In this document: positions 1-64,000 of the stretch, one piece after another | How the letters are laid out: every line of letters begins with the position of its first letter | Numbering within the stretch: position 1 is the stretch's first letter | Origin: Marinicauda salina | GTDB lineage: Bacteria; Pseudomonadota; Alphaproteobacteria; Caulobacterales; Maricaulaceae | Reading direction: 5' to 3' | Assembly: GCF_003122085.1 (NCBI RefSeq) | Contig: NZ_QEXV01000001.1 | Span: 868,001-932,000 of the forward strand | DNA: 64,000 bases | Translations under genes and position numbers: made by a program | The notes under the pieces: model-generated | What the model was told of the DNA's origin: nothing | Databases searched by the model: none | Seen by the model: only the letters and a program-made list of their open reading frames with translations

Positions 1-1778
1 TGCTGCTCTACTCGCTGCTGCATCTCAGCGGCGTCGCCGGCGTGACGCTCGACGATCTCAAGGATTTCCGCCAGCTCGGCTCGAAGACGCCCGGTCATCC
101 CGAGTTCGGCGACACGCCGGGCGTGGAGACGACGACCGGCCCGCTGGGCCAGGGCCTGTCCACGGCGGTCGGCATGGCGCTCGCCGAGCGCATGATGAAC
201 GCGCATTTCGGCGACGAGCTTGTCGATCACCGGACCTGGGTGATCGCCTCCGACGGCGATCTGCAGGAGGGCGTGAGCCACGAGGCGATCTCGCTGGCCG
301 GCCATCTGAAGCTCGCGAAGCTGGTCGTGTTCTGGGACGACAACGAGATCTCGATCGACGGGAAGACCTCGCTGTCGGACTCGATGGATCACGGCGCGCG
401 CTTCGAGGCCGCCGGCTGGAAAGTGCTCCGCGTCGACGGCCACGACGCCGCCGCGGTCGATCAGGCGATCGAGCAGGCGAAGGCGTCCGACCGGCCGGTG
501 ATGATCGCCTGCCGGACCGTCATCGGCTACGGCGCGCCGACCAAGGCCGGTTCGGAGAAATCGCACGGCGCGCCGCTCGGCGAAGACGAGATCGCCGGCG
601 CCCGCGAGGCGCTCGGCTGGAGCCATCCGCCCTTCGAGATTCCCGCCGAGATCGCCGACGACTGGGCGCGCATCGGCGCGCGCGCGGCGTCGGCGCGCGA
701 GGCCTGGGAGCGCCGGCTCGCCGAATCTTCGAAGTCCGCCGAGTTCCGCGCGCGCATGGAGCGCGCCGCGCCGGCGGCCGCCATCGAGGCGCTGAAAAAG
801 CACGCCGCGCAGGTCGCCGCCGACAAGCCCGTGCTCGCCACGCGGGCGGCCTCGGGCAAGGCGATCGAGGCCTTCGCCGAGGCCTATCCGGGTCTCGTCG
901 GCGGCTCGGCCGATCTCACCGGCTCGAACAACACCCGCGCGCCGTCGCAGTCGGAAGTCTCGGCGGAGAACTATGCGGGGAGCTACATCCATTACGGCGT
1001 GCGCGAGCACGGCATGGCCGCGGCGATGAACGGGATGAGCCTGCACGGCGGGGTGCGTCCCTATGGCGGGACCTTCCTGATCTTCTCCGACTATTGCCGT
1101 CCGGCGGTGCGCCTGTCGGCGCTGATGCGCCAGCCGGTCGTCTATGTCTTCACCCACGACTCCATCGGGCTGGGCGAGGACGGGCCGACTCACCAGCCCG
1201 TCGAGCATCTCTCCGCGCTCCGGGCCATGCCCAATGTCGAGATCTTCCGGCCGTGCGACGCGCTGGAGACCGCCGAGGCCTGGGCCTGCGCGCTCGAGCG
1301 CACGGACGGGCCGACGGCGCTCGCCCTGTCGCGCCAGAAGACGCCGCATCTGCGCGAGGACACGGGCGCGCGCAATTTCACCGCCCACGGCGCCTACGTG
1401 CTGCGCGAGGCGCCGGCCGAAATCAACAAGGGCCGGCCGCAGATCACGCTGATCGGCACGGGCACGGAAGTGAAGCTCGCCGTCGAGGCGCAGGCCGCGC
1501 TGATGGACAAGGGCGTCGCCGCGCGCGTCGTCTCCGCGCCGTCGATCGAGCGTTTCCTCAAGCAGGATCGCGCCTATCGCGACGCCATCGTCGATCCGCG
1601 CCTGCCCTGCGTCGCCGTCGAGGCGGCGGCGCGCTGGGGCTGGGACGCGCTGATCGGACCCGAGGGCGGTTTCGTGGGCATGGACGGCTTCGGCGCCTCG
1701 GCGCCGGCCGAGGCGCTCTACGCCCATTTCGGCATCACGACCGAGGCGGTGGTCCGCGAAGCGCTGAAGCGGGTGTGA
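1..1778 (+). CDS. tkt: Transketolase, 5'-truncated by the window edge
   Basis: Thiamine-diphosphate enzyme of the non-oxidative pentose phosphate pathway, moving two-carbon ketol units between sugar phosphates. The reading frame (codons from base 3) is open to the left edge, so the start lies upstream; about 590 residues are visible, against roughly 650-670 for the family. Visible marks are the ETTTGPLGQG loop, the ThDP-binding ASDGDLQEG stretch, the VREHGM motif carrying the catalytic Glu, and the C-terminal domain ending in a typical FGASAPAEALYAHFG helix. The GTG at 42 is internal, because transketolase-like sequence (LLYSLLHLSG) precedes it in frame. It converges on the oxygenase gene, with 4 bases between the two stop codons. 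Nothing is unusual apart from the cut. Confidence 0.96.
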   Translation, partial: LLYSLLHLSGVAGVTLDDLKDFRQLGSKTPGHPEFGDTPGVETTTGPLGQGLSTAVGMALAERMMNAHFGDELVDHRTWVIASDGDLQEGVSHEAISLAGHLKLAKLVVFWDDNEISIDGKTSLSDSMDHGARFEAAGWKVLRVDGHDAAAVDQAIEQAKASDRPVMIACRTVIGYGAPTKAGSEKSHGAPLGEDEIAGAREALGWSHPPFEIPAEIADDWARIGARAASAREAWERRLAESSKSAEFRARMERAAPAAAIEALKKHAAQVAADKPVLATRAASGKAIEAFAEAYPGLVGGSADLTGSNNTRAPSQSEVSAENYAGSYIHYGVREHGMAAAMNGMSLHGGVRPYGGTFLIFSDYCRPAVRLSALMRQPVVYVFTHDSIGLGEDGPTHQPVEHLSALRAMPNVEIFRPCDALETAEAWACALERTDGPTALALSRQKTPHLREDTGARNFTAHGAYVLREAPAEINKGRPQITLIGTGTEVKLAVEAQAALMDKGVAARVVSAPSIERFLKQDRAYRDAIVDPRLPCVAVEAAARWGWDALIGPEGGFVGMDGFGASAPAEALYAHFGITTEAVVREALKRV

Positions 1779-1782
1779 CGCG

Positions 1783-2970
1783 CTACGCCCGCTCCGCCGC
1801 CCCGTAGGCCAGCAGCCGGCGCAGCGTGTCGAGCGCCTTGTCCCCGCCCATGGCGGCGAAATCCGCGACGCCGACCGGCTCGCCGGACAAGAAGCGTTCG
1901 AGCCCCGACTCGGCGGCGCGGTCGAAGCTGATCGGCCCGCCCGGCGCGACGAGGGCGACATGGCGCTCGTCCTCGTCGGCCAGGCGCAGCTGGACCAGCG
2001 CCCGGCGCCGAATGCGCGTCCCGGGGCCGGGCGGGCCGTCGGCGATGGTCCCGGCGATGTCGGGTTCGCGCGAACGCAGGAAATTGTCGACGAAGAGATC
2101 GAAGACGGCGTCGAAATCCGCCGCTTCGCCGGCTTCGGCGAGCGCCGCGCGGAAGGCCGGCTCCATCGCGGCGCGATCGAAATCCGCGCGCGCGAAGCCC
2201 GGCGGCAGCGAGCGGCGCAGGCCCGGCGTGCGCAGGCTCGCCTCCGAGATCGCCTCCAGCAGGAAGTCCGCCCAGGTCTTCACCAGCACGCCGGTGGTGA
2301 CGTGCAGCGACGGGCCGGCGGCCTCGCTGACGGCGTCGTGCATCAGTCCGCGCGGGATGTAGAGAAGATCGCCCGGGGCGAGCGTGAACTCGGCGGTCGG
2401 TTCGCCGGCGGCGAACTGTCCGGGCGTGAAGCGTTCGCCGCGGAAGGGGACGCCGGCCGGGCTGTCATAGAGCCGCCAGCGTTTCGTCCCCTCGAGCTGC
2501 AGCACGAAGACGTCGTGATTGTCGTAATGGGTCTGGAAGCCCTGCGCGGTCGCCGGCGTCAGGTAGATATTGGTCTGGACGTGGGCGGAGAACACCGCCT
2601 CGAGCATGCGGCAGAACTCCGCGAGCGGCCGCACGCGGCGATGCAGCTGGGGCAGGATGAGCGTCGCGCCCTCGCCGTAGAGGCGGGCGACCGCGCCCTT
2701 GTCGACCCGGCCGTCGCCGAGGAGGTAGTCGGCCGGCTCCACGCGCGGCTCGGCGCGGGCCATCGACAGCTCGCCGTCGTGGAAGGCCTCGTCGGCCAGC
2801 AGCCGGTCGATCTCCGCGATCGAGAGCAGGTGTGAGAAGCGGTCGGAGCGTTCGCCGCTCAGATGCAGCGGCGCGCGCTCATGGTGCTCGGTGAAGAAGG
2901 TTTCGGGCGCGACCGGGGCGATCAGCTCGGCGAAGGCCCGGTCGCCCGCGGGCGCGTCGTCGTCCGCCAC
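1783..2970 (-). CDS. JmjC/cupin-4 type Fe(II)/2-oxoglutarate oxygenase
   Basis: 395 residues resembling the bacterial ribosomal-oxygenase family (YcfD/RoxA, MINA53/NO66 relatives), which hydroxylate single residues on proteins using Fe(II), O2 and 2-oxoglutarate. The metal triad is visible: H148-Y-D150 in the strand leading to NHDVFVLQLEG, and H211 after LLYIPRGLM. A C-terminal winged-helix-like region follows, as in the family. The start is GTG at 2970, three bases after the stop of the upstream repeat lipoprotein. No Shine-Dalgarno is visible, so translation probably depends on reinitiation from that gene. The usual substrate of relatives is ribosomal protein uL16 or uL15; the coupling to a repeat protein suggests another possible target (inference, see findings). 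The family is clear, the substrate unknown. Confidence 0.85.
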   Translation of the reverse strand: MADDDAPAGDRAFAELIAPVAPETFFTEHHERAPLHLSGERSDRFSHLLSIAEIDRLLADEAFHDGELSMARAEPRVEPADYLLGDGRVDKGAVARLYGEGATLILPQLHRRVRPLAEFCRMLEAVFSAHVQTNIYLTPATAQGFQTHYDNHDVFVLQLEGTKRWRLYDSPAGVPFRGERFTPGQFAAGEPTAEFTLAPGDLLYIPRGLMHDAVSEAAGPSLHVTTGVLVKTWADFLLEAISEASLRTPGLRRSLPPGFARADFDRAAMEPAFRAALAEAGEAADFDAVFDLFVDNFLRSREPDIAGTIADGPPGPGTRIRRRALVQLRLADEDERHVALVAPGGPISFDRAAESGLERFLSGEPVGVADFAAMGGDKALDTLRRLLAYGAAERA

Positions 2971-2973
2971 GGA

Positions 2974-3669
2974 TCAGCAGCGCCGGCCCCGGCCGGCCGG
3001 GTCGGCGTAGGTCCCGGAGTCGGAGTCCGTGCAGCTGCGTCCGCCGCGACCCTGTCCGACCGGGTCCGCATAGGCGCCGGAATCGTTGTCGGTGATGCCC
3101 GACCCGCGGCCCTGCCCGACCGGATCGGCGTAGGCGCCCGTATCGTTGTCGGTGATCCCGCTTCCGCGACAGTTGCGGCCGTACCCGGCCTCGTCAGCGT
3201 AGCGTCCGGTGTCGGAATCCGTGCAGCCGCGCCCGCCGGTTCCGCGGCCTTGTCCGACCGGGTCGGCGTAGGCGCCGGAATCGTTGTCGGTGACGCCGGT
3301 GCAATGCCGCCCGCGTCCCGCCGGGTCGGCGTATTCGCCCCCGTCGGAATCGCTGCAGCCGCGGCCGCCGGTTCCGCGCCCCTGCCCGACGGGGTCGGCA
3401 TAGGTCCCGGAATCATTGTCGGTGATGCCGGTCCCGCGGCAATTGCGGCCGCGATCGACCGGGTCGGCGTAGCGGCCGCTGTCGGAATCCGTGCAGCCGC
3501 GCCCGCCGCGGCCGTAGCCGACGGCGTCGGCGTAGCTGCCGGTGTCGGAATCGGTGAGGCCGGTATAGGCGCCCTGCGTGGTCGCGCACCCGCCGAGCCC
3601 GACCGCGGCCGCGCCGCCGGCGACCTGGGCGAGAAAGGAGCGCCGCGAAATCGGCCGCCGCTTGCTCAT
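2974..3669 (-). CDS. Tat-exported lipoprotein with nine TDxD repeats
   Basis: 231 residues. The N-terminus carries a twin-arginine signal (SRRSFLA, residues 8-14) followed by a lipobox, L25-G-G-C28, so a lipidated, Tat-exported protein is predicted. Residues 37-231 are nine tandem 20-23-residue repeats of the form TD(S/N)D(S/T)GxYADPxGxGR. Repeats 2, 4, 6 and 9 are of a TDSD type with two cysteines exactly 18 residues apart (59/77, 105/123, 149/167, 213/231). Repeats 3, 5, 7 and 8 are of a TDND type with none, and repeat 1 also has none. The pattern suggests one disulfide per Cys-type repeat and possible metal binding by the D-x-D-x-G segments (inference). I recognise no named domain. The gene is directly upstream of, and apparently coupled to, the oxygenase gene. 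Confidence 0.85.
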   Translation of the reverse strand: MSKRRPISRRSFLAQVAGGAAAVGLGGCATTQGAYTGLTDSDTGSYADAVGYGRGGRGCTDSDSGRYADPVDRGRNCRGTGITDNDSGTYADPVGQGRGTGGRGCSDSDGGEYADPAGRGRHCTGVTDNDSGAYADPVGQGRGTGGRGCTDSDTGRYADEAGYGRNCRGSGITDNDTGAYADPVGQGRGSGITDNDSGAYADPVGQGRGGRSCTDSDSGTYADPAGRGRRC

Positions 3670-3787
3670 GATCGCCTCCCAGTGCCCCTAGACCATTCAG
3701 ATTATGCGGCCATTCCCGCGATGACCAGAGAAAAGCCGCTGCGGCGAGGGGAGGCGCGCGGCGCGGCGCGCGTTATGCTCGCCGGGC

Positions 3788-4285
3788 ATGGCCGACGCGA
3801 TTCGCATTCTCGGGATCGATCCCGGTCTCAACGCCACCGGCTGGGGGCTGATCGACCAGGCCGGCTCGCGCCTGTCGCTTGTCGGCCATGGCGTCGTGCG
3901 TCCGCCGGCGAAAGCGCCGATGGCCGAGCGCCTGCGCGCGATCCACGACGCGATCGAGGCGCTGATCGCCGAGCACGGCCCCGTCGAGGCCGCCGTCGAG
4001 GACCAGTTCGTCAGCGCCAATGCCGGCAGCGCGCTCAAACTCGGCCAGGCGCGCGCCGCGGCCGTGCTGGCGCCGGCCCGGGCGGGTCTGCCGGTCGCTG
4101 AATACGCGCCGCGGCTGGTCAAGAAGGCGCTGGTGGGGACCGGCTCGGCCGACAAGGCCCAGGTCGCGGCCATGGTCGCCGCGCTGCTGCCAGGGGCGAG
4201 GGCGACCGGCGACGCGGCCGATGCGCTGGCGGTGGCCGTCTGCCACGCCAATCATCGCGGCGCGAACCGGAGGCTGGCGTCATGA
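3788..4285 (+). CDS. ruvC: Holliday junction resolvase RuvC
   Basis: Crossover junction endodeoxyribonuclease that cuts Holliday junctions in recombination repair with RuvAB. 165 residues, close to the usual ~170. The RNase H-like acidic tetrad is complete: D11 (LGIDPG), E71 (AVED), D142 and D145 (GDAADAL). ATG start. Its stop overlaps the ruvA start by 4 bases (ATGA), the first of many such junctions in this window, so ruvC and ruvA are translationally coupled. The YebC gene that often precedes ruvC is not here; the divergent upstream neighbour is the repeat lipoprotein, 118 bases away. Confidence 0.97.
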
Positions 4286-4935
4286 TCGGCAAGCTCAAGG
4301 GCGTGGTGGACTCCGTCGCCGAGGAGGACGCCGTCATCGATGTCGGCGGGGTCGGCTATCTCGTCACCGCCGGATCGCGCACGCTCGCCCGGCTCGAGCC
4401 CGGCGCCGAGGCGAGCCTCCATATCGAGACCTATGTCCGCGAGGACGTGTTCCGGCTCTACGGCTTCCTCGAGGAAGCCGAGCGGGCTTGGTTCGTGCGC
4501 CTGCAGACCGTCCAGGGCGTCGGCGCGCGCCATGCGCTGGCGATCCTCGACGCGCTGCCCGCCGGCGAGATCGAGAACGCCGCCGCGCTCGGCGACGCCA
4601 GCGCCTTCGAACGCGCCAAGGGCGTCGGCAAGAAGCTCGCCCAGCGCATCGCCGCCGAGCTGAAGGACAAGGCGCCGCCGACCGGGCGCCGGCTGGCGCG
4701 CGGGACGCACGAGAGTCTCGCCGCCGTCGTCGGCGGCGCGCCGGCGCCCGAGGGCGGCGAACCGGTTCCCGCCGCGGCGAGCGCGGCGCGCGAGGCGGCC
4801 GTGTCGGCGCTGGTCAATCTCGGCTACGGCGAGAGCGAGGCCCGCCAGGCCGCCGCCCACGCCTTCCGCGTTCTGGGCGAGCACGCCGACGAGGGCCGCC
4901 TGATCAAGCACGCCCTCAAGGAGCTGGCGCGGTGA
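4282..4935 (+). CDS. ruvA: Holliday junction branch migration protein RuvA
   Basis: Tetrameric junction-binding protein that recruits the RuvB motor. 217 residues, slightly longer than the E. coli protein. The N-terminal OB-fold has the typical MIGKLKGVV opening and GVGYLV strand. The helix-hairpin-helix pair is at about residues 70-125 ([15 protein letters not shown] and [18 protein letters not shown]). An Ala/Pro-rich linker follows, then the C-terminal domain III ([15 protein letters not shown]) that contacts RuvB. Start fixed by the ATGA overlap with ruvC. ruvB follows after 123 bases that hold a palindromic repeat, so the ruvAB junction is not the tight one common elsewhere. Confidence 0.97.
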
Positions 4936-4948
4936 GTGGTTCTCTGAT

Positions 4949-5041
4949 GAAACCGTGGCCGAGCGAAGCGAGAGCCGGGGCCTCGCGGTGCTTGATCGCC
5001 GCGAGGTCCCGGATCGCGCCTGCGGCGCGTCCGGGAATTCA
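4949..5041 (+). repeat. Dispersed intergenic palindromic repeat, family C copy 1
   Basis: One of four ~90-bp copies seen here (also 40656-40748 in the same orientation, and 30166-30258 and 45795-45884 inverted). Shared parts: a GAAACC opening, a CCGGGGCCT arm, and a strongly conserved end with CGCGCC-TGC-GGCGCG followed by CCGGGAATTC. In this copy CCGGGGCCTCGCGG (4976-4989) pairs with CCGCGAGGTCCCGG further on to form a long hairpin. It lies between ruvA and ruvB, where it could act as an attenuator or RNA-stability element (inference). Confidence 0.8.
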
Positions 5042-5058
5042 CGCGCGGATGGCGGCTC

Positions 5059-6096
5059 ATGACCACTGATCCCGACCGCATCGTCAGCCCGGAGCCGGAA
5101 CCCGGCGAGGGGCGCGACAAGGCCCTGCGCCCGCTCTCCTTCGAGGAGTTCGTCGGCCAGGCCGCCGCGATCTCGAACCTGCGCGTGTTCGTCGAGGCCG
5201 CCGGCCGGCGCGGCGAGGCGCTCGACCATGTCCTGCTGTCGGGCCCGCCCGGGCTGGGCAAGACGACGCTCGCCCAGATCATGGCCCGCGAACTGGGCGT
5301 GAATTTCCGCGCCACCTCGGGCCCGGTCATCGCCAAGGCCGGCGATCTCGCCGCGGTGCTCACCAATCTCGAGGAGCGCGACGTCCTCTTCATCGACGAG
5401 ATCCATCGCCTCCAGCCCGCCGTCGAGGAGATCCTCTATCCCGCGATGGAGGATTTCGCGCTCGATCTCGTCATCGGCGAGGGGCCGAGCGCGCGCACGG
5501 TGAGGATCGATCTGCCGCCGTTCACGCTGGTCGGCGCGACGACGCGCGCCGGCCTGCTGGCGACGCCGCTGCGCGACCGCTTCGGCGTGCCGGTGCGGCT
5601 GGAATTCTACGACGAGGCCGAGCTCGCCAGCATCGTCGCGCGCGGGGCGAACAAGCTGGGCGCGGCCGTCGACGAGGCCGGCGCTCACGAGATCGCCCGG
5701 CGCGCCCGCGGCACGCCGCGCGTCGCCGGCCGGCTGCTGCGCCGGGTGCGCGATTTCGCCGACGCCGAGGGCGCGACGATCATCGACGCCGCCGCCGCCG
5801 ATCGGGCCCTCAACCGGCTGGAGGTCGACGCCATCGGACTGGACAGTCTCGACCGGCGCTATCTCAAGGTGCTCATCGAGGGATTCGCCGGCGGCCCGGT
5901 CGGCGCGGAGACGCTTGCGGCGGCGTGCGCCGAAGCCCGCGACGCGCTCGAGGAGGTGGTCGAGCCCTTCCTGATCCAGCAGGGCTTCATCCAGCGCACG
6001 CCGCGCGGCCGCGTCGCGGCGCCGCGCGCCTGGTCGCATATGGGCCTCGAGCCGCCGCGCACGCCCGGAGCGGATCTGTTCGACGAGGGGAAGTAG
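5059..6096 (+). CDS. ruvB: Holliday junction helicase motor RuvB
   Basis: AAA+ ATPase that drives branch migration on RuvA-bound junctions. 345 residues, normal length. Walker A (GPPGLGKTT) is near residues 62-70 and Walker B (LFIDEIH) near 109-115. Sensor 1 is in GATTRAG, the arginine finger region in LRDRFG, and the C-terminal winged helix carries the [17 protein letters not shown] motif. ATG start, following the ruvA-ruvB gap that contains repeat C1. Last gene of the ruvCAB group; the 139-base gap to nrdB holds a separate promoter region. Confidence 0.98.
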
Positions 6097-6154
6097 GGTC
6101 GCCGCGCCACCGCGCTGTGGAAAGCCCGCGACCTTCGGCCACAAGGGGTGGACG

Positions 6155-6182
6155 TTAAGTCGACATTCACCCCAATATATTG
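6155..6182 (+). promoter_or_regulatory. NrdR box and CtrA-like half-consensus upstream of nrdB
   Basis: CAATATATTG at 6173-6182 fits the palindromic core CWATATATWG of NrdR boxes, the operators of ribonucleotide reductase genes, and lies 53 bases upstream of the nrdB start. Only one box is visible, whereas NrdR usually uses two. Just upstream, TTAA-N7-TTCA (6155-6169) differs by one base from the TTAA-N7-TTAA core bound by the cell-cycle regulator CtrA. The NrdR match is well supported by its context; the CtrA reading is weak. Confidence 0.6.
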
Positions 6183-6235
6183 ATCTCGACGGCGCACCTG
6201 CCATCGCCGATTCAGACTGGGAGAGCACGCCAGAC

Positions 6236-7279
6236 ATGACCGCCGCCGACGCCAGCGACCGCCCCGGACTCCTCACCCCGAGCCTGTCCTACAAGCCCTT
6301 CCGCTATCCGTGGGCCTATTCCTTCTGGCAGCGCCAGCAGCAGGTCCACTGGATGCCCGAGGAGGTGCCGCTGGGCGAGGACTGCAAGGACTGGGCGGTC
6401 AAGCTGACCGACAAGGAGCGCAATCTGCTCACGCAGATCTTCCGCTTCTTCACGCAGTCCGACGTCGAGGTCGGCGGCAACTACATGGAAAACTACATGC
6501 CGCTCTTCAAACCGGTTGAAGTGCGCATGATGCTCGCGGCCTTCTCCAACATGGAGACGGTCCATATCGCCGCCTACGCGCTCCTGCTGGAGACGATCGG
6601 CATGCCCGATTCCGAGTTCTCCGCCTTCATGGAGTACGAGGAGATGGCGGCGAAACACGATTATCTCGGCCAGTTCGGCGTCGAGACGAACGAGGACCTG
6701 CTGACCTCGATGGCCGTCTTCGGCGCCTTCACCGAGGGGCTGCAGCTGTTCGCGTCCTTCGCGATGCTGATGAACTTCCCGCGCTTCAACAAGATGAAGG
6801 GGATGGGCCAGATCGTGTCCTGGTCGGTGCGCGACGAGTCGCTGCACTGCGAGGGCATGATCAAGCTGTTCCACACGCTCGCCGACGAGACCGGCGCGCT
6901 GACCCCGGCGGTGAAGGCCAAGATCGCCGAGTGCTGCCGGACGGTGGTCAAGCTCGAGGACAAGTTCATCGATCTCGCCTTCGAGGCCGGCGAGGTCGAG
7001 GGCATGACGCCCGACGACATCAAGCAGTACATCCGCTACATCGCCGACTGGCGCATGGGGCAGCTCAAGCTCGAGCCGATCTACGGCGTCGAGGCGCATC
7101 CCATTCCCTGGCTCACCGAGATCCTCAACGGCGTCGAGCACGCCAATTTCTTCGAGGCGCGCGCGACGGAATACTCCAAGGGCGCGACGAAGGGCGACTG
7201 GCACGGCGAGGCCGGCGTCTGGTCGGCCTTCGACCAGTGGAAGGCGAAGAAGGACGAAGAGCAGGCTCCGGCGGAGTAG
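6236..7279 (+). CDS. nrdB: Ribonucleoside-diphosphate reductase, beta subunit
   Basis: Class Ia radical-bearing subunit (347 residues) that makes deoxyribonucleotides together with NrdA. Di-iron ligands and the radical Tyr line up with E. coli NrdB: D76 (SDVEV), E107 and H110 in METVH, Y114 four residues after the His (equivalent of Y122), and the later E/H set in VRDESLHCEGM. ATG start. The gene stands alone: no nrdA is next to it, as in many alphaproteobacteria where the subunit genes are separate or distant. The upstream NrdR box suggests repression when dATP is plentiful. Downstream come repeat elements A1 and A2. Confidence 0.96.
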   Translation: MTAADASDRPGLLTPSLSYKPFRYPWAYSFWQRQQQVHWMPEEVPLGEDCKDWAVKLTDKERNLLTQIFRFFTQSDVEVGGNYMENYMPLFKPVEVRMMLAAFSNMETVHIAAYALLLETIGMPDSEFSAFMEYEEMAAKHDYLGQFGVETNEDLLTSMAVFGAFTEGLQLFASFAMLMNFPRFNKMKGMGQIVSWSVRDESLHCEGMIKLFHTLADETGALTPAVKAKIAECCRTVVKLEDKFIDLAFEAGEVEGMTPDDIKQYIRYIADWRMGQLKLEPIYGVEAHPIPWLTEILNGVEHANFFEARATEYSKGATKGDWHGEAGVWSAFDQWKAKKDEEQAPAE

Positions 7280-7297
7280 GGGATTCCAAGACGTTGG

Positions 7298-7376
7298 TGT
7301 CATGGCCGGACTGGTTCCGGCCATCCAGAATCTCACCAGGTGCGGCTGGATCACCGGGACGAGCCCGGTGATGACA
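7298..7376 (+). repeat. REPIN-like inverted palindrome pair, family A copy 1 (short form)
   Basis: 79 bp. The left end (7298-7327, starting TGTCATGGCC) and right end (7347-7376, ending GTGATGACA) are inverted copies of one another, separated by 19 bases. Each end is itself a hairpin: ATGGCCGGA and TCCGGCCAT around a 5-base loop on the left, ATCACCGGG and CCCGGTGAT on the right. It has the same ends as the larger element A2, which starts 27 bases further on, and as A3 at 45662-45748. Confidence 0.85.
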
Positions 7377-7402
7377 CGTTATGGGGGCAACCAGCCTCTA
7401 CC

Positions 7403-7779
7403 TGTCACCGCCGGACTTGTTCCGGCGGTCCAGGCGTCACGAGACGATGTCCTCCCAGAGATCGCGCCAATCGGGGTTCATTGCCTCGATAAGATTGAGC
7501 TTCCAGCGACGCGGATACTTCTTGATGGTCTTCTCGCGCTGAATGGCGAGCCGGACGTCGCCGAAAGTTTCGTACCAGACCAGCATCTTGACGCCGTAAC
7601 GCCGAGTGAAGCCGTCGCCCAGGCCCTCGCGATGCTCGTAGACGCGGCGGATCAGGTCGTTCGTGACGCCGCAATAGAGCGTGCCGTTGCGCCGGCTCGC
7701 CATGATGTACACGAAGTATATGCACTCCATGGTTGTATGGTGCGCCGACTGGATCGCCGGGACAAGCCCGGCGATGACA
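7403..7779. mobile_element. Family A element carrying a GIY-YIG gene inside inverted palindromic ends
   Basis: 377 bp. Left end 7403-7432 (TGTCACCGCC, loop CTTGT) and right end 7750-7779 (ATCGCCGGG, loop ACAAG, ending GATGACA) are inverted relatives of each other and match the ends of the short copies A1 and A3. The 317 bases between them are almost exactly the GIY-YIG gene: its stop lies 4 bases from the left end and its start 19 bases from the right end. This looks like a full-length element whose short copies have lost the gene. A degenerate left-end remnant follows near 7808-7836. Structure is seen directly; mobility is inferred. Confidence 0.7.
7437..7730 (-). CDS. Single-domain GIY-YIG endonuclease-like protein
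   Basis: 97 residues, the UvrC/YhbQ-type minimal GIY-YIG fold (COG2827-like). The two core strands are VYIMAS and TLYCG, followed by the Arg-bearing helix (LIRRVYEHREG) and the conserved Glu in REKTIKKYPRRWK; the ending NPDWRDLW is typical. ATG start at 7730. A homologue (41892-42191) shares the ASRRNGTLYCG stretch and the same overall layout. Small GIY-YIG proteins of this type have no settled function; nicking or repair of branched DNA has been suggested. The gene fills the interior of repeat element A2, so a role in spreading the repeat is possible. Confidence 0.9.
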   Translation of the reverse strand: MECIYFVYIMASRRNGTLYCGVTNDLIRRVYEHREGLGDGFTRRYGVKMLVWYETFGDVRLAIQREKTIKKYPRRWKLNLIEAMNPDWRDLWEDIVS

Positions 7780-7924
7780 GGTGAGCATCGGATCTTGCTC
7801 TTCTCGTCTTGGTCGAACTTGTTCCGGCCACCCCGCCCCCGCCTTGGCCCGCCGCCGCGAAACCGGTATCGAGGAGGCGCATGTCCGCCCCCTCGGCGGA
7901 TGACGGGCCGGAGAAACCCACGCC

Positions 7925-9424
7925 GTGACCCAGGCCGCCGTCGTCGCCCCCGATGAAGTCGCCGGAACCTTCTGCGAAGCCGGCGACGCCGGCGAGGCCG
8001 TCGACCGGCTGATCGACCTTTACGACGCCTCGGTCGACGCCTTGCGCGGCGCGCTTGCGCGTTTCCTGGACGGCGGCGATCCGCCGTCCGAGGCCGACCG
8101 CCGCGCGGGACGCTTCGCCTACCCGGAACTGAGGATCACCTATCTGCCCGAGGGCCCGCCGCCGCCGCTCAGCCGGGCCTTCGGCAAGTTCGCCGAGGCG
8201 GGCGTCTACGCCCAGACCATCACCCATCCGCGCCTGTTCCGGCGCTATCTCGTCGAGCAGATTTCGCTGCTGGCGGCGGAATACCCGATCACCATCGAGA
8301 CCGGGTTGTCGACGCAGGAGATCCCGTTTTCCTACGTGCTCGACGGCGCCGAGGATCTCGATCTCGACGCGGCGGTTCCCGCCGAGCTGGTGCGCCATTT
8401 CCCTTACGCCGATCTCGCCGCGGTCGAGGACGCGCTGCCCAACGGCGACTGGGTCGGCGAACCGGGCGCGCCGAAGCCGCTGGCGCTGTTCGACGCGGCG
8501 CGCACCGACTACTCGCTGCAGCGCATCCGCCACTACACCGGCGCGCCGGTCGAGGACTGCCAGAACTTCATCCTGTTCACCAACTATCACCGCTATGTCG
8601 ACGCCTTCGTCGAATGGGCCGTCGAGCAGCTCAGGGCCGACAACGACTATGTCGCGCTGTCGGCGGCCGGCGGGGTGCGCGTCGACGCCGACACGCCAGA
8701 CCCGCTCGCCGCCGTGGAGGGCGCGCCCTGGCGGCGCTTCCAGATGCCGGCCTACCACCTGATCGCGCCGAACGGCCGGGGCGTCACCCTGGTCAATATC
8801 GGGGTCGGCCCGTCGAACGCGAAGACGATCACCGACCATCTCGCCGTGCTCAGGCCGGAGTGCTGGCTCATGATCGGCCATTGCGGCGGATTGCGGCACT
8901 CCCAGCGGCTCGGCGACTACGTGCTCGCCCACGCCTATCTCAGGTATGACGCCGTGCTCGACCGCGACCTGCCGCTGGAGATCCCGGTCCCGCCGATCGC
9001 GGAGATCCAGATCGCGCTGCAGGGCGCGGTGAAGACGGTCACCGGCGACTCCGGAGACGATCTCAAGCGGCGCCTGCGTACCGGCACGGTGGTGACCTAC
9101 GCCGACCGGAACTGGGAGCTGCGCTACGCCGCCGAATCCCGGCGCATCAACCAGTCGCGCGCCATCGCCGTCGACATGGAGAGCGCGACCATCGCGGCCA
9201 ACGGCTTCCGCCTGCGCGTGCCCTACGGCACGCTTCTGTGCGTCTCCGACAAGCCGCTCCACGGCGAACTCAAGCTGGCGGGCGCGGCCAACCGCTTCTA
9301 CGAGCGCGCGGTTTCGGAGCATCTGCGCGCGGGCATCGAGACCGTCGAGTCGCTCAAGCGCGAGGGCTCGGCCATGCTGCATTCGCGCAAGCTCAGGAGC
9401 TTCGACGAGCCGCCTTTCCGGTAG
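7925..9424 (+). CDS. amn: AMP nucleosidase
   Basis: Hydrolyses AMP to adenine and ribose 5-phosphate, adjusting adenylate pools. 499 residues, the full family length. The N-terminal Amn domain (RFAYPELRITYLPEGPPPP) is followed by a nucleoside phosphorylase-like C-terminal domain with the MIGHCGGLR stretch, VDMESATIAANG and CVSDKPLHGELK, which include the purine-binding and catalytic residues of the PNP superfamily. Start is GTG at 7925; GGAG precedes it at a suitable distance. The upstream 145 bases after element A2 hold a decayed repeat remnant and the probable promoter. Confidence 0.95.
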   Translation: MTQAAVVAPDEVAGTFCEAGDAGEAVDRLIDLYDASVDALRGALARFLDGGDPPSEADRRAGRFAYPELRITYLPEGPPPPLSRAFGKFAEAGVYAQTITHPRLFRRYLVEQISLLAAEYPITIETGLSTQEIPFSYVLDGAEDLDLDAAVPAELVRHFPYADLAAVEDALPNGDWVGEPGAPKPLALFDAARTDYSLQRIRHYTGAPVEDCQNFILFTNYHRYVDAFVEWAVEQLRADNDYVALSAAGGVRVDADTPDPLAAVEGAPWRRFQMPAYHLIAPNGRGVTLVNIGVGPSNAKTITDHLAVLRPECWLMIGHCGGLRHSQRLGDYVLAHAYLRYDAVLDRDLPLEIPVPPIAEIQIALQGAVKTVTGDSGDDLKRRLRTGTVVTYADRNWELRYAAESRRINQSRAIAVDMESATIAANGFRLRVPYGTLLCVSDKPLHGELKLAGAANRFYERAVSEHLRAGIETVESLKREGSAMLHSRKLRSFDEPPFR

Positions 9425-9475
9425 GACTCCGCGGGCCACTTGTCCGCCGCCCGCGCGGGCTATACTTCATCGGCC

Positions 9476-10246
9476 ATGACCGATCGCGTCCTGCCCCTCG
9501 AGGGCGTTCACAATTTCCGGCGGTTCGGCGGCTACGAGACCCGCGAGGGCGGCCGCGTGCGCGACTCGCTGTTCCGGTCCGGCCAGTTCTCCCGCGCCAC
9601 GCCGACCGATCATGAGGTCATGGACGGGCTCAATATTCGCCTGGTCGCGGATCTGCGCCGTCCGCGCGAGCGCGAGAACGAGCCCTCCCACTGGCCCGAG
9701 CGCGACGACGTCACGGTCCTCGCCTCCGATCACGCCGGCGCGGCCGAGCCGCCGCACCTGGTCTTCCTGCGCGAATCCGATCTCACCATGGATTCGATCC
9801 GCGGCTTCATGACCGACACCTATCGCCGGCTGCCCTTCGACCCCGGCAACAAGCAGGTTTTCGCCGAGGGGATGCGCGCCCTCGCCGACGCCGGCGACGA
9901 TCACGGCTTCATCGTCCATTGCGCCGCCGGCAAGGACCGGACGGGCCTGTTCTGCGCCTTCCTGCTGGCCGAGCTCGGCGTCGATGAGACGACGATCAAG
10001 GACGACTACCTGCTGACGAACACCGCGGTCGATTTCGATCGCATCCTGCCGACTTTCTCCAGGCGGCTGCGCGACGATCTCGGCCGCGAGGTCGGCGACG
10101 CCGAGCTGCGCTCCTTCATGGGCGTGGACGCCGACTATCTCTCCGCCGCGCTGGACGCCGTCGGCGATCCGGGTCGCTATCTGCGCGAGGAGCTTGATAT
10201 CGACGAGGCCGTGCTCGCGCGCTTGCGGGAGCGCTTGCTGACGTGA
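9476..10246 (+). CDS. IphP-family protein tyrosine phosphatase
   Basis: 256 residues of the Y_phosphatase3 (IphP-like) family, which act on phosphotyrosine, phosphoserine or phosphoinositides. The N-terminal NFRRFGGYET motif is characteristic and the P-loop is HCAAGKDRTG, with catalytic C149 and R155. I take ATG at 9476 rather than an upstream ATG because the conserved domain begins immediately. No signal peptide, so cytoplasmic. The stop overlaps the pabB GTG start by 4 bases (GTGA), which puts it in one transcription unit with folate genes; the functional link is unclear. Confidence 0.88.
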   Translation: MTDRVLPLEGVHNFRRFGGYETREGGRVRDSLFRSGQFSRATPTDHEVMDGLNIRLVADLRRPRERENEPSHWPERDDVTVLASDHAGAAEPPHLVFLRESDLTMDSIRGFMTDTYRRLPFDPGNKQVFAEGMRALADAGDDHGFIVHCAAGKDRTGLFCAFLLAELGVDETTIKDDYLLTNTAVDFDRILPTFSRRLRDDLGREVGDAELRSFMGVDADYLSAALDAVGDPGRYLREELDIDEAVLARLRERLLT

Positions 10247-11577
10247 CCCTCGCCGCGCTCGCCCCGGTTCGCGGTTCCGACGCCGGCTGGATCGCGCCGG
10301 AGGATGCGCTCGCTTCGCTGCGCGACGAACCGGGAACCCTGCTGCTGCACGGCGGCGGCGCGGGCGAGCGCGGGCGCTTCAGCTATCTCTTCGCCTTTCC
10401 CGCCTTCACGATCTCGGAGACCGACGCGGCGGCGGGCTTCGCCGCCCTGCAGGCGGCCGGCCGGGCGCGGCGCGCGCCGGGCGAGGGCTTCCGCGGCGGC
10501 TTCGCCGGGCTGCTGAGCTACGAGCTCGGCGCGGCGTTCGAGCGCACGCCGCTTCCCGAGACGGGCGGGGCGGCGGATCCCGTCCTCCACATGGGCTGGT
10601 ACGACGCCGTCGCCGTCTTCGACCATCAGCGCGGCGAGGTCCGCGTGGAAGGCGAGGGCGACGCCGCCCGCAAGCTGGATTCGGTGCTCGCCGAGGCGAG
10701 GCCGCCGGCCGGGCTGGACGCCCGCGGCGGCCGCCTCGAGGCGATCTGGCCGGAAGCCCGCTATCTCGAGGCCGCCGCGCGCGCGGTCGACTATGTCCGC
10801 GCCGGCGACGTCTTCCAGGTCAATCTCTCCCATCCCTTCGAAGCCGAGCTCGGCGGCGCGGACGCGCCCTACGCCGTGTTCCGCGCGCTCGCCGAGGCGA
10901 GCCCTGCGGCGTTCGCGGCGTATCTGCGCATCGACGCCGGCCGGGTCGTGGTGACCAACTCGCCAGAGCGCTTCCTGCAGGTCTTTCCAGACGGCCGGGT
11001 CCAGACCCGCCCGATCAAGGGCACGCGGCCGCGCGGCGAGGATCCGCTCTCGGACCGCCGTCTCGCCGAGGCGCTGGCGGCGTCGGAGAAGGATCGCGCC
11101 GAGAACCTCATGATCGTCGACCTGATGCGCAATGATCTCTCGCGCGTCTGCGCGCCGGGAACGGTCCGGGCGCCGGACCTGTTCTCCGTCGAGGCCTTTG
11201 CCAACGTCCATCATCTCGTCTCGACGGTGGAGGGCCGGCTGGCGGCCGGCCGCGACGCGTTCGATCTCGTCGCGGCGAGCTTTCCGCCGGGCTCGATCAC
11301 CGGCGCGCCGAAGCTGCGCGCGATGGAGATCATCGCCGAGCTGGAGGGCGCCCGGCGCGGCGCCTATTGCGGCGCGATGGGCTGGCTCGGCGCCGACGGG
11401 GCGGCCGACTTCAACGTCATGATCCGCACGGCGAGCTTCCGTCGGCACGGCGCGGGCTGGCGGGTCGAGGCGCGCTCGGGCGGCGCCATCACCGCCGACA
11501 GCGACCCCGCCGCCGAGCTCGCCGAGACCCGCGCCAAGATCGCCGCGCTGCGCGCGGCCATGGAGGCCCCGGCATGA
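10243..11577 (+). CDS. pabB: Aminodeoxychorismate synthase component I
   Basis: Converts chorismate plus ammonia (from the PabA glutaminase) into 4-amino-4-deoxychorismate for folate synthesis. 444 residues. The C-terminal chorismate-binding domain is clear: the PIKGTRPRG motif with K259, the Lys/Ala-type feature distinguishing PabB from anthranilate synthase TrpE, then SEKDRAENLMIVDLMRNDLSRV and FPPGSITGAPKLRAMEII. GTG start overlapping the phosphatase stop; the end overlaps the next gene by ATGA. No pabA is visible nearby; it may be shared with trpG elsewhere. Confidence 0.94.
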   Translation: MTLAALAPVRGSDAGWIAPEDALASLRDEPGTLLLHGGGAGERGRFSYLFAFPAFTISETDAAAGFAALQAAGRARRAPGEGFRGGFAGLLSYELGAAFERTPLPETGGAADPVLHMGWYDAVAVFDHQRGEVRVEGEGDAARKLDSVLAEARPPAGLDARGGRLEAIWPEARYLEAAARAVDYVRAGDVFQVNLSHPFEAELGGADAPYAVFRALAEASPAAFAAYLRIDAGRVVVTNSPERFLQVFPDGRVQTRPIKGTRPRGEDPLSDRRLAEALAASEKDRAENLMIVDLMRNDLSRVCAPGTVRAPDLFSVEAFANVHHLVSTVEGRLAAGRDAFDLVAASFPPGSITGAPKLRAMEIIAELEGARRGAYCGAMGWLGADGAADFNVMIRTASFRRHGAGWRVEARSGGAITADSDPAAELAETRAKIAALRAAMEAPA

Positions 11578-12392
11578 GCGCTGTCTGGCTGAACGGCGAG
11601 TACGGCGAGGACCTGTCGATTTCGCCGGATGATCGCGGCTTTCTCCTGGGCGACGGCGCCTTCGAGACCCTGCACTTCAAGGACGACCGGCTGCGCCGCT
11701 GGACGCGTCATCGCGCCCGGCTCGCCGATGCGCTTGAGACGCTCGGCATCGCGGAACCCGACTGGGAGGAATTGCAGGCGGCCGCGCGCGGCGTCCCGCG
11801 CGAGAACGGGCTCGACGACGCCATCGTGCGGATCTCGGTCTCGCGCGGCCCGGGCGGGCCCGGTCTCGATTTCGCCGATGACGTCCGCCCGACCGTGCTC
11901 GTCACCGCGCGGCCTCATCCCGGCGCGCCGGGCGCGCGCGACCTCGTGACCATCGACGCGCCGCGCCGCGATCCGCGCAGCCTTTCGGCCGCGTTCAAGC
12001 CGCTGAGCTACGGCGACTGGGTCCATGCGCGCCGGCGGGCGCGCGAGCGCGACGGCGACATGGCCGTGCTGCTGTCCCAGGCGGGCGATCCCGCCTGCGC
12101 GGATTGCGCCAACCTGTTCTGGATCAAGGACGGGGTCGTCCACACGCCCTCGACCGAGACCGGCGCGCTCGCCGGCACGACGCGCGCCGCGCTGATCGCG
12201 GCGGCGGCCGAGGCCGCGGTGACGATCCGCGAAGGCGTGTTCCGGCGCAGCGAGCTCGCTGAGGCCGAAGCCGCCTTCGTCACCAACGCGACGCTCGGCG
12301 TCGCGCCGGTCCGGCGCCTCGACGGCCGCGAACTCGACCGCTCGCACGATCTCATCCTGGAGTGCGCGAAGCTGGAGGCGGGCGCGGCGTAG
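11574..12392 (+). CDS. pabC: Class IV aminotransferase, probable aminodeoxychorismate lyase
   Basis: 272 residues of the PLP fold-type IV family. With pabB directly upstream (ATGA overlap), the likely job is release of pyruvate from aminodeoxychorismate to give p-aminobenzoate. Family marks are DDRGFLLGDGAFET at the start, the PLP-binding K142 in FKPLSYGDW, the SETG-like STETGA and the phosphate-binding VTNATLGVAPV near the end. Branched-chain and D-amino acid aminotransferases share these motifs, so the substrate rests on the operon context. It converges with katG; only 23 bases separate the stops. Confidence 0.87.
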   Translation: MSAVWLNGEYGEDLSISPDDRGFLLGDGAFETLHFKDDRLRRWTRHRARLADALETLGIAEPDWEELQAAARGVPRENGLDDAIVRISVSRGPGGPGLDFADDVRPTVLVTARPHPGAPGARDLVTIDAPRRDPRSLSAAFKPLSYGDWVHARRRARERDGDMAVLLSQAGDPACADCANLFWIKDGVVHTPSTETGALAGTTRAALIAAAAEAAVTIREGVFRRSELAEAEAAFVTNATLGVAPVRRLDGRELDRSHDLILECAKLEAGAA

Positions 12393-12415
12393 CGGCCGCG
12401 CCCGCCGTTCGACCA

Positions 12416-14689
<2,274 letters not shown>

Positions 14690-14694
14690 TCATA

Positions 14695-14731
14695 ATTTGT
14701 AGTTTTTATATATCTGACAGAGCAGACCTAT
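14695..14731 (-). promoter_or_regulatory. Possible OxyR-type operator upstream of katG
   Basis: Read on the katG strand, the quartets ATAG, CTGT, ATAA and AAAT appear at the regular 11-base spacing of the OxyR consensus (ATAG-N7-CTAT-N7-ATAG-N7-CTAT). They match 4, 3, 3 and 2 of 4 bases. The site is about 80-115 bases upstream of the katG start, in a suitable place for an activator. The surrounding A/T-richness makes chance matches likely. Confidence 0.3.
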
Positions 14732-14773
14732 AGCGCAGGGTCGTCCGTCTTTGCGGCGGGTGCATGAACGCAA

Positions 14774-14802
14774 GAACGACCCGGCCGACGGCCGGGTCGT
14801 TC
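14774..14802 (-). terminator. Hairpin downstream of the secretin-N-domain gene
   Basis: 13-bp perfect arms (GAACGACCCGGCC and its complement, 14774-14786 and 14790-14802) around a 3-base loop, 50 bases past the stop of the gene ending at 14852. On the minus strand only a short T-rich stretch (TTCTTGCGTT) follows, so termination is probable but may not be strong. It also separates this unit from the katG upstream region. Confidence 0.55.
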
Positions 14803-14851
14803 GCACGAACTCATCATGGAAAGCGTCGGGCCGCAGGCGGCCGCCGGCCAG

Positions 14852-15283
14852 CTACTGACCGCCCGACGGCGCCGAGGCGTCCTGCTGGCCGCTCACCTGG
14901 CCGAAATACTCGCCGCTGTCGCCGACCCGCGGCGCGGCCTCGCACTCCGGCGCGCAGGCATAGCTTTCACGCTCGGTGTTGCGGAACACCTGGACCATGC
15001 CGCGCCCGCTCTGCGTCACGACGAGATCGGAGGTGTAGATCACCTCGCCGGCCTCGTTGAGCGCGACCAGGTTGGTGCGGCCATACGCCTTGCCGGTGAG
15101 GAACACCGTGCTCGAGTCGTACAGCGTGGCGTCGGCGATGTCGGGATTGCCCACCACCAGCGCCGAGGCGGCGGACGGCAGGCGGACGATCGTGGTGTGG
15201 TCGGCCGGCACGTCGACGGCCCGGGCGAAGGCGGGCGTCGCGGCGGCGACCAGGAACACGGCGGCGAGAACGGCGCGGATCAT
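14852..15283 (-). CDS. Secretin N-terminal-domain protein of the Tad pilus locus
   Basis: 143 residues: a cleavable signal peptide (residues 1-20, ending AFARA), then one T2SS/T3SS pilus N-domain of the kind found at the start of CpaC/RcpA. LPSAASALVVGNPDIADA and GRTNLVALNEAGEV correspond to LPIDAADVMVANPGVADA and GRTNVFFFDSTGAL in CpaC of this window. The secretin channel domain is absent. A tail with C-A-P-E-C and a Gln/Ser-rich end follows. It is transcribed away from the pilin gene, sharing its upstream region, so a pilus role (assembly or gating of the outer-membrane channel) is likely but unproved. Confidence 0.8.
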   Translation of the reverse strand: MIRAVLAAVFLVAAATPAFARAVDVPADHTTIVRLPSAASALVVGNPDIADATLYDSSTVFLTGKAYGRTNLVALNEAGEVIYTSDLVVTQSGRGMVQVFRNTERESYACAPECEAAPRVGDSGEYFGQVSGQQDASAPSGGQ

Positions 15284-15547
15284 GTTTCGGACTCCCTCAG
15301 AGTCGGCGTGCGTGCGCCCATGTGTACACGCGCGCGTATGAAGGAAGTCTAAATGCGATCTGGATTGAGGCGGCGACCCGTTCCGCGATTTACCAAGTAT
15401 TCACCATAGAACAGAGAATGCGCATTTACAGAAAATAAAGCACGTTTTTTTACGTCGACGAAAGCTTCCTGCGGTTTGATGATCGCGTGTTCAGGACAGG
15501 TCGGGACGGACTTGGCTCCTGGGCCTTCGATGCAAAGGAGTTGGAAG
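15284..15547. promoter_or_regulatory. Divergent promoter region between the secretin-N-domain gene and the pilin
   Basis: 264 bases without a gene, markedly A/T-richer than the surroundings between about 15380 and 15470 (runs such as GAAAATAAAG and GTTTTTTTAC). TTTA-N7-TTCA at 15389-15403 matches 6 of 8 bases of the CtrA core, which controls pilA in Caulobacter; that is too weak to claim. A strong ribosome binding site, AAGGAG, lies 8 bases before the pilin ATG. Confidence 0.45.
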
Positions 15548-15709
15548 ATGAAAAATCTGGTTTCGCGCTTCATCAAGGACGAGTCCGGCGCCACGGCCAT
15601 CGAGTATGGTCTGATCGCCGCCCTGATCGCGGTCGGCATCATCGCCGCGCTCACCACGCTCGGCGGCAATCTCTCGGGCACGTTCAGCAACGTCGCCAAC
15701 TCTCTCTAA
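15548..15709 (+). CDS. pilA: Flp-type pilin
   Basis: 53-residue major subunit of the Tad pilus. A short basic leader ends at G14; the prepilin peptidase site is DESG|ATAIEYGLIAAL, with the E and Y of the Flp motif at residues 19-20, followed by one hydrophobic helix (IAALIAVGIIAALTTLGG). ATG at 15548 is chosen because AAGGAG sits at the right distance and the leader has the usual 14 residues; longer in-frame starts would spoil the leader. A hairpin follows the gene, so the pilin can be expressed more strongly than the assembly genes behind it. Confidence 0.95.
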   Translation: MKNLVSRFIKDESGATAIEYGLIAALIAVGIIAALTTLGGNLSGTFSNVANSL

Positions 15710-15750
15710 GAGACGCGCGACGACGACAAGTCAGACCGACTTGCAGGCGA

Positions 15751-15772
15751 GGCCGCTCCGAAAGGGGCGGCC
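15751..15772 (+). terminator. Hairpin after the pilin gene
   Basis: GGCCGCTCC and GGGGCGGCC form a 9-bp stem with one G-T pair around a GAAA-type loop, 42 bases past the pilin stop. No T-run follows (TTCGCTGATT), so it may be a partial terminator or a transcript-stabilising 3' structure that allows some read-through into cpaA. Confidence 0.5.
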
Positions 15773-15856
15773 TTCGCTGATTCCGGGGCGGGCTGCACCT
15801 CTTCTTAAACATGATCGGGGCATCCTCGGGCGACGTCAGCCCGAAGGAGCCGGAGC

Positions 15857-16360
15857 ATGCTCGCTCAAGCCGCCATTCTCGCCTTCGCGTTTCTCATGAT
15901 CCTCGCCGCGATCACCGACGTGCGCGGCTACACCATTCCCAACTGGATCGTCGGCGCGCTGATCGCGCTCTGGCCGGCCGCCGCGATCGGCGCTGATCTC
16001 GGCTGGGCCGACGCCGGCGCGCATCTGCTCATCGGGTTCGCCGCGCTCGCCGCCGGCATGGCGCTGTGGGCGCCGGGCTTTCTCGGCGGCGGCGACGCCA
16101 AGCTGCTCGCCGCCGGCGCGCTCTGGTTCGGCTGGCCCGACGTCTTCGGCTTCGTCCTGCTGGCCTGCGCGGCGGGAGGCGTGCTCGCGCTGGCGCTCGT
16201 CGGCCTGCGCGCAGCCGCGCCGGCGCTCAGGCTGCCGCCCGAGCGCGTCGCCGGCACCCCGCTCGCCCAGGGCGCGCCCGCGCCCTACGCGGTGGCGATC
16301 GCCGCCGGGGCGCTGATGACGATTCCGGCCGGTCCGCTCGCTGCTGCTGCGGGCGTCTAA
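15857..16360 (+). CDS. cpaA: Prepilin peptidase CpaA
   Basis: 167-residue membrane aspartyl protease (A24 family) that removes the pilin leader. Both catalytic Asp residues are present: D21 (AITDVRGYTIPN) and D80 (GGGDAKLL). It is the minimal form without the N-terminal methylase domain of type IV prepilin peptidases. About five hydrophobic segments. ATG start with GAAGGAG upstream. First gene of the cpaABCDEF-tadBC run; the 103-base gap to cpaB is the widest within the assembly genes and may hold a promoter. Confidence 0.93.
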   Translation: MLAQAAILAFAFLMILAAITDVRGYTIPNWIVGALIALWPAAAIGADLGWADAGAHLLIGFAALAAGMALWAPGFLGGGDAKLLAAGALWFGWPDVFGFVLLACAAGGVLALALVGLRAAAPALRLPPERVAGTPLAQGAPAPYAVAIAAGALMTIPAGPLAAAAGV

Positions 16361-16463
16361 GACAAGGCGAAGAAGAGATATCTGAGCATTAACGCGCCTT
16401 TGAGGTTTTTCGCCCTTCAATAGCAGCGAAATCCAGGCTTGGGCCTATCGATCGGGAACCGCC

Positions 16464-17282
16464 ATGAACATCGCCCGTCTCATCATTCTCGCCGTCGCCG
16501 CGCTCGCCGCGGTCGCCGCGGCCTTCTTCGTCCGCGGCACGATGAACGCCGAGCCGGCCGACGCCGGCCGGCAGACCGTCGAACGCCAGGCGCCGACCGC
16601 GCGCGTGCTCGCCGCACGCCGCGACATCGCCGTCGGCGAACGCATCGCTCCGGCCGACATTTACTGGCAGGACTGGCCGGAAGACGCGCTCGCGCCGAAC
16701 TTCGTGACCGATCAGACCGATCCGGAGGCGTCGCAGCGCTTCACGGGCGCCGTGGCGCGCGTCGCGCTGGCCCAGGGCGAACCGGTCAACGACCGCAAGC
16801 TCGTCCAGCCGGGCGACGCCGGCTTCATGTCCGCCGTCCTGTCTCCGGGCATGCGCGGAGTCGCCGTGCCGACCTCGGCGCGGACCGGCGCGGGCGGCTT
16901 CATCCTTCCCAATGACCGCGTCGACGTGATCGTCACCGGATCCACCCAGTCCGGCGTGCGCGCCGAGACGCTGGTGGAGAACGTGCGCGTGCTCGCGATC
17001 GACCAAACCTATTCGGAGACCGACGGCGAGACCGTCGTCGGATCGACCGCGACGCTCGAGCTCACCCCCGGCCAGGCCCAGGCTGTCGCCCAGGCCGTCG
17101 CCGCCGGCGACATCTCGCTCGCGCTGCGCAGCGTCGCCGACCGCGCCGGCGGTCCGCGCCTCTCCGATGGCGAGGACGAGACCGTCGAGCCGGTTCGCAC
17201 CGAGACGTCCGCGAACAATCGCGTCGTGCGCGTCTTCCGCTATGGCCAGGAACAGCGCGTCGCGCTGGGATCGGGAGGCTGA
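16464..17282 (+). CDS. cpaB: Tad pilus assembly protein CpaB
   Basis: 272-residue periplasmic protein with one N-terminal membrane anchor (residues 4-24) and a SAF domain (about residues 45-110, ARVLAARRDIAVGERIAPADI), followed by the RcpC/CpaB core (GMRGVAVPTSARTGAGGFILP and the NDRVDVIVT strand). It helps the secretin form the outer-membrane channel. ATG start. TTAA-N7-TTGA at 16389-16403, in the gap before the gene, is one base off the CtrA core. Two bases separate its stop from the cpaC start. Confidence 0.93.
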   Translation: MNIARLIILAVAALAAVAAAFFVRGTMNAEPADAGRQTVERQAPTARVLAARRDIAVGERIAPADIYWQDWPEDALAPNFVTDQTDPEASQRFTGAVARVALAQGEPVNDRKLVQPGDAGFMSAVLSPGMRGVAVPTSARTGAGGFILPNDRVDVIVTGSTQSGVRAETLVENVRVLAIDQTYSETDGETVVGSTATLELTPGQAQAVAQAVAAGDISLALRSVADRAGGPRLSDGEDETVEPVRTETSANNRVVRVFRYGQEQRVALGSGG

Positions 17283-17284
17283 TC

Positions 17285-18871
17285 ATGACCGTCTTGCGTA
17301 GTCTCGCGGCGTGCGTCGCCCTGCTGGCGACCGCCGCGCCGGCCCTCGGCCAGGCGCTGATCGGCGACGGCACCGAACGCGCCAACACGATGCAGATCCA
17401 TATCCGCCAGCCCGGCGAGGGGCCGGTCTCCGAACGGCTGCCGCTGCCGCTCGGCCAGGCCGCGGTGGTGCACCTGCCGATCGACGCCGCCGACGTGATG
17501 GTGGCCAATCCCGGCGTCGCCGACGCGATCGTGCGCACGCCGCGCCGGGCCATCATCCTCGGCCAGGGCGTCGGCCGGACCAATGTCTTCTTCTTCGACT
17601 CCACCGGCGCGCTGATCCTGGATCTCGACGTCCGCATCGAGCGCGACATGGACGGGCTCCAGGATGCGCTGCGCCGCTTCGTGCCCGACGGGCGCGTGAC
17701 GGCGGAGTCGATGAACTCCAACATTGTGCTCTCCGGCTCGGTGCCTTCGGCGTCGGCCGCCGACACCGCGCTGCAGGTCGCCCGCCGCTGGGCGGACGAT
17801 CCCGAGCAGGTCGTGAGCTTCCTCGCCGTCGAGGGGCGCGAGCAGGTCATGCTCAAGGTCCGCGTCGTCGAGATGGAGCGCAACATCGTGCGCCAGCTGG
17901 GCGTCAACCTGTCCGGCGAGCACCGCTTCGGCGACTTTGACGCGCCGACCCGCGTTCAGGCGACCGACGACGCCGGCGCGCCGCTGGTCGACTCCAACGG
18001 CTCGCCGATCTTCAACGTCATCCAGCCGGGCCGCTACCAGAGCGGCACCACGTTCGGCACGGATAACGGCTTCGGCGTCGCCGGCGCCGCGCTCGGCGGC
18101 CTGACGGCGGGCGTCTCGACCCAGAACCTGGTCGACGGCGTGCTGCAGAGCTCGCTGGGCGCGACCCTGAACGCGCTCGAGCGCGTGGGGCTGGTGCGCA
18201 CGCTGGCGGAACCGAACCTCACCGCGATCTCCGGCGAGGCGGCGAACTTCCTCGCCGGCGGCGAGTTCCCCGTGCCGGTGGGCCGCGATCGCGACGGCAA
18301 CATCACCGTCGAGTTCAAGCCGTTCGGCGTCGGGCTGGGCTTCACCCCCGTCGTGCTGTCGGAGGGCCGGATCTCGCTGCGCATCTCGACCGAGGTGTCG
18401 GAGCTGTCCAATGACGGCGCGCTGTCTCTGGGCAGCGACCCCGTCGTCGACGAGGACGGCAACCAGATCGGCACCGTGGCCGGGCTCACCATTCCCGCGC
18501 TGACGGTGAACCGCGCCGAGACGACCGTGGAACTGCCTTCGGGCGGCAGCCTGGTCATCGCCGGCCTGATCCAGGAGGAGACGCGCCAGGCGCTGGACTC
18601 CGTGCCCGGCGTGGAGCGCCTGCCCGTGCTGGGCTCGCTGTTCCGCTCGCGCGACTTCGCCAACAACGAGACCGAGCTGGTCGTGATGGTCACGCCCTAC
18701 CTGGTCGACCCGGCCGATCCGGACGACCTGTCGAGCCCCGGCGAGGGCCTCGCCGGAGCCACCACGACCGCCAACCTGCTGCTCGGCCGTCTCAACCGCG
18801 TCTACGCCGCGCCGGGCGCCCGGCCCGACGACCGCGGCTGGCTCGGTCCCCTCGGCTTCAGCCTGGAGTAA
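17285..18871 (+). CDS. cpaC: Tad pilus secretin CpaC
   Basis: 528-residue outer-membrane channel protein through which the pilus leaves the cell. Signal peptide at residues 1-22, pilus N-domain (ANPGVADAIVRTP) near 70-110, a BON-like segment, then the secretin domain from about 280 (NALERVGLVRTLAEPNLTAISGE) with the strongly conserved GGEFPVPV and VELPSGGSLVIAGLIQ motifs. The last ~50 residues are Pro/Asp-rich. ATG start. It works with the CpaD lipoprotein encoded next, 4 bases downstream. The N-domain protein at 14852-15283 is its partial paralogue. Confidence 0.95.
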   Translation: MTVLRSLAACVALLATAAPALGQALIGDGTERANTMQIHIRQPGEGPVSERLPLPLGQAAVVHLPIDAADVMVANPGVADAIVRTPRRAIILGQGVGRTNVFFFDSTGALILDLDVRIERDMDGLQDALRRFVPDGRVTAESMNSNIVLSGSVPSASAADTALQVARRWADDPEQVVSFLAVEGREQVMLKVRVVEMERNIVRQLGVNLSGEHRFGDFDAPTRVQATDDAGAPLVDSNGSPIFNVIQPGRYQSGTTFGTDNGFGVAGAALGGLTAGVSTQNLVDGVLQSSLGATLNALERVGLVRTLAEPNLTAISGEAANFLAGGEFPVPVGRDRDGNITVEFKPFGVGLGFTPVVLSEGRISLRISTEVSELSNDGALSLGSDPVVDEDGNQIGTVAGLTIPALTVNRAETTVELPSGGSLVIAGLIQEETRQALDSVPGVERLPVLGSLFRSRDFANNETELVVMVTPYLVDPADPDDLSSPGEGLAGATTTANLLLGRLNRVYAAPGARPDDRGWLGPLGFSLE

Positions 18872-18875
18872 CGCC

Positions 18876-19523
18876 ATGATCCGCGCATTCGCCGTACTGA
18901 GCATGCTGGGCCTGGCCGCCTGCGCCACGGGCGCGCCGCGAGAGCTTCCGCGCGCCGAGGCCGTCGAGGAGACCGTGCGTCTCGAGATGCCGGTGAGCCC
19001 GGCCGACAACGGCCTGACCTGGAGCCAGCTCGAACTCGTGAGCGCCGTCGCCGCCGAGTACAAGGCGCGCGGCCACGGACCGCTCGTGATCTCCTATCCG
19101 CAGGACGCCGGCAACGCCGACGCCGCGATTGGCGCCATCGCCGAGGTGCGCACGCAGCTCTACGAGCACGGCCTCGACTGGCGCGCGATCTCCGGCGGCG
19201 CCTATGACGCCTCCGGCCGCAGCGAGGCCCCGGTGATCTTCTCGTTCACCCGCTATCGGGCCGTTCCGCCGGAGTGCCAAGGCGGATGGACCGATCTGCG
19301 CAACGCGACGCCGGGCGAGGCCTGGCCGCGCTTCGGCTGCGCGACCGCGCGCAATCTGGCCGCGACCGTGGCCGATCCGCGCGATCTCATGACCGCGCGC
19401 ACGATGGCCGATCCGGACGTCGCGCGCCGTCACACCGTGCTGGAGCGCTATCGCGCCGGCCAGCCGACCGCCTCGACCCGCACCGAAGACGAAAGCGGTG
19501 CGGTGAGCGAGGTCGTGGACTAG
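18876..19523 (+). CDS. cpaD: Tad pilus lipoprotein CpaD
   Basis: 215 residues. Lipoprotein signal with lipobox L-A-A-C16, then the CpaD domain (LVISYPQDAGN and the C-x-G-W-x-D-L element in ECQGGWTDLRN, followed by FGCATARNLAATVADPRDLM). The two conserved Cys likely form a disulfide in the periplasm. CpaD helps target or stabilise the CpaC secretin in the outer membrane. ATG start, 4 bases after cpaC. Confidence 0.92.
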   Translation: MIRAFAVLSMLGLAACATGAPRELPRAEAVEETVRLEMPVSPADNGLTWSQLELVSAVAAEYKARGHGPLVISYPQDAGNADAAIGAIAEVRTQLYEHGLDWRAISGGAYDASGRSEAPVIFSFTRYRAVPPECQGGWTDLRNATPGEAWPRFGCATARNLAATVADPRDLMTARTMADPDVARRHTVLERYRAGQPTASTRTEDESGAVSEVVD

Positions 19524-19542
19524 AGGAAGGCAGGGAAGACCA

Positions 19543-21168
19543 ATGAGCCAAGCCAACGCCTTCGATGACGACGAGTTCGCTCCGAGCGACGAGTTCGTCG
19601 AAACCGACGCGACCGTCGAGGACGGTCTCGAAGTCGAGGACGCGTACGAGGGGGAAGACGCGCTCGAGGCGGATGACGCGCTCGATGTGGATGCTTCCTT
19701 CGAGGAGGAGGACGCGCCGCTTGACCCGGAATCGGTGGAGCGACGCATCCTCGGCGAGACCGAGACGCCGGACGCCGGGACCGAGGGGGATCGCCCCTTC
19801 GGCGCCCGCTTGGCCGAGGCCAATGTCGACGCCGTCGAGATCGATCTCGATGAGTTCGGCGACGCCGCCGACGAGGCCGCGCCGGAGACGGCGCCGGCCG
19901 GCGCCGAGACGCGGCTGACCGTGGCGGAGACCCCGGTCGACCTCACCGACGAGGAGGCCGGCTTCCATCAGCCGGTGCCGCGGATCACGATCCACGCCTT
20001 CTGCGAGAGCCCCGAGACGGGCGCGCTGATCCACAACGCCGGCTCCGACCGGCGCCTGGCGAAGGCGCACGTCACCGTGGAGCTCGGCGGCCTGTCGGGC
20101 GCGATCGAGCGCTTCCACGACGAGTCCACGCCGAACCTGCTGATCGTCGAGACCGGCATGCGCGGCCGCGCCCTGTTCGAGCAGCTCGACGAGCTGGCCG
20201 CCGTCTGCGACGCCGACACCAAGGTCATCATCGTCGGCGCGGCCAACGACGTGACGCTGTATCGCGAGCTGATCCGCCGCGGCGTGAGCGAATACCTCGT
20301 GCCGCCGCTGACGCCGCTGCACCTGATCCGCACGATCTCCGAGCTGTTCCTCGATCCCGAGGCGCCGTTCGCGGGCAAGACCGTGGCCTTCATCGGCGCC
20401 AAGGGCGGCGTCGGTTCGTCGACGGTCGCCCACAACGCCTCCTGGTGCATGAGCGAGGGCCACAGCGTCGACACCGTGCTCGTGGACCTGGACCTGTCGT
20501 TCGGCACGGCCGGACTCGACTTCAACCAGGATCCCGCGCAGACGATCTCGGAAGCGCTCAACGAGCCCGACCGGCTCGACGAGGCGCTGCTCGATCGCCT
20601 GCTCGTGCGCTGCACCGACCGGCTGAGCCTGTTCTCGGCGCCGGCCACGCTCGAGAGCGAATGGGACTTCTCCCCGGACGCCTACGACACCGTCCTGGAG
20701 ACCGTGCGTCGCCAGGCGCCGTTCGTCACGCTCGACCTGCCGCACGCCTGGAATCCGTGGATCCGCAGCGTGCTGCTCTCGTCCGACCAGGTCGTGGTCA
20801 CGGTGACGCCGGATCTGGCGTGCCTGCGCAACGCGAAGAACCTGTTCGATCTCGTACGCCAGCACCGGCCCAACGACGAGCCGCCCAAGGTGGTCGTGAA
20901 CATGGCCGGCTGCCCGAAGCGGCCCGACATCCCGCTGAAGGATTTCGCCGACGCCCTCGGCGCCTCGCCGTCGCTGGTGCTGCCCTTCGAGCCGCAGCTG
21001 TTTGGCAAGGCGGCCAATAACGGGCAGATGATCTCCGAGGTCGAGGAGAAGTCGAAGGCCGCCGAAGGGTTCGCCCACCTGGCGGGGCTGATCAGCGGCC
21101 GGACCACCAACGCGGGGGGCAAGTCCCGCTCCCGCGGCCTGTTCAAGTCCCTCTTCGGGAAGGGCTGA
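19543..21168 (+). CDS. cpaE: Pilus polar-localisation ATPase CpaE (TadZ)
   Basis: 541 residues in three parts. Residues 1-145 are a very acidic, low-complexity extension. Residues ~145-270 form a receiver-like domain (LLIVETGMRGRALFEQLDEL). From ~280 there is a ParA/MinD-type ATPase whose nucleotide loop is K287-GGVGSST: the first Lys of the deviant Walker A is kept while the usual second Lys is Ser, as in other CpaE/TadZ proteins. It places the pilus machine at a cell pole. ATG start with AGGAAG upstream. The acidic extension is the only unusual feature. Confidence 0.93.
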   Translation: MSQANAFDDDEFAPSDEFVETDATVEDGLEVEDAYEGEDALEADDALDVDASFEEEDAPLDPESVERRILGETETPDAGTEGDRPFGARLAEANVDAVEIDLDEFGDAADEAAPETAPAGAETRLTVAETPVDLTDEEAGFHQPVPRITIHAFCESPETGALIHNAGSDRRLAKAHVTVELGGLSGAIERFHDESTPNLLIVETGMRGRALFEQLDELAAVCDADTKVIIVGAANDVTLYRELIRRGVSEYLVPPLTPLHLIRTISELFLDPEAPFAGKTVAFIGAKGGVGSSTVAHNASWCMSEGHSVDTVLVDLDLSFGTAGLDFNQDPAQTISEALNEPDRLDEALLDRLLVRCTDRLSLFSAPATLESEWDFSPDAYDTVLETVRRQAPFVTLDLPHAWNPWIRSVLLSSDQVVVTVTPDLACLRNAKNLFDLVRQHRPNDEPPKVVVNMAGCPKRPDIPLKDFADALGASPSLVLPFEPQLFGKAANNGQMISEVEEKSKAAEGFAHLAGLISGRTTNAGGKSRSRGLFKSLFGKG

Positions 21169-21192
21169 GGCGAGGAAGGCTAGGCGACGCTC

Positions 21193-22779
21193 ATGTTCGG
21201 AAAACGCACGCCATCAGCGGCCGCGCGGACGTCGGGCTTCGGCGACAAGGCCGCCGCGCCGAAGTCGCCGGAGACCAGGAAGGCGCCGGCCGCCAAGCCG
21301 CGCCCCGAAGCGGTCGAGCCCGCCGAGCCGGCCAAGCCGGCCAAGCCGGCCAAGCCGAACGGCGAGGCCGCCGCCAACGGCGCGGCCGCGCCGGGACCTG
21401 CGCCGGAAGCCAAGCCCAAGCCGGCGTCCAAGCCCAAATCCAAGCCCGCGGCGAAGGCGGCGGCCTCGGGCGGCGAGACCACGGAGATCGTCGGCGCGGA
21501 GCGCTCGGCGGAGTACTACGCGGTCAAGACGACCATCTTCAACGCGCTGATCGACACGATCGACCTGTCGCAGCTGTCGCGTCTGGATCACCAGACCGCC
21601 GCCGACGAGATCCGCGACATCGTCACCGAGATCATCTCGATCAAGAACGTCGCGATGTCGATCGCCGAGCAGGAGCAGCTGCTCCAGGACATCTGCAACG
21701 ACGTCCTGGGCTACGGTCCGCTCGAGCCGCTGCTGGCGCGCGACGACATCGCCGACATCATGGTCAACGGCGCCGGCGACGTCTTCATCGAGGTCGGCGG
21801 ACGCGTGAAGAAGACCAATATCCGCTTCCGCGACAACGGCCAGCTGATGAATATCTGTCAGCGGATCGTCTCGCAGGTCGGCCGCCGCGTCGACGAAGCC
21901 AGCCCGATCTGCGACGCCCGTCTCGCCGACGGCTCGCGCGTGAACGTCATCGCGCCGCCGCTGGCGCTGGACGGCCCGACGCTGACCATCCGGAAATTCA
22001 AGAAAGACAAGCTCCGGATGCAGGACCTGGTGCAGTACGGCTCGATCACGCCGGAGGGCGCCAAGGTGCTCGAGATCATCGGCGCCAGCCGATGCAACGT
22101 GCTGATCTCCGGAGGCACCGGTTCGGGCAAGACGACCCTGCTCAACTGCCTCACCGCCTTCATCGGCGAGGAGGAGCGCATCATCACCTGCGAGGACGCC
22201 GCCGAACTGCAGCTGCAGCAGCCGCACGTCGTGCGCCTCGAGACCCGCCCGCCGAACCTGGAGGGGCAGGGCCAGGTGACCATGCGCGACCTGGTCAAGA
22301 ACTGCCTGCGCATGCGTCCCGAGCGCATCATCGTCGGCGAGGTGCGCGGCCCGGAGGCGTTCGATCTCCTGCAGGCGATGAACACCGGCCATGACGGCTC
22401 GATGGGCACGCTGCACGCCAACTCGCCGCGCGAGGCGCTGTCGCGGATCGAGTCGATGATCACGATGGGCGGCTACAATCTGCCGACCAAGACCATCCGC
22501 GAGATGATCGCCGGTTCGATCGACGTCATCGTCCAGGCCGCCCGCCTGCGCGACGGCTCGCGCAAGATCACCCAGATCAGCGAGGTGCTGGGCATGGAGG
22601 GCGACGTGATCGTCACCCAGGACCTGTTCATCTACGAGATCACCGGCGAGGACGAGCTCGGCAATATCAGCGGCCGGCACGCCTCGACGGGCATCGCGCG
22701 TCCCAAGTTCTGGGATCGCGCGCGCTACTTCGGCCGCGAGGCCGAGCTCGCCGAAGCCCTCGACGCGTCGGAGGCCTGA
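21193..22779 (+). CDS. cpaF: Pilus assembly/retraction ATPase CpaF (TadA)
   Basis: 528-residue hexameric secretion ATPase on the cytoplasmic face. Residues 1-95 are a Pro/Lys/Ala-rich linker with direct AKP repeats; the conserved core starts near YYAVKTTIFNAL. Walker A is GGTGSGKTT at 307-315, followed by the Asp box (IITCEDAAELQL), Walker B-like RPERIIVGEVRG and the His box HDGSMGTLHANS. ATG start. Tad systems use this single motor for both extension and retraction. tadB follows after 2 bases. Confidence 0.96.
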   Translation: MFGKRTPSAAARTSGFGDKAAAPKSPETRKAPAAKPRPEAVEPAEPAKPAKPAKPNGEAAANGAAAPGPAPEAKPKPASKPKSKPAAKAAASGGETTEIVGAERSAEYYAVKTTIFNALIDTIDLSQLSRLDHQTAADEIRDIVTEIISIKNVAMSIAEQEQLLQDICNDVLGYGPLEPLLARDDIADIMVNGAGDVFIEVGGRVKKTNIRFRDNGQLMNICQRIVSQVGRRVDEASPICDARLADGSRVNVIAPPLALDGPTLTIRKFKKDKLRMQDLVQYGSITPEGAKVLEIIGASRCNVLISGGTGSGKTTLLNCLTAFIGEEERIITCEDAAELQLQQPHVVRLETRPPNLEGQGQVTMRDLVKNCLRMRPERIIVGEVRGPEAFDLLQAMNTGHDGSMGTLHANSPREALSRIESMITMGGYNLPTKTIREMIAGSIDVIVQAARLRDGSRKITQISEVLGMEGDVIVTQDLFIYEITGEDELGNISGRHASTGIARPKFWDRARYFGREAELAEALDASEA

Positions 22780-22781
22780 GC

Positions 22782-23774
22782 ATGGGGCCGGATGTCACAT
22801 TCATCCTCGCCGCGATCTCGGCGTTCATCGCGGTGGCCGGCGCGGGCTTCGCGCTGACCGCCGGGGGGCCGAGCAAGCGCCAGGCGAAGCGGATCAGCCG
22901 CGCCGCCGGCGGCGAGGCCGTCAAGGCGAGCAAGCGCAAGGGCGGCCAGGACCAGACGGCCGCGCGCCGGCGCCAGATCCAGGACTCCATCAAGGAGCTC
23001 GAGGAGCGCCAGAAGCGCGAGCGCAAGAAGACGCTCACCCTGCGCGCGCGCATCGAGCAGGCGGGCCTGGACTGGAAGCCGATCCATTTCTGGATGCTTT
23101 CGGGCGGCGCGGGGCTCGTCGCCGGCCTGCTGACCTTCCTGACCGGTCAGCATCCGCTGATCGCGATCGCGTTCACCGCGACGGCGGCGTTCGGCCTGCC
23201 GCGCTGGATCCTTGGCTTCATGCGCAGCAGCCGGCAGAAGAAATTCTCCGCGAGCTTCGCCGACGCGCTCGACATCATCGTGCGCGGCGTGAAGTCGGGC
23301 CTGCCGCTCAACGAGTGCCTCAAGATCATCGCCAACGAGGCGCCCGAGCCGGTGAAGTCCGAGTTCGCCACCCTCGTCGAGGGCATCGGCATGGGCGTCG
23401 AGACCACCGAGGGCATGCGCCGGCTGAAGGAGCGCATGCCGCTGCCGGAGGTGAACTTCTTCGCGATCGTTCTGGTCATCCAGTCGAAGTCCGGCGGCAA
23501 CCTCGCCGAGGCGCTGCAGAACCTCTCCACCGTCCTGCGCGCGCGCAAGATGATGCGCGAGAAGATCGGCGCGCTGTCCTCGGAGGCGAAGGCCTCCGCG
23601 CTCATCATCGGCGCGCTGCCGCCGGGCGTGCTCGGGATCGTGTCTGTGATGTCGCCGGACTACATGAGCCTGATGTTCACGCATCCGCTGGGCCAGATGA
23701 TGCTGATGGGCGGCGCCATCTGGATGGGCTTCGGCATCCTGATGATGCGCGGCATGATCAACTTCAAGCACTGA
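22782..23774 (+). CDS. tadB: Tad inner-membrane platform protein TadB
   Basis: 330 residues of the T2SSF/TadB family. The N-terminal hydrophobic segment is followed by a basic, charged stretch (residues ~40-90), two central membrane helices and a C-terminal pair. The conserved block DIIVRGVKSGLPLNECL and QSKSGGNLAEALQNLS mark the T2SSF domain. With TadC it anchors the CpaF motor and the growing pilus base. ATG start, 2 bases after cpaF. Confidence 0.93.
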   Translation: MGPDVTFILAAISAFIAVAGAGFALTAGGPSKRQAKRISRAAGGEAVKASKRKGGQDQTAARRRQIQDSIKELEERQKRERKKTLTLRARIEQAGLDWKPIHFWMLSGGAGLVAGLLTFLTGQHPLIAIAFTATAAFGLPRWILGFMRSSRQKKFSASFADALDIIVRGVKSGLPLNECLKIIANEAPEPVKSEFATLVEGIGMGVETTEGMRRLKERMPLPEVNFFAIVLVIQSKSGGNLAEALQNLSTVLRARKMMREKIGALSSEAKASALIIGALPPGVLGIVSVMSPDYMSLMFTHPLGQMMLMGGAIWMGFGILMMRGMINFKH

Positions 23775-23784
23775 GGGGGCGGAC

Positions 23785-24765
23785 TTGGGCGACATCCTGC
23801 AATTCGCCGAATGGATCACGACGCCGGGCAATCTGTTCGCGATCATCGCCGCCGTGCTGGTGTTCGCGACCGTGGTGACGCTTTCGGCGCCGGCGATGGG
23901 CGGCGATGTCTACGGCAAGCGCCTCAAGCAGGTCGCCAGCCGGCGCGAGGAGCTGCGCCGCAAGTCCCGCGAGGCGCTCAAGGCCGGCAAGAGCAGCACG
24001 CTGCGCACCCAGGACGATCGCAATGTGTTCCGCAAGATCGTCGAGGGCTGGAACCTGCAGAAGCTGCTCGAGGATCCGAACCTCAAGTCGAAGCTCGCCC
24101 AGGCGGGCCTGCGCGGCCAGACCCCGGTCTTCGCGTTCTATTTCGCGCGCTTCGCCGCGCCGATCGTGCTGTTCGGGCTGGGCATGGCCTATCTCTACGG
24201 CATCAACGGCTTCGGCCTGGCGGGCATGCAGAAGCTCACCGTCGCGATGGCGCTGGCGGTGCTGGGCTACTACGCGCCGGGCATCTACCTGCACAACAAG
24301 GCGATGAAGCGCCGCGACTCGATCATGCAGGCCTTCCCCGACTCGCTCGACCTGCTGCTGATCTGCGTGGAATCGGGCATGTCGATCGAGGCGGCCTTCC
24401 AGAAGGTCGCCTCCGAGGTCGGCTCGAACTCGATCGAGCTCGCCGAGGAGCTGTCGCTGACGACCGCCGAGCTGGCCTATCTGCAGGACCGCCGGCAGGC
24501 CTACGAGAACCTCGCCCACCGCACCGCGCATCCCGGCGTGAAGGCGGTCGCGACCGCGCTCGTCCAGGCCGAACGCTACGGCACCCCGCTCGGCCAGGCG
24601 CTGCGCGTCATGGCCAAGGAGAACCGCGACATGCGCATGTCGGCGGCCGAGAAGAAGGCCGCCGCGCTGCCGGCCAAGCTCACCGTGCCGATGATCGTGT
24701 TCTTCCTGCCCGTGCTGTTCGTGGTCATTCTCGGACCGGCGATCATCAATTACCAAAGTCTGTGA
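23785..24765 (+). CDS. tadC: Tad inner-membrane platform protein TadC
   Basis: 326 residues, T2SSF family, paralogous to TadB. Membrane helices are near residues 15-35, 120-170 and 295-320; the conserved DLLLICVESGMSIEAAF and AERYGTPLGQALRVM blocks are present. Start is an unusual TTG at 23785, with GAGGGGG just upstream; the next in-frame ATG would remove the first membrane segment, so TTG is preferred. Partner of TadB. Confidence 0.91.
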   Translation: MGDILQFAEWITTPGNLFAIIAAVLVFATVVTLSAPAMGGDVYGKRLKQVASRREELRRKSREALKAGKSSTLRTQDDRNVFRKIVEGWNLQKLLEDPNLKSKLAQAGLRGQTPVFAFYFARFAAPIVLFGLGMAYLYGINGFGLAGMQKLTVAMALAVLGYYAPGIYLHNKAMKRRDSIMQAFPDSLDLLLICVESGMSIEAAFQKVASEVGSNSIELAEELSLTTAELAYLQDRRQAYENLAHRTAHPGVKAVATALVQAERYGTPLGQALRVMAKENRDMRMSAAEKKAAALPAKLTVPMIVFFLPVLFVVILGPAIINYQSL

Positions 24766-24832
24766 CGCGGCCGCCGCGTCGGGCTAACGTGCCCCGCGTG
24801 CGGTTCGCACGCTGAGGGAGGAAGTCCGTTCG

Positions 24833-25342
24833 ATGTTCGGCCTGGGCAAGCTGGCGGAGCGCCGCCGCGTGGAGACCGAGGAGGCGGGAAGGGCCGCCGA
24901 AGCCGCGCTGGACGCGCTGGCCGCCGACGACCCGGACGCCGCCCGCAAGGCGCTGCGGAGCGCGCCCAAGAAGGTCGCCTTCGCCGATATCGGCTGGAAG
25001 CTGGCGCTCGCCTCCGCGCTCGCCGATCTCGCCGACGGCAAGCGCAAGCCCGGCCTGGCCAAGCTGGTGGAGATCGTCGCCAGCCTGGACGACACCAGCC
25101 TCGGCAAGGACGACAAGGGCTATCTCCGCCTGTTCGCGCTCTATCGCGCCATCGAGGCGTCCAAGGACGGCAAGCCGCCCGCGGAACTGCGCGCGCATGC
25201 GGAGAATTTCCGCTTCGACCACACCCTGGTCTCGAGCGAGCTCAAGACGCGCTTTCCGCTCAAGAAGACCGAAGCCCACGCCGAGGCGGCTCCGCCGCCG
25301 ATGAGCGTCCCGCCCGAGGCCGACGAGGACGATCCGTTCTAG
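24833..25342 (+). CDS. Conserved-looking hypothetical protein at the end of the Tad run
   Basis: 169 residues, soluble, no signal peptide. Predicted mostly helical: an Ala/Glu-rich first half (residues 10-60), then GKRKPGLAKLVEIVASL and a middle with YLRLFALYRAIEA, ending in a Pro/Asp/Glu-rich tail (PPPMSVPPEADEDDPF). I do not recognise a named domain. It follows tadC by 67 bases on the same strand with a good ribosome binding site (GGAGGAAG), so it may be co-transcribed; its role is unknown. Confidence 0.72.
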   Translation: MFGLGKLAERRRVETEEAGRAAEAALDALAADDPDAARKALRSAPKKVAFADIGWKLALASALADLADGKRKPGLAKLVEIVASLDDTSLGKDDKGYLRLFALYRAIEASKDGKPPAELRAHAENFRFDHTLVSSELKTRFPLKKTEAHAEAAPPPMSVPPEADEDDPF

Positions 25343-25348
25343 GCGGGT

Positions 25349-25804
25349 TCACCGCCCGCGGCGGATCTCCTGGAAGAGCCGCTCAAGACCCTGCAGGAAA
25401 TCCGAGCGGTCGCGCGACGAGAAGGCGCGCCCGCCGCCGGCGGCGTCCATTTGTCCGGCGCTTCGAAGATCCGTCATCAGGTTGCGGGTGGCGAGCTTCG
25501 CGCCGATCGATTCGGCGGTGAAGGCTTCGCCGCGATGGTCGATCGCCCGCGCGCCGGCCTTCACGCAGCGATCGGCCAGCGGGATGTCGGCGGTGACGCA
25601 GATATCGCCCGGCCCGATTCGTTCGGCGATCCAGTCGTCGGCGGCGTCGGGGCCCTCGGGCACGATGACGAGCTCGGCCCACGGGCTGCGCGGGCGCATC
25701 AGCCCGCCGTCGGTGACGAGCTTGATCTCGGTCCGGTGGCGCTCGGCCACGCGGATGATCTCGTCCTTCACCGGACAGGCGTCGGCGTCGACATAGACGG
25801 TCAC
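25349..25804 (-). CDS. YaiI/YqxD family protein (DUF188)
   Basis: 151 residues of a widespread PIN-like family of uncertain function. Family marks are [14 protein letters not shown] at the N-terminus, TDGGLMRP and the [19 protein letters not shown] block. GTG at 25804 is chosen as start because the domain begins at residue 1; the ATG upstream adds 30 Arg-rich residues overlapping the preceding gene. It lies 16 bases after the stop of the tadD-like gene and converges on the hypothetical gene with 6 bases between stops. Confidence 0.88.
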
Positions 25805-25820
25805 GGCGCGGCGGGCGGCG

Positions 25821-26645
25821 TCACGGCTGTTCGGACTCCGCCCCCTCGGCGAGCGCGTCCCAGCGGCGCGGGGTCGACAGCATCGAACGCACATAGTCGA
25901 GATTGGCCTCGGCCATCTCCGGCGTGGTGTCGACCAGGGCCATCTCCTCGGCTTCGTCGAAGCGGCCCTGCAGCGCCAGCACGAGGGCGAGGTTCTGGCG
26001 CACCTGCGGGGTCGCGCGATCGCTGTCGGCGGCCGTGCGCAGGAGCCGTTCGGCTTCCTCGGGTTCGCCGGCCAGCGCGTGGGACAGGGCGAGATTGCTC
26101 AGGATGGCGGGCTCGCCCGGCGCCAGGCCGCGGGCCTGGTTGAAGCGGGTGCGCGCGGCCTCCGAGCGGCCGGCCTGCTCCAGCGCCACGCCGAGCGCGT
26201 TGACGAGGCGCCAGTCCTCGCCGCGCTCGTTGAGCGCCCGGCTCAGCGGCTCGATCGCCTGCTGGCCTTGGCCCAGAGCGGTGAGCGCCATGCCGTAGCT
26301 CGCCAGCAGGTCGGCGTCGTCGGGGTAGAGCGCCAGACCCTGGCGGGCGACCTCCCGGGCGCGTTCGGTGTTGCCGAGTTTTCTGAGAACCGTGGAGAGC
26401 TGGACGGCGGCTTCGAGATCGCCGGGATTGAGCTGGTGGGCTTCCGCCCAGAAGGCGGCCTGGGTGAGCAGGTCCTGGTTGCCGATCGCCTCGCGCTCGG
26501 CCTCGGTGGCGGGCACGATGGACCGGCTTTCGAGTTCCGCAGCGAGGGCTTCTTCCTGTTCGGTGGGGGCGAGCTCGCCGGACGTGGCGCAGGCGCTGAG
26601 GGCAAAAGCCGCGGCCAGCGTGGTTGCGGACAGACGCGCGCGCAT
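25821..26645 (-). CDS. tadD: TPR lipoprotein, TadD-like
   Basis: 274 residues. Lipoprotein signal (FALSAC, lipobox Cys about residue 19), then about five tetratricopeptide repeats between residues 60 and 245 ([40 protein letters not shown] and similar). TadD-type lipoproteins act in assembly of the Tad outer-membrane complex; the position beside the Tad genes supports that job, although transcription is opposite. Generic TPR lipoproteins exist elsewhere, so the specific name is partly from context. ATG start. Confidence 0.8.
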
Positions 26646-26760
26646 GGTCTACCTCTCGACGTGAAATTCCGACGTCACCCTGCCGGGCCTCGGTCAAGAA
26701 GCCGTTAACGCTTCCTGATGAAGACCCGGGCCCGACAGCCCTAGCGAGACAGACGAGACG

Positions 26761-28134
26761 ATGACCGACCTGTTCGCCGCCGACGACGCCGGGGCGCGAC
26801 GCGCCCGCGTCGTTCCCGCAGAGGACCTAGACGCCGCGCTGGTGACGCTGCCGTCCGACGCCGCCGACCACGCCCGCGCCGCCGGATTCAAGGCGGGCCC
26901 CAGCGAGGTCGTCGCCCTGCCGGAAAGCGGAGACGCCCCCAACGCGCTGATCGGTGCCGGGCCGGCGCGGAGCCCGTTCGACATCGCCGGCGCGGCGTTG
27001 AGCCTCGCCGAGGGCGACTGGACGCTGGAGGCCGCGCCCGAGGCGTGGGACCCCACCCAGATCGCCGTCGCCTTCGCGCTGGGCGGCTACCAGTTCACGC
27101 GCTATCGCCAGGCGGACCGCGCGCCGGCGCGCCTGGTTCCGCCCGAAACCGCCGACCGGGCCGAAGCCGAGCGGATCGTCCGCGGCGCCTTCCTGACCCG
27201 CGATCTCGTCAACACGCCCGCCGGCGACATGCTGCCCAGCGAGCTCGAGGCGGCCGTGCGCGGGCTGGCCGAGCCGCACGGCGCGACGGTGTCCGTGATC
27301 CGCGGCGAGGACCTGCTGACCGAGAACTACCCGATGATTCACGCCGTCGGGCGGGCCTCGGCCGACGCGCCGCGCCTGCTCGAGCTGGAATGGGGCGATC
27401 CCGAGCACCCCCGCCTGGCGCTGGTCGGCAAGGGCGTGTGCTTCGATTCCGGCGGGCTCGACATCAAGGGCGCCGAGGGGATGCTCCTGATGAAGAAGGA
27501 CATGGGCGGGGCCGCCAACGTGCTGGGCCTGGCCTCGATGATCATGGACGCGAAGCTGCCCGTGCGGCTGCACGTGCTGGTCCCGGCCGTCGAGAACGCC
27601 ATCGCCGGAAACGCCTTCCGGCCCGGCGACATCCTGAAATCCCGCAAGGGGCTCACCGTCGAGATCGGCAACACCGACGCCGAGGGCCGGCTGGTGCTGG
27701 CCGACGCCATCGCCAGGGCCTGCGAGCTCGATCCCGATCTGCTTATCGACATGGCCACGCTCACCGGCGCGGCGCGCGTCGCGCTCGGCCCCGAGGTCGC
27801 GCCCTTCTACACGGGCGACGACGCCGTCGCCGGCGCGGTGATGGAGGCCTCGGCCGCCGTCGACGATCCCGCCTGGCGCATGCCGCTCTGGGACGGCTAC
27901 GACGAGCAGCTCGACGGCGAGATCTCCGATCTCTCCAACACCGGCTCGGGCAAGATGGCCGGCTCGGTCACCGCCGCGCTCTTCCTCAGACGCTTCGTGT
28001 CCGATGCGCGCGCCTGGATGCACTGGGACATCTACGCCTGGAACCCGAAGGCCCGGCCCGGCCGGCCCAAGGGCGGCGAGATGTGCGGCGCCCGGGCCCT
28101 GTACCACTGGCTCGCGACGCGCTACGGGGACTGA
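26761..28134 (+). CDS. M17 leucyl aminopeptidase family protein
   Basis: 457-residue cytoplasmic di-metal exopeptidase that removes N-terminal residues from peptides. The C-terminal catalytic domain has the metal- and substrate-binding stretches VGKGVCFDSGGLDIKGAEGM, MKKDMGGAA and the signature NTDAEGRL. The N-terminal domain is shorter and divergent, as in the PepB-like branch. ATG start. One base separates its stop from the ATG of the NlpC/P60 gene, a pairing common in alphaproteobacteria and consistent with joint peptide or muropeptide recycling. Confidence 0.92.
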   Translation: MTDLFAADDAGARRARVVPAEDLDAALVTLPSDAADHARAAGFKAGPSEVVALPESGDAPNALIGAGPARSPFDIAGAALSLAEGDWTLEAAPEAWDPTQIAVAFALGGYQFTRYRQADRAPARLVPPETADRAEAERIVRGAFLTRDLVNTPAGDMLPSELEAAVRGLAEPHGATVSVIRGEDLLTENYPMIHAVGRASADAPRLLELEWGDPEHPRLALVGKGVCFDSGGLDIKGAEGMLLMKKDMGGAANVLGLASMIMDAKLPVRLHVLVPAVENAIAGNAFRPGDILKSRKGLTVEIGNTDAEGRLVLADAIARACELDPDLLIDMATLTGAARVALGPEVAPFYTGDDAVAGAVMEASAAVDDPAWRMPLWDGYDEQLDGEISDLSNTGSGKMAGSVTAALFLRRFVSDARAWMHWDIYAWNPKARPGRPKGGEMCGARALYHWLATRYGD

Positions 28135-28135
28135 C

Positions 28136-28906
28136 ATGGCCGAGGAATATCAAGTCACCGCCGGCGTCGCCCCGCTGCGCCGCCGGCCCGAACCCGACGC
28201 GCCGCTCGACACCCAGATGCTCGCCGGCGAGATCTTCGAGGTCGATCGCGAGGAGAACGGCTGGGCGCACGGCGCCGCGCGTCTCGACGGCTATGAGGGC
28301 TGGGCCCCGATGGACGCGTTGTCCGCGCCCGCGCTCATCCCCACCCACCGGGTCTCGGCGCTGCGGACCTATGTCTTCTCCGAGCCGGATCTCAAGAGCG
28401 CGCCGCGCGCCCTGGTCTCGCTCAACGGCAAGATCTCGGCGGGCCGGCGCGAGGGCCGCTTCGTCGAGGCCCAGCGGCTGGGCTGGGTGTTCGAGGGCCA
28501 TCTCGCCGCGCTCGGCGCGACCGAGCGCGATTACGTCGCCGTGGCCGAGCGCTTCGTCTACGCGCCCTATCTCTGGGGCGGCAAGGAGAGCGTCGGGCTC
28601 GATTGCTCGGGGCTGGTCCAGACCGCGCTCGAGGCCGCCGGCGTGGCGTGTCCCCGCGACAGCGGCGACCAGGAGGCCTGGGCGAAGGCGCGCTGGAGTC
28701 CGGTGCCCGTCACCGAGCGGCTGACCGGCCTGATGCGCGGCGATCTCGTCTTCTGGCCCGGCCATGTCGGGATCATGACCGACTCCACGCGGCTGCTGCA
28801 CGCCAACGCCCACCACATGGCCACGCGCATCGAGCCGCTGGCCACGGCGGCGAAACGCATCGCCCACCACCACGCCCCGATCAGCGGCATCTACCGGATG
28901 GCGTAG
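28136..28906 (+). CDS. SH3-domain NlpC/P60 peptidase
   Basis: 256 residues. Two SH3-like segments (about residues 8-60 and 75-120) precede an NlpC/P60 cysteine peptidase domain with C157 (GLDCSGLVQ), H210 (PGHVGIM) and a third polar residue in LHANAHH. It probably cleaves cell-wall peptides of the D-Glu/diamino acid type. No signal peptide is visible, which fits a cytoplasmic recycling role beside the aminopeptidase. ATG at 28136 is chosen from the tight junction with the upstream gene; longer starts run back into that gene. Confidence 0.92.
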   Translation: MAEEYQVTAGVAPLRRRPEPDAPLDTQMLAGEIFEVDREENGWAHGAARLDGYEGWAPMDALSAPALIPTHRVSALRTYVFSEPDLKSAPRALVSLNGKISAGRREGRFVEAQRLGWVFEGHLAALGATERDYVAVAERFVYAPYLWGGKESVGLDCSGLVQTALEAAGVACPRDSGDQEAWAKARWSPVPVTERLTGLMRGDLVFWPGHVGIMTDSTRLLHANAHHMATRIEPLATAAKRIAHHHAPISGIYRMA

Positions 28907-28927
28907 GGGTTTCGTATCCGCCTTCGT

Positions 28928-29051
28928 TGTCATCCCGGCCGGAGCGCGAAGCGCGGAGAGCCGGGACCTACCGGACTCGCGAACGGATGTCGGGGAGCGT
29001 TCAACGTAGGTCCCGGATCTCGCCGGCAGGGCCGGCTCGCCCGGGATGACA
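28928..29051 (+). repeat. Dispersed palindromic repeat, family D copy 1
   Basis: 124 bp bounded by TGTCATCCCGG and CCGGGATGACA. The interior, with its ACCTACCGGACTCGCGAACG and GTTCAACGTAGG portions, occurs inverted in copy D2 at 31142-31259. It can fold into a long cruciform. Found between convergent genes, a usual place for such elements. Confidence 0.85.
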
Positions 29052-29076
29052 AGCAAGGTGCGCGAGCTGAACGCCG

Positions 29077-30084
29077 CTACCCCGCCAACCCCTCCGCCAG
29101 GAAGGGCAGCACCCGGTCGAGCCGGTAGTCGAGGCTCGAATGGTCGTCGGGAAACTCCTCGTAGCGATGGGGAACGCCGAGGTCTTCGAGGCGCTTGTGG
29201 ATGCGCCGCTGGCCGTAGAGCAGGTCGTACTGGTCGCGGTCGCCGCACTCGATATGGAGCGCCTTCAGGCCCTTGAGCGCCTCGCCGCGTGTCCTGACCA
29301 TCTCGGCGGGATCCCAGGCCATCCAGTTCGCCCAGCGGTCGGGAATGCGTTCGCAGGTGTCGGGCGTCACCGGCAGGCGGATTCCCAGATAGCTGTCGGG
29401 ATCGGGATCGTAGCTCGCCGCCATGGCGAGGATCATCAGGACATGGATGTCCTCGCCCTTCGGCTTGGGCGCTGCCTCGAAACCGGCGATGAACGCCTCG
29501 ACCCCGCCGGCCCTGTCGAGCGCGCGCAGCGCCTTGGGGAAATCGCTTCCATGGGCGACGTCGAAGCCGGCGTCGCCGCTCATGCACCCCGCCGCCGCCC
29601 AGGTCTCGGGGCGCAGCATGGCGTTGACCAGCGCGCCGTAGCCGCCCGAGCTCTTGCCGTAGAGCCCGCGCTTGCCTTCGCCGCCGCAGGCGAAGCGCGA
29701 CTCGATCTCCGGCGCCAGCTCGTCGGCGAGGAAATCCGTCCAGTCGCCGAAGACGGGGCTGTTGATGTACTGGTTGCCGCCCAGCCGCGTGAAGCCGTCG
29801 GGAAAGGCGACGACGACCGGCGGCATTGCCCCGTCGCCGATCAGCCGGTCGAGGCGCTCGGGGACGTTCTCGCCGAAATTCTTCCACGCCGTGCGGCCGA
29901 GCCCGGAGCCGGTGAAGCCGGCCAGATCGATCAGGAGCGGCAGGCCCGCGCCGTCATGGCCGGCGGGGACATAGACGTCGACGGCCCGGCGCGGGGAGTC
30001 GCCCAGCAGGTTGCCGGCGACGGCGTTGGAGTCGATCTCGATGCGGGTGAGCGCGCCTTTCGGGTGGTCGTGGCGGGCGGTCAT
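29077..30084 (-). CDS. Esterase D/enterochelin-esterase-like alpha/beta hydrolase
   Basis: 335 residues of the putative esterase family with the nucleophile elbow GKSSGGYG (S145), the oxyanion segment VVVAFPDGFTRLGGNQYIN and a C-terminal His in EFPDDHSSLDYR. No signal peptide. Substrates of relatives range from S-formylglutathione to siderophore esters, and none can be chosen here. Start is the ATG at 30084, preceded by AAGGAG; the frame stays open upstream through repeat DNA, which is not coding. Confidence 0.85.
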   Translation of the reverse strand: MTARHDHPKGALTRIEIDSNAVAGNLLGDSPRRAVDVYVPAGHDGAGLPLLIDLAGFTGSGLGRTAWKNFGENVPERLDRLIGDGAMPPVVVAFPDGFTRLGGNQYINSPVFGDWTDFLADELAPEIESRFACGGEGKRGLYGKSSGGYGALVNAMLRPETWAAAGCMSGDAGFDVAHGSDFPKALRALDRAGGVEAFIAGFEAAPKPKGEDIHVLMILAMAASYDPDPDSYLGIRLPVTPDTCERIPDRWANWMAWDPAEMVRTRGEALKGLKALHIECGDRDQYDLLYGQRRIHKRLEDLGVPHRYEEFPDDHSSLDYRLDRVLPFLAEGLAG

Positions 30085-30126
30085 GAAGGCTCCTTCGGGT
30101 GGGAAGGGTTTGCGGAGGCGTTGTCT

Positions 30127-30438
30127 CCCTCCCCCGCTTGCGGGGGAGGGTCGGGGTGGGGGCGGTGAAATTCCGGACGCGCCGCAGGCGCGCTCCGGGA
30201 TCTCCCGGCGATCGATCTCGAACAGGCCCCGGCTCTCCCTCCGGTCGGCCGGGGTTTCAGGCGCCACTTCACCCCACCCCGGCCCTCCCCTCAAGGGGAG
30301 GGGGCGGCGCCCTCCCATCCCCCGGATCAAGTCCGGGGCAGGCTTTCGAGGCCCGATCCCCTCACCCTGAGGTGCGACCCCGGACTTGATCCGGGGGAGC
30401 CTCGAAGGGGCAGGGGATCGGGCGCCTCAGGATGAGGG
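30127..30438. repeat. Cluster of four stacked intergenic repeats (families E, C, E, F)
   Basis: The 374-base gap between the esterase start and recR holds only repeats. E1, 30127-30162: CCCTCCCCCGC hairpin followed by a GGGGTGGGGG tract. C4, 30166-30258: inverted copy of family C. E2, 30271-30303: inverted relative of E1. F, about 30317-30438: hairpin CCCCGGA-TCAAG-TCCGGGG (30320-30338) paired with an inverted one (CCCCGGA-CTTGA-TCCGGGG, near 30378-30396). Element F thus has the same two-hairpin build as families A and B, and its hairpin sequence recurs in repeat B2. Confidence 0.8.
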
Positions 30439-30458
30439 TTGGGCTCGGAAACCGAACG

Positions 30459-31058
30459 TTACGCCGGCCGCCGGCTCCGGAACGCGGCGGCGAGCGTGCC
30501 GTCGTCGAGATAGTCGAGTTCGCCGCCGACCGGCACGCCGCGGGCGAGCGAGGTGACGTTGACGCCGGCGTCGGCGAGCTTGTCGGCGATGAAGTGGGCC
30601 GTGGTCTGGCCGTCGACGGTGGCGTTGAGCGCGAGGATGATCTCGGTCGTCTCCTCGCGGCCGGCGCGCTCGACGAGTTTGCCCACGTTGAGCTGGTCGG
30701 GGCCGACCCCGTCGAGGGCGGACAGCACCCCGCCGAGCACGTGATAGCGGCCGCGATAGGCGCCGGCGCGCTCGAGCGCCCAGAGATCGCCGACCGTCTC
30801 GACGACGCAGATGACCTTGGGATCGCGGTTCGTCGCCCGGCAGATCGCGCAGGGATCGGCGACGTCGAGATTGCCGCAGTCCGAGCACGGCGTGATCTTG
30901 GCGGCGGCCTCGCCGAGCGCCTCGGCGAGCGGCTCCATCAGCGCCTCGCGCTTCTTCAGAAGATGCAGCGCGGCGCGCCGGGCCGAGCGCGGGCCGAGCC
31001 CGGGCAGCTTGGCCAAGAGCTGGATGAGGCGTTCGATTTCCGGACCGGCGGCGGACAT
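30459..31058 (-). CDS. recR: Recombination mediator RecR
   Basis: 199 residues, usual length. It acts with RecF/RecO to load RecA at gaps. Helix-hairpin-helix [17 protein letters not shown] at residues 18-34, C4 zinc finger ([16 protein letters not shown]), then a Toprim domain ([21 protein letters not shown]) and a C-terminal Walker B-like strand. ATG start. It is on the same strand as ybaB and dnaX, the classic dnaX-ybaB-recR order, but 234 bases with repeat D2 separate it from ybaB. Confidence 0.97.
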
Positions 31059-31141
31059 GGGGCGCGCTTTCCTCGGCGAATCCCCGCGAGGCTAGCCGAG
31101 CCGGGGCGACGCGCGAAGCGGGGTTTCAGGGTCCCGCAGCA

Positions 31142-31259
31142 TGTCATCCCGGACGAGCCGACATTCTCGGCGAGATCCGGGATCTACGTTGAACGCATCC
31201 CGACCTCTGTTCGCGTTTCCGGTAGGTCCCGGCTCTCCCTTCGGTCGGTCGGGATGACA
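31142..31259 (-). repeat. Dispersed palindromic repeat, family D copy 2
   Basis: 118 bp, bounded by TGTCATCCCGG and CGGGATGACA, inverted relative to D1 (28928-29051). It sits between ybaB and recR, so it would be transcribed within the dnaX-ybaB-recR unit. Confidence 0.85.
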
Positions 31260-31292
31260 GGTCGAGACTTGCCCCGACCGCGCGCCGCCCCG

Positions 31293-31631
31293 CTAATTCC
31301 CCATCTTGCCGAAGGGAAAGTCGATGCCGGGCGGCAGGCCCATGCCGCCGGTGGCTTCGGACATCACCTTCTTCTGGGCGTCCTCGGACTTGCGCTTGGC
31401 GTCGTTGAGCGCGGCCTTGACCAGGTCCTCGAGGATTTCCGGCTCCTCGGGATCGATCGCGGACTTGTCGATCGTGATGTCCTTGGCTTCGCCCTTGGCG
31501 GTCATGACGATCTTCACCAGCCCGGCGCCGGCCTCGCCGGTGACCTCGATGTCGTCGAGGCGTTCCTGGGCTTCGGAGATCTTCTTCTGCATTTCCTGGG
31601 CCTGCTTCATCAGGCCGCCGAGATCCTTCAT
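31293..31631 (-). CDS. ybaB: YbaB/EbfC nucleoid-associated protein
   Basis: 112-residue dimeric DNA-binding protein. Typical opening MKDLGGLMKQAQEMQKKISE, the central strand pair (EVTGEAGAGLVKIVMTAKGE) and a Gly/Met-rich end. ATG at 31631 overlaps the dnaX stop by 4 bases (ATGA), giving translational coupling; longer in-frame starts would lie inside dnaX. Dispensable in most species; roles in recombination or gene expression have been suggested for relatives. Confidence 0.94.
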   Translation of the reverse strand: MKDLGGLMKQAQEMQKKISEAQERLDDIEVTGEAGAGLVKIVMTAKGEAKDITIDKSAIDPEEPEILEDLVKAALNDAKRKSEDAQKKVMSEATGGMGLPPGIDFPFGKMGN

Positions 31632-33409
31632 CGGGCGTTCTCCTGTCTGGCGGGGTCGGCCTCGGCCGGCGCCGCGTCGTTTTGTTCGGGGTCCTCGACG
31701 GCGATGATCTCCGCGCCGGGAAACAGCGTCATCGCCTCGACGATCGCCGGGTCGCGGGCGGCCTGTTCGAACTGTTCGCGGCGCTCGCGCTCGCGGCGCT
31801 CGGCGATGGTCTCGCCGCCGCGGGCGTCGGCCGAGCCGTCGACGAGCCAGCGCGCGCCGGTGCTCTCCTGCAGGAAGGCCGCCAGCCGGCCGCCGAGATT
31901 GGTCGGCGCGCCGTCGCCGGCCTCGAAGACGAGCTTGCCGGCCTTCATCGAGACCGGGCGGACATAGCGCTCGACATCGAGCTTGAGATCGAGATCGCGC
32001 GCCTCGTCGATCAGCGCGACGAGCTGGTCGAGATCGGTCGGGCCGTCGGGGGCGGGCTCGGATGCGGGTTCCGGCTGCGGCGCGGCCTCGGCGCGCACGG
32101 GCGGCGGGGCGGAGGCGGCTTCGCGCGCCGGCGCGCCCTGCGCCGAGCCCTCGGCGGTCGGCTGGCCGGCCAGCACGCGGGCGGCGTCCTCGGGCGAGGG
32201 CAGGCCGGCGGCGGCCATCAGGCGGATCACCGCCATCTCCGCGGCGGCGACCGGATCGGGCGCGGCGCGCACGTCTTCGAGACCGGTGAGAGCGGTCTTC
32301 CACAGCCGCGTCAGCCCGGCGAGCGACTGGGCGTCCGCCAGCCCGCGCAGGCGCTCGACAGTCTCGGCGGCCTCGGCCAGGTCGGCCTCGTCGCCGGCGG
32401 CCTTCAGACGGCTCATGGCGTGGAGATAGTCGAGCAGGTCGCGCATCAGCACCTGCTGATCGGCGCCCGCGTCGTATTGGTCGCGCAGCTCGGAGAGCGC
32501 GTCCTTCGCCCGGCCCTCGAGCGCGGCGGCGAGCAGGTCGAGCACGCGCGAGCGGTCGGCCAGCCCGAGCATGTCGCGGACCTGGGCGGCGGTGACCGGC
32601 CCGTCGGTCTCGGCCTGGACGATCGCCTGGTCGAGCAGGGACAGCGCGTCGCGCACCGAGCCTTCGGCGGCGCGGGCGATCGAGACGAGCCCCTCGCGCT
32701 CGACCTCGGCGTTCTCCTTCTTGCAGATCTTCGCGAGATGGTCGGTCAGCACGTCGCGGTCGACGCGCTTGAGATCGAAGCGCTGGCAGCGCGACAGCAC
32801 GGTCACCGGCACCTTGCGGATCTCGGTCGTCGCGAAGATGAACTTCACGTGCGGCGGCGGCTCCTCGAGCGTCTTCAGCAGCGCGTTGAACGCCGAGGCC
32901 GACAGCATGTGGACCTCGTCGATGATGTAGACCTTGTAGCGCGCGCTGACGGGCGCGTAGCGCACGCCCTCGAGGATCTCGCGGATATCGCCGACGCCGG
33001 TGCGGCTGGCCGCATCCATCTCCATCACGTCGACATGGGCGGACTTCGCGATCGCCGCGCAGTGCCGGCCCGGCGGGTCGAGATCGATTCGCGGCGCGTC
33101 GACGGCGTCGGTCTCGTAGTTGAGCGCGCGCGCGATCAGGCGCGCCGTCGTCGTCTTGCCGACCCCGCGCACGCCGGTGAGCATGTAGGCGTGGGCGATC
33201 CGACCCGCGGCGAACGCGTTGGTCAGCGTGCGCACCATCGGCTCCTGGCCGATCAGGTCGTCGAACGTCTGGGGGCGGTACTTGCGCGCGAGGACCTGGT
33301 AGGTCTCCTCGGCGGGCTCGGGCTCCATGCCGGGCAGCGCGACATCGTCGGGGCCGGGCCCCTCCGGGGCGTCATCGGCGCCGCGCGGCTCGTCGAAGCT
33401 GTCGTCCAT
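31628..33409 (-). CDS. dnaX: DNA polymerase III subunits tau/gamma
   Basis: 593-residue clamp-loader ATPase. After an acidic N-terminal extension (residues 1-35), the core starts at YQVLARKYRPQTFDDLIGQ. Walker A is GVRGVGKTT, Walker B IIDEVHML, SRC motif LSRCQRFD. The zinc module is altered: of the four Cys in E. coli DnaX only one (in PPGRHC) is visible, a change I have seen in other alphaproteobacterial DnaX proteins. An Ala/Pro-rich linker leads to a tau-type C-terminal domain. I see no clear A-run for frameshifting to gamma. The SRP RNA gene lies just upstream. Confidence 0.95.
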   Translation of the reverse strand: MDDSFDEPRGADDAPEGPGPDDVALPGMEPEPAEETYQVLARKYRPQTFDDLIGQEPMVRTLTNAFAAGRIAHAYMLTGVRGVGKTTTARLIARALNYETDAVDAPRIDLDPPGRHCAAIAKSAHVDVMEMDAASRTGVGDIREILEGVRYAPVSARYKVYIIDEVHMLSASAFNALLKTLEEPPPHVKFIFATTEIRKVPVTVLSRCQRFDLKRVDRDVLTDHLAKICKKENAEVEREGLVSIARAAEGSVRDALSLLDQAIVQAETDGPVTAAQVRDMLGLADRSRVLDLLAAALEGRAKDALSELRDQYDAGADQQVLMRDLLDYLHAMSRLKAAGDEADLAEAAETVERLRGLADAQSLAGLTRLWKTALTGLEDVRAAPDPVAAAEMAVIRLMAAAGLPSPEDAARVLAGQPTAEGSAQGAPAREAASAPPPVRAEAAPQPEPASEPAPDGPTDLDQLVALIDEARDLDLKLDVERYVRPVSMKAGKLVFEAGDGAPTNLGGRLAAFLQESTGARWLVDGSADARGGETIAERRERERREQFEQAARDPAIVEAMTLFPGAEIIAVEDPEQNDAAPAEADPARQENAR

Positions 33410-33462
33410 GGATCGAGGAGAGCCCTTCCCGGCGCGTCTGGCGAATTGTCTGGGAAGACGGC

Positions 33463-33557
33463 GGAAGACCGGACGACGACCCGAGCCGAACTCGTTACGG
33501 CTGCTTCCTTCCGGACCTGACCGGGTTGGCGAGGGGCTCGTCCGCCGCCGGCCTTCC
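33463..33557 (-). ncRNA. ffs: Small signal recognition particle RNA (4.5S)
   Basis: The minus strand carries the SRP RNA domain IV core (GGTCAGGTCCGGAAGGAAGC, within 33499-33522), the binding site of Ffh with the GGAA tetraloop. Flanks pair to close the rod: GGAAGGCCGG at the 5' end with CCGGTCTTCC at the 3' end, and GGACGAGCC with GGCTCGGG-type sequence inside. That gives about 95 nt. The 5' end predicted from pairing agrees with the promoter at 33565-33593. Ends are approximate to a few bases. Confidence 0.92.
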
Positions 33558-33564
33558 TTTATCC

Positions 33565-33593
33565 AATATCGCGTTCCGACCGGGCGAACGCAA
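33565..33593 (-). promoter_or_regulatory. Promoter of the SRP RNA
   Basis: TTGCGT (-35, 33588-33593), a 17-base spacer, and GATATT (-10, 33565-33570) on the minus strand. Transcription would begin about 7 bases later, at roughly 33558, matching the 5' end of the RNA stem. Confidence 0.65.
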
Positions 33594-33622
33594 GCCGCGG
33601 GCTGAACGCGGAGCGTCCGCGT

Positions 33623-33874
33623 TCAGATGTCGTCGAGCTGGCGCAGGAAATGGGCGTGCTGGTCGAGGGCGGCGATCAGGCGGGCGTCGCAGAGGTCGGC
33701 GACGAGCGCGTCGCGCCAGCCCTCGATCACGCGTTTCTGGCGGGCGAGCCAGTCGCGCGCGGCGGCCTCCGTCGAGGGCGTGTCGCAGCGCGATGAAACG
33801 CGTTGCAGGTGTTCGAAACCGGTTCCGCTGGCGCGCCCCGCGGGCGACGCATAGGGGATGACGCTGGCTTTCAC
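33623..33874 (-). CDS. Small orphan protein behind a Fur-like palindrome
   Basis: 83 residues, no signal peptide or membrane segment, no domain I recognise. The C-terminal half is helical and charged (ARDWLARQKRVIEGWRDALVADL, then ALDQHAHFLRQLDDI). Start is GTG at 33874, supported by AGGAG 7-8 bases upstream. The promoter region contains the perfect inverted repeat at 33888-33908. Because coding evidence is a ribosome binding site and a plausible sequence only, it is less certain than its neighbours. Fur-type control would point to iron or manganese metabolism (inference). Confidence 0.6.
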   Translation of the reverse strand: MKASVIPYASPAGRASGTGFEHLQRVSSRCDTPSTEAAARDWLARQKRVIEGWRDALVADLCDARLIAALDQHAHFLRQLDDI

Positions 33875-33887
33875 GACTCGTCTCCTG

Positions 33888-33908
33888 AAATGCGACTAAT
33901 TCGCATTT
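33888..33908. promoter_or_regulatory. Fur-box-like inverted repeat
   Basis: AAATGCGA-CTAAT-TCGCATTT: perfect 8-bp arms around 5 bases, continuing into TGCAT on one side. The inner TGCGACT-A-ATTCGCA fits the 7-1-7 layout of Fur boxes (TGxxAATxATTxxCA). It is placed directly upstream of the ribosome binding site of the small gene at 33623-33874, where a bound repressor would block transcription. A TTGACG (-35-like) sequence lies further upstream on the minus strand. Confidence 0.5.
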
Positions 33909-33946
33909 GCATACATTCGGGCGAAAGCGTCAAGCATCACGCCGAC

Positions 33947-33978
33947 GAAAAACCCCCGCGCCGGCGGGCGCGGGGGTT
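33947..33978 (-). terminator. Rho-independent terminator of the outer-membrane protein gene
   Basis: AACCCCCGCGCC and GGCGCGGGGGTT form a 12-bp stem around 4 bases (33951-33978). On the minus strand it is followed at once by a run of T. It lies 34 bases past the stop of the gene ending at 34012. Confidence 0.85.
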
Positions 33979-34011
33979 CGTCTCGACGTCCGGTCGGACG
34001 GATCCGGGGTC

Positions 34012-34527
34012 CTAGAACCGGCGCACGTAGCTGACGCCGAATGCGTCGGTCTCGGCGTTGTCGAAGTCGTAGCGCGTGTAGTCGACGCGCACGGCGTTCG
34101 GGCCGGCGAAGGCCCACTCGCCGCCGACGCCGTAGGCGACGCCGTCTTCCTCTTCGCTCAGCGTGACGCCGCCGACGGAGGCCTCGGCCTCCCAGTAGGC
34201 GTAGCCGAGCCGGCCGAAGACCGAGAACTGCTCGTTCACCGGGAACTGCGCCTTGGCGAACGCGCCCAGCCCGTAATCGAGCGAGACGTCGCCGGTCACC
34301 GAGCCCACGGTGACGGATTCGTCGCCGAGGCCGACGAGGACTTCGCCTTCGACGCCGAGATAGGGCGTGAAGTCGTAGCCGCCGCGCAGGTTGAGCGTGT
34401 CGAGCTCGACCTCGTCGGCGTCGAGCCAGGTGTAGCCGCCGCCGACGTGGAACTGGCCGGCGTCCTGGGCGTGTGCGCCGGCCGCGGCGAGAACCGCGGC
34501 GGCGGTGGAGAGGAGGAGGGTTTTCAT
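34012..34527 (-). CDS. Small outer-membrane beta-barrel protein
   Basis: 171 residues: signal peptide (MKTLLLSTAAAVLAAAGAHA), then alternating strands with the aromatic and Gly pattern of an eight-stranded OmpA/Ail-type barrel (FHVGGGYTWLDADEVELDTL, LNLRGGYDFTPYLGVEGE), ending in a terminal Phe (YVRRF) as the BAM signal requires. ATG at 34527 is chosen because the signal peptide begins there; the longer frame adds 53 non-signal residues. Monocistronic, with its own terminator. Function beyond a barrel is unknown. Confidence 0.88.
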   Translation of the reverse strand: MKTLLLSTAAAVLAAAGAHAQDAGQFHVGGGYTWLDADEVELDTLNLRGGYDFTPYLGVEGEVLVGLGDESVTVGSVTGDVSLDYGLGAFAKAQFPVNEQFSVFGRLGYAYWEAEASVGGVTLSEEEDGVAYGVGGEWAFAGPNAVRVDYTRYDFDNAETDAFGVSYVRRF

Positions 34528-34753
34528 CGTTTCGACCTTTTCTTGCTTTCTCGTTCGACCGCTCGGAGCGGCCGTCGGGCTGTTCCCGCCCGGAAGTCCA
34601 GTTCGGGGACGGGAAACGCGCGCGCAAGCGGCATGATCCATGCTGTCTGCAGCATGCGCGCGCGCTGTGGCTGGCGGGATACGCATTGCGTCCGCGCCGC
34701 GGCGGGATTGCGGCGCGCCGGCCCAAATCCCTGACGCGGCGTCAATGCGGCGG

Positions 34754-35314
34754 CTACGCCGCCTCGTCGGCGCGCCACGCCACCGGCGCGAAGGCGTCGT
34801 CGAGCGGCGTCTCCGCGATGTGGTTGGCGTAGTTGGACAGCGTCTTCATGCCGACGCCGACAATGACGTCGAGCACGTTGGCCTTCGTGAAGCCGGCGTC
34901 GAGAAAGGCCTTCACGTCGGCGTCCTCGACCCAGCCGCGCTCGCGCACGACCTGGCGGGTGAAGGCCGCCAGCGCCTCCTGGCGGGAGTCGGCCAGGGGC
35001 TTGCCGGCGCGGATCGCCTCGATGGCGTCGTCGCCGAGATCGGTCTGGCCGGCGATCGCGGTGTGCGCCGAGACGCAATACTCGCAGCGGTTCTCGAAGC
35101 TGACCGTGAGCAGCACGATCTGCTGTTCGGCCGGGCTGAGATCCGTCTTCGCCATGATGGCGTTCAGCGTGGTGTAGGCTTCGAGCGCCGCCGGGCTCTC
35201 GGCCAGTTCGCCCAGCAGGTTGGGCAGGAAGCCGTAATTGGCCTTCGCCGTCTCGAGGATCGGCCGGGCGGACTCGGGCGCGGTCGTTTCGTCATGGATG
35301 CGGAATTCGGTCAT
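34754..35314 (-). CDS. AhpD-like carboxymuconolactone decarboxylase-family protein
   Basis: 186 residues of the AhpD/CMD fold, all helical. The redox motif is CEYCVSAHT (C-x2-C-x3-H), as in alkylhydroperoxidase AhpD and its relatives, so a peroxide- or disulfide-related activity is likely. The preceding EQQIVLLTVSFENR is typical. ATG at 35314. It lies 226 bases downstream of the outer-membrane protein start and 192 bases from the divergent nudC. Substrate not predictable. Confidence 0.87.
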   Translation of the reverse strand: MTEFRIHDETTAPESARPILETAKANYGFLPNLLGELAESPAALEAYTTLNAIMAKTDLSPAEQQIVLLTVSFENRCEYCVSAHTAIAGQTDLGDDAIEAIRAGKPLADSRQEALAAFTRQVVRERGWVEDADVKAFLDAGFTKANVLDVIVGVGMKTLSNYANHIAETPLDDAFAPVAWRADEAA

Positions 35315-35506
35315 GGACAGGGCTCCGTCTCGTTGCGTTGGCGGCGCAGCCGCGCCGCCCATCGGGCCGGCTCTCCGGCCGACGCGCCGTCAGGTGGGCG
35401 TCGGCCGCCGGCGACGAAAGGCGCTCGCCGTTCACACGCATTCACGGAACCGCGATGGCGATTGCGGCGCTGGCCACCCGAGGGCTCGCCGGGCTATGAC
35501 GCGCCC

Positions 35507-36376
35507 ATGCCTCTGACCTTCACCGCCTCGCCGCTCGACCACGCCGGCCTCAAGCGGACCGATCCCGACTGGATCGCCGCGCGCCGGCGCGATCCCTCCG
35601 CCCGCACCATCCTGTTCGAGAAGGGCGATCTCGCCCTCGACGCCAACGGCGATCCGCTGATCCTTCACCCGGACAACGCCGAAGAGTATGCGCTCGACGC
35701 AGTTGGCCTGGTCTTTCTCGGCGTCATCGGCGAAACGCCGTGGTTCGCCGCCGCGATCGAGCCAGACGCGCACGGCGCGCGGGCGAATTTCCGCGGCGCG
35801 GCGATGAAGGCCGAGCCGGATTTCGCCTGCCTCATCGGCCGGGCCCGGTCGATCCTCGCCTGGCGGGGCCGGCGGCGCTACTGCTCGAATTGCGCCGCGG
35901 AGAACGCCCCGGCCGAGGGCGGGCTCAAGCTCGAATGCCCGGGCTGCGGCATGGAGCATTTCCCGCGCGTCGACGCGTCCGTGATCATGCTGCCCTACGC
36001 CGGCGATCGCTGCGTCATGGGCCGGCAGGCGAACTGGCCCGAGGGCATGTTCGCCACGCTGGCCGGCTTCATGGAGCCCGGCGAGACCATCGAGGAGGCG
36101 TGCGCGCGCGAGGTGATGGAGGAGATCGGCCGGCCGGTCGTCTCCGCGCGCTACGTGGCGAGCCAGCCCTGGCCGTTTCCCTCTTCTTTGATGATCGGGC
36201 TGCTGGCCGAGATCGAGGAGGGCGAGGTCCGCCCCGACGACGATCTCGAGGATGCGCGCTGGTTCACCCGCGACGAGGCGCGCGCGCTCCATGATTCGAC
36301 GATCGGGCGTTGGGCGCCGCCGAACTTCTCGATCTCGTGGCATCTGCTGCAGCGCTGGCTCGACGGCGAGACGTGA
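35507..36376 (+). CDS. nudC: NAD(+) diphosphatase / NAD-RNA decapping hydrolase NudC
   Basis: 289 residues. The order is N-terminal NudC domain, a C4 zinc ribbon (C126, C129, C144, C147 in YCSNC and ECPGC), and a Nudix domain with the full box GFMEPGETIEEACAREVMEE followed by the SQPWPFP motif that marks NudC rather than other Nudix enzymes. Hydrolyses NAD(H) and removes NAD caps from RNA. ATG at 35507; the open frame further upstream has no homology. Confidence 0.94.
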   Translation: MPLTFTASPLDHAGLKRTDPDWIAARRRDPSARTILFEKGDLALDANGDPLILHPDNAEEYALDAVGLVFLGVIGETPWFAAAIEPDAHGARANFRGAAMKAEPDFACLIGRARSILAWRGRRRYCSNCAAENAPAEGGLKLECPGCGMEHFPRVDASVIMLPYAGDRCVMGRQANWPEGMFATLAGFMEPGETIEEACAREVMEEIGRPVVSARYVASQPWPFPSSLMIGLLAEIEEGEVRPDDDLEDARWFTRDEARALHDSTIGRWAPPNFSISWHLLQRWLDGET

Positions 36377-36510
36377 ACCCCGCGACGACCTGACGCGCGC
36401 ATCATGGGCGGCGTCGCGCTATGTCCGTCCCGGAGCGGAGCGGTTGCCAGTTCGCGCGGGCCGTGCCAAACACGGCCGCGATTTCGGACAAGCGCGAGAG
36501 GACGTCGTCG

Positions 36511-37284
36511 ATGGGCGATCTTTTCTTCAACAAAGTCGCGGGGGCCGTGCTTGCGATCCTGCTGGTGATTCTGGCGCTCAGGACGCTCAGCGAAGGCCTG
36601 TTTCACGCCGAAGCGCCGGAAGAGCCGGCCTATCCGATCGATCTCGCCGCCCTGGAAGGCGGCGAGGCCGAGGAGGAGGAAGAGGAGGGCCCGCTCGATC
36701 TCGGCGCCCTGCTGGCCAGCGCCGACGTGTCGGCCGGCGAGCGCGTCGCGCGCCGCTGCGCGGCCTGCCACACCTTCGAGGAAGGCGGCGCCAACGGCAC
36801 CGGCCCCAATCTCTGGGACGTCGTCGGGCGCGCCGTCGCCGGGATGGACGGCTTCAACTACTCCAACGCCATGCAGGAATACGCCGAGGGCGGCACGGAG
36901 TGGATGTTCCGGAACCTCTACGACTATCTTGAGAATCCGCGCGGCTATGTGCCCGGCACGGCGATGAGCTTCGCCGGCCTGCGCCAGCAGGAAGACCGGA
37001 TCAACATGATCGCCTACCTGCACTCGCTGTCGAACGATCCCGAGCCGCTGCCCGAACCGCTTCCCGAGGAGGAGCCCGCCGAAGCCGCCGAAGCCGAAGG
37101 CGAGGCCGAATCGGAGACCGCCGACGCCGGCGAGGCGATGGAAGATGCGACCGAGGCGGCGGAGGCCGCTGCGGCCGAGGACGAGGCTGTGGGCGAAGAG
37201 GCGGCTCAAGGCGACGGCGCCGCACCGGCCGAGGCCGAGGAAGACGAAGCCGAAGCCGAAGCCGAGGGCGAGCCGACCGAATAG
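36511..37284 (+). CDS. Membrane-anchored class I cytochrome c (CycM-like) with acidic tail
   Basis: 257 residues. An uncleaved N-terminal anchor (residues 8-27) and an acidic linker lead to a cytochrome c domain with C83-A-A-C86-H87 and the axial Met in GTAMSFAGL. From about residue 180 an ~75-residue Glu/Ala-rich tail follows, with almost no Lys or Arg. CycM-type proteins carry electrons from the bc1 complex to the terminal oxidase in alphaproteobacteria. ATG at 36511 is chosen because the anchor starts there. A strong terminator follows the gene. Confidence 0.9.
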   Translation: MGDLFFNKVAGAVLAILLVILALRTLSEGLFHAEAPEEPAYPIDLAALEGGEAEEEEEEGPLDLGALLASADVSAGERVARRCAACHTFEEGGANGTGPNLWDVVGRAVAGMDGFNYSNAMQEYAEGGTEWMFRNLYDYLENPRGYVPGTAMSFAGLRQQEDRINMIAYLHSLSNDPEPLPEPLPEEEPAEAAEAEGEAESETADAGEAMEDATEAAEAAAAEDEAVGEEAAQGDGAAPAEAEEDEAEAEAEGEPTE

Positions 37285-37306
37285 GCTGGACCTTCGGATC
37301 CATGAG

Positions 37307-37338
37307 AAAAGGGCGCGCCGGCCGGCGCGCCCTTTTTT
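37307..37338. terminator. Bidirectional rho-independent terminator
   Basis: GGGCGCGCCGG and its complement CCGGCGCGCCC (37311-37332) form a perfect 11-bp stem, preceded by AAAA and followed by TTTTTT. It therefore serves both the cytochrome gene (plus) and the convergent sugar dehydrogenase gene (minus). Confidence 0.9.
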
Positions 37339-37361
37339 GTTCAGCGGTTGCGTCTCCGCGT

Positions 37362-38507
37362 CTACTCGTCTTCCTCGGTCTCGGCGGGGACGAGCCGCAG
37401 CACCTGGCCCTCGGGCATGTCGGTGAGCACGTAGACCGCGCCGTCCGGGCCCGAGCGGACATAGCGGAAGCGCGCCTGCATGTCCTCGAGCAGCGGCTCG
37501 ACCGAGATCACGCGGTCGTCGATCACCTCGAGGCGCTGCAGCTGCTGGCCGGCGAGCGCGGCGACGAACAGGTCGCCGTTCCAGTGCTCGAACGCCTCGC
37601 CGGTGTAGAAGGCCATGCCGGCCGGCGCGATCGAGGGGTTCCAGTACCAGATCGGCTGGGCCGTGCCCTCGAGTTCGCGGTTCTCGGTGATGACCGTGCC
37701 GTCGTAATTGATGCCGTAGGTGGCCTCCGGCCAGCCGTAATTGGCGCCGGCCTCGAGGATGTTGATCTCGTCGCCGCCGCGCGCGCCGTGCTCGTGGGTC
37801 CAGACCGAGCCGGTGGCGGGGTTGCGGTCGATCCCCTGCACGTTGCGATGGCCCCAGGTCCAGATCTCGTCGGCCCGTCCGTCAGGCCCGACGAAGGGAT
37901 TGTCCTCGGGGATGGAGCCGTCGTCGTTGAGACGGACGACCGTTCCCAGGTGGTTCTCCGGGTTCTGCGCCTCCTCGGTATAGATCCCGCCTTCGCCGAG
38001 GGTGAGCAACAGCGTGTCGGAATCCTCGAACAGGATGCGCCCGCCGAAATGCAGCCCGCGGCGCTTGTCGAAATTGACGTGGAAGATGTCCTCGACGTTC
38101 TCGAGCGCGGTCATGTCGGCGTTGAGCCGGCCGCGGGCGAGCGCGGTGCGGTTGGCGTCCTCGGTTCCTTCCGAGTAGCTGAAATAGACCAGCCGGTTGT
38201 CGGCGAACTCCGGATGCAGCGCGACCTCCAGCAGGCCGCCCTGGTTCACCACGACGAGGTCGTCGGGCAGGCCCGCGACGGGATCCTCGCGCAGCGTTCC
38301 GTCGGCCTCGATGACGCGCAGCCGGCCGTCGCGCTCGGTCACCAGCATCCCGCCGTCGGGCAGGAAGGCCAGCGACCAGGGAAAGCCGAGGCCCTCGGCG
38401 ACGGTCTCGACGGCGAACGTCGCCTGTTCGGTCTCGACGGGCTCCTGGGCGAGCGCCGGCGCCGCGGCGCAGGCCAGAGCGATGAGGGAGACGGATCCGC
38501 GAAGCAT
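37362..38507 (-). CDS. PQQ-dependent sugar dehydrogenase (YliI/Asd family)
   Basis: 381 residues: signal peptide (residues 1-20, ending ALAQ), then a six-bladed propeller of the GSDH type (GFPWSLAFLPDGGMLVTER, LHFGGRILFEDSDTLLLTLGEGG, WGHRNVQGID and GGDEINILEAGANYGWP). Predicted periplasmic aldose oxidation with PQQ as cofactor; the natural sugar and electron acceptor are unknown for most relatives. ATG start. It shares a terminator with the convergent cytochrome c gene, which could be an electron acceptor (inference from position only). Confidence 0.9.
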   Translation of the reverse strand: MLRGSVSLIALACAAAPALAQEPVETEQATFAVETVAEGLGFPWSLAFLPDGGMLVTERDGRLRVIEADGTLREDPVAGLPDDLVVVNQGGLLEVALHPEFADNRLVYFSYSEGTEDANRTALARGRLNADMTALENVEDIFHVNFDKRRGLHFGGRILFEDSDTLLLTLGEGGIYTEEAQNPENHLGTVVRLNDDGSIPEDNPFVGPDGRADEIWTWGHRNVQGIDRNPATGSVWTHEHGARGGDEINILEAGANYGWPEATYGINYDGTVITENRELEGTAQPIWYWNPSIAPAGMAFYTGEAFEHWNGDLFVAALAGQQLQRLEVIDDRVISVEPLLEDMQARFRYVRSGPDGAVYVLTDMPEGQVLRLVPAETEEDE

Positions 38508-38662
38508 CGTGCTTCTCCATTGATGATGAACTCGGCGGTGAACATAACGCGCGACCGCGCGAATGAAACGCCGGGAGAATCGCGCAAAGCGCAGCGCGCG
38601 GGACGCGCGCGGCGAGCGAATCCGCTATGTTCACGCTGAGTTCCGCTGTCGAAGGCCCGTCC

Positions 38663-40081
38663 ATGGACCCGTTCAATCTCGCGCTCATCGTCTTCGGCGC
38701 CGGTGGCGGCGTCGCTGCGGCCATCCTCGCCGTCATCGCCTGGCGATCAATGCGCGAGGCCGCCGGGCTGCGCGCCCGGCTGAGCGAGGCGTCCGAGACC
38801 CGCATTGCCGCGGAGGCGAAGGCCGCCCGGGCCGACGAGTTCAAGGCCGAACTCGCCGACGAGCGCGAGAAGCGCGACGCCGCCGAGCGCAGGATCGCCT
38901 CGCTGGAGGCCGCCATGCGCGAACGGGAACAGGCCGTCGCCGCAGAGCGCGACCGGCTCACTAAGCTCTCCCAGGAGATGCAGGACCGGTTCAAGGCGCT
39001 CGCCGGCGAAGCGCTGGACGCCTCGACGAAGAAGCTGCTCGAGCAGGCCCAGACCACCTTCAAGACCCAGCAGGAAAAGGCCGAGGGCGGCATGAAGGAG
39101 CTCGTCACGCCGATCCGCGAGCGGCTGGAGGAGTTCAAGACCAAGGTCGAGGCGATCGAGAAGGAGCGCACCACCCACACCAGCGCGATGGGCGAGCAGA
39201 TCAAGCAGCTCAGCGAAGGCCTGGCCGCCCAGCACCGCGAGACCGCCAAGCTCGTCAACGCGCTGCAGCGCAAGTCGACCACGCGCGGCCAGTGGGGCGA
39301 GCGCACGGTGGAGAACATTCTCGAGCTGGCGGGGCTGACGAAGAACATCGACTACGAGGCCCAGCACCAGGCCCGCGACAGCGAGGGCGCGTCGCTCAGG
39401 CCCGACTTCGTCGTGCGCCTGCCGGGCAAGGGCCGGTTCGTGATCGATTCCAAGGTGGCGCTGACGGCCTATCTCGACGCCGTCGAGGCGCCGGACGAGG
39501 ACACGCGCAAGGAGGCGCTGCGCCGCCACGCCTCTCAGGTGAAGACCCATGTGAAACAGCTTTCGAAGAAGGAATACGCCGCCGCCGTCGACGGCGCGAT
39601 CGACTTCGTCGCCCTGTTCATTCCCGGCGAGAGCTTCTATGCCGCCGCCGTCGAGGAGGACCCCAACCTGTTCGACGAGGCGATCAAGGCCAATGTCATC
39701 ATCACCACGCCGGCGACCCTGCTCGCGCTCGCCAAGGCGGTGGCCTACGGCTGGCGCCAGCAGGCGCTGGAGGACAACGCCGAGAAGATCGCCGCCATCG
39801 GCGCCGAGCTGCACGACCGCATCGGCGTGTTCGCCGGCCACATGGAGCGCGTGGGCTCCGGGCTGAAGACCGCCACGGCGAACTACAACAAGGCCGTGGG
39901 CTCGCTGGAAAGCCGCGTGCTGCCCCATACGCGCCGCATGGCCGAGCTGAACGGCCAGGCGAAAACCGTCGAGGGGCCCGCCCCGGTCGACGAGACGCCG
40001 CGCCGGCTGGCCGCCCCGGAGGCCGGGGAGGACAGCGAGGCCGCCCCCGCGCTCACCGCCGGCGAGGCGTCGGAAACTTGA
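38663..40081 (+). CDS. rmuC: RmuC-family DNA recombination protein
   Basis: 472 residues. One N-terminal membrane helix ([16 protein letters not shown] onward), a long coiled coil (residues ~30-190, rich in Glu/Lys/Ala heptads), then the RmuC nuclease-like domain with [26 protein letters not shown] and FVIDSKVAL. In E. coli RmuC limits inversions at short inverted repeats. ATG at 38663 puts the helix at the N-terminus; an in-frame ATG at 38627 would add 12 residues. def follows 31 bases downstream. Confidence 0.92.
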
Positions 40082-40112
40082 ACGCAACCCCGCCCGGGCT
40101 TACTTAAAAGCC

Positions 40113-40631
40113 ATGGCCGTACGCGAAATCCTCACCGTCCCCGACCCGCGCCTGAAGCAGGTCTCCAAGCCCGTCGACAGGGTCGACGACGACTTGCGCG
40201 CGCTGATGGACGACATGGTCGAGACCATGTACGCCGCCGACGGCATCGGGCTCGCCGCGATCCAGGTCGGCGTCGACAAGCGCGTCATCGTCATGGACCT
40301 GTCCGAGGAGCGCACCGAGCCACGCTTCTTCGTCAATCCGGTGATCACGCCGCTGACGGAGGACACGCAGCCCCACCAGGAAGGCTGCCTGTCGATCCCC
40401 GACGTCTTCGACGAGGTCGAACGCCCGGAACGCTGCAAGGTCGAATATCTCGACTATGACGGCAATGCGCGCGAGGAGATCGCCGAGGACCTGTTCGCGG
40501 TGTGCATCCAGCACGAGATGGACCATCTCGAGGGGATCGTCTTCATCGACTATCTCTCGCGCCTGAAGCGCGAGCGCGCGGTGAAGAAGGTCCAGAAGCT
40601 GGTGAAGTCGCGCGCTGTCGCCGCGGAGTAG
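40113..40631 (+). CDS. def: Peptide deformylase
   Basis: 172-residue Fe(II)/Zn hydrolase that removes the formyl group from nascent proteins. All three motifs are present: [17 protein letters not shown] with ligand C92, and QHEMDHLEG with H134, catalytic E135 and H138. ATG start. Its usual partner fmt lies 4 kb downstream on the same strand, with repeats, a GIY-YIG gene, two SDRs and a Kazal lipoprotein between them. Confidence 0.97.
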
Positions 40632-40655
40632 GGGCGGGCGCCGTTCAAAGAGTTT

Positions 40656-40748
40656 GAAACCCCGGCCGACCGCAGGGAGAGCCGGGGCCTCGTCGAGATC
40701 GGTGGCCTCAAGGTCCCTGATCGCGCCTGCGGCGCGTCCGGGAATTCA
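40656..40748 (+). repeat. Family C palindromic repeat, copy 2
   Basis: Same orientation as C1 (4949-5041). CCCCGGC and GCCGGGG form a first hairpin, and CGCGCC-TGC-GGCGCG a second, ending in CCGGGAATTC. It starts 25 bases past the def stop. With E3 it fills most of the 371-base gap between def and the next gene; nothing else is visible there. Confidence 0.85.
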
Positions 40749-40836
40749 GTCGAATGTCTTCCTGCCCCCGTCCTTCGGCGCCCGATCCCTGTCCGCGAGG
40801 ACGGCCCGCTCCCGTCAGCTCGCGACGCTGCCGAAT

Positions 40837-40928
40837 CCCTCCCCTTGAGGGGAGGGTGAGGGTGGGGGTGAGGCCGCGGCGCGCGAGGCCCCCACCCCGG
40901 CCCTCCCCCGCATGCGGGGAAGGGAGAG
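40837..40928. repeat. Family E GC-rich repeat pair, copy 3
   Basis: CCCTCCCC-TTGA-GGGGAGGG (40837-40856), a GGGTGAGGGTGGGGGTGAGG tract, then an inverted counterpart with CCCCCACCCCGG and CCCTCCCCCGCATGCGGGGA. Copies also occur at 30127-30162, 30271-30303 and 45896-45990. The G-tracts could form G-quadruplexes. Confidence 0.75.
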
Positions 40929-41002
40929 CGCCCGGCGCCGCGAAGCCTTCCCCTCGCCCCCCGACCGCGCCTAGCATCCGTCCGGGGAAGAGGGAGAGCA
41001 TC

Positions 41003-41629
41003 ATGCGCGCCATCGCGTTCATTCCGATCATCGCGCTTTCGGCCTGCGTCGAGCCGGCCGGCGGCGACGTCTTCGACCGGCTCGCCGAGCGCTGCGGGCG
41101 GGCCTATGAGGGCGAGGTCGTCTCCGAGGACCCGCGCGACGCGGACATGGCCGGCGAACGCCTCGTCATGCACATCCGCGAGTGCTCGGCCGACGAGCTG
41201 CGCATCCCCTTCCATGTCGGCGAGAACCGCTCGCGCACCTGGGTGATAACGCGGGTGGGCGAGGGCCTCAGGCTCAAGCACGACCACCGCCACAGGGACG
41301 GCTCGGAGGACGCATTGAGCTGGTATGGCGGGGATGCGGAGGGGCCGGTCGGCCGGCGCCGCGCGGAGTTTCCCGCCGACGAGTATTCCCGCGAACTGTT
41401 CGAGCGCGAGGGAATCCCCGAGTCCGCCGAGAACGTCTGGTCGATCACCGTGACCGACGAGGCCTTCGTCTACGCCCTCGACCGCCCGGACCGGCGTTTC
41501 GAGGCCCGCTTCGACCTCACCGCGCCCGTCGACGCCCCGCCCCCGCCCTGGGGCGTGGCGCCGGTGGAGGACGCGGCGTCCGGGGAAGGCGAGGACGGTG
41601 AGGCCGAGGCGGCGTCGGATGAAGGGTAA
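41003..41629 (+). CDS. Conserved-type hypothetical lipoprotein
   Basis: 208 residues. Lipobox L-S-A-C15 after a short signal. The mature part has two further Cys early on (ERCGRAYEGEV and IRECSADELRIPFHVGENRS), then RTWVITRVGEGLRLKHDHRH and SWYGGDAEG, with an acidic Gly/Glu/Ala tail. This R-T-W ... K-H-D-H-R-H pattern is one I associate with an uncharacterised conserved family, but I cannot name it. ATG at 41003 with AGGGAGAG upstream. Confidence 0.75.
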   Translation: MRAIAFIPIIALSACVEPAGGDVFDRLAERCGRAYEGEVVSEDPRDADMAGERLVMHIRECSADELRIPFHVGENRSRTWVITRVGEGLRLKHDHRHRDGSEDALSWYGGDAEGPVGRRRAEFPADEYSRELFEREGIPESAENVWSITVTDEAFVYALDRPDRRFEARFDLTAPVDAPPPPWGVAPVEDAASGEGEDGEAEAASDEG

Positions 41630-41654
41630 CCTCTCACCTTAACAAACAAGCCGC

Positions 41655-41734
41655 CTCTTCCCCGACGCAAGTCGGGGCCCAGAGAGGCCGCGCGGCCGCT
41701 TGGCCGCTGGGTCCCGGCTTTCGCCGGGAAAGAG
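41655..41734 (+). repeat. REPIN-like pair, family B copy 1
   Basis: 80 bp. Left end 41655-41682 (CTCTTCCCCGACG, hairpin CCCCGAC-GCAA-GTCGGGG) and right end 41707-41734 (CCCGGC-TTTC-GCCGGG, ending AAAGAG) are inverted relatives of each other. Copies B2 and B3 follow in the same orientation on either side of a GIY-YIG gene. Confidence 0.85.
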
Positions 41735-41764
41735 AATGTATATGCAGCGGTGATGTCCAAACGC

Positions 41765-41847
41765 CTCTTCCCCGGACTTGATCCGGGGCCCAGAGAGGGC
41801 GCGCCGCGTCCCGTGGCCGCTGGATCCCGGCTTTCGCCGGGAAAGAG
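41765..41847 (+). repeat. REPIN-like pair, family B copy 2
   Basis: 83 bp, same orientation as B1, 30 bases after it. Its left hairpin is CCCCGGA-CTTGA-TCCGGGG, the sequence also found in element F near 30378, which links families B and F. The right end is nearly identical to that of B1. The GIY-YIG gene starts 44 bases downstream. Confidence 0.85.
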
Positions 41848-41891
41848 ATGCGTGTATATTAATCGCGTCAAAGTTGTGTGCGGGTTCACCG

Positions 41892-42191
41892 ATGCTCGAT
41901 CGGCCCATACAGCCGTGCGTCTATCTCCTCGCGTCGCGACGCAACGGGACGCTCTATTGCGGCTCGACGGGTTATCTCATTCGGCGGATCTGGGAGCACC
42001 GCGAGGGCGTCGGTTCGCCGTTCACGGCGAAGTACGGCGTCACCTTGCTGGTCTGGTACGAGCTTCATGAGGAGATGGCGTCGGCCGTCCGGCGCGAACA
42101 TCGCATCAAGCAGTGGAAGCGCGCCTGGAAGCTGGCGCTGATCGAGCGCGACAACCCGACCTGGCGCGACCTCTACGAGGAGCTGCTCTGA
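41892..42191 (+). CDS. Single-domain GIY-YIG endonuclease-like protein, second copy
   Basis: 99 residues. Core strands CVYLLAS and TLYCGST, Arg helix LIRRIWEHREGVG, Glu-bearing helix AVRREHRIKQWKRAWK, and the end NPTWRDLYEE, all parallel to the protein at 7437-7730. ATG at 41892. It lies between repeat copies B2 (ends 41847) and B3 (starts 42209). The stop codon is the start of a truncated duplicate of the B left border (TGACGCCTCT, repeated 14 bases later). Function as for the first copy: uncertain, nuclease fold clear. Confidence 0.9.
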   Translation: MLDRPIQPCVYLLASRRNGTLYCGSTGYLIRRIWEHREGVGSPFTAKYGVTLLVWYELHEEMASAVRREHRIKQWKRAWKLALIERDNPTWRDLYEELL

Positions 42192-42208
42192 CGCCTCTCA
42201 TGTGACGC

Positions 42209-42289
42209 CTCTTCCCCGACGCAAGTCGGGGCCCAGAGAGGCCGCGCCGCGCGGTTCGCTGCTGGGTCCCGGCTTTCGCCGGGAAAGAG
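42209..42289 (+). repeat. REPIN-like pair, family B copy 3
   Basis: 81 bp, same orientation as B1 and B2; left end identical in form to B1 (GACGCAAGTC hairpin), right end CTGGGTCCCGGC onward. It lies 17 bases past the GIY-YIG stop and 25 bases before the stop of the convergent SDR gene. Confidence 0.85.
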
Positions 42290-42314
42290 CGACGAGGGAG
42301 GAGCCGCGCAGCCC

Positions 42315-43175
42315 CTACTTCACCTTCCGCGCCTTGGCGATGTCGAGGTCGAGCGCGTCGGCGAAGGCCTTGAACACGCCGCCTTCGGGATCCGGCGCCG
42401 GACCGCGCACCAGGCCGCCGTCGACGATCAGCGTCTCGCCGGTGACGAAGCGGCCGGAATCGGCGGCGAGATAGAGCACCGCCTCGGCGATGTCGGAGAC
42501 GTCGCCGGCGCGCGGCAGCGGCTGGAAGGTCTTCGCCATTTCGCGGACCTTGGGCTCGAGCGCGGCGGACTCCTCGGCGTCGAGGCCGAAGGCGCGCCCG
42601 AAGATCGGCGTGGGGATGACGCCCGGATTGACGCAATTGACGCGGATATTCTCGTGGGCGAGCCGGACCGCGGCGACCTGGCTCATCTGCACGATCGCGG
42701 CCTTGGCGATCGAGTAGAGCACGGGGCCGACATTGGCCATGACGCCCGCGACCGACGACGTCGTGACGATCGCCCCGCCGCCTTCCTCGCGCATCACCGG
42801 GACGGCGTGCTTGATCCCCAGCATGGCGGCCATGACGTGGAGATGCATCACCTTGTCGAACGTCTCGGGCGTGATCTCCTCGAAGCGGTAATCGCGCTCG
42901 GCCGCGCCGGCGTTGTTGTACAGGATGTCGAGCCGGCCGAACGTGTCGATCGCGCAGGCGATCATCGCGCGCACGTCGTCTTCCTTCGTCACGTCGGTGT
43001 GGATGAACGCCATCTCGCCCCGGTGCGAGGCCGCGAATTTCTCGCCGGCTTCCTCCTGCACATCGGCGACGACGACCTTCGCGCCCTCGGCGACGAACAG
43101 CTCGGCGGTGGCCTTGCCGATGCCGCTCGCTCCGCCTGTGATCACCGCGACCTTGCCGTCCAGACGTCCCGCCAT
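42315..43175 (-). CDS. Short-chain dehydrogenase/reductase
   Basis: 286-residue classical SDR. Cofactor loop TGGASGIG (residues 14-21), D-x-Q after the second strand (VVVADVQEE, suggesting NAD), NNAG, catalytic Ser in TTSSVAG and Y-S-I-A-K. The last ~30 residues (PDPEGGVFKAFADALDLDIAK) extend beyond the usual end. ATG start. It follows a second SDR gene on the same strand after an 80-base gap; they may form one unit for alcohol, sterol or diol oxidation, but the substrate cannot be read from sequence. Confidence 0.88.
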   Translation of the reverse strand: MAGRLDGKVAVITGGASGIGKATAELFVAEGAKVVVADVQEEAGEKFAASHRGEMAFIHTDVTKEDDVRAMIACAIDTFGRLDILYNNAGAAERDYRFEEITPETFDKVMHLHVMAAMLGIKHAVPVMREEGGGAIVTTSSVAGVMANVGPVLYSIAKAAIVQMSQVAAVRLAHENIRVNCVNPGVIPTPIFGRAFGLDAEESAALEPKVREMAKTFQPLPRAGDVSDIAEAVLYLAADSGRFVTGETLIVDGGLVRGPAPDPEGGVFKAFADALDLDIAKARKVK

Positions 43176-43255
43176 GGCGACCTCCCTTGTTGTCCCGTCT
43201 CAGGCGATCACGGGACGGAAACGCGGGCAACGCGCAAAGCGACGCAGTTGACGGC

Positions 43256-44059
43256 CTACTCCGCCTTCGCCGGGGCGGCCTCGGCGCCGGCGAGAATGCC
43301 GCCGTCGACGTGGAGCTCGGTCCCGGTGACGTAGGACGATGCGTCGCTCGCCAGGTAAAGCGCGGCCTCGGCGACCTCCCCGGGGGTTCCGAAGCGGCCC
43401 ATCGGCACGCCCGCCTCGATGGAGGCCATGATCGCGTCGCGCTGCGCGCCCGCGCCCAGCATGGCGTCCCACATCTCGGTCATCACCGCGGCGGGGTGGA
43501 TCGAGTTGCAGCGGATCGCGTAGCCGGCCTGGGCGCAGTAGAGGGCGACCGACTTGGTGTGGTTCCTCACCGCGGCCTTGCTCGCCGCATAGGCCGCCGC
43601 GCCGGGAATGCCGACGATCCCCGAGCGCGAGGAGATGTTCACGATCGCGCCGCCCTCGGCCTTCATCAGTCCGATGGCGTATTTGCAGCCCAGCGCGACG
43701 CCGTCGGAATTGACGCGATGCACCTCGCGCCAGCTTTCAAGATCGAGATGCTCGGGATCGTGGGGGCCGGGCGTTTCGAGAAAGCCGGTGATCCCGGCGT
43801 TGTTGACCAGCGCGTCGAGCCGGCCGAATTCGCGCCCGACCCACTCGGCGGTCGCGCGCCACTGGTCCTCCTCGCGGACGTCGAGCCGGCGATGGACGGC
43901 CGGCGGGCCGAGCCCTTCGGCGACGGATTTCGCGCCGCCGGCGTCGATGTCGGTGATGATGACGGTCGCGCCGGCTTCGGCGAAACGCCGCGCGATGGCC
44001 GCGCCGATGCCGCGGGCCGCGCCGGTGACCAGCGCGGTCTTGTTCTCAAGCGATTTCAT
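43256..44059 (-). CDS. Short-chain dehydrogenase/reductase
   Basis: 267-residue classical SDR with TGAARGIG, an Asp-ended second strand (IITDIDAGG, NAD preference), NNAG, NISSRSG and Y-A-A-S-K. The C-terminus ends in the usual VTGTELHVDGG before an Ala/Glu tail. ATG at 44059. Upstream (44060-44229) I see no further gene. Only moderately similar to its neighbour by eye, so not a recent duplicate. Confidence 0.88.
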   Translation of the reverse strand: MKSLENKTALVTGAARGIGAAIARRFAEAGATVIITDIDAGGAKSVAEGLGPPAVHRRLDVREEDQWRATAEWVGREFGRLDALVNNAGITGFLETPGPHDPEHLDLESWREVHRVNSDGVALGCKYAIGLMKAEGGAIVNISSRSGIVGIPGAAAYAASKAAVRNHTKSVALYCAQAGYAIRCNSIHPAAVMTEMWDAMLGAGAQRDAIMASIEAGVPMGRFGTPGEVAEAALYLASDASSYVTGTELHVDGGILAGAEAAPAKAE

Positions 44060-44229
44060 GGATGTTGGTCCTGTCTGAACGCTCCGCCCGGCGGGCGGAT
44101 TTCGGCCGCGATCGGTCGCGGCGGCGGTGTCGGTTCAGAGGGACGGAATCATCGTCAGGGTCCTCGCCTCGTCGGCGGGTTGCGGAGCGGGGTTTATGAC
44201 CGAGCGCGCGCGGCGGCGCAAGGCGGCGC

Positions 44230-44592
44230 CTAGCCGGGCTTCGCCGGCTCGTCGCCGCACCGCCCTTCGTGCAGGACGCTCACGCCCGCCGAGGCGGCGG
44301 TGCAGGCGTTGGAATAGGTCTCGCCGTCGCAGCCGCAGACCGGCCGGTACTCGCGGGTGCACACCTGCGGGCGCTCGGCGCAGACGCCGGTCTGATCGGC
44401 CGCCCCGCATTGCGCCTCCGGGGCGTAGCGGCAATAGGCGTTCGCATCGGCGCAGGTCTGACCGGCGATCCCGCCGCAGACGCCGCCGATCGGACTGGCC
44501 TGCGCGTTGGCGTCGGGCGCGGCGGGTTCGGCGCCGGGCTGCGGCGCGCAGGCGGCGAGGGCCAAGGCGAAAAGGGCGGCGAGAACACGCAT
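44230..44592 (-). CDS. Kazal-type protease-inhibitor lipoprotein
   Basis: 120 residues. Lipobox L-A-A-C15, a short Ala/Pro linker, then a first Cys-rich region ([21 protein letters not shown]) and a Kazal domain ([20 protein letters not shown], ending HEGRC at ~113). The C-x-C-x-Y-x-N-x-C arrangement is the Kazal signature. It would sit on the cell surface or periplasm and inhibit serine proteases, or act as a binding module. ATG start. It diverges from fmt with 80 bases between them. Confidence 0.88.
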
Positions 44593-44672
44593 CGGAGCGC
44601 TCCGGCGGTGGCCATCGGGTCGCGGCGATTGTATCAGACGCCGGTCGCTTCCGCCGCCGCCGATCGAGTTCC

Positions 44673-45605
44673 ATGGCCCTCCGCCTCGCCTTCATGGGCA
44701 CGCCCGACTTCGCCGCCGCCTCGCTGGCCGAGATCGTCGCCGCCGGCCACGAGGTCGTGTGCGTCTACACGCAGCCCCTGCGCCGGCGCGGGCGCGGCCA
44801 GGCCGAACAGAAGACGCCCGTCCACGTGCTCGCCGAGCAGTTCGGCATTCCCGTCGAGACGCCGGACAGTTTTCGCGATCCGGACGTGATCGCGGACTTC
44901 CTGGCGCTCGATCTCGATGCGGCCTGCGTCGTCGCCTACGGCCAGATCCTGCCGGAAGAGGTCCTGGAGGCGCCGCGCCTGGGCTGCCTCAACCTGCACG
45001 CCTCGCTTCTGCCGCGCTGGCGCGGCGCGGCGCCGATCCAGCGGGCGATCATGGCCGGCGACGAGATCACCGGGGTTCAGATCATGCAGATGGAGGCGGG
45101 CCTCGACACCGGCCCGATCCTGATGAGCGAGGTCGTCCCGATCGAGCCGACCGACACCGCCGCGACATTGCACGATCGGCTGATGGCCACCGGCGCGCTG
45201 CTCTGGCCGCGCACGCTCGCCGCGCTGGAACGCGGCACGCTGGAGGCCCAGCCCCAGGACGAGGACGGCGTGACCTACGCGAAGAAGATCACCCGCGAGG
45301 AGGCGCGCATCGACTGGTCTGAGCCCGCCCGCGCCGTCGCCGACCGGATCCGCGGACTGACGCCGTCTCCGGGCGCCTGGTTCGAGCTCGCGACGGAGAA
45401 GGGCCCGGTCCGCGTGAAGGTTCATTTCGCCGTCCCGGAGGCGGGAGAGGGCGATCCCGGAGAGGCGCTCGACGACGAACTCCTGATCGCCTGCGGCGAA
45501 GGCGCGGTGCGGCTCGCGCGCCTGCAGCGCGAGGGCCGCGGCGTGATGAGCGCGGAGGAGTTCCTGCGCGGGACGGCCGTCCCGGCCGGGACGGTGTTGG
45601 GTTGA
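44673..45605 (+). CDS. fmt: Methionyl-tRNA formyltransferase
   Basis: 310 residues. Transfers formyl from 10-formyl-THF to initiator Met-tRNA. Opening [16 protein letters not shown], catalytic-domain [20 protein letters not shown] containing the Asn and His of the active site, then the C-terminal tRNA-binding OB domain ([15 protein letters not shown] and [12 protein letters not shown]). ATG at 44673 is where the fold begins. Downstream come 425 bases of repeats before truA. Confidence 0.96.
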
Positions 45606-45661
45606 GCCAGTGGCGAGGGCCCATCTTCGCGACCGCGTCGAGTGAACACTGCCGGCGAGCC

Positions 45662-45748
45662 TGTCATGGCCGGACTTGTTCCGGCCATCCAAGCAAGGAA
45701 GCGCTCCTTGCGCGGGACTGGATCGCCGGGACCGGCCCGGCGATGACA
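45662..45748 (+). repeat. REPIN-like pair, family A copy 3 (short form)
   Basis: 87 bp. Left end 45662-45691 (ATGGCCGGA and TCCGGCCAT around CTTGT) and right end 45719-45748 (ATCGCCGGG and CCCGGCGAT), separated by 27 bases with their own small palindrome (AAGGA-GCGC-TCCTT type). The ends match those of A2, which holds a GIY-YIG gene. It is the first of three repeats in the 424-base fmt-truA gap. Confidence 0.87.
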
Positions 45749-45794
45749 GGAAGCAATGTTTCTCCGTCTCGATCCGCTGAATGAGCCGGGTGAC

Positions 45795-45884
45795 TGAACT
45801 CCCGGGCGCGCCGCAGGCGCGATCCGGGACCTTCTCGCGATGGATCGCCGCGAGGCCCCGGCTGGCTTGCGCGGCCGGGGTTTC
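45795..45884 (-). repeat. Family C palindromic repeat, copy 3
   Basis: Inverted relative to C1 and C2: begins at the GAACTCCCGG border with CGCGCC-GCA-GGCGCG, passes through GGACC and GGCCCCGG arms, and ends at GGGGTTTC. Lies 46 bases after A3. Confidence 0.82.
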
Positions 45885-45895
45885 CTCTGCATAAG

Positions 45896-45990
45896 CCCCC
45901 ACCCGGCCCTCCCCCTGAGGGGGAGGGAGAGCTGACGGGGCGCGCCAGCGCCATTCCCTCCCCTTGAGGGGAGGGTCAGGGTGGGGTGAG
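45896..45990. repeat. Family E GC-rich repeat pair, copy 4
   Basis: CCCCCACCCGGCCCTCCCCC with GAGGGGGAGGGAGAG on the left, then CCCTCCCC-TTGA-GGGGAGGG and a GTCAGGGTGGGGTGAG tract on the right. Ends 40 bases before the truA start; the rest of the gap shows nothing recognisable. Confidence 0.75.
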
Positions 45991-46029
45991 GCGCGTGACC
46001 CTGGAACCAGAGCGGACCAGCAAGAGCCC

Positions 46030-46803
46030 ATGCCCCGCTACAAGCTGACCATCGAGTATGACGGCGGGCCGTTCGTCGGCTGGCAGCGCCAGGACAACGG
46101 GCCCTCTGTGCAGGCCGCGCTCGAGACCGCCGCCGAGGCCCTCGACGAACGACCCTGCGAGGTCTACGGCGCGGGGCGCACGGACTCGGGCGTGCACGCG
46201 CTGGCCATGGTCGCCCATCTCGACCTTCAAAAGGGCCTCGCCGGCGACGTCGTGCGCGACGCGCTCAACCATCATCTCCGGCCCGACCCGATCGCGGTGC
46301 TCGCCGCCGAGCGGGTCGCCGACGATTTCCACGCCCGCTTCTCCGCGGTGAAGCGGGGCTATCTCTATCGCATCGTCGATCGCCGCCCGCCGCTGGCGCT
46401 GGATCGCGGCCGGGCCTGGCGCACGCCCAAGCGCCTCGACGTCGAGGCCATGCACGCCGCCGCCCAGGCCTGCGTCGGAACCCACGACTTCACCACCTTC
46501 CGCGACGCCCAGTGCCAGGCCGACAGCCCGGTGAAATCGCTCGACGTCATCCGCGTCGCCCGCGTCGGCGCGGAGGTCCGCGTGACCGTCGAGGCGATCA
46601 GCTTCCTGCATCGCCAGATCCGCTCGATCGTCGGCTCGCTGGTCGAGGTGGGGACGGGCAAGTGGAGCCCGGACGACTTCGCCGATGCGCTGGCCGCTGC
46701 CGACCGCACGCGCTGCGGACCGGTCGCGCCGCCCGACGGGCTCTATCTCGCCTTCGTGCGCTACCCGGACGAGCGAGCCGGCGACGAGCTTTCGGAAGCG
46801 TAA
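46030..46803 (+). CDS. truA: tRNA pseudouridine(38-40) synthase TruA
   Basis: 257 residues. Makes pseudouridine at positions 38-40 of the tRNA anticodon arm. Opening [18 protein letters not shown], catalytic D52 in [11 protein letters not shown], then [16 protein letters not shown] and the second-half motif [20 protein letters not shown] at 46030; the in-frame stretch upstream lies in repeat E4 and is not coding. Confidence 0.96.
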
Positions 46804-46863
46804 CTTGCCGCCGATCGCGGCGCGGGCTTTATGGCGCCGAGCTTTCGCCGGAAGGGACCCGCC

Positions 46864-47883
46864 ATGATCGCACGCGCTTTCGCAGCCGCCGCCATCGCAC
46901 TCGCCGCCGTCGGCTGCGCCGCCGCACCCGCCGAGACCTCCGCATCGGTCCCGGCTGTCGCAAGCCGCGCCGTGGCGGAAGACCTCGCCGCCGCGCTCGA
47001 GGCCGGCTACGTCTTTCCCGACACCGGCGCGCGCTACGCCGCCCATGTCCGCAGCCGCGCCGCCGCCGGGGCCTATGACGGCGTCGTCGAGCCGGAGGCG
47101 CTGGCCTCCCTGCTGACGGAGGATCTCGGCGCGGTCGTCGTCGATCATCACCTCGTCGTTCATCCGCCGGAGGAGCCGGACGACGCCGACGGCGAGGCCG
47201 GGCCGGCGCGCACGCCCCCGCCCGTGCTCAGGCAGGTCCGGATGATCGACGGCGAGATTGGCTATCTCGATCTCGGCCTGATGGGCTGGGAGGACAGCGA
47301 CATCGCCGCCGTCGACGCCGCGCTCGACGACATGACGGCCGCTTCGGCGATCATTGTCGATCTGCGCAACAATGTCGGCGGCGACCTGCCGGTGGCCGAT
47401 CTGCTGTTCTCGCGCATGACCGACGAGAGCCGGCGTCTGCTCGTCATGGACCAGCGCACCGCGAGCATCGAGACCGTCGGCGATATCTTCGGCGGCGGCG
47501 AGACGGTTCGCCGCGTGGACGGGCCGGACGGGCTGACGCGTTACGAGCACTGGACCGCGCCGGCGCCGGACGCCGATCTGGTCGAGGTCCCGGTCTACCT
47601 GCTGGTCGGGCCGCGCACCGTGTCGGCGGCAGAGCATCTCGCCTTGGCGATGCGGATTTCGGGCCGCGCGACGCTGGTCGGCGAGCCGACGCGCGGCGCC
47701 AACCATTTCGGCGCCTCGCTGCCGCTCGCGGACGGCTACAGCGTTTTCGTCCCCGTCGGGCGCACCTTCGATCCCGCGACCGGAGAGGACTGGGAAGGCG
47801 ACGGCGTCCAGCCGGACATTCGCGTCCCCGCCGACGCGGCGCTCGACCGCGCGCTGGCGATGATCCGCGGCGAGGACGACTGA
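46864..47883 (+). CDS. S41-family peptidase-like lipoprotein
   Basis: 339 residues. Lipobox A-V-G-C18, then a Peptidase_S41 N-terminal region and the tail-specific protease fold of the retinoid-binding-protein-like branch: EIGYLDLGLMGWED, IIVDLRNNVGGDLPVADLL, the Ser in RTVSAAEHLALAM, then GRATLVGEPTRGANHF. No PDZ domain is evident. Whether the catalytic Lys/His set is complete cannot be settled by eye. ATG at 46864 starts the signal. It converges on the membrane-protein gene with 16 bases between stops. Confidence 0.85.
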   Translation: MIARAFAAAAIALAAVGCAAAPAETSASVPAVASRAVAEDLAAALEAGYVFPDTGARYAAHVRSRAAAGAYDGVVEPEALASLLTEDLGAVVVDHHLVVHPPEEPDDADGEAGPARTPPPVLRQVRMIDGEIGYLDLGLMGWEDSDIAAVDAALDDMTAASAIIVDLRNNVGGDLPVADLLFSRMTDESRRLLVMDQRTASIETVGDIFGGGETVRRVDGPDGLTRYEHWTAPAPDADLVEVPVYLLVGPRTVSAAEHLALAMRISGRATLVGEPTRGANHFGASLPLADGYSVFVPVGRTFDPATGEDWEGDGVQPDIRVPADAALDRALAMIRGEDD

Positions 47884-47899
47884 CGCCGGTCCGCCGGGC

Positions 47900-48481
47900 T
47901 CACCCCGCCGCTCCCGAATAGATCACCAGCCAGTCGGCTATGAGCGGGATCGCCGCCGCGGCTCCTGCCGTCACCGGGCCGACATCGAGCGCGCCGAGCG
48001 CGACGCGCCAGTGCGCGAACAGGCGCAGAAGCTGGTAGAAGCTGAGCAGGCTCGCCAGCACCGCGCCGTCGACGAGGCCGGCGGCGTTCAGCGCCCAGAT
48101 CAGGACCTGCAGGTGAATGAGCGCCACGACGGTCCAGTTGTGCACGACGATCCAGGGAACGAGCGCGCGCCGGCGCCCGAGCACGAGAACGACCAGCGCG
48201 GCGACGAGCGGAAACAGCAGCCACAGCCGCGCGTATTGCAGCGCCGCCTCGCCGAGGCCCATCGTCGCCGCCTCGGGGGCGAGATCTGGGTTCGAGACGA
48301 CGAAATGATTGAGTGCGGCGACCAGGAAGGCGTAGGCGGGCAGGCAGATGAGGACGGCCGCGAACGAGCGCACGAGCCCGTCCGCGCTGACGTCGAACGC
48401 GCTCCGCCAGTCCTCGCGGAAGGCCATCAGGCGGAACACGCCGCCGAGGGCGGTGCGCGCATCGTCGATCAGGGCCTTCAT
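47900..48481 (-). CDS. Multi-pass membrane protein of unknown function
   Basis: 193 residues with about five hydrophobic segments (near residues 37-57, 82-102, 110-132, 137-150 and 165-188). A cytoplasmic-looking start ([30 protein letters not shown]) precedes them. No family recognised. ATG overlaps the dapE stop by 4 bases, so the two are coupled; a similar small membrane protein next to dapE occurs in other alphaproteobacteria (recollection, moderate certainty). Confidence 0.8.
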
Positions 48482-49647
48482 CCGGCGAACACCTCGAAAT
48501 AGCGCTCGAGCACGCGCTGATAGACGCGCGTCAGCGCCTCGATGTCGGCGACGGCGACGCGTTCGTCGACCTGGTGCATGGTCGCGCCGACGAGGCCGAA
48601 CTCGGCCACCGGCGCATAGTCCTTGATGAAGCGCGCGTCCGAGGTGCCGCCGCCGGTCGTGAGCGCCGGCTCGCGGCCGGTCTCGGCGGCGACGGCCTCC
48701 TTGAGCAGATCGGTGAACGGGCCGGGTCGCGTCAGGAAGGCCTCGCCGGTGACCCGGAGATCGAGATCGATCTCGCCCATGAAATGCGAGCGCACGGCGG
48801 CCGCCTCGTCGGCGATCCAGCGCTTGAGATCGGCGCCGGCGTGGCGGGTGTTGAAGCGGATGTTGAACTTCGCGCGCGCCCGGCCGGGAATGACGTTGTG
48901 GGCGGGATTGTCCACGTCGATCGAAGTGATCTCCAGATTGGAGTGCTGGAAGTGCGGCGCGCCCTCGTCGAGCGTGCGCGCGGTCAGCCGCGACAGCAGG
49001 TCCATGAGCGGCGGGATCGGGTTCTCCGCCTTCTCGGGATAGGCGACATGGCCCTGCCGGCCGGTCACCGTGATCACGCCGTTCAGCGAGCCGCGCCGGC
49101 CGATCTTGATGGTTTCGCCCAGCGCCGACGGGTTGGTCGGCTCGCCGACGAGGCAGTGGTCGAAGCGCTCGCCCTGCTCGGTCACCGCCGCGAGCAGCTT
49201 CTTCGTGCCATCCTCGGCGGGGCCCTCCTCGTCGCCGGTGATCAGCAGCGCGATCGAGCCCGGCGGCTCGCCGTGCGCGCCGCGATAGCGCGCCACCGCG
49301 GCGACGAAGGCCGCGATCGCGGATTTCATGTCGGCCGCGCCGCGGCCCCAGAGAACGCCGTCCTTCACGGCGGCCTCGAAGGGCGGCTCGCTCCAGGCCT
49401 CCGCGTCGCCCGGCGGGACGACATCGGTGTGGCCGGCGAAGCAGAACACCGGCGCGCGGTCGCCGAGGCGGGCGTAGAGATTGTCCACTTCGCCGAAGCG
49501 ATGGCGCGCGCAGGCGAAGCCGAGCGGGGCGAGCGCGGCCTCCAGCGCGTCGAGCGCGCCGGCGTCTTCCGGCGTGACGGACGGCGCCCGGATCAGGCGC
49601 CGGGCGAGGGCGACCGGGTCGGCCGGATCGGGGCGGGACGTGTTCAT
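48478..49647 (-). CDS. dapE: Succinyl-diaminopimelate desuccinylase
   Basis: 389-residue di-zinc M20 hydrolase in lysine and meso-diaminopimelate synthesis. Metal and catalytic motifs: [12 protein letters not shown] (His ligand, Asp), [20 protein letters not shown] (catalytic Glu), [23 protein letters not shown], and the C-terminal [15 protein letters not shown] at 49647. dapD, the preceding enzyme of the pathway, lies 1.4 kb upstream on the same strand, separated by two unrelated genes. Confidence 0.96.
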
Positions 49648-49704
49648 GATTATGAAATACGCTAGATTCGGACCCGGAACCACGCGGGTTGGGGGAGGTT
49701 CCGT

Positions 49705-50436
49705 TTGAGCGAAGCGTTCTCGAGCCTGCTCGTCAATTGCGGGCTGTTCTTGCTGCTGGCCGCGATTGGCGTGGTGCTGGCCGGCGGGCGCGTCCGGCGA
49801 TCCTGGCTTTCCGTCGCCTTCGGCCTGTTCATCCTCCACGACGCCGTCGCGACCGGCGGCTGGGGCTATCTCGCCCTGCCCGACCTCGCGCCCGGCCCGC
49901 ATCCCTGGGCGGCGTCGATCGTCTCGACGGTCGTGCTTCTGGTCGTCGGCGCGCTCATGTTCGACGGCCGCTGGCGGCTCACCGGCGTCACGGTCATCCA
50001 GAAGGGACCGTCTCCGGTGTCGGCGCTGGTCGTGACGGTGCTGATCGCCGCTGCCTTCGCCGGCGCGGCCTGGTATCTCGTCCCCGGCCGGGTCGGCCCG
50101 GTCTCCGAGCTCGCCTACCGGGCCAGCCTTCCCGCGCTGGAGCAGGAGCTGCTCTATCGCGGCTTCCTCCTGGCCGCCCTCGACCGGGCGTTCGGCGCGC
50201 CGGTGCGGATCCGCGGCGCGGCGATGGGCTGGGGCGCGGTCGTCAGCGCGATGCTGTTCGCCGCCGATCGGGCGCTGTCGCTGTCGCCGGATCTCGTGCT
50301 CACCGCGGCGTTCGGCGCCGGCGCCTGGGTCTTCCTCGCGGGCATGCTGCTCGTGTGGCTGCGCGCGGCGTCGGGCTCCGTCCTGCTCCCGGTCCTCGTT
50401 CACAGCTGGGCGGTGGCGAGCTTCTACGCGCTCTGA
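49705..50436 (+). CDS. CPBP-family intramembrane protease-like protein
   Basis: 243 residues, about eight hydrophobic segments. Motif 1 of the CPBP (CAAX protease and bacteriocin-processing) family appears as [15 protein letters not shown]: the second Glu and the Arg are kept, but the first Glu of the EExxxR pair is Gln. The last motif is [14 protein letters not shown] with the His. The Gln change could impair catalysis. Start is TTG at 49705 after GGGGGAGG; no ATG exists near the domain start. Divergent from dapE (57 bases). Confidence 0.78.
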
Positions 50437-50445
50437 CGGACGGGC

Positions 50446-50946
50446 TCAGCGGAACCCGACTTCGACGTCGCGGCCGAAGGCCAGCCCGAGCAGGTCGCAG
50501 GCCTCGCGGAGGCGGACGACCTTCTGCTGCTTCGACAGGTTGGTGTCGGCGTACCAGCCGTCGCCGAGCGGTTCGGCGAAGCGCTGCAGGCCGGACCGGG
50601 CGTACAGCGCGTCGGGTCGGCGGGCGACGATCCGACGGTTGCGAATCCGCTTCTGCGCGAGGGCGTCGAGGAAGCCGTCATCGATCTCGGCCATCCAGGA
50701 GAGTGCTTGCTTATAAGCAGCCTTCTGATTCGGCGTCCGCGTCCGGCGATTGCCGATCCGGACGAAGAAATCCCCGGTTCGGCGCGTTCGACCGCCCCCG
50801 CGACGGGTCGGACCATTCGTCCCAGAAAGTTGATTCTTAAGCGCTCTTTTCAGGATCGAAAGCTGGTCTTCTTCCAGGCTCCGCCTGTGCGCCTCGATGA
50901 GTTTGTGCGCTTCCAGATCGAGTTCCAGCGTCGCCATGATCCCCAC
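50446..50946 (-). CDS. Orphan protein with a CtrA-type box at its start
   Basis: 166 residues, basic in the middle (RRGGGRTRRTG, RIRNRRIVARR). The first 35 residues (TLELDLEAHKLIEAHRRS, then a second helix) look like the strand-helix-helix of ribbon-helix-helix or SeqA-type N-termini; the C-terminus ends FGRDVEVGFR. No named family. GTG at 50946 has AAGGAAG 8 bases upstream; an ATG at 50937 is an alternative start. The gene sits between dapD and dapE, is convergent with the CPBP gene (9 bases apart), and is less GC-rich near its start. Confidence 0.65.
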   Translation of the reverse strand: MGIMATLELDLEAHKLIEAHRRSLEEDQLSILKRALKNQLSGTNGPTRRGGGRTRRTGDFFVRIGNRRTRTPNQKAAYKQALSWMAEIDDGFLDALAQKRIRNRRIVARRPDALYARSGLQRFAEPLGDGWYADTNLSKQQKVVRLREACDLLGLAFGRDVEVGFR

Positions 50947-50948
50947 CC

Positions 50949-50964
50949 GTTAACTTCCTTTTAA
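50949..50964 (-). promoter_or_regulatory. Full-consensus CtrA-type binding motif
   Basis: On the minus strand TTAA-AAGGAAG-TTAAC matches TTAA-N7-TTAAC, the complete consensus of the alphaproteobacterial cell-cycle regulator CtrA. It ends 2 bases before the GTG start of the 166-residue gene, and its spacer is exactly the ribosome binding site. That placement is too close to the start for activation, so either it is an operator that blocks expression or the match is chance. Confidence 0.4.
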
Positions 50965-51090
50965 GGAATGTACCGAATCGGGGTCGCCGGGTCGATGGGC
51001 TGATTCGCGGGCGCGGGCGAACGTGGCGATTCGGCCGCACCGGCGGGCGCCGCTTCCAGATCGGGTGAGGAGCGGGGCGCTTTGGCCGCC

Positions 51091-51954
51091 CTAATCCCTC
51101 AAGAGCGCGTTGATGCTCGTCTTGGCGCGGGTCTGGGCGTCGACCTTCTTGACGATGACGGCGCAGTAGAGCGCCGGTCCGCCCTGCGGGTCGGGCAGGG
51201 CTCCCGGCACGACGACGGCGTAGGGCGGCACCTCGCCGCGGATGATCGCGCCGGTCTCGCGGTCGACGATCTTCGTCGAGGCGCCGAGATAGACGCCCAT
51301 CGAGAGCACCGCGCCCTCGCGCACGATCACCCCCTCGGCGACCTCCGAGCGGGCGCCGACGAAGACGCCGTCCTCGATGATCACCGGATTGGCCTGCAGC
51401 GGCTCGAGCACGCCGCCGATCCCGGCGCCGCCGGAGATGTGGACGTTCCGGCCGATCTGGGCGCACGAGCCGACCGTCGCCCAGGTGTCGATCATCGCGC
51501 CTTCGTCGACATAGGCGCCGATATTGACGTAGCTCGGCATCAGCACGACGCCCTTGCCGATGAAGGCCCCGCGGCGGACCGTCGCCGGCGGCACGGCGCG
51601 GAAGCCGGCCCTGGCGAAATCGGCCTCGGTCCAGCCCTCGAACTTGGTCGGGACCTTGTCCCACCACGGACCGGGCGCGGGGTCGACGCCGTTCGCGCCC
51701 GGCGCGCCGCCCATGACCCGGTTCGGGTTCAGGCGGAAGGAGAGCAGCACGGCCTTCTTCAGCCACTCGTGGACGATCCAGTCGCCGTCTTCGCCCTTCG
51801 CGGCGATGCGCGCCTCGCCAGCGTCGAGCCGGGCGAGCGCGGTCTCCACGGCGTCGCGAACCGCGCCGCCGGTTTCCGGCGAAACGGTTTCGCGATCTTC
51901 CCAGGCGGCGTCGATCGCCGCGCGCAGGCTGTCGTCGTCGGAATGCGGCGTCAT
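51091..51954 (-). CDS. dapD: Tetrahydrodipicolinate N-succinyltransferase
   Basis: 287-residue trimeric hexapeptide-repeat acyltransferase of lysine/diaminopimelate synthesis. N-terminal helical domain, then the left-handed beta-helix ([40 protein letters not shown]) with family-specific [18 protein letters not shown] and [16 protein letters not shown] overlaps the HAD gene stop by 4 bases; last gene of the rpmH-to-dapD chain. Confidence 0.97.
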
Positions 51955-52664
51955 GCGGGCTCGTCGGGCTCCGGTTCGGGCGCGGTGACGCGGCCGAGGA
52001 AGGTCTTCAGGCAGTCCACGGCGTAGTGGACATGGGGCGGGCGGTCGCCCGGGCCGGCCGTCTCCTCGTCGCGGTCGAGGCCGGCCGCGCGCACCAGGAC
52101 CGTGGTGAAGCCCATATCGGCGGCGGTTTCAAGATTGCGCGCCGAATCCTCGAACATCGCCGCGCGCGCCGGCCGCACGGCGAGGCGCCGGGCGAAGCGG
52201 TCGAAGCTCTCGCGATGGGGCTTCGGAGTGTAGTCCGACGCCGCGATGTCGAACACGTCGTCGAACAGCCCGTTCAGGCCGAGCCGGTCGACGACGGTCT
52301 CGGCGTGCTTCAGCGAGCCGTTGGTGTAGATCAGCCGCCGGCCCTCGAGTCGGCCGATATGGCGCGCCAGCGTCGGGTCCGGCGTCAGCACGTCGTGATC
52401 GACGTCGTGGACGTAGTCGAGGAAGTCGGCGAGATCGACGTCGTGGTTCGACATCAGCCCGTTGAGCGTCGTGCCGTAGTCGCGCCAGTAGCGTTTCTGC
52501 ACGGCGCGCGCGGCGTCGCGCTCGAGGTCGAGCAGGCGCATCACGTACTCGGTCATGCGCCGGTCGACCTGGCTCATCACCGCCGCGTCGGCGGGGTAGA
52601 GCGTGTTGTCGAGATCGAACACCCAGGTCTCGACATGGCCGAGATCGGGCCGGCCGTCGGTCAT
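51951..52664 (-). CDS. Pyrimidine 5'-nucleotidase, HAD family
   Basis: 237 residues. HAD motif I is FDLDNTLYP with nucleophile D17 and acid D19, motif II YTNGS, motif III and IV region [15 protein letters not shown]. This is the SDT1/PyrF-type HAD that dephosphorylates pyrimidine nucleotides and is regularly found next to dapD in alphaproteobacteria. ATG at 52664 overlaps the upstream stop (ATGA), and its stop overlaps dapD in the same way. The C-terminal end is Pro/Glu-rich. Confidence 0.9.
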
Positions 52665-53659
52665 GCGGCGTCCTCGAAATCCTCGTCGCGCAAGCGCACC
52701 TCGATGCGGCCGTTCTCCGCGCCGGGCGCGGTTCGAAACAGCGCCTCGTCGTAGCCGCGCTCCTCGCAGTTGTCGCGGCCTTCGGCGAGAAAGCGCGCCG
52801 GCGCGATGCAGAAGCGCTCCGTCCCGCGCGAAACCGGCGTGTGCGCGCCGGGGTCGAGGCGCACCGCGTAGAAATACACGTCGTCGGCGTCGAGGCGTTC
52901 GGCGATCGGCCGCGCGCAGGCGCCCGGCTCGATATGCCACCAGCCCCGGCTCTCCCAACCTTCCGTCTCGCTGTTCGGCTGCGCGGCGGCGACGGCGAGC
53001 GGCGCGTCGGCGTCGTTGCAGACATGCAGGCCGATTTCGACATTGCGCTCGAGCGCCGCGGCGTGGAGCGCCTCGAGCAGGGCGGCGCGGTTGGCGTCGA
53101 ACTCGCGGCCGGCGTCGCTCTCGAAGCGGGCGACCTGGCGCCGGGTGCGCCGGCCGGCGTAGCCGTCGATCACCTGGATGTCGTAGCCCGCCGCCTGGAG
53201 CAGGCGCTGCAGGCCGGCCTCGTCGGCGCGATCGCCGAAATCGGCGGGCTCGACCAGCAGGGCGCGCGTGCGCTCGGCTTCGCTCAGCCGGCGGAAGCCG
53301 CGCGTCTCGAGCCCCAGGGCCTCGCAGTCGGCGACGCCCTCGAAGGCGAAGTCCGCCTCGTCGACGCACACCTCGAGCGAGCCGCGCCATTCGCGCACGC
53401 CGCCGAGATAGGCCGGCGTCGAGCGGGCGTAGAGATACTGGTCGATATCGGCGTCCGGGCCCATGTCGGCGCAGCCGCCCGGCAGGATGCGGCTCCAGCC
53501 TTCCGCGGCGATGCCGCTCTCGGTGCGCCAGGCCTTGGCGGCCTCGACGACGAAGCTGGTCTCGTTGCAGACCTCCCCGGCGCGGGCGGGCGCGGTCACG
53601 AACGCAGCCGCTCCGAATGCCGCGGCGGCGGCGATCAGCAAGCGCAACATCATACTCAC
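52661..53659 (-). CDS. Periplasmic protein with two DUF1036 domains around a peptidoglycan-binding motif
   Basis: 332 residues. Signal peptide (residues 1-27, ending APARA). A DUF1036-like domain follows ([30 protein letters not shown]), then a PG_binding_1-like helix set near residues 150-175 ([20 protein letters not shown]), then a second DUF1036-like domain ([29 protein letters not shown]). Each DUF1036 part has paired Cys for disulfides. It lies in the operon place where I expect argB in relatives, joined by ATGA overlaps on both sides. Function unknown; cell-wall association likely. Confidence 0.82.
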
Positions 53660-54330
53660 GGTCCCTCGTGTTCCGGCGCAGCCAGCGCGGCGAGATCGGC
53701 TCTCAGCGCGTCGAGCCCGAGGCGCTTCGCCGCCGACGTCGCCGCCACGGTCGGGAAGGCGGCGGGACGCCGGGCGATCCGCGCGGCGGTCTCCTCGACG
53801 ATGCGAGCCTGCTCGCCGGGCTTGAGCTTGTCGAGCTTCGTCAGCGCGATCTGGTAAACGACCGCCGCCTTGTCGAGCTCGTCCATCACCGCCTCGTCGT
53901 TCGCCTTGATCCCCCGCCGCGCGTCGATGAGCAGCACGACGCGCTTCAGGTTCGCGCGCCCGCGGAGATAGTCCTGCGTCAGCCGCGTCCAGCGCTGCGC
54001 GACGTCCTTGGGCGCTTTCGCGAAACCGTAACCCGGCAGATCGACGAGGCGAAGCCGTCCGCCCAGCACGAAGAAGTTGAGTTCGCGCGTGCGGCCCGGA
54101 TCGCCCGAGGTGCGCGCCAGCGTCTTGCGGCCGGTAAGCGCGTTGACCAGCGAGGACTTGCCGACATTGGACCGGCCGGCGAAGGCGACTTCGGGCAGGT
54201 CGCCCGGCGGCAGCCCCTCGATGGAGACCGCCCCGCGAAGGAATTCGCAGGGCTGCGCGAACAGGCGCCGGCCGGCCTCGAGGCGCGCCTGCTCGGCCGC
54301 CGCGTCGGCCTCGGCGCCGGACGCGGTCAC
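53656..54330 (-). CDS. engB: Ribosome biogenesis GTPase EngB (YihA/YsxC)
   Basis: 224 residues. G1 [13 protein letters not shown]3 DLPGYG, G4 TKLDK, G5 ATSA all visible. Essential GTPase for large-subunit assembly in studied species. GTG start at 54330 overlaps the yidC stop by 4 bases, and its own stop overlaps the DUF1036 gene by 4 bases. A 20-residue Ala/Glu-rich N-terminal extension precedes the G domain. Confidence 0.96.
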
Positions 54331-56432
54331 GCCTCGTCGCCGTCGCCCGGCTTGGGCGTCGGCTTCTTGCGCGGCGCGGGCTTGCGCTTCGCGGCGGGCT
54401 TTTTCGTCGCGCCGCCGCGCTTCTTCTTGGCGGCCGGATTGGAGCGGGTCCGCGCGCCGCCGGCGGGTTTTTCGGTCGGCTCGGCTTCAGGCTCGACGGT
54501 CGTCTCCGCGGCGTCGCCGGATTCGGTCGCGGTCTCGCCCTCGTCCCCGCTCTCTGTCTGTTCAGCCGAGGCCTCCCGGGCGGTTCCCTCGATCACCGTG
54601 TCCGACGCCGGGGCGTCGGGCGCGTTCAGGCTCTGCGGCGCCGGGGCGCCGGTCAGGCGCGCGCGCAGGCGCTGAACGCGCTTGTCCAGCTCGGTCTCGG
54701 TACCGTGGCGGCGCATGATGATGTACTGCTGGACGATGGTGAGGAAGTTGTTCCACGCCCAGTAGATGACCAGCGCGGCGGGGAAGCCCGCCAGCACGAT
54801 GGTGAACACCACCGGCAGGAAGGCGAAGATACGGCGCTGCATGGGGTCGGGCGGCGGCGGGTTGAGCGCCTGCTGGGCCCACATGGTGACGCCCATGATC
54901 AGCGGGAACAGGCCGATCGCCAGGACGCCGCCGATCACCGGCAGGCCGGCCGGGTCGTAGGGCAGGATCCCGAACAGGTTCCACATGCTGGTGGGGTCGG
55001 GCGCCGACATGTCGCGGATCCAGAGGAAGCCGGCGTGGCGGGCGTCCAGCGAGATGAACACCGTCTTGTAGAGCGCGAAGAAGATCGGGATCTGCGGCAG
55101 GATGGGCAGGCAGCCGGCGACGGGGTTGATCTTCTCCCGCCGGTACATGTCCATCATTTCCTGCTGCAGGCGCTGTTGATCGTCGGCGTAGCGCTCGCGC
55201 AGCTCCTGCATCTTCGGCTGGACGGCGCGCATCTTGGCCATCGAAGCGAAGGCGCGGTTGTTGAGCGGGAACAGGACCAGCTTCAGTCCGACGACCAGGA
55301 TCATGATCGCGACGCCGAAATTGCCGATCCAGCCGTCAAACGCGTGCAGGATCGCGAAGAAGGGGCGGGTCAGGAACCAGAACATGCCCCAGTCGATCGC
55401 CATGGTCAGGCGCGGGATTCCGGTCTCCTGCTCGTAGCGCGACAGCAGCGTCTGGTTCTTGGCCCCGGCGAAGACATAGGCCTCGCTCTCGAGCGTCTGG
55501 CCGGGGCCGATCGTCTCGGGATCGCGGATATAGTTGGACTCGTAGACCGTGCGGCCGCCGCGCTGGAGCGTGCGGAACTGGGCGCGGATCTGCGGGCTCC
55601 CGGACGGCGCCACCGCGGCGAGCCAGTACTTGCTGGTGATGCCCGTCCAGCCGCCTTCGCCCTCGCGCTCTACGGGACCGTTGTCGGCGAGCTTCTCGAA
55701 CTTGCGGTCGAACATCTCCCGGCCGGCGACCCCGATCGGGCCTTCGTGGAGAATGTAGAAGTTCGCCAGCTCGGCGGGCAGGTCCTCCTGGCGAACGAGC
55801 CCGTAGCGCGACAGCGAGACCGCCGCGCCGCCCTCGTTGGTGACCGCGTCGCGCACGGTGAAGAGGTAGTTTTCGTCGACGCTGATCGTGCGGGTGAAGA
55901 CCAGATCGCCGGCGCGATGCTCGAGTACGACGGGGCTCTCCGGGGTCAGCGCATCGCCCTGGACGAGGCGCCACTCGGTGCCCGCCCCGGGCAGGCCTTC
56001 CGGCGCGCCCGAGCCGCCGGCCCAGCCGCTGACGGCGTAATGCCCGCCGGGACCGCCCGACGGATTGAGAAGCGTGACGGGCTCGCCGCTGTCGATTTCG
56101 GTGTCGTAGCGCAGCAGGCGGAGATCGTCGAAGCGCGCGCCGGTGAGCGCGATCGAGCCTTCGACGGCCGGCGTGCGGATGGCGACGCGCTCCGAGCGCG
56201 CGAGCGCGGCCTCGCGCGTCGTGAGATCGGCGCCGGACGCGGGCCCGCCGATGCCCGGCTCTTCGCGCGGCGCCGGCGCGTCGGCGCCGGGTTCGAGCGG
56301 TTGTTCGGCCTGTTCGGCGGGGGCTTCGCCTTGCTGGCGCTCGAGCGCCGGCTCGAGCACGAACACCTGCCAGAGAATGAAGATTCCGGCCGCGAGCGCG
56401 ACCGCCAGGATCAGATTGCGAAATTCGCCCAT
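54327..56432 (-). CDS. yidC: Membrane protein insertase YidC with long basic tail
   Basis: 701 residues, longer than the ~550-600 usual. N-terminal anchor ([21 protein letters not shown]), a Glu/Gln/Pro-rich linker, the periplasmic beta-sandwich P1 domain, then the conserved insertase core ([55 protein letters not shown]). The last ~125 residues are first acidic ([20 protein letters not shown]) and end very basic ([25 protein letters not shown]), a ribosome-binding type extension. The small yidD gene usual between rnpA and yidC is absent: 20 bases separate them. Confidence 0.95.
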
Positions 56433-56452
56433 GGGGGAACGGATCCTTCAGG

Positions 56453-56806
56453 TTACCCGGACGCGGGAGCCCCATCTTCGTCCGGCCCCGACGGCGGGGC
56501 GAGGCTTACCAATGCGCTTTTCATATCGTCAAGCAAGGCCGGCCAGGACCGCGAGGCGGTCCGGGCGCGCGCGATGAAGACATAGTCGGTTCCCGGCGCG
56601 CCGTGGAGGGGCAGGAGGAGGCGCGCCGCCTCCCTGAGCCGTCGTTTCGCCCGGTTGCGGACCACCGCGCCGCCGATTTTCCGGGTCGCGGTGAAGCCGG
56701 CGCGCGCCGGGCCGCGATCGCCGCGATCGCGGGCCTGGACGACGACGCCGGGACGGACGGCCTTGCGGCCGGAGCGGGCCTGAACGAAATCGCGCCGCTT
56801 GCGCAA
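56453..56806 (-). CDS. rnpA: Ribonuclease P protein component
   Basis: 117 residues. Basic protein that helps the RNase P RNA process tRNA 5' ends. The family signature is VVRNRAKRRLREAARL, with the N-terminal RKRRDF block. The start is uncertain: TTG at 56806 begins exactly at RKRRDF, which looks short, but no ATG or GTG lies upstream in frame before the rpmH stop. A CTG overlapping that stop (CTGA) would add the sequence up to DRAARL. A 20-residue Pro/Gly/Asp-rich tail follows the fold. Confidence 0.88.
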   Translation of the reverse strand: MRKRRDFVQARSGRKAVRPGVVVQARDRGDRGPARAGFTATRKIGGAVVRNRAKRRLREAARLLLPLHGAPGTDYVFIARARTASRSWPALLDDMKSALVSLAPPSGPDEDGAPASG

Positions 56807-56853
56807 GCGAGCGGCGCGGTCGGGATAGACGGGCGTTTGAGCGCGCGGGCTGT

Positions 56854-56988
56854 TCAGGCCGACAGCCGCTTGCGGCCCTTCGACCGGCGGCGCGCGATGA
56901 CCCGGCGGCCGGCCTTGGTCGCCATGCGCGAGCGGAATCCGTGACGGCGCTTGCGGACGAGCTTGGACGGCTGGAAGGTGCGTTTCAC
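56854..56988 (-). CDS. rpmH: 50S ribosomal protein L34
   Basis: 44 residues, [20 protein letters not shown] followed by [20 protein letters not shown], the near-invariant L34 sequence. Start is GTG at 56988 with GGGAGCGAG upstream; the usual start in other genomes is ATG. First gene of the rpmH-rnpA-yidC-engB chain, under the promoter at 57046-57074. Confidence 0.97.
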
Positions 56989-57045
56989 GACTCGCTCCCT
57001 TGAGGGGCTGCGCCGGATTGCGGGCGCGTTGAATTCGAGGCGCGG

Positions 57046-57074
57046 TTGATACGGACGCCGGCGTGCGAAGTCAA
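57046..57074 (-). promoter_or_regulatory. Sigma-70 type promoter of the rpmH operon
   Basis: TTGACT (-35, 57069-57074), 17-base spacer, TATCAA (-10, 57046-57051) on the minus strand, 58 bases upstream of the rpmH start. The best promoter-like sequence in the window, as expected for a ribosomal protein gene. Confidence 0.75.
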
Positions 57075-57203
57075 GGCGCGCCGCGGGCGTTTTCAGCGGA
57101 CGCAGGCCGTCACGGCGTCGTGAGCGCGCAGCGTGCAGTCGTGACGTCCGGCGCGCCGTCGGACGCGTATACAGGGGCCGACGCAGGAAGGAGATTTCGC
57201 GCT

Positions 57204-57980
57204 ATGAGCGCCGACGAGCCGGAAACCGCCGCGCCCGCGAAGAAGCCGCTCTGGCGACGCTTCGCGCCGCTCGCCGTGCTGCTGGCGGGTTTGGCGCTGG
57301 TCTATCTCATGGGCTGGCACGAGCGGCTCAATCTCCAGACCCTGCGCGAGAACCAGGTCGCGCTGGAGGCCTGGGTGGCGGCGAACCTCCTCCTCGCCGT
57401 GCTCGCCTACATGGTCTTCTACGCCTTGGCGGTCTCGATCTCGGTGCCCGGCGCGCTGTGGTTCACGATCGGGGCGGGCTTCCTGTTCGGGGTGTGGATC
57501 GGCACGGGCGTCGCCGTGATCGGCGCGACGATCGGGGCGACCATCATCTTCCTGGCCGCGCGCTACGCCTTCGCCGACTGGGTCCGCCAGCGCTTCGGAC
57601 GGCAGGTGCGCCGGCTCCAGGACGGGTTTTCGGAGAACGCCTTCACCTACGTGATGATCCTCAGGCTGATCCCGGTCATGCCCTTCTTCGGCATCAATAT
57701 CGCCACGGCGCTGCTGAATGTGCCGCTGCGCGCCTATTTCCTCGGGACGCTCTTCGGCGTCATCCCCGGAGCCTATATCTACGCCACGGTCGGCGCGAAG
57801 CTCGGCGAGCTCGCCGCCGCCGGCGAAGTGCCCGGTCTCGCCCAGCTCATCGACGCCGAGATCGTCGTCGCCCTGGTCGCCTTCGCGGGGCTCGCCGTGC
57901 TGCCCTGGTTCTACAAGCGCATCACCGGCCATCGCCCGGCCGAGCCCGACGCCGACGAAGAAGAGGCGGAGACGAATTGA
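57204..57980 (+). CDS. TVP38/TMEM64 (DedA-like, VTT domain) membrane protein
   Basis: 258 residues. About six membrane segments with the SNARE-associated/VTT core (GALWFTIGAGFLFGVWIGTG, RLIPVMPFFGINIATALLNV, LFGVIPGAYIYATVGAKLG). Relatives are lipid scramblases or transporters of uncertain cargo. ATG at 57204, preceded by AAGGAG. The stop overlaps the TTG start of the flavin reductase gene (TTGA); this pairing recurs in many genomes, so the two probably act together at the membrane. Confidence 0.9.
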   Translation: MSADEPETAAPAKKPLWRRFAPLAVLLAGLALVYLMGWHERLNLQTLRENQVALEAWVAANLLLAVLAYMVFYALAVSISVPGALWFTIGAGFLFGVWIGTGVAVIGATIGATIIFLAARYAFADWVRQRFGRQVRRLQDGFSENAFTYVMILRLIPVMPFFGINIATALLNVPLRAYFLGTLFGVIPGAYIYATVGAKLGELAAAGEVPGLAQLIDAEIVVALVAFAGLAVLPWFYKRITGHRPAEPDADEEEAETN

Positions 57981-59401
57981 CGGATCGCCAGCGCATGAAA
58001 GCTGATCTCTGCGTCATCGGCGCCGGGGCGGCCGGACTGGTCTCCTCCAGCGGCGCGGCGATGCTCGGCCGCAAGGTCGTGCTTTTCGAGGCCGGCGAGA
58101 TGGGCGGCGATTGCCTCAATTACGGCTGCGTGCCGTCGAAGGCGCTGCTCACCGCCGCCGATGTCGCCCACCAGGTCCGGACCGCGGGCCGTTTCGGCGT
58201 CAATGTCGGCGAGCCGGAGATCGACTTCGCCGCCGTGCGCGCCCATGTCCGCGGCGCGATCGAGGCGATCCATCCCAATGACAGCCAGGAGCGCTTCGAG
58301 GGGATGGGCGTGACGGTGATCCGCGAGCGCGCGCGCTTCATCGACCCGCAGACGGTCGCGTCGAACGGCTACGAGGTGAAGGCCAAGCGCTTCGTACTCG
58401 CCACGGGAACGCGTCCCCGGGTGCCGCCAGTCGCGGGGCTCGCCGAGCTGACGCCGCTCACCAGTGAGACGATCTGGGATCTCGAGACCCTGCCCGAGCA
58501 CCTGCTCGTCCTCGGCGGCGGGCCGATCGGCTGCGAACTCGGCCAGGCCTTCGCCCGGCTGGGCTCGCAGGTGACGATCGTCGAGGCCGGCGCGGCGCTG
58601 GCGCGCTTCGAACCCGTCCAGGCCGCGGTCGTGAAGGCCGCGCTGACGGCGGACGGCGTCGATCTGCAGGAGAACGCGCGCGTCGAGCGCGCCGAGTCCG
58701 GGGGGGGCGGGGTGCGGTTGCAGCTCGCCGACGGGCGCTGGCTCGAGGGCTCGCACGTGCTCGCCGCGGCCGGCCGCGAACCGGTCACCGAGGGGCTCGG
58801 GCTTTCCGAGGCGGGGATCGAAACCGATGACGGGGGCGTGGTCTGCGACGACAAGCTCAGGACCACGAACCGGCGCGTCTACGCCGCGGGCGACATCGCC
58901 GGCAAGGGGGCGCTCACCCATCTCGCCGGCTGGCACGGCTCGGTGATCCTGCGCAATCTCTATTTCGGCCTGCCGACGAGGCAGTCGAGCGCGCCGATCC
59001 CGCAGGCCGTCTACACCGACCCGCCGCTGGCCGCGATCGGCCTGACCGAGGCCGCCGCGCGCGAACGTCACGGCGACGCGGTCGATACGGCCCGTTGGGG
59101 GTTCGACGACAATGACCGGGCGATCTGCGAGGGTCGCCCGGAAGGCGAGGCGAAGCTCGTCGTCGGCAAGGGCGGCGCGCTTCTCGGCGTCCATGTCGTC
59201 GGCGAACGCGCCGACGATATCGTGCAGATCGCCTCGGCGACCATGCAGAAGGGCGGCAAGGTGCGCGAGCTCACCGAGCCGGTCGCGCCCTATCCGACGC
59301 GGGGAGAGATACTCAAGCGCGCGGCGGGCGCGCATTTCGAGCCGGTCGTGTTCGGGCGCTTCGCAAAGGCCTGGGCCGGGTTATTGTCGGCCTTCCATTG
59401 A
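57977..59401 (+). CDS. FAD pyridine nucleotide-disulfide oxidoreductase, LipDH/MerA-like
   Basis: 474 residues. FAD loop VIGAGAAG, redox disulfide C46-L-N-Y-G-C51, NAD(P) loop LGGGPIGCELGQ, second FAD motif VYAAGDIAG, dimerisation domain to the end. The catalytic His of the usual HPTxxE motif is Tyr here (APYPTRGE), so activity differs from dihydrolipoamide dehydrogenase. No N-terminal metal-binding domain, so not a true mercuric reductase. Start TTG at 57977 (TTGA overlap, GGCGGAG upstream) is preferred; ATG at 57995 is the alternative. Confidence 0.87.
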   Translation: MTDRQRMKADLCVIGAGAAGLVSSSGAAMLGRKVVLFEAGEMGGDCLNYGCVPSKALLTAADVAHQVRTAGRFGVNVGEPEIDFAAVRAHVRGAIEAIHPNDSQERFEGMGVTVIRERARFIDPQTVASNGYEVKAKRFVLATGTRPRVPPVAGLAELTPLTSETIWDLETLPEHLLVLGGGPIGCELGQAFARLGSQVTIVEAGAALARFEPVQAAVVKAALTADGVDLQENARVERAESGGGGVRLQLADGRWLEGSHVLAAAGREPVTEGLGLSEAGIETDDGGVVCDDKLRTTNRRVYAAGDIAGKGALTHLAGWHGSVILRNLYFGLPTRQSSAPIPQAVYTDPPLAAIGLTEAAARERHGDAVDTARWGFDDNDRAICEGRPEGEAKLVVGKGGALLGVHVVGERADDIVQIASATMQKGGKVRELTEPVAPYPTRGEILKRAAGAHFEPVVFGRFAKAWAGLLSAFH

Positions 59402-59422
59402 GGCAGGATCGTCGGGCAGGCG

Positions 59423-60871
59423 ATGACGATCAGCGATAGCCAGAACGCGGGGCGCGAGCATCCCCACGGCGGGGCGTGGCGGGCGCTTCGCGCGGCCGCC
59501 GTCTCGCTGCCGGGCAAGCTGCTCGGCCTGGCGATCCTGTTCGTGATGCTCGCCGAGATCCTGATCTATTTCCCCTCCGCTGCGGCGTTCCGGAACAACT
59601 GGTTCGCAGACCGGGCCGAGGCGGCGCATCTCGCCGCGCTCGCCGCCGAGAACGCCCAGGACATGGATCTCGGCGAGGAGAGCGTTCGCGAGCTGCTCGA
59701 CGGCGCGGACGTGCTGGCCGTCGCGCGGGTCTATGACGGGGTCAACGAGCTCGTGCTCGGCGGCGAGATCGGCGACGCGCCGCTGACGACGGTGAAGCTG
59801 TACGATCAGAGTCTCTGGGATTCGCTTGTCGGAACCTGCGACACCCTGCTCACCCGCTCCGAGCGGTATGTCCGCATCATCGCGGTTCCCGAGACGCGCC
59901 CCGACGAGATGATCTCCGTGCTCGTGCCCGAGGCGCCGCTGCGCGAGGCGCTGCTGGGCTACTCGGCGCGGATCGCCGGGCTGTCGGTGTTCATCTCGCT
60001 GGTCACCGGCGGGCTCATCTACCTGTCGCTGATGCTCATGTTCGTCCGCCCGATGCGGCGGCTGGCGCGCGCCATGACGGCGTTCCAGGAGGATCCGACC
60101 GATCCGTCGCGCACGCTGCCCGTCTCCGGGCGCAACGACGAGATCGGCCAGGCCGAGCAGGCGCTGGCCGCGATGCAGGATGACGTGCGCGCCGCCTTCC
60201 GCCAGCGCGAGCGGCTGGCCGCGCTGGGCGGCGCGGTGGCGAAGATCAACCACGATCTGCGCAACGTGCTCGCCTCCGCCCAGCTGGTCTCCGACCGGCT
60301 CGCCATGAGTTCCGACGAACGCGTCGCGGCGATGGGCGCGCGCCTGGTCCGCGCGATCGATCGCGGCGTGCGGCTTTGCTCCGACACGCTCGCCTACGGC
60401 CGCGCCGAGGAACGCCCGCCGCAGATGGAGTCCGTCGGCCTGCGCAACGCCCTGGACGACGCCGCCGGCGACGCCTTCGCCTCGGTCGGCGCGGCGGAGT
60501 GGCGCAACGAGGTCGACGAGTCTGTCCGGGTCCGCGCCGATCGCGACGCTCTCCACCGCATCTTTCTCAATCTCGTCCGCAACGCCGTGCAGGCGATGGA
60601 GAAATCGGAGACGCGCGATCTGAGCGTCTCCGCCGACGCCGTTGACGAGACGACGATCGCGGTGCGCGTGCGCGACACCGGTCCCGGCGTGCCCGAGCGG
60701 GTGCGCGAGACGTTGTTCGAGCCGTTCGGCGCGACCGCGAGCAAGGCCGGTGCGGGGCTCGGCCTGTCGATCGTGCGCGAACTCGCCCGCGCCATGGGCG
60801 GGGAGGCGTCGCTCGCGGAGAGCGGGCCTGACGGCTCGGTGTTCGAGGTGCGGCTGCAGGCGGCCGGCTAG
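59423..60871 (+). CDS. Orphan sensor histidine kinase
   Basis: 482 residues. Membrane helix near 33-52, periplasmic sensor region (~55-185) with two Cys absent from the core, second helix near 190-212, HAMP (PMRRLARAMTAF), then a HisKA-like helix with phosphoacceptor H277 (AKINHDLRNVLASAQ) and an HATPase domain: NLVRNAVQA (N box), DTGPGVP (G1), GAGLGLSIV (G2). No response regulator gene is adjacent. ATG start. It overlaps the convergent ggt gene by 4 bases (CTAG). Confidence 0.9.
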   Translation: MTISDSQNAGREHPHGGAWRALRAAAVSLPGKLLGLAILFVMLAEILIYFPSAAAFRNNWFADRAEAAHLAALAAENAQDMDLGEESVRELLDGADVLAVARVYDGVNELVLGGEIGDAPLTTVKLYDQSLWDSLVGTCDTLLTRSERYVRIIAVPETRPDEMISVLVPEAPLREALLGYSARIAGLSVFISLVTGGLIYLSLMLMFVRPMRRLARAMTAFQEDPTDPSRTLPVSGRNDEIGQAEQALAAMQDDVRAAFRQRERLAALGGAVAKINHDLRNVLASAQLVSDRLAMSSDERVAAMGARLVRAIDRGVRLCSDTLAYGRAEERPPQMESVGLRNALDDAAGDAFASVGAAEWRNEVDESVRVRADRDALHRIFLNLVRNAVQAMEKSETRDLSVSADAVDETTIAVRVRDTGPGVPERVRETLFEPFGATASKAGAGLGLSIVRELARAMGGEASLAESGPDGSVFEVRLQAAG

Positions 60872-62631
60872 GGCCGGGCCGCCTCGGTCAGGCCGCGCGC
60901 CACGCCGTCGCGGCGCGGATCGGCGCCGCCCTCGAGCCCGCCGTCCTCGGCGATGCGCACGATGTGGATGCCGGAGTTCTCCCCCTGGTTCGCCTCGATC
61001 GCATGGCCCATTTCGCGCAACGCGGCGAGGAGCTCGACGTCGAATCCTTCCTCGATATTGGTCGTGTCGCCGCGCGCGACGACGTTGGGAAGGGCGGCGG
61101 CCTGGTCGGGCTCGAGCCCCCAGTCGAGCATCGCGACGAGGCTCTTGGCCGTGTAGCCGATGATCGAGTTGCCGCCCGGCGAGCCGGTCGCCAGCACGAA
61201 CTCGCCGTCCTCGTCGAGCACGATCACCGGCGACATCGACGAGCGCGGACGTTTGCCCGGCGCCACGGCGTTGGGACGCAGACGGCCCGCCTCGTCGCGG
61301 GGAACGAAGGCGAAGTCGGTGAGCTGGTTGTTCAGCAGGAAGCCGCCGGTCATGCGCTGGCTGCCGAACGCGCTCTCGATCGTCGTGGTCATCGACACGA
61401 CGTTGCCGTCGAAATCGACGACGACGAAATGACTCGTGCCCGGCGCGTCCTCGCTGGCGTCCTCGGGCTGGACCGGCGCGCCCGGCGGACGGCCCGCCTC
61501 GGCGTGATCCATCGCGGCCTCGGGATCGATGAGCGCGGCGCGCGCGTCGAGATAGCCGGGATCGAGCAGGCCGTCGACGGGCACGTCGGCGAAGGCGGGA
61601 TCGCCGACATAGCGATCGCGATCGGCGTAGGCGAGCCGGCTCGCCTCGATGAAGAGATGCCAGCCCTCGGCGCTGTCGACGCCGCGGGCGACCATGTCGA
61701 AGCCCTCCAGAAGCGCCATGATCTGGCCCACGGCCACGGCGCCGGACGAGGGCGGCGGGGCCGAGCAGATACGGTAGTCGCGATAGGGCGTGCAGACCGC
61801 GTCGCGCACGACCGGCTCGTAGCCGGCGATGTCGTCTTCGGTCAGGAAGCCGGGACGGGGCGGCTGATTGACCGCCGCGACGATGCCTTCGGCGATTTCG
61901 CCCTCGTAGAAATTGCGCCAGTCCGCCGCGATCGCGCGCACGGTCTCGGCGTAGGCGGGATTGGTCACGGTTTCGCCGGCCGGCCGCGGCGCGCCGGTCT
62001 CGTCATAGAAATAGCTCGCCGTCGGTTCGGCCTCGTCGAGCTGGGTGTAGGCGGCGATGCGCTCGGCGAGCGAGGCGGTGCGCGCGGTGAACGCGAAGCC
62101 GTCCTCGGCGAGGCGTTCGGCGTCCGCGAAGCCCGCCGCCCAGGGCAGCGTCCCGTGTTCGCCGTGCGCCATGGCGAGCATCGCCACCGCGCCCGGCGCG
62201 CCCACCGAACGGCCGGAGGTCCAGGCCGAGACGAAGTCCAGCGGTTCGCCGGCTTCGTCCAGGAACAGCGTCTCGTCGACGGCGGCCGGCGCCGTTTCGC
62301 GGCCGTCATAGACGGTCATCTCGCCGCTTTCGCCGTCATAGCGGACCATGAAGGCGCCGCCGCCGAGTCCGGAGCTCTGGGGCTCCACCAGCCCGAGCAC
62401 GGCCTGCACCGCGATCGCCGCATCGACGGCCGATCCGCCCGCGCGCAGCGCGTCGAGACCCGCCTCGACGGCGAGCGGATGGGCGGCGGCGACCATCGCC
62501 TCGCGCGGCGTTTCGCCGGCTGCGGCCGCATCTTCGGGCGGGGCGACGGCGCTGGTCTCGGTCTCTCCGCAGGCCGCGAGCGCGAGGGCGAAAACGGCGC
62601 CGGCGGCGCGGGGGAACGGGAATCGGATCAT
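60868..62631 (-). CDS. ggt: Gamma-glutamyltranspeptidase
   Basis: 587-residue Ntn hydrolase that splits glutathione and other gamma-glutamyl compounds. Lipobox-like L-A-A-C21 after the signal suggests a membrane-tethered periplasmic form, whereas most are soluble. Autocleavage before nucleophile T399 (GTSHFVVVD); substrate-binding SSGLGGGAFMV, NNQLTDF, PRSSMSPVIV and TGSPGGNSII are present. ATG at 62631. Divergent from the P1 peptidase gene (72 bases), which may form a peptide-scavenging pair. Confidence 0.95.
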   Translation of the reverse strand: MIRFPFPRAAGAVFALALAACGETETSAVAPPEDAAAAGETPREAMVAAAHPLAVEAGLDALRAGGSAVDAAIAVQAVLGLVEPQSSGLGGGAFMVRYDGESGEMTVYDGRETAPAAVDETLFLDEAGEPLDFVSAWTSGRSVGAPGAVAMLAMAHGEHGTLPWAAGFADAERLAEDGFAFTARTASLAERIAAYTQLDEAEPTASYFYDETGAPRPAGETVTNPAYAETVRAIAADWRNFYEGEIAEGIVAAVNQPPRPGFLTEDDIAGYEPVVRDAVCTPYRDYRICSAPPPSSGAVAVGQIMALLEGFDMVARGVDSAEGWHLFIEASRLAYADRDRYVGDPAFADVPVDGLLDPGYLDARAALIDPEAAMDHAEAGRPPGAPVQPEDASEDAPGTSHFVVVDFDGNVVSMTTTIESAFGSQRMTGGFLLNNQLTDFAFVPRDEAGRLRPNAVAPGKRPRSSMSPVIVLDEDGEFVLATGSPGGNSIIGYTAKSLVAMLDWGLEPDQAAALPNVVARGDTTNIEEGFDVELLAALREMGHAIEANQGENSGIHIVRIAEDGGLEGGADPRRDGVARGLTEAARP

Positions 62632-62703
62632 GTCGGGGCTTGCTCTCGGCTGTTCAGGCCGCACCATAACGCGGCCGCCGCGCCGGAAAAGGGACGGATC
62701 ATC

Positions 62704-63684
62704 ATGGCTTCGCCGGGACCATCCAACGACCTTACCGACGTCGCCGGCCTCGCGGTCGGGCAGGCCGAGGACGCCGCGGCGCGCACGGGCGTCACCGTCA
62801 TTCTCGGCGATGCGCCGGTGGTCGCCGCCGTCGACGTGCGCGGGGGCGGGCCGGGCACGCGCGAAACCGACGCGCTCGCGCCGGGCGGCCTCGTCGAGCG
62901 CGCCGACGCGGTCGTGCTGGCGGGCGGTTCGGTCTACGGGCTGGCCGCCGCCGACGCCGTCGCGGCGAAGCTGGGCGCGGCCGGCCGCGGCTTCGCCCTG
63001 ATGGACATGCCCGGCGTCCCGCCCTCGCCGATCGTGCCGGCGGCCATCCTGTTCGATCTCGCCAATGGCGGCGACAAGACCTGGGGCGACGAGCCGCCCT
63101 ATAGACGTCTCGGTGCGGAAGCGTTTGACGCCGTCGGCGGACCGGTGACGCTCGGTCGCGCCGGCGCCGGCTTCGGCGCACAGGCCGGGGCCCATCCCGG
63201 CGGCGCAGGATCGGCGAGCCTGGTGTCATCGGACGGCGCGACGGTCGCCGCGCTGGCGTGCGTCAACAGCTTCGGTTCCGTGACGATGCCCGGATGCGAC
63301 GCCTACTGGGCTTGGCCGCTGGAGATCGACGGCGAGTTCGGCGGCGTTCGGCCGCCGGCCGGCCTCGCCTTCGATCCGGAGGATTGGGGCGCGGCGAAGG
63401 CCGAGGGCGCGCCGCGGGCCAACACCACGCTCGCCGTCGTCGCCACCGACGTCGCGCTCACCCGCGACCAGGCGCGCCGCGTCGCGGTCATGGCCCAGGA
63501 CGGCCTGGCGCGTGCGATCCGGCCCGCCCACGCCCCGTTCGACGGCGACGTCGTGTTCGCGCTGTCGACGGAACGGCGCGCCCTGGCCGAGCCCGCCGCC
63601 TACACCGTCGCGCGGATCGGACAGATGGCGGCCGACTGCCTGGCGCGCGCGATCGCCCGCGGCGTTCACGCCGCGCGCAAATAG
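62704..63684 (+). CDS. P1-family peptidase (DmpA/S58 type)
   Basis: 326-residue Ntn-fold aminopeptidase family that cleaves itself before a Ser/Thr. Opening DLTDVAGLAVGQAEDAAART, GGGPGTRETDALAPGG, and LAGGSVYGLAAADAV are typical; the predicted self-cleavage site is N240-T241-T-L. DmpA relatives act on D-amino acid amides or beta-peptides. No signal peptide. ATG at 62704; the in-frame stretch further upstream is antisense to ggt and not coding. Confidence 0.9.
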   Translation: MASPGPSNDLTDVAGLAVGQAEDAAARTGVTVILGDAPVVAAVDVRGGGPGTRETDALAPGGLVERADAVVLAGGSVYGLAAADAVAAKLGAAGRGFALMDMPGVPPSPIVPAAILFDLANGGDKTWGDEPPYRRLGAEAFDAVGGPVTLGRAGAGFGAQAGAHPGGAGSASLVSSDGATVAALACVNSFGSVTMPGCDAYWAWPLEIDGEFGGVRPPAGLAFDPEDWGAAKAEGAPRANTTLAVVATDVALTRDQARRVAVMAQDGLARAIRPAHAPFDGDVVFALSTERRALAEPAAYTVARIGQMAADCLARAIARGVHAARK

Positions 63685-63865
63685 GCCCGGACGCTCGAGG
63701 GAGGCGCCCGGGCCAGGTGGGTAATGCCTTGTCTATGTGGCGTCCGGACCGGCAAGCGGCGTGCGGGGGAGGGACGGGGTGTTCACACCTCGCCAGCCCG
63801 GACAGGGGGAGAACGCGGCGCGGCGCGGGCGGGTTCCCCGCGCGCTGAAGAAAATCCGGCGCGGA

Positions 63866-63991
63866 TCAGATCTCCTCGTCGAGCTCTTCGCCCGCTTCCT
63901 CGAGATCCTGCCCGGCGCCCTGGAGCGTATTGCAGCCGGCCGCGCCGAGCAGCATGAAGACTCCGGCGATCAGCGCAAAAAAGCGTTTCAT
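63866..63991 (-). CDS. Entericidin A/B-like small lipoprotein
   Basis: 41 residues: MKRFFALIAGVFMLLGAAGC with lipobox G-A-A-G-C20, followed by NTLQGAGQDLEEAGEELDEE, the entericidin core (C-N-T-x-x-G-x-G-x-D). Entericidins are small membrane-active lipoproteins once proposed as an antidote/toxin pair; here only one is present. ATG at 63991, 9 bases from the window edge, so its promoter is not visible. Between it and the P1 peptidase (63685-63865) I see only a weak GCCCGG/CCGGGC hairpin. Confidence 0.85.
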   Translation of the reverse strand: MKRFFALIAGVFMLLGAAGCNTLQGAGQDLEEAGEELDEEI

Positions 63992-64000
63992 GATCTCATC

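Follow-up and report, generated by a model that had tools for sequence, protein, structure and literature searches.

What does the 83-residue gene beneath the palindrome at this locus do, and under whose control does it stand? The first-pass annotation of the window (the whole stretch of DNA analysed, 64,000 nucleotides, G000:C1:868001–932000 of a 2.89-Mb genome) regarded it as an orphan gene under a Fur-like operator and as a promising candidate for a new factor in iron or manganese stress. The iron part of this candidacy has been strengthened, with Fur boxes or receptor linkage at 116 members of its family and with purifying selection in relatives; nothing found in the analysis points to manganese. 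The best explanation of the sequence data, to which we assign a probability of about 80%, is a Fur-repressed iron-starvation gene, the product of which probably acts as an accessory factor in taking up iron, perhaps as heme. An iron-starvation role under Fur, taken by itself, is very probably correct.

Organization of the small-gene locus

The features of the locus are collected in Table 1. The palindrome directly precedes the ribosome-binding site, as had been claimed, and the gene lies on the minus strand, a point that the claim left unstated; 13 nt separate the palindrome from the GTG start codon. The spacing of GTG, box and TTGAC would suit an operator that overlaps a promoter; a consensus scan found no sigma-70 consensus promoter at the small gene. 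In six relatives (L006, L007, L010, L015, L019 and L021), TTGAC lies 2 nt 5′ of the 21-base site.

Table 1 Features of the small-gene locus, in window coordinates
Feature	Position	Strand	Remarks
Bacterial small SRP RNA gene	33461..33556	-	Downstream neighbour, same strand
Perfect hairpin spanning the stop codon	33603..33625	-	Without a T run behind it
83-aa gene	33623..33874	-	GTG at 33874, stop at 33623; member of an unnamed family of small proteins with a predicted helical hairpin
RBS AGGAGA	33881..33886	-	6 nt 5′ of the GTG
Fur box by sequence	33888..33908	.	Exact 8-5-8 palindrome, AAATGCGA-CTAAT-TCGCATTT
Possible -35 element TTGAC	33929..33933	-	20 nt before the box; suggested by sequence
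Terminator-like site	33955..33968	-	Behind the upstream outer-membrane gene
Outer-membrane beta-barrel protein gene (PF13505)	34012..34527	-	Upstream neighbour, same strand

The hairpin spanning the stop codon, equalled in folding by 3 of 200 shuffles, may separate the small gene from the SRP RNA gene. On the other side, the terminator-like site would set the small gene apart as a separate unit, a weak indication because one such site was found against 0.5 expected from shuffling. A long frame further downstream on the same strand is one that we take to be dnaX. Of the 20 relatives' loci scanned (L003–L021 and L024), 16 likewise have the SRP RNA gene after the small gene and in the same orientation; it follows closely at 15 of them and is approximately 900 bp away at L016.

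The palindrome as a Fur box

Both 8-base arms of the palindrome, which reads AAATGCGACTAATTCGCATTT on the plus strand (33888–33908), are exact, in agreement with the first-pass annotation. It is the sole match in the window at up to three mismatches (shuffle mean 0.14, with at least one match in 11 of 100 shuffles), and without mismatches it was found at a single place in the genome. Rarity as a matter of mere symmetry was rejected, because 56 exact inverted repeats with 8-base arms share the window (spacers of 3–7 bases, nested versions counted separately), nearly all of them G+C-rich as judged by eye. The rare feature is the palindrome's sequence, not its symmetry. Short G+C-rich palindromes, CCGGACTTGTTCCGG-like and CCCTCCCCTTGAGGGGAGGG-like, recur in the window at 7302–7776, 45666–45745, 30283, 40837, 45907 and 45956, and are perhaps dispersed repeats.

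Scored with a matrix built from 13 upstream sites of another family, the box reached 30.2 bits, against 8.6 bits for the next-best 21-mer in the 64 kb; with a matrix of 26 same-family sites that excluded the window's own, it reached 29.9 bits and the runner-up 7.5. The box agrees at 13 of 14 informative positions with the Fur consensus TGMGAAT-N-ATTCKCA, which was fitted by eye. By its sequence the palindrome is a Fur box, as the term Fur-like had implied, and Fur is predicted to bind it. The further label metal-responsive would suit the promoter; for the protein, such a reading goes beyond the evidence.

The Fur motif before other genes of the genome

For a scan of the genome, a sequence-only model was built from 38 sites at homologues, the window site included, and 150 of 232 candidates were scored. 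Eight rows at five places were obtained, with the window site at the top (15.3 bits, E 0.09) and the other four places at E 0.27–1.1, each weak when taken alone. Two boxes approximately 50 bp apart precede a TonB receptor frame of 811 residues, the best NCBIfam match of which is to siderophore receptors, below cut-off; two sites precede bfd (PF04324); one precedes the gene of a solute-binding protein (PF13343), followed by a permease gene (PF00528), the putative substrate of these ABC genes being iron; and one lies approximately 195 bp before nuoA (PF00507), at L140:3043–3057, near position 130542 of contig C3. The occurrence of the motif before these four genes bears out the check that had been suggested, a search for the palindrome upstream of iron genes. 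There are also tRNA genes close to the sites before nuoA and the solute-binding gene. According to a study of Caulobacter crescentus, iron limitation raises the expression of TonB receptor genes and lowers that of nuo genes (PMC3751524), an iron response that the nuoA site would fit.

A looser scan with the 19-base core, allowing up to three mismatches, was discarded as too unspecific, with at least 64 matches per strand against 16 for a reversed control. Among the matches listed there were three further places with two mismatches, of which one is the TonB receptor site and two are unlike Fur boxes.

The genome encodes a fur gene (PF01475 over cut-off, 142 bits), and the best NCBIfam model for its protein is the ferric uptake regulator, at 112.9 of 146 bits and thus below the equivalog cut-off. 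A second PF01475 match in the genome is weak and over cut-off (24.4 against 23.1 bits), so that the palindrome might serve another regulator of the Fur superfamily, or else an unrelated repressor, with a signal other than iron. The genes at which the motif recurs, bfd, the TonB receptor, the solute-binding gene and nuoA, argue against such an assignment, as do the pairs of boxes before the heme receptor genes of relatives, and we consider it very unlikely.

Distribution of the gene

The orphan reading did not survive. The gene is unnamed, but a search with the single protein matched 25 of 99 genomes (its own included), all within the window's family, and a profile built from these matched 102 of the 299 genomes of the order. 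By family, the 102 comprise 36 in f1 (the window's), 54 in f2, 11 in f5, 1 in f4 and none in f3. Relatives in named genomes (14 loci) come mostly from Maricaulis, with Hyphobacterium in addition; Maricaulis maris DSM 4734 and Hyphobacterium indicum are among the carriers.

Across the class, the first profile matched 2 of 385 genomes, both from the order. A wider profile matched 6 of the 385 class genomes, and 6 of 398 genomes of a phylum sample, the latter all from the order. Two of the class genomes outside the order, G351 and G606, were dropped, their matches lying inside long unrelated frames; the matches in G540 (two places) and G405, also outside the order, are believed to be real. A search of plasmid records with one small relative and one 162-residue protein, a neighbour of the gene in distant genomes, gave no match.

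Fur boxes and receptor genes at the relatives' loci

The upstream regions of 117 places, comprising all rows of the single-protein and order-wide profile searches, were inspected for a box with at least 12 of the 14 informative positions within 260 bp. A Fur box was found at 100 of them, 16 lie behind a gene for a heme-type TonB receptor, and one, L226 (the second row of G058, E 7.7e-5), is a false match in an unrelated frame with neither box nor receptor. All 116 members thus have either a Fur box of their own or a position behind a heme-type receptor gene.

Forty of the first 45 places have boxes. The five others (L082–L086) each follow a TonB receptor gene that is itself headed by a pair of boxes; at three of these loci the pair is contained in the longest open frame, upstream of the probable start codon. 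The next 40 places gave 29 with boxes and 11 behind a receptor gene; boxes are visible before 7 of these 11 receptors, and at the other four the contig or the fetched stretch ends too early. The last 32 places gave 31 with boxes, with L226 as the exception. Boxes were therefore seen before the adjacent receptor gene in 12 of 16 cases, and the 162-residue gene sits between receptor and small gene in 2 of the 16. Listed matches above the cut-off of TIGR01785 (heme/hemoglobin) coincide with 14 of the 16 adjacent receptors. For the remaining two, on small contigs of G258 and G307, the genome matches TIGR01785 and the place of the adjacent receptor is not listed. At the loci from named genomes a box was found in 14 of 14, several of which are the same contigs as other loci.

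The search seed was written after the first 45 stretches had been seen; the later 72 places gave 60 boxes, 11 receptor-linked positions and the one false match. At each of the 40 boxed loci among the first 45, 0–3 of 200 shuffles of the same stretch reached the box score. As background, the 66.9 kb that remain of 25 loci once the upstream stretches are set aside contained one match, and 39 kb of other loci of the window's own genome contained none. The boxed loci are related and are therefore not independent trials.

At L128, a gene for a DUF6607 protein (PF20311; 4601–5686, minus strand) is divergent from a Fur-boxed heme receptor gene, and L130 and L132 have frames of similar appearance at the corresponding position.

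Coding evidence and predicted fold of the protein

Fur-repressed small RNAs are a known class, and this short gene has a hairpin at its end. The Fur-controlled product could on these grounds be a RyhB-like small RNA, with the reading frame incidental. Against this stand the in-frame conservation over approximately 40 residues and the substitution pattern of the relatives, with dN/dS at approximately 0.12–0.30 in all nine pairs (dN 0.13–0.31, dS 0.74–1.73) and most changes at third codon positions, again in all nine, one near-even pair included. These pairs are of relatives, the window gene having no close relative for comparison. The relatives are under purifying selection, and a small RNA as the product is highly improbable.

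The gene is accordingly best read as protein-coding. The conserved core spans approximately residues 38–79, with W42, Q46, W53, L70, H73 and L77, in the pattern W-x3-Q-x6-W followed by L(D/E)xHxx(F/W)L. Across 25 diverse members, invariance is confined to W42, W53 and L77, with Q46 close to it. The AlphaFold model (15 sequences, pTM 0.55) has helices at residues 33–61 and 64–81, a predicted helical hairpin, with a mean pLDDT of approximately 95 over residues 41–80; a helix at 19–29 is of low confidence and the start is disordered. No signal peptide or membrane stretch was seen by eye in the small protein, for which a cytoplasmic location is predicted.

The window protein matched no Pfam and no NCBIfam family at E values up to 10, and no family came over the Pfam cut-off for the 25 diverse members or over the NCBIfam cut-off for 10 relatives. 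The best match, of one member to DUF6437 (E 0.0066), was not taken as kinship. Among solved structures, a structure search gave a best PDB match at E 1.8, which is noise, and a sequence-profile search gave E 0.014 and 0.24 to an unrelated protein. The predicted regulation is of a well-known kind, and the protein family is one without a model in the libraries searched (Pfam and NCBIfam).

Association with heme receptors

Heme receptors were surveyed with TIGR01785 at E 1e-60, with three candidates scored per genome. Across the 299 genomes, 74 have both the gene and a heme receptor, 28 the gene only, 72 the receptor only and 125 neither, a co-occurrence with a Fisher p of 3e-9, uncorrected for phylogeny. 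Family f3 accounts for 33 of the 72 genomes with a receptor and no gene. Within the window's family the corresponding counts are 32, 4, 3 and 18, with the 21 gene-less genomes listed. In the window genome, all 27 candidates were scored and no TIGR01785 heme receptor came over cut-off (best stretch 73.7 against 316.85 bits). This missing receptor is the main evidence against a heme-only role, and a role specifically in heme uptake or the use of heme iron stands at somewhat less than even odds.

The receptor linkage could also be explained by a cytoplasmic protein that binds heme, or traffics heme iron, through histidine or cysteine. The column of H73 holds histidine in 22 of the 25 diverse members, and several members begin with M-C. 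The invariant W42, W53 and L77 and the near-invariant Q46 are neither histidine nor cysteine, and none of the window genome's heme receptor candidates passes the cut-off; direct heme binding of this kind appears unlikely.

Distant relatives and the 162-residue neighbour

In G540, the two copies of the gene are preceded by Fur-like sites with 12 and 11 of the 14 informative positions. An approximately 162-residue gene lies beside the first copy and none lies within the 1,970 bp available at the second. In G405 (L202), a gene for a 162-residue protein, the small gene, bfd and bfr follow one another on one strand, with genes for a FecCD permease and an ABC ATPase nearby that come over the NCBIfam heme-transport cut-off. 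The 400 bp preceding the G405 small gene contain no box (best 10 of 14), and boxes of 12 lie before bfd and further upstream. Having a Fur-like site of its own, the G405 bfd need not be co-transcribed with the small gene.

This row of genes, and the Fur motif that the bfd of the window genome shares, would fit a partner of Bfd and Bfr that moves iron out of bacterioferritin, or handles the iron released, instead of assisting uptake. The arrangement comes from one genome, in which the small gene is a weak match (E 2.6e-5) with an unclear start codon, and for 16 of the 116 members the preceding gene neighbourhood holds a receptor gene instead; we regard a role in iron release as improbable and favour one in uptake.

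The 162-residue protein was located at L132:6500–6988(+), L172:1673–2155(-), L202:3218–3700(-), L203:1154–1651(+) and L089:881–1351(-). It is conserved, carries cysteine motifs (GCC in most), lies near heme receptors, bfd–bfr or Fur boxes, and gave no Pfam or NCBIfam match. Apart from G405 and G540, L132/L082, L172 and L089 are the only loci examined at which its gene adjoins the small gene, so that most members do without it. As a tentative extension, the hairpin protein and, in some distant members, its 162-residue neighbour with cysteine motifs could form an undescribed alphaproteobacterial iron-starvation module, under Fur and beside heme receptors, bfd–bfr or heme-type ABC genes, that would tune the uptake of heme or iron, or the release of iron, by a mechanism unrelated to HemP/HmuP.

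Proposed mode of action

From these observations we infer Fur binding and repression, and an accessory or regulatory role of the protein. When iron is plentiful, iron-loaded Fur would cover the palindrome next to the ribosome-binding site and the presumed promoter, blocking transcription. When iron falls, Fur would leave, and a small soluble protein made up mainly of two long antiparallel helices would be produced. The hairpin protein would then assist or tune the acquisition or use of iron, perhaps from heme, a role suggested because relatives lie behind heme receptor genes and one lies beside iron-storage genes. A regulatory action of the HemP kind, rather than an enzymatic or chaperone action, is possible and slightly less probable than the heme link itself.

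The arrangement of box or receptor is kept across several families of one order, a strictness matched by few pairings of an operator with a gene of unknown function. The protein may be a new element of the response to iron scarcity in marine bacteria of the Maricaulis type.

Comparison with known systems

A literature search, which did not cover a 2006 survey of the Alphaproteobacteria, found no paper that could be tied to the small family. That survey is said to be a comparative study of alphaproteobacterial iron regulons, in which the gene may be listed as hypothetical.

The Fur site of Caulobacter crescentus is a 19-bp palindrome at iron- and Fur-regulated genes; bfd is strongly induced there by iron limitation and by a fur mutation, and the Fur targets include several hypothetical genes, as given in the available part of the study (PMC3751524). 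None of the regulon genes named in that part could be tied to the small family, and no member of it was found in family f3, which is taken to hold Caulobacter.

Bfd (PF04324) resembles the protein in being small, controlled by a Fur box and linked to iron, and it adjoins the small gene in one distant genome. The small family differs in having neither a match to PF04324, the [2Fe-2S] domain, nor a conserved cysteine, the two cysteines of the window protein (30 and 62) included, and the window genome encodes Bfd separately.

The closest parallel in role is with HemP, HmuP and ChuP, small proteins under Fur control that are reported to be linked to genes of TonB heme receptors and to be required for the use of heme (PMC9131926). 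The small protein shares with them its size and its predicted Fur control, and some of its relatives are encoded next to genes of such receptors. Because some relatives lie directly behind a TonB-dependent heme receptor gene, a role comparable to that of HemP/HmuP is the first guess. The HemP-type family is absent from the Pfam matches of the 25 diverse members and from the NCBIfam matches of the 10 relatives; a position next to a Fur-controlled heme receptor gene is found in 16 of 116 members, and the window genome is without such a receptor over cut-off. The small family also differs from HemP/HmuP in its predicted helical hairpin, and what we propose is a comparable role, not membership of that family. 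The gene orders differ as well: chuP comes first in its operon, according to the same study (PMC9131926), whereas the small gene mostly stands alone or behind the receptor gene.

Follow-up and report, generated by a model that had tools for sequence, protein, structure and literature searches.

A probable REP-nuclease pair in Marinicauda salina: a minimal GIY-YIG nuclease gene surrounded by REPINs of its own type

The RAYT transposases are thought to spread the GTAG REPs of bacteria. In these REP/RAYT systems, or REPtrons, short palindromes are arranged as inverted pairs and dispersed in copies, the cognate gene is flanked by repeats of its own type, and gene and repeat are sorted together. 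The enzyme is the Y1 HUH transposase TnpA-REP. The CGTC REPs, which include dRS3 of Neisseria and RPE-6 of Rickettsia, are characterized by a loop of four to five bases, a CCA tail and inverted dimers, and were reported in 2013 without a dedicated transposase (Di Nocera 2013, PMC3733652). GIY-YIG nucleases that serve selfish elements are known from the free-standing homing endonucleases and the Penelope-type elements. The GIY-YIG domains of the latter systems, which often come with additional domains, have been assigned to the UvrC lineage or its vicinity, and the small bacterial GIY-YIG proteins have been grouped with the repair nuclease Slx1, a structure-specific enzyme (PMC1564403). No report linking GIY-YIG, COG2827 or DUF559 proteins to REPs was found in the open-access PMC literature searched. 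Described here is a locus at which a small GIY-YIG gene and three surrounding REPINs probably constitute such a partnership.

The window, namely the whole 64,000-nucleotide stretch of DNA that was analysed (G000:C1:868001-932000), belongs to a genome of 2.89 Mb in 7 contigs. The gene lies on the forward strand at positions 41892-42191, with the ATG start codon at 41892 and the TGA stop codon at 42189-42191. Its 99-residue product matches Pfam PF01541 above the cut-off (E = 4e-13) and retains the invariant columns. The catalytic residues Tyr 11, Tyr 22, Arg 32 and Glu 69 are intact and are kept in 64-65 of 66 repeat-flanked homologues; by its Pfam match and its catalytic tyrosine, arginine and glutamate the protein belongs to the GIY-YIG nuclease superfamily. 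It stands alone, with no further domain detected by Pfam or NCBIfam, and no NCBIfam family was matched. The only relatives in the PDB are 1zg2 and 1ywl, both bacterial members of the Slx1 family (PMC1564403). The stand-alone domain, these nearest solved structures and the published grouping assign it to the minimal bacterial Slx1-type branch. It differs in this respect from the homing and Penelope-type enzymes, and in being sited among REPs. It also differs from the RAYTs, since it matches GIY-YIG alone and carries no Y1/HUH domain (PF01797).

Three direct copies of an element referred to as family B surround the gene, all on the forward strand. The first occupies 41655-41734 (80 bp), the second 41765-41847 (83 bp), ending 44 bases before the start codon, and the third 42209-42289 (81 bp), starting 17 bases past the stop codon. 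The copies, their coordinates and both spacings are thus as an earlier note on this DNA had given them. That note had also described a truncated left border at the stop codon. The bases TGACGCCTCT are indeed present at 42189-42198, overlapping the stop codon, and the same ten bases recur at 42203-42212 in the left border of copy 3; as read from the sequence, a 10-bp match is weak evidence for a truncated element and marks at most a possible remnant.

Each family B element consists of two inverted REPs separated by a short spacer, with the tags outside and the tails inside (CTCTT-hairpin-CCCAG, spacer, CTGGG-hairpin-AAGAG in copy 1). The individual REP is built from a CTCTT tag, a 7-bp stem, a loop of four or five bases (GCAA, GAAA or CTTGA), the returning stem strand and a (C/T)CCAG tail, read as CCCAG or TCCAG; the stems begin CCCCG or TCCCG. 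Folded as single-stranded DNA, the three copies outscore all 200 of their shuffled versions (z = -4.1, -3.6 and -4.3 for copies 1, 2 and 3, respectively). In the lowest-energy folds the tags pair as an outer stem, with at least partial pairing of the CCAG tails, which yields a four-way junction with two hairpins, a shape owed partly to the inverted layout itself. The 96-bp element of another family in this genome, family E, prefers one long stem when folded.

The family B REP half occurs in 11 copies in the 2.89 Mb genome when up to three mismatches are allowed, and three of these are at the window gene; a control pattern of the same composition gave no copies. The probability that two or more of the remaining ten copies would by chance lie inside a stretch of about 900 bp is about 5e-6. 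Among 13 family B and sister elements, a search for perfect 7-bp stems found the hairpins retained in all 13, with no element failing, and the two REPs of an element agree at 134 of 182 stem positions. Complementarity is thus preserved in the hairpins despite differences between the REPs of one element, which makes the changes in the stems compensatory. In each of the 13 REPINs one REP stem starts with a T-A pair and the other with C-G (13 and 13), so that the two halves always differ from each other, as left and right ends would.

Family B is classed as a REPIN, since it consists of inverted REP pairs that enclose a short spacer and are scattered over the genome. It is not a GTAG REP, the tag being CTCTT. 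With the CGTC REPs it shares the loop of 4-5 bases and the CCA tail, but it has neither a CGTC (or TGTC or CCTC) tag nor the complementary AT at the first two stem positions, and its stem is 7 bp long. Rfam returned no match above the gathering score.

The association extends well beyond this gene. Another 40 genomes from the family and the order supplied 100 single-domain GIY-YIG loci and 20 UvrC loci. The 300 bp to the left and to the right of a gene were compared by their best local alignment, and a repeat was called at a score of 20 or more. By this measure matching repeats flank 66% of the 100 single-domain genes and are missing from roughly one in three; the figures for 696 other open reading frames in these loci and for 426 random anchors are 0.3% and 0.9%, respectively. 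A further 80 named loci were found by protein pattern, of which 76 were usable, and matching flanks occur in 66% of them versus 2.8% in the control. Their labels include Elusimicrobia, Thermaceae, Nitrospirales, Ignavibacteria, Planctomycetota and a Neisseria record, several of them outside the Proteobacteria, and since several are MAG contigs, single taxonomic labels are to be taken with care. Of 127 tailed hairpins around named GIY-YIG genes, 79 carry a CGTC tag and 15 a TGTC tag. Outside the order of the window organism the flanking repeats are mostly CGTC-tagged REPs. In the record titled Neisseria gonorrhoeae DSM 9188 (L221:5741-6542), a GIY-YIG gene is situated amid dRS3-type GTCATTCCCGC..GCGGGAATC repeats.

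The type of repeat follows the type of nuclease. Among 4779 non-syntenic gene pairs, repeat sharing climbs stepwise from 0% at protein identities below 25% to 100% above 80%, and in control flanks 600-900 bp away it is near 0 at all identities. The Mantel rho is 0.336, compared with 0 ± 0.028 when genes are permuted and 0.08 for the largest of 500 permutations. When the genome pair is held fixed (766 comparisons), a gene has its repeat in common with the closest protein partner in 21% of cases and with any other GIY-YIG gene of that genome in 1.6% (p = 8e-76). On a tree of 99 proteins, which was built from a short alignment and has many unresolved forks, the tag classes require 18 changes as opposed to 31.8 after shuffling, and none of 200 label shuffles was as ordered. 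The agreement between tree and repeat type is the one the earlier note had predicted, and the two findings that would have spoken against it, random assortment of repeats and the same enrichment at unrelated genes, were absent from these comparisons and from the neighbouring reading frames and ParE toxin genes, respectively.

The CTCTT-tagged REPINs around the window gene also surround its nearest two relatives, L114 and L167 (identity 73% and 77%, respectively), the loci with this tag being L004, L114 and L167. The next relatives, L068 and L168, have an identical stem-loop-tail design with the tag GCGTTT. Beyond the repeats the flanks of these loci showed no homology other than one weak match of L114 to L167 by tblastx. 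Judged from these sequence comparisons, nuclease and repeat type descend together, even where the loci are unlinked. Such concordance may reflect co-inheritance without recognition, and co-inheritance does not prove recognition.

Two further groups of nuclease genes show a similar arrangement. A second GIY-YIG clade, of the Y-V/T-G-S-H-R-G type, pairs with TTCGA..CTCAGGATGAG repeats, the density of which is 0.62 per kb beside the pooled genes of the order set versus 0.034 per kb far away, and which require 4 changes on the tree as opposed to 15.8 after shuffling. Genes for DUF559 nucleases carry CTCCC..GGGAG..TGAGG palindromes on both sides at 14 of 30 loci (L303-L332), as exemplified by L310:1399-1741, which corresponds to C4:160187-160495 of the Marinicauda genome. 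DUF559 is thus a second, unrelated nuclease fold paired with a repeat superfamily of its own; these genes are the one departure from the expectation that unrelated genes would lack flanking repeats, and because the palindrome is a different one, they enlarge the idea of matched nucleases and palindromes. When the sets are tabulated against each other, CCAG hairpins are found at 23% of GIY-I and 0% of GIY-II genes, TTCGA repeats at 88% of GIY-II and 4% of GIY-I genes, and CTCCC repeats at 30% of DUF559 genes and 0-1% of the GIY sets, with a background of 1%; the table is near diagonal, and is a description and not an independent test, the GIY-I/GIY-II split and the motifs having been defined after inspection of the data. 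Genes for ParE toxins, which are similar in size and likewise accessory, have none of these repeats and showed matching flanks in 0 of 30 cases. It is conceivable that REPs and small accessory genes simply pile up in the same tolerant intergenic places, given that both the REPs and the nuclease genes are accessory and intergenic, but the ParE result, the match of repeat type to enzyme type and the table just described contradict this, and it is considered highly improbable.

The genome of Marinicauda salina yields six GIY-YIG matches, namely five single-domain genes and UvrC. The window gene, called the second GIY-YIG gene in the earlier note, is therefore the second of the window and one of five single-domain genes in the genome. 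Repeats flank all five on either side, and UvrC is without them. Families A, B and E visibly differ, and each is found at one of these genes, whereas the remaining two genes (C4 and C1:495k) encode proteins that are 69% identical and have one repeat type in common. The other GIY-YIG gene of the window, at 7437-7730 on the reverse strand, is accompanied by family A REPs on the same strand, GTCATCGCCGGGCTTGTCCCGGCGATCCAG at 7749-7778 and, on the opposite side of the gene, a second at 7346-7375. The family A REP, present in 17 copies in the genome, has a TGTC tag and AT at the stem start. Family E numbers 43 whole elements, four of them at the family E nuclease gene, which is located outside the window at C1:628029. 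Three of the 43 are inside the window (4948-5041, 30166-30261 and 40655-40748), and the distance from one of these to the family B elements downstream of it is about 900 bp. Copies of all three families are also present away from any nuclease gene. The Y1 transposase domain of the RAYTs (PF01797) is absent from this genome and from 36 of the 41 genomes; a RAYT was accordingly rejected as the mobilizer.

The nuclease gene is not a constant resident of its site. In G013 the order def, small lipoprotein gene, SDR gene is kept without the nuclease gene or REPs, and in G021 and G004, where the nuclease gene is likewise missing, def and the lipoprotein gene are in place and an SDR gene follows. At the L072 site, G029 displays REPs, nuclease gene and REPs, and G025, of the same genus at 90-94% identity, displays REP remnants and a methyltransferase-like gene; G025 has one GIY-YIG match (UvrC only) and G029 four. 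Of 28 genes with long flank-to-flank matches (score of 40 or more), 26 have them in direct orientation, so a deletion between the flanks could remove the gene. These observations, and the resemblance of the direct flanks to what would be left by a gene inserted between copies of one element, could be accounted for by a homing-type selfish gene, in which the nuclease gene is the mobile unit, moves by cutting and repair, and uses as landing sites REPINs that spread by other means. But many REPINs are far from any nuclease gene, repeat type tracks enzyme type more closely than a generic landing site requires, and absence at orthologous sites is explicable by loss, so this is regarded as unlikely. 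A comparison of G025 with G029 for precise REPIN insertions gave two REPIN-length differences, both imprecise and without a clean target-site signature. A single fixed transposon was rejected, given that gene and repeats of close paralogues match as separate blocks with differing offsets.

The variable presence bears on one more explanation, by which the nuclease and its REPs are a domesticated pair for chromosome maintenance or gene control, kept by selection, with any mobility being ancient. Conserved catalytic residues and the grouping with the repair nuclease Slx1 (PMC1564403) would suit such a role, but patchy presence, a copy number that varies within a genus (G025 versus G029) and several parallel families in one genome do not, and it is thought improbable, more so than homing.

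The association and co-inheritance of nuclease and repeats are observed, and it is probable that the GIY-YIG gene and its three REPINs are a REP-nuclease pair, in which the nuclease recognizes and spreads its cognate REPINs. That the enzyme cuts and spreads its own REPs is suggested by its Slx1-type character, the four-way fold and a tag that changes with the enzyme. The minimal endonuclease would recognize its REP by the tag and the folded shape: a single-stranded REPIN is predicted to fold into a four-way junction of tag stem, hairpin, tail stem and hairpin, which is the sort of branched DNA cut by Slx1-type enzymes. A cut or nick at the folded REPIN, followed by host repair or copying, could then spread the REPIN and now and then take the gene with it. 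Because GIY-YIG enzymes act by hydrolysis and do not re-join DNA ends on their own, the joining step of such spread would have to come from host repair or replication. The nuclease may thereby play for CGTC-like REPs the part that is ascribed to RAYTs for GTAG REPs, a hydrolytic nuclease taking the place of the tyrosine transposase. The comparison of the earlier note with RAYTs and their REPs holds as an analogy and not as membership: RAYTs are not related to this enzyme, and its cleavage and mobilization of REPs are inferred.

The results suggest nucleases of this kind as the hitherto missing partners of bacterial repeats that are very common and of unexplained origin. It is an evenly balanced question whether they represent a general class of REP-nuclease partnerships outside the transposases, drawing on at least two unrelated folds (GIY-YIG and DUF559), each lineage with its own palindrome superfamily, and acting as the engines of the CGTC REPs, the TTCGA..CTCAGGATGAG repeats and the CTCCC..GGGAG..TGAGG repeats by cutting folded repeats and not by transposition chemistry; the DUF559 pattern suggests a wider principle. 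The CGTC REPs, including Neisseria dRS3, are now tied by position and shared inheritance to a small, testable enzyme family, and their spread is thereby open to direct study. The CTCTT and GCGTTT tags on one stem-loop amount to a natural specificity swap, from which it may be learned how a 99-residue nuclease could read DNA.

DUF559 and GIY-YIG genes are about 1-4 kb apart in G017, G009, G026 and G033 (neighbouring loci L099 with L313, L106 with L304, L127 and L093). Within the window, the DUF559-type palindrome CTCCCCTTGAGGGGAGGGTGAGG is present as gene-free copies at 40839-40930 and 45909-45991.
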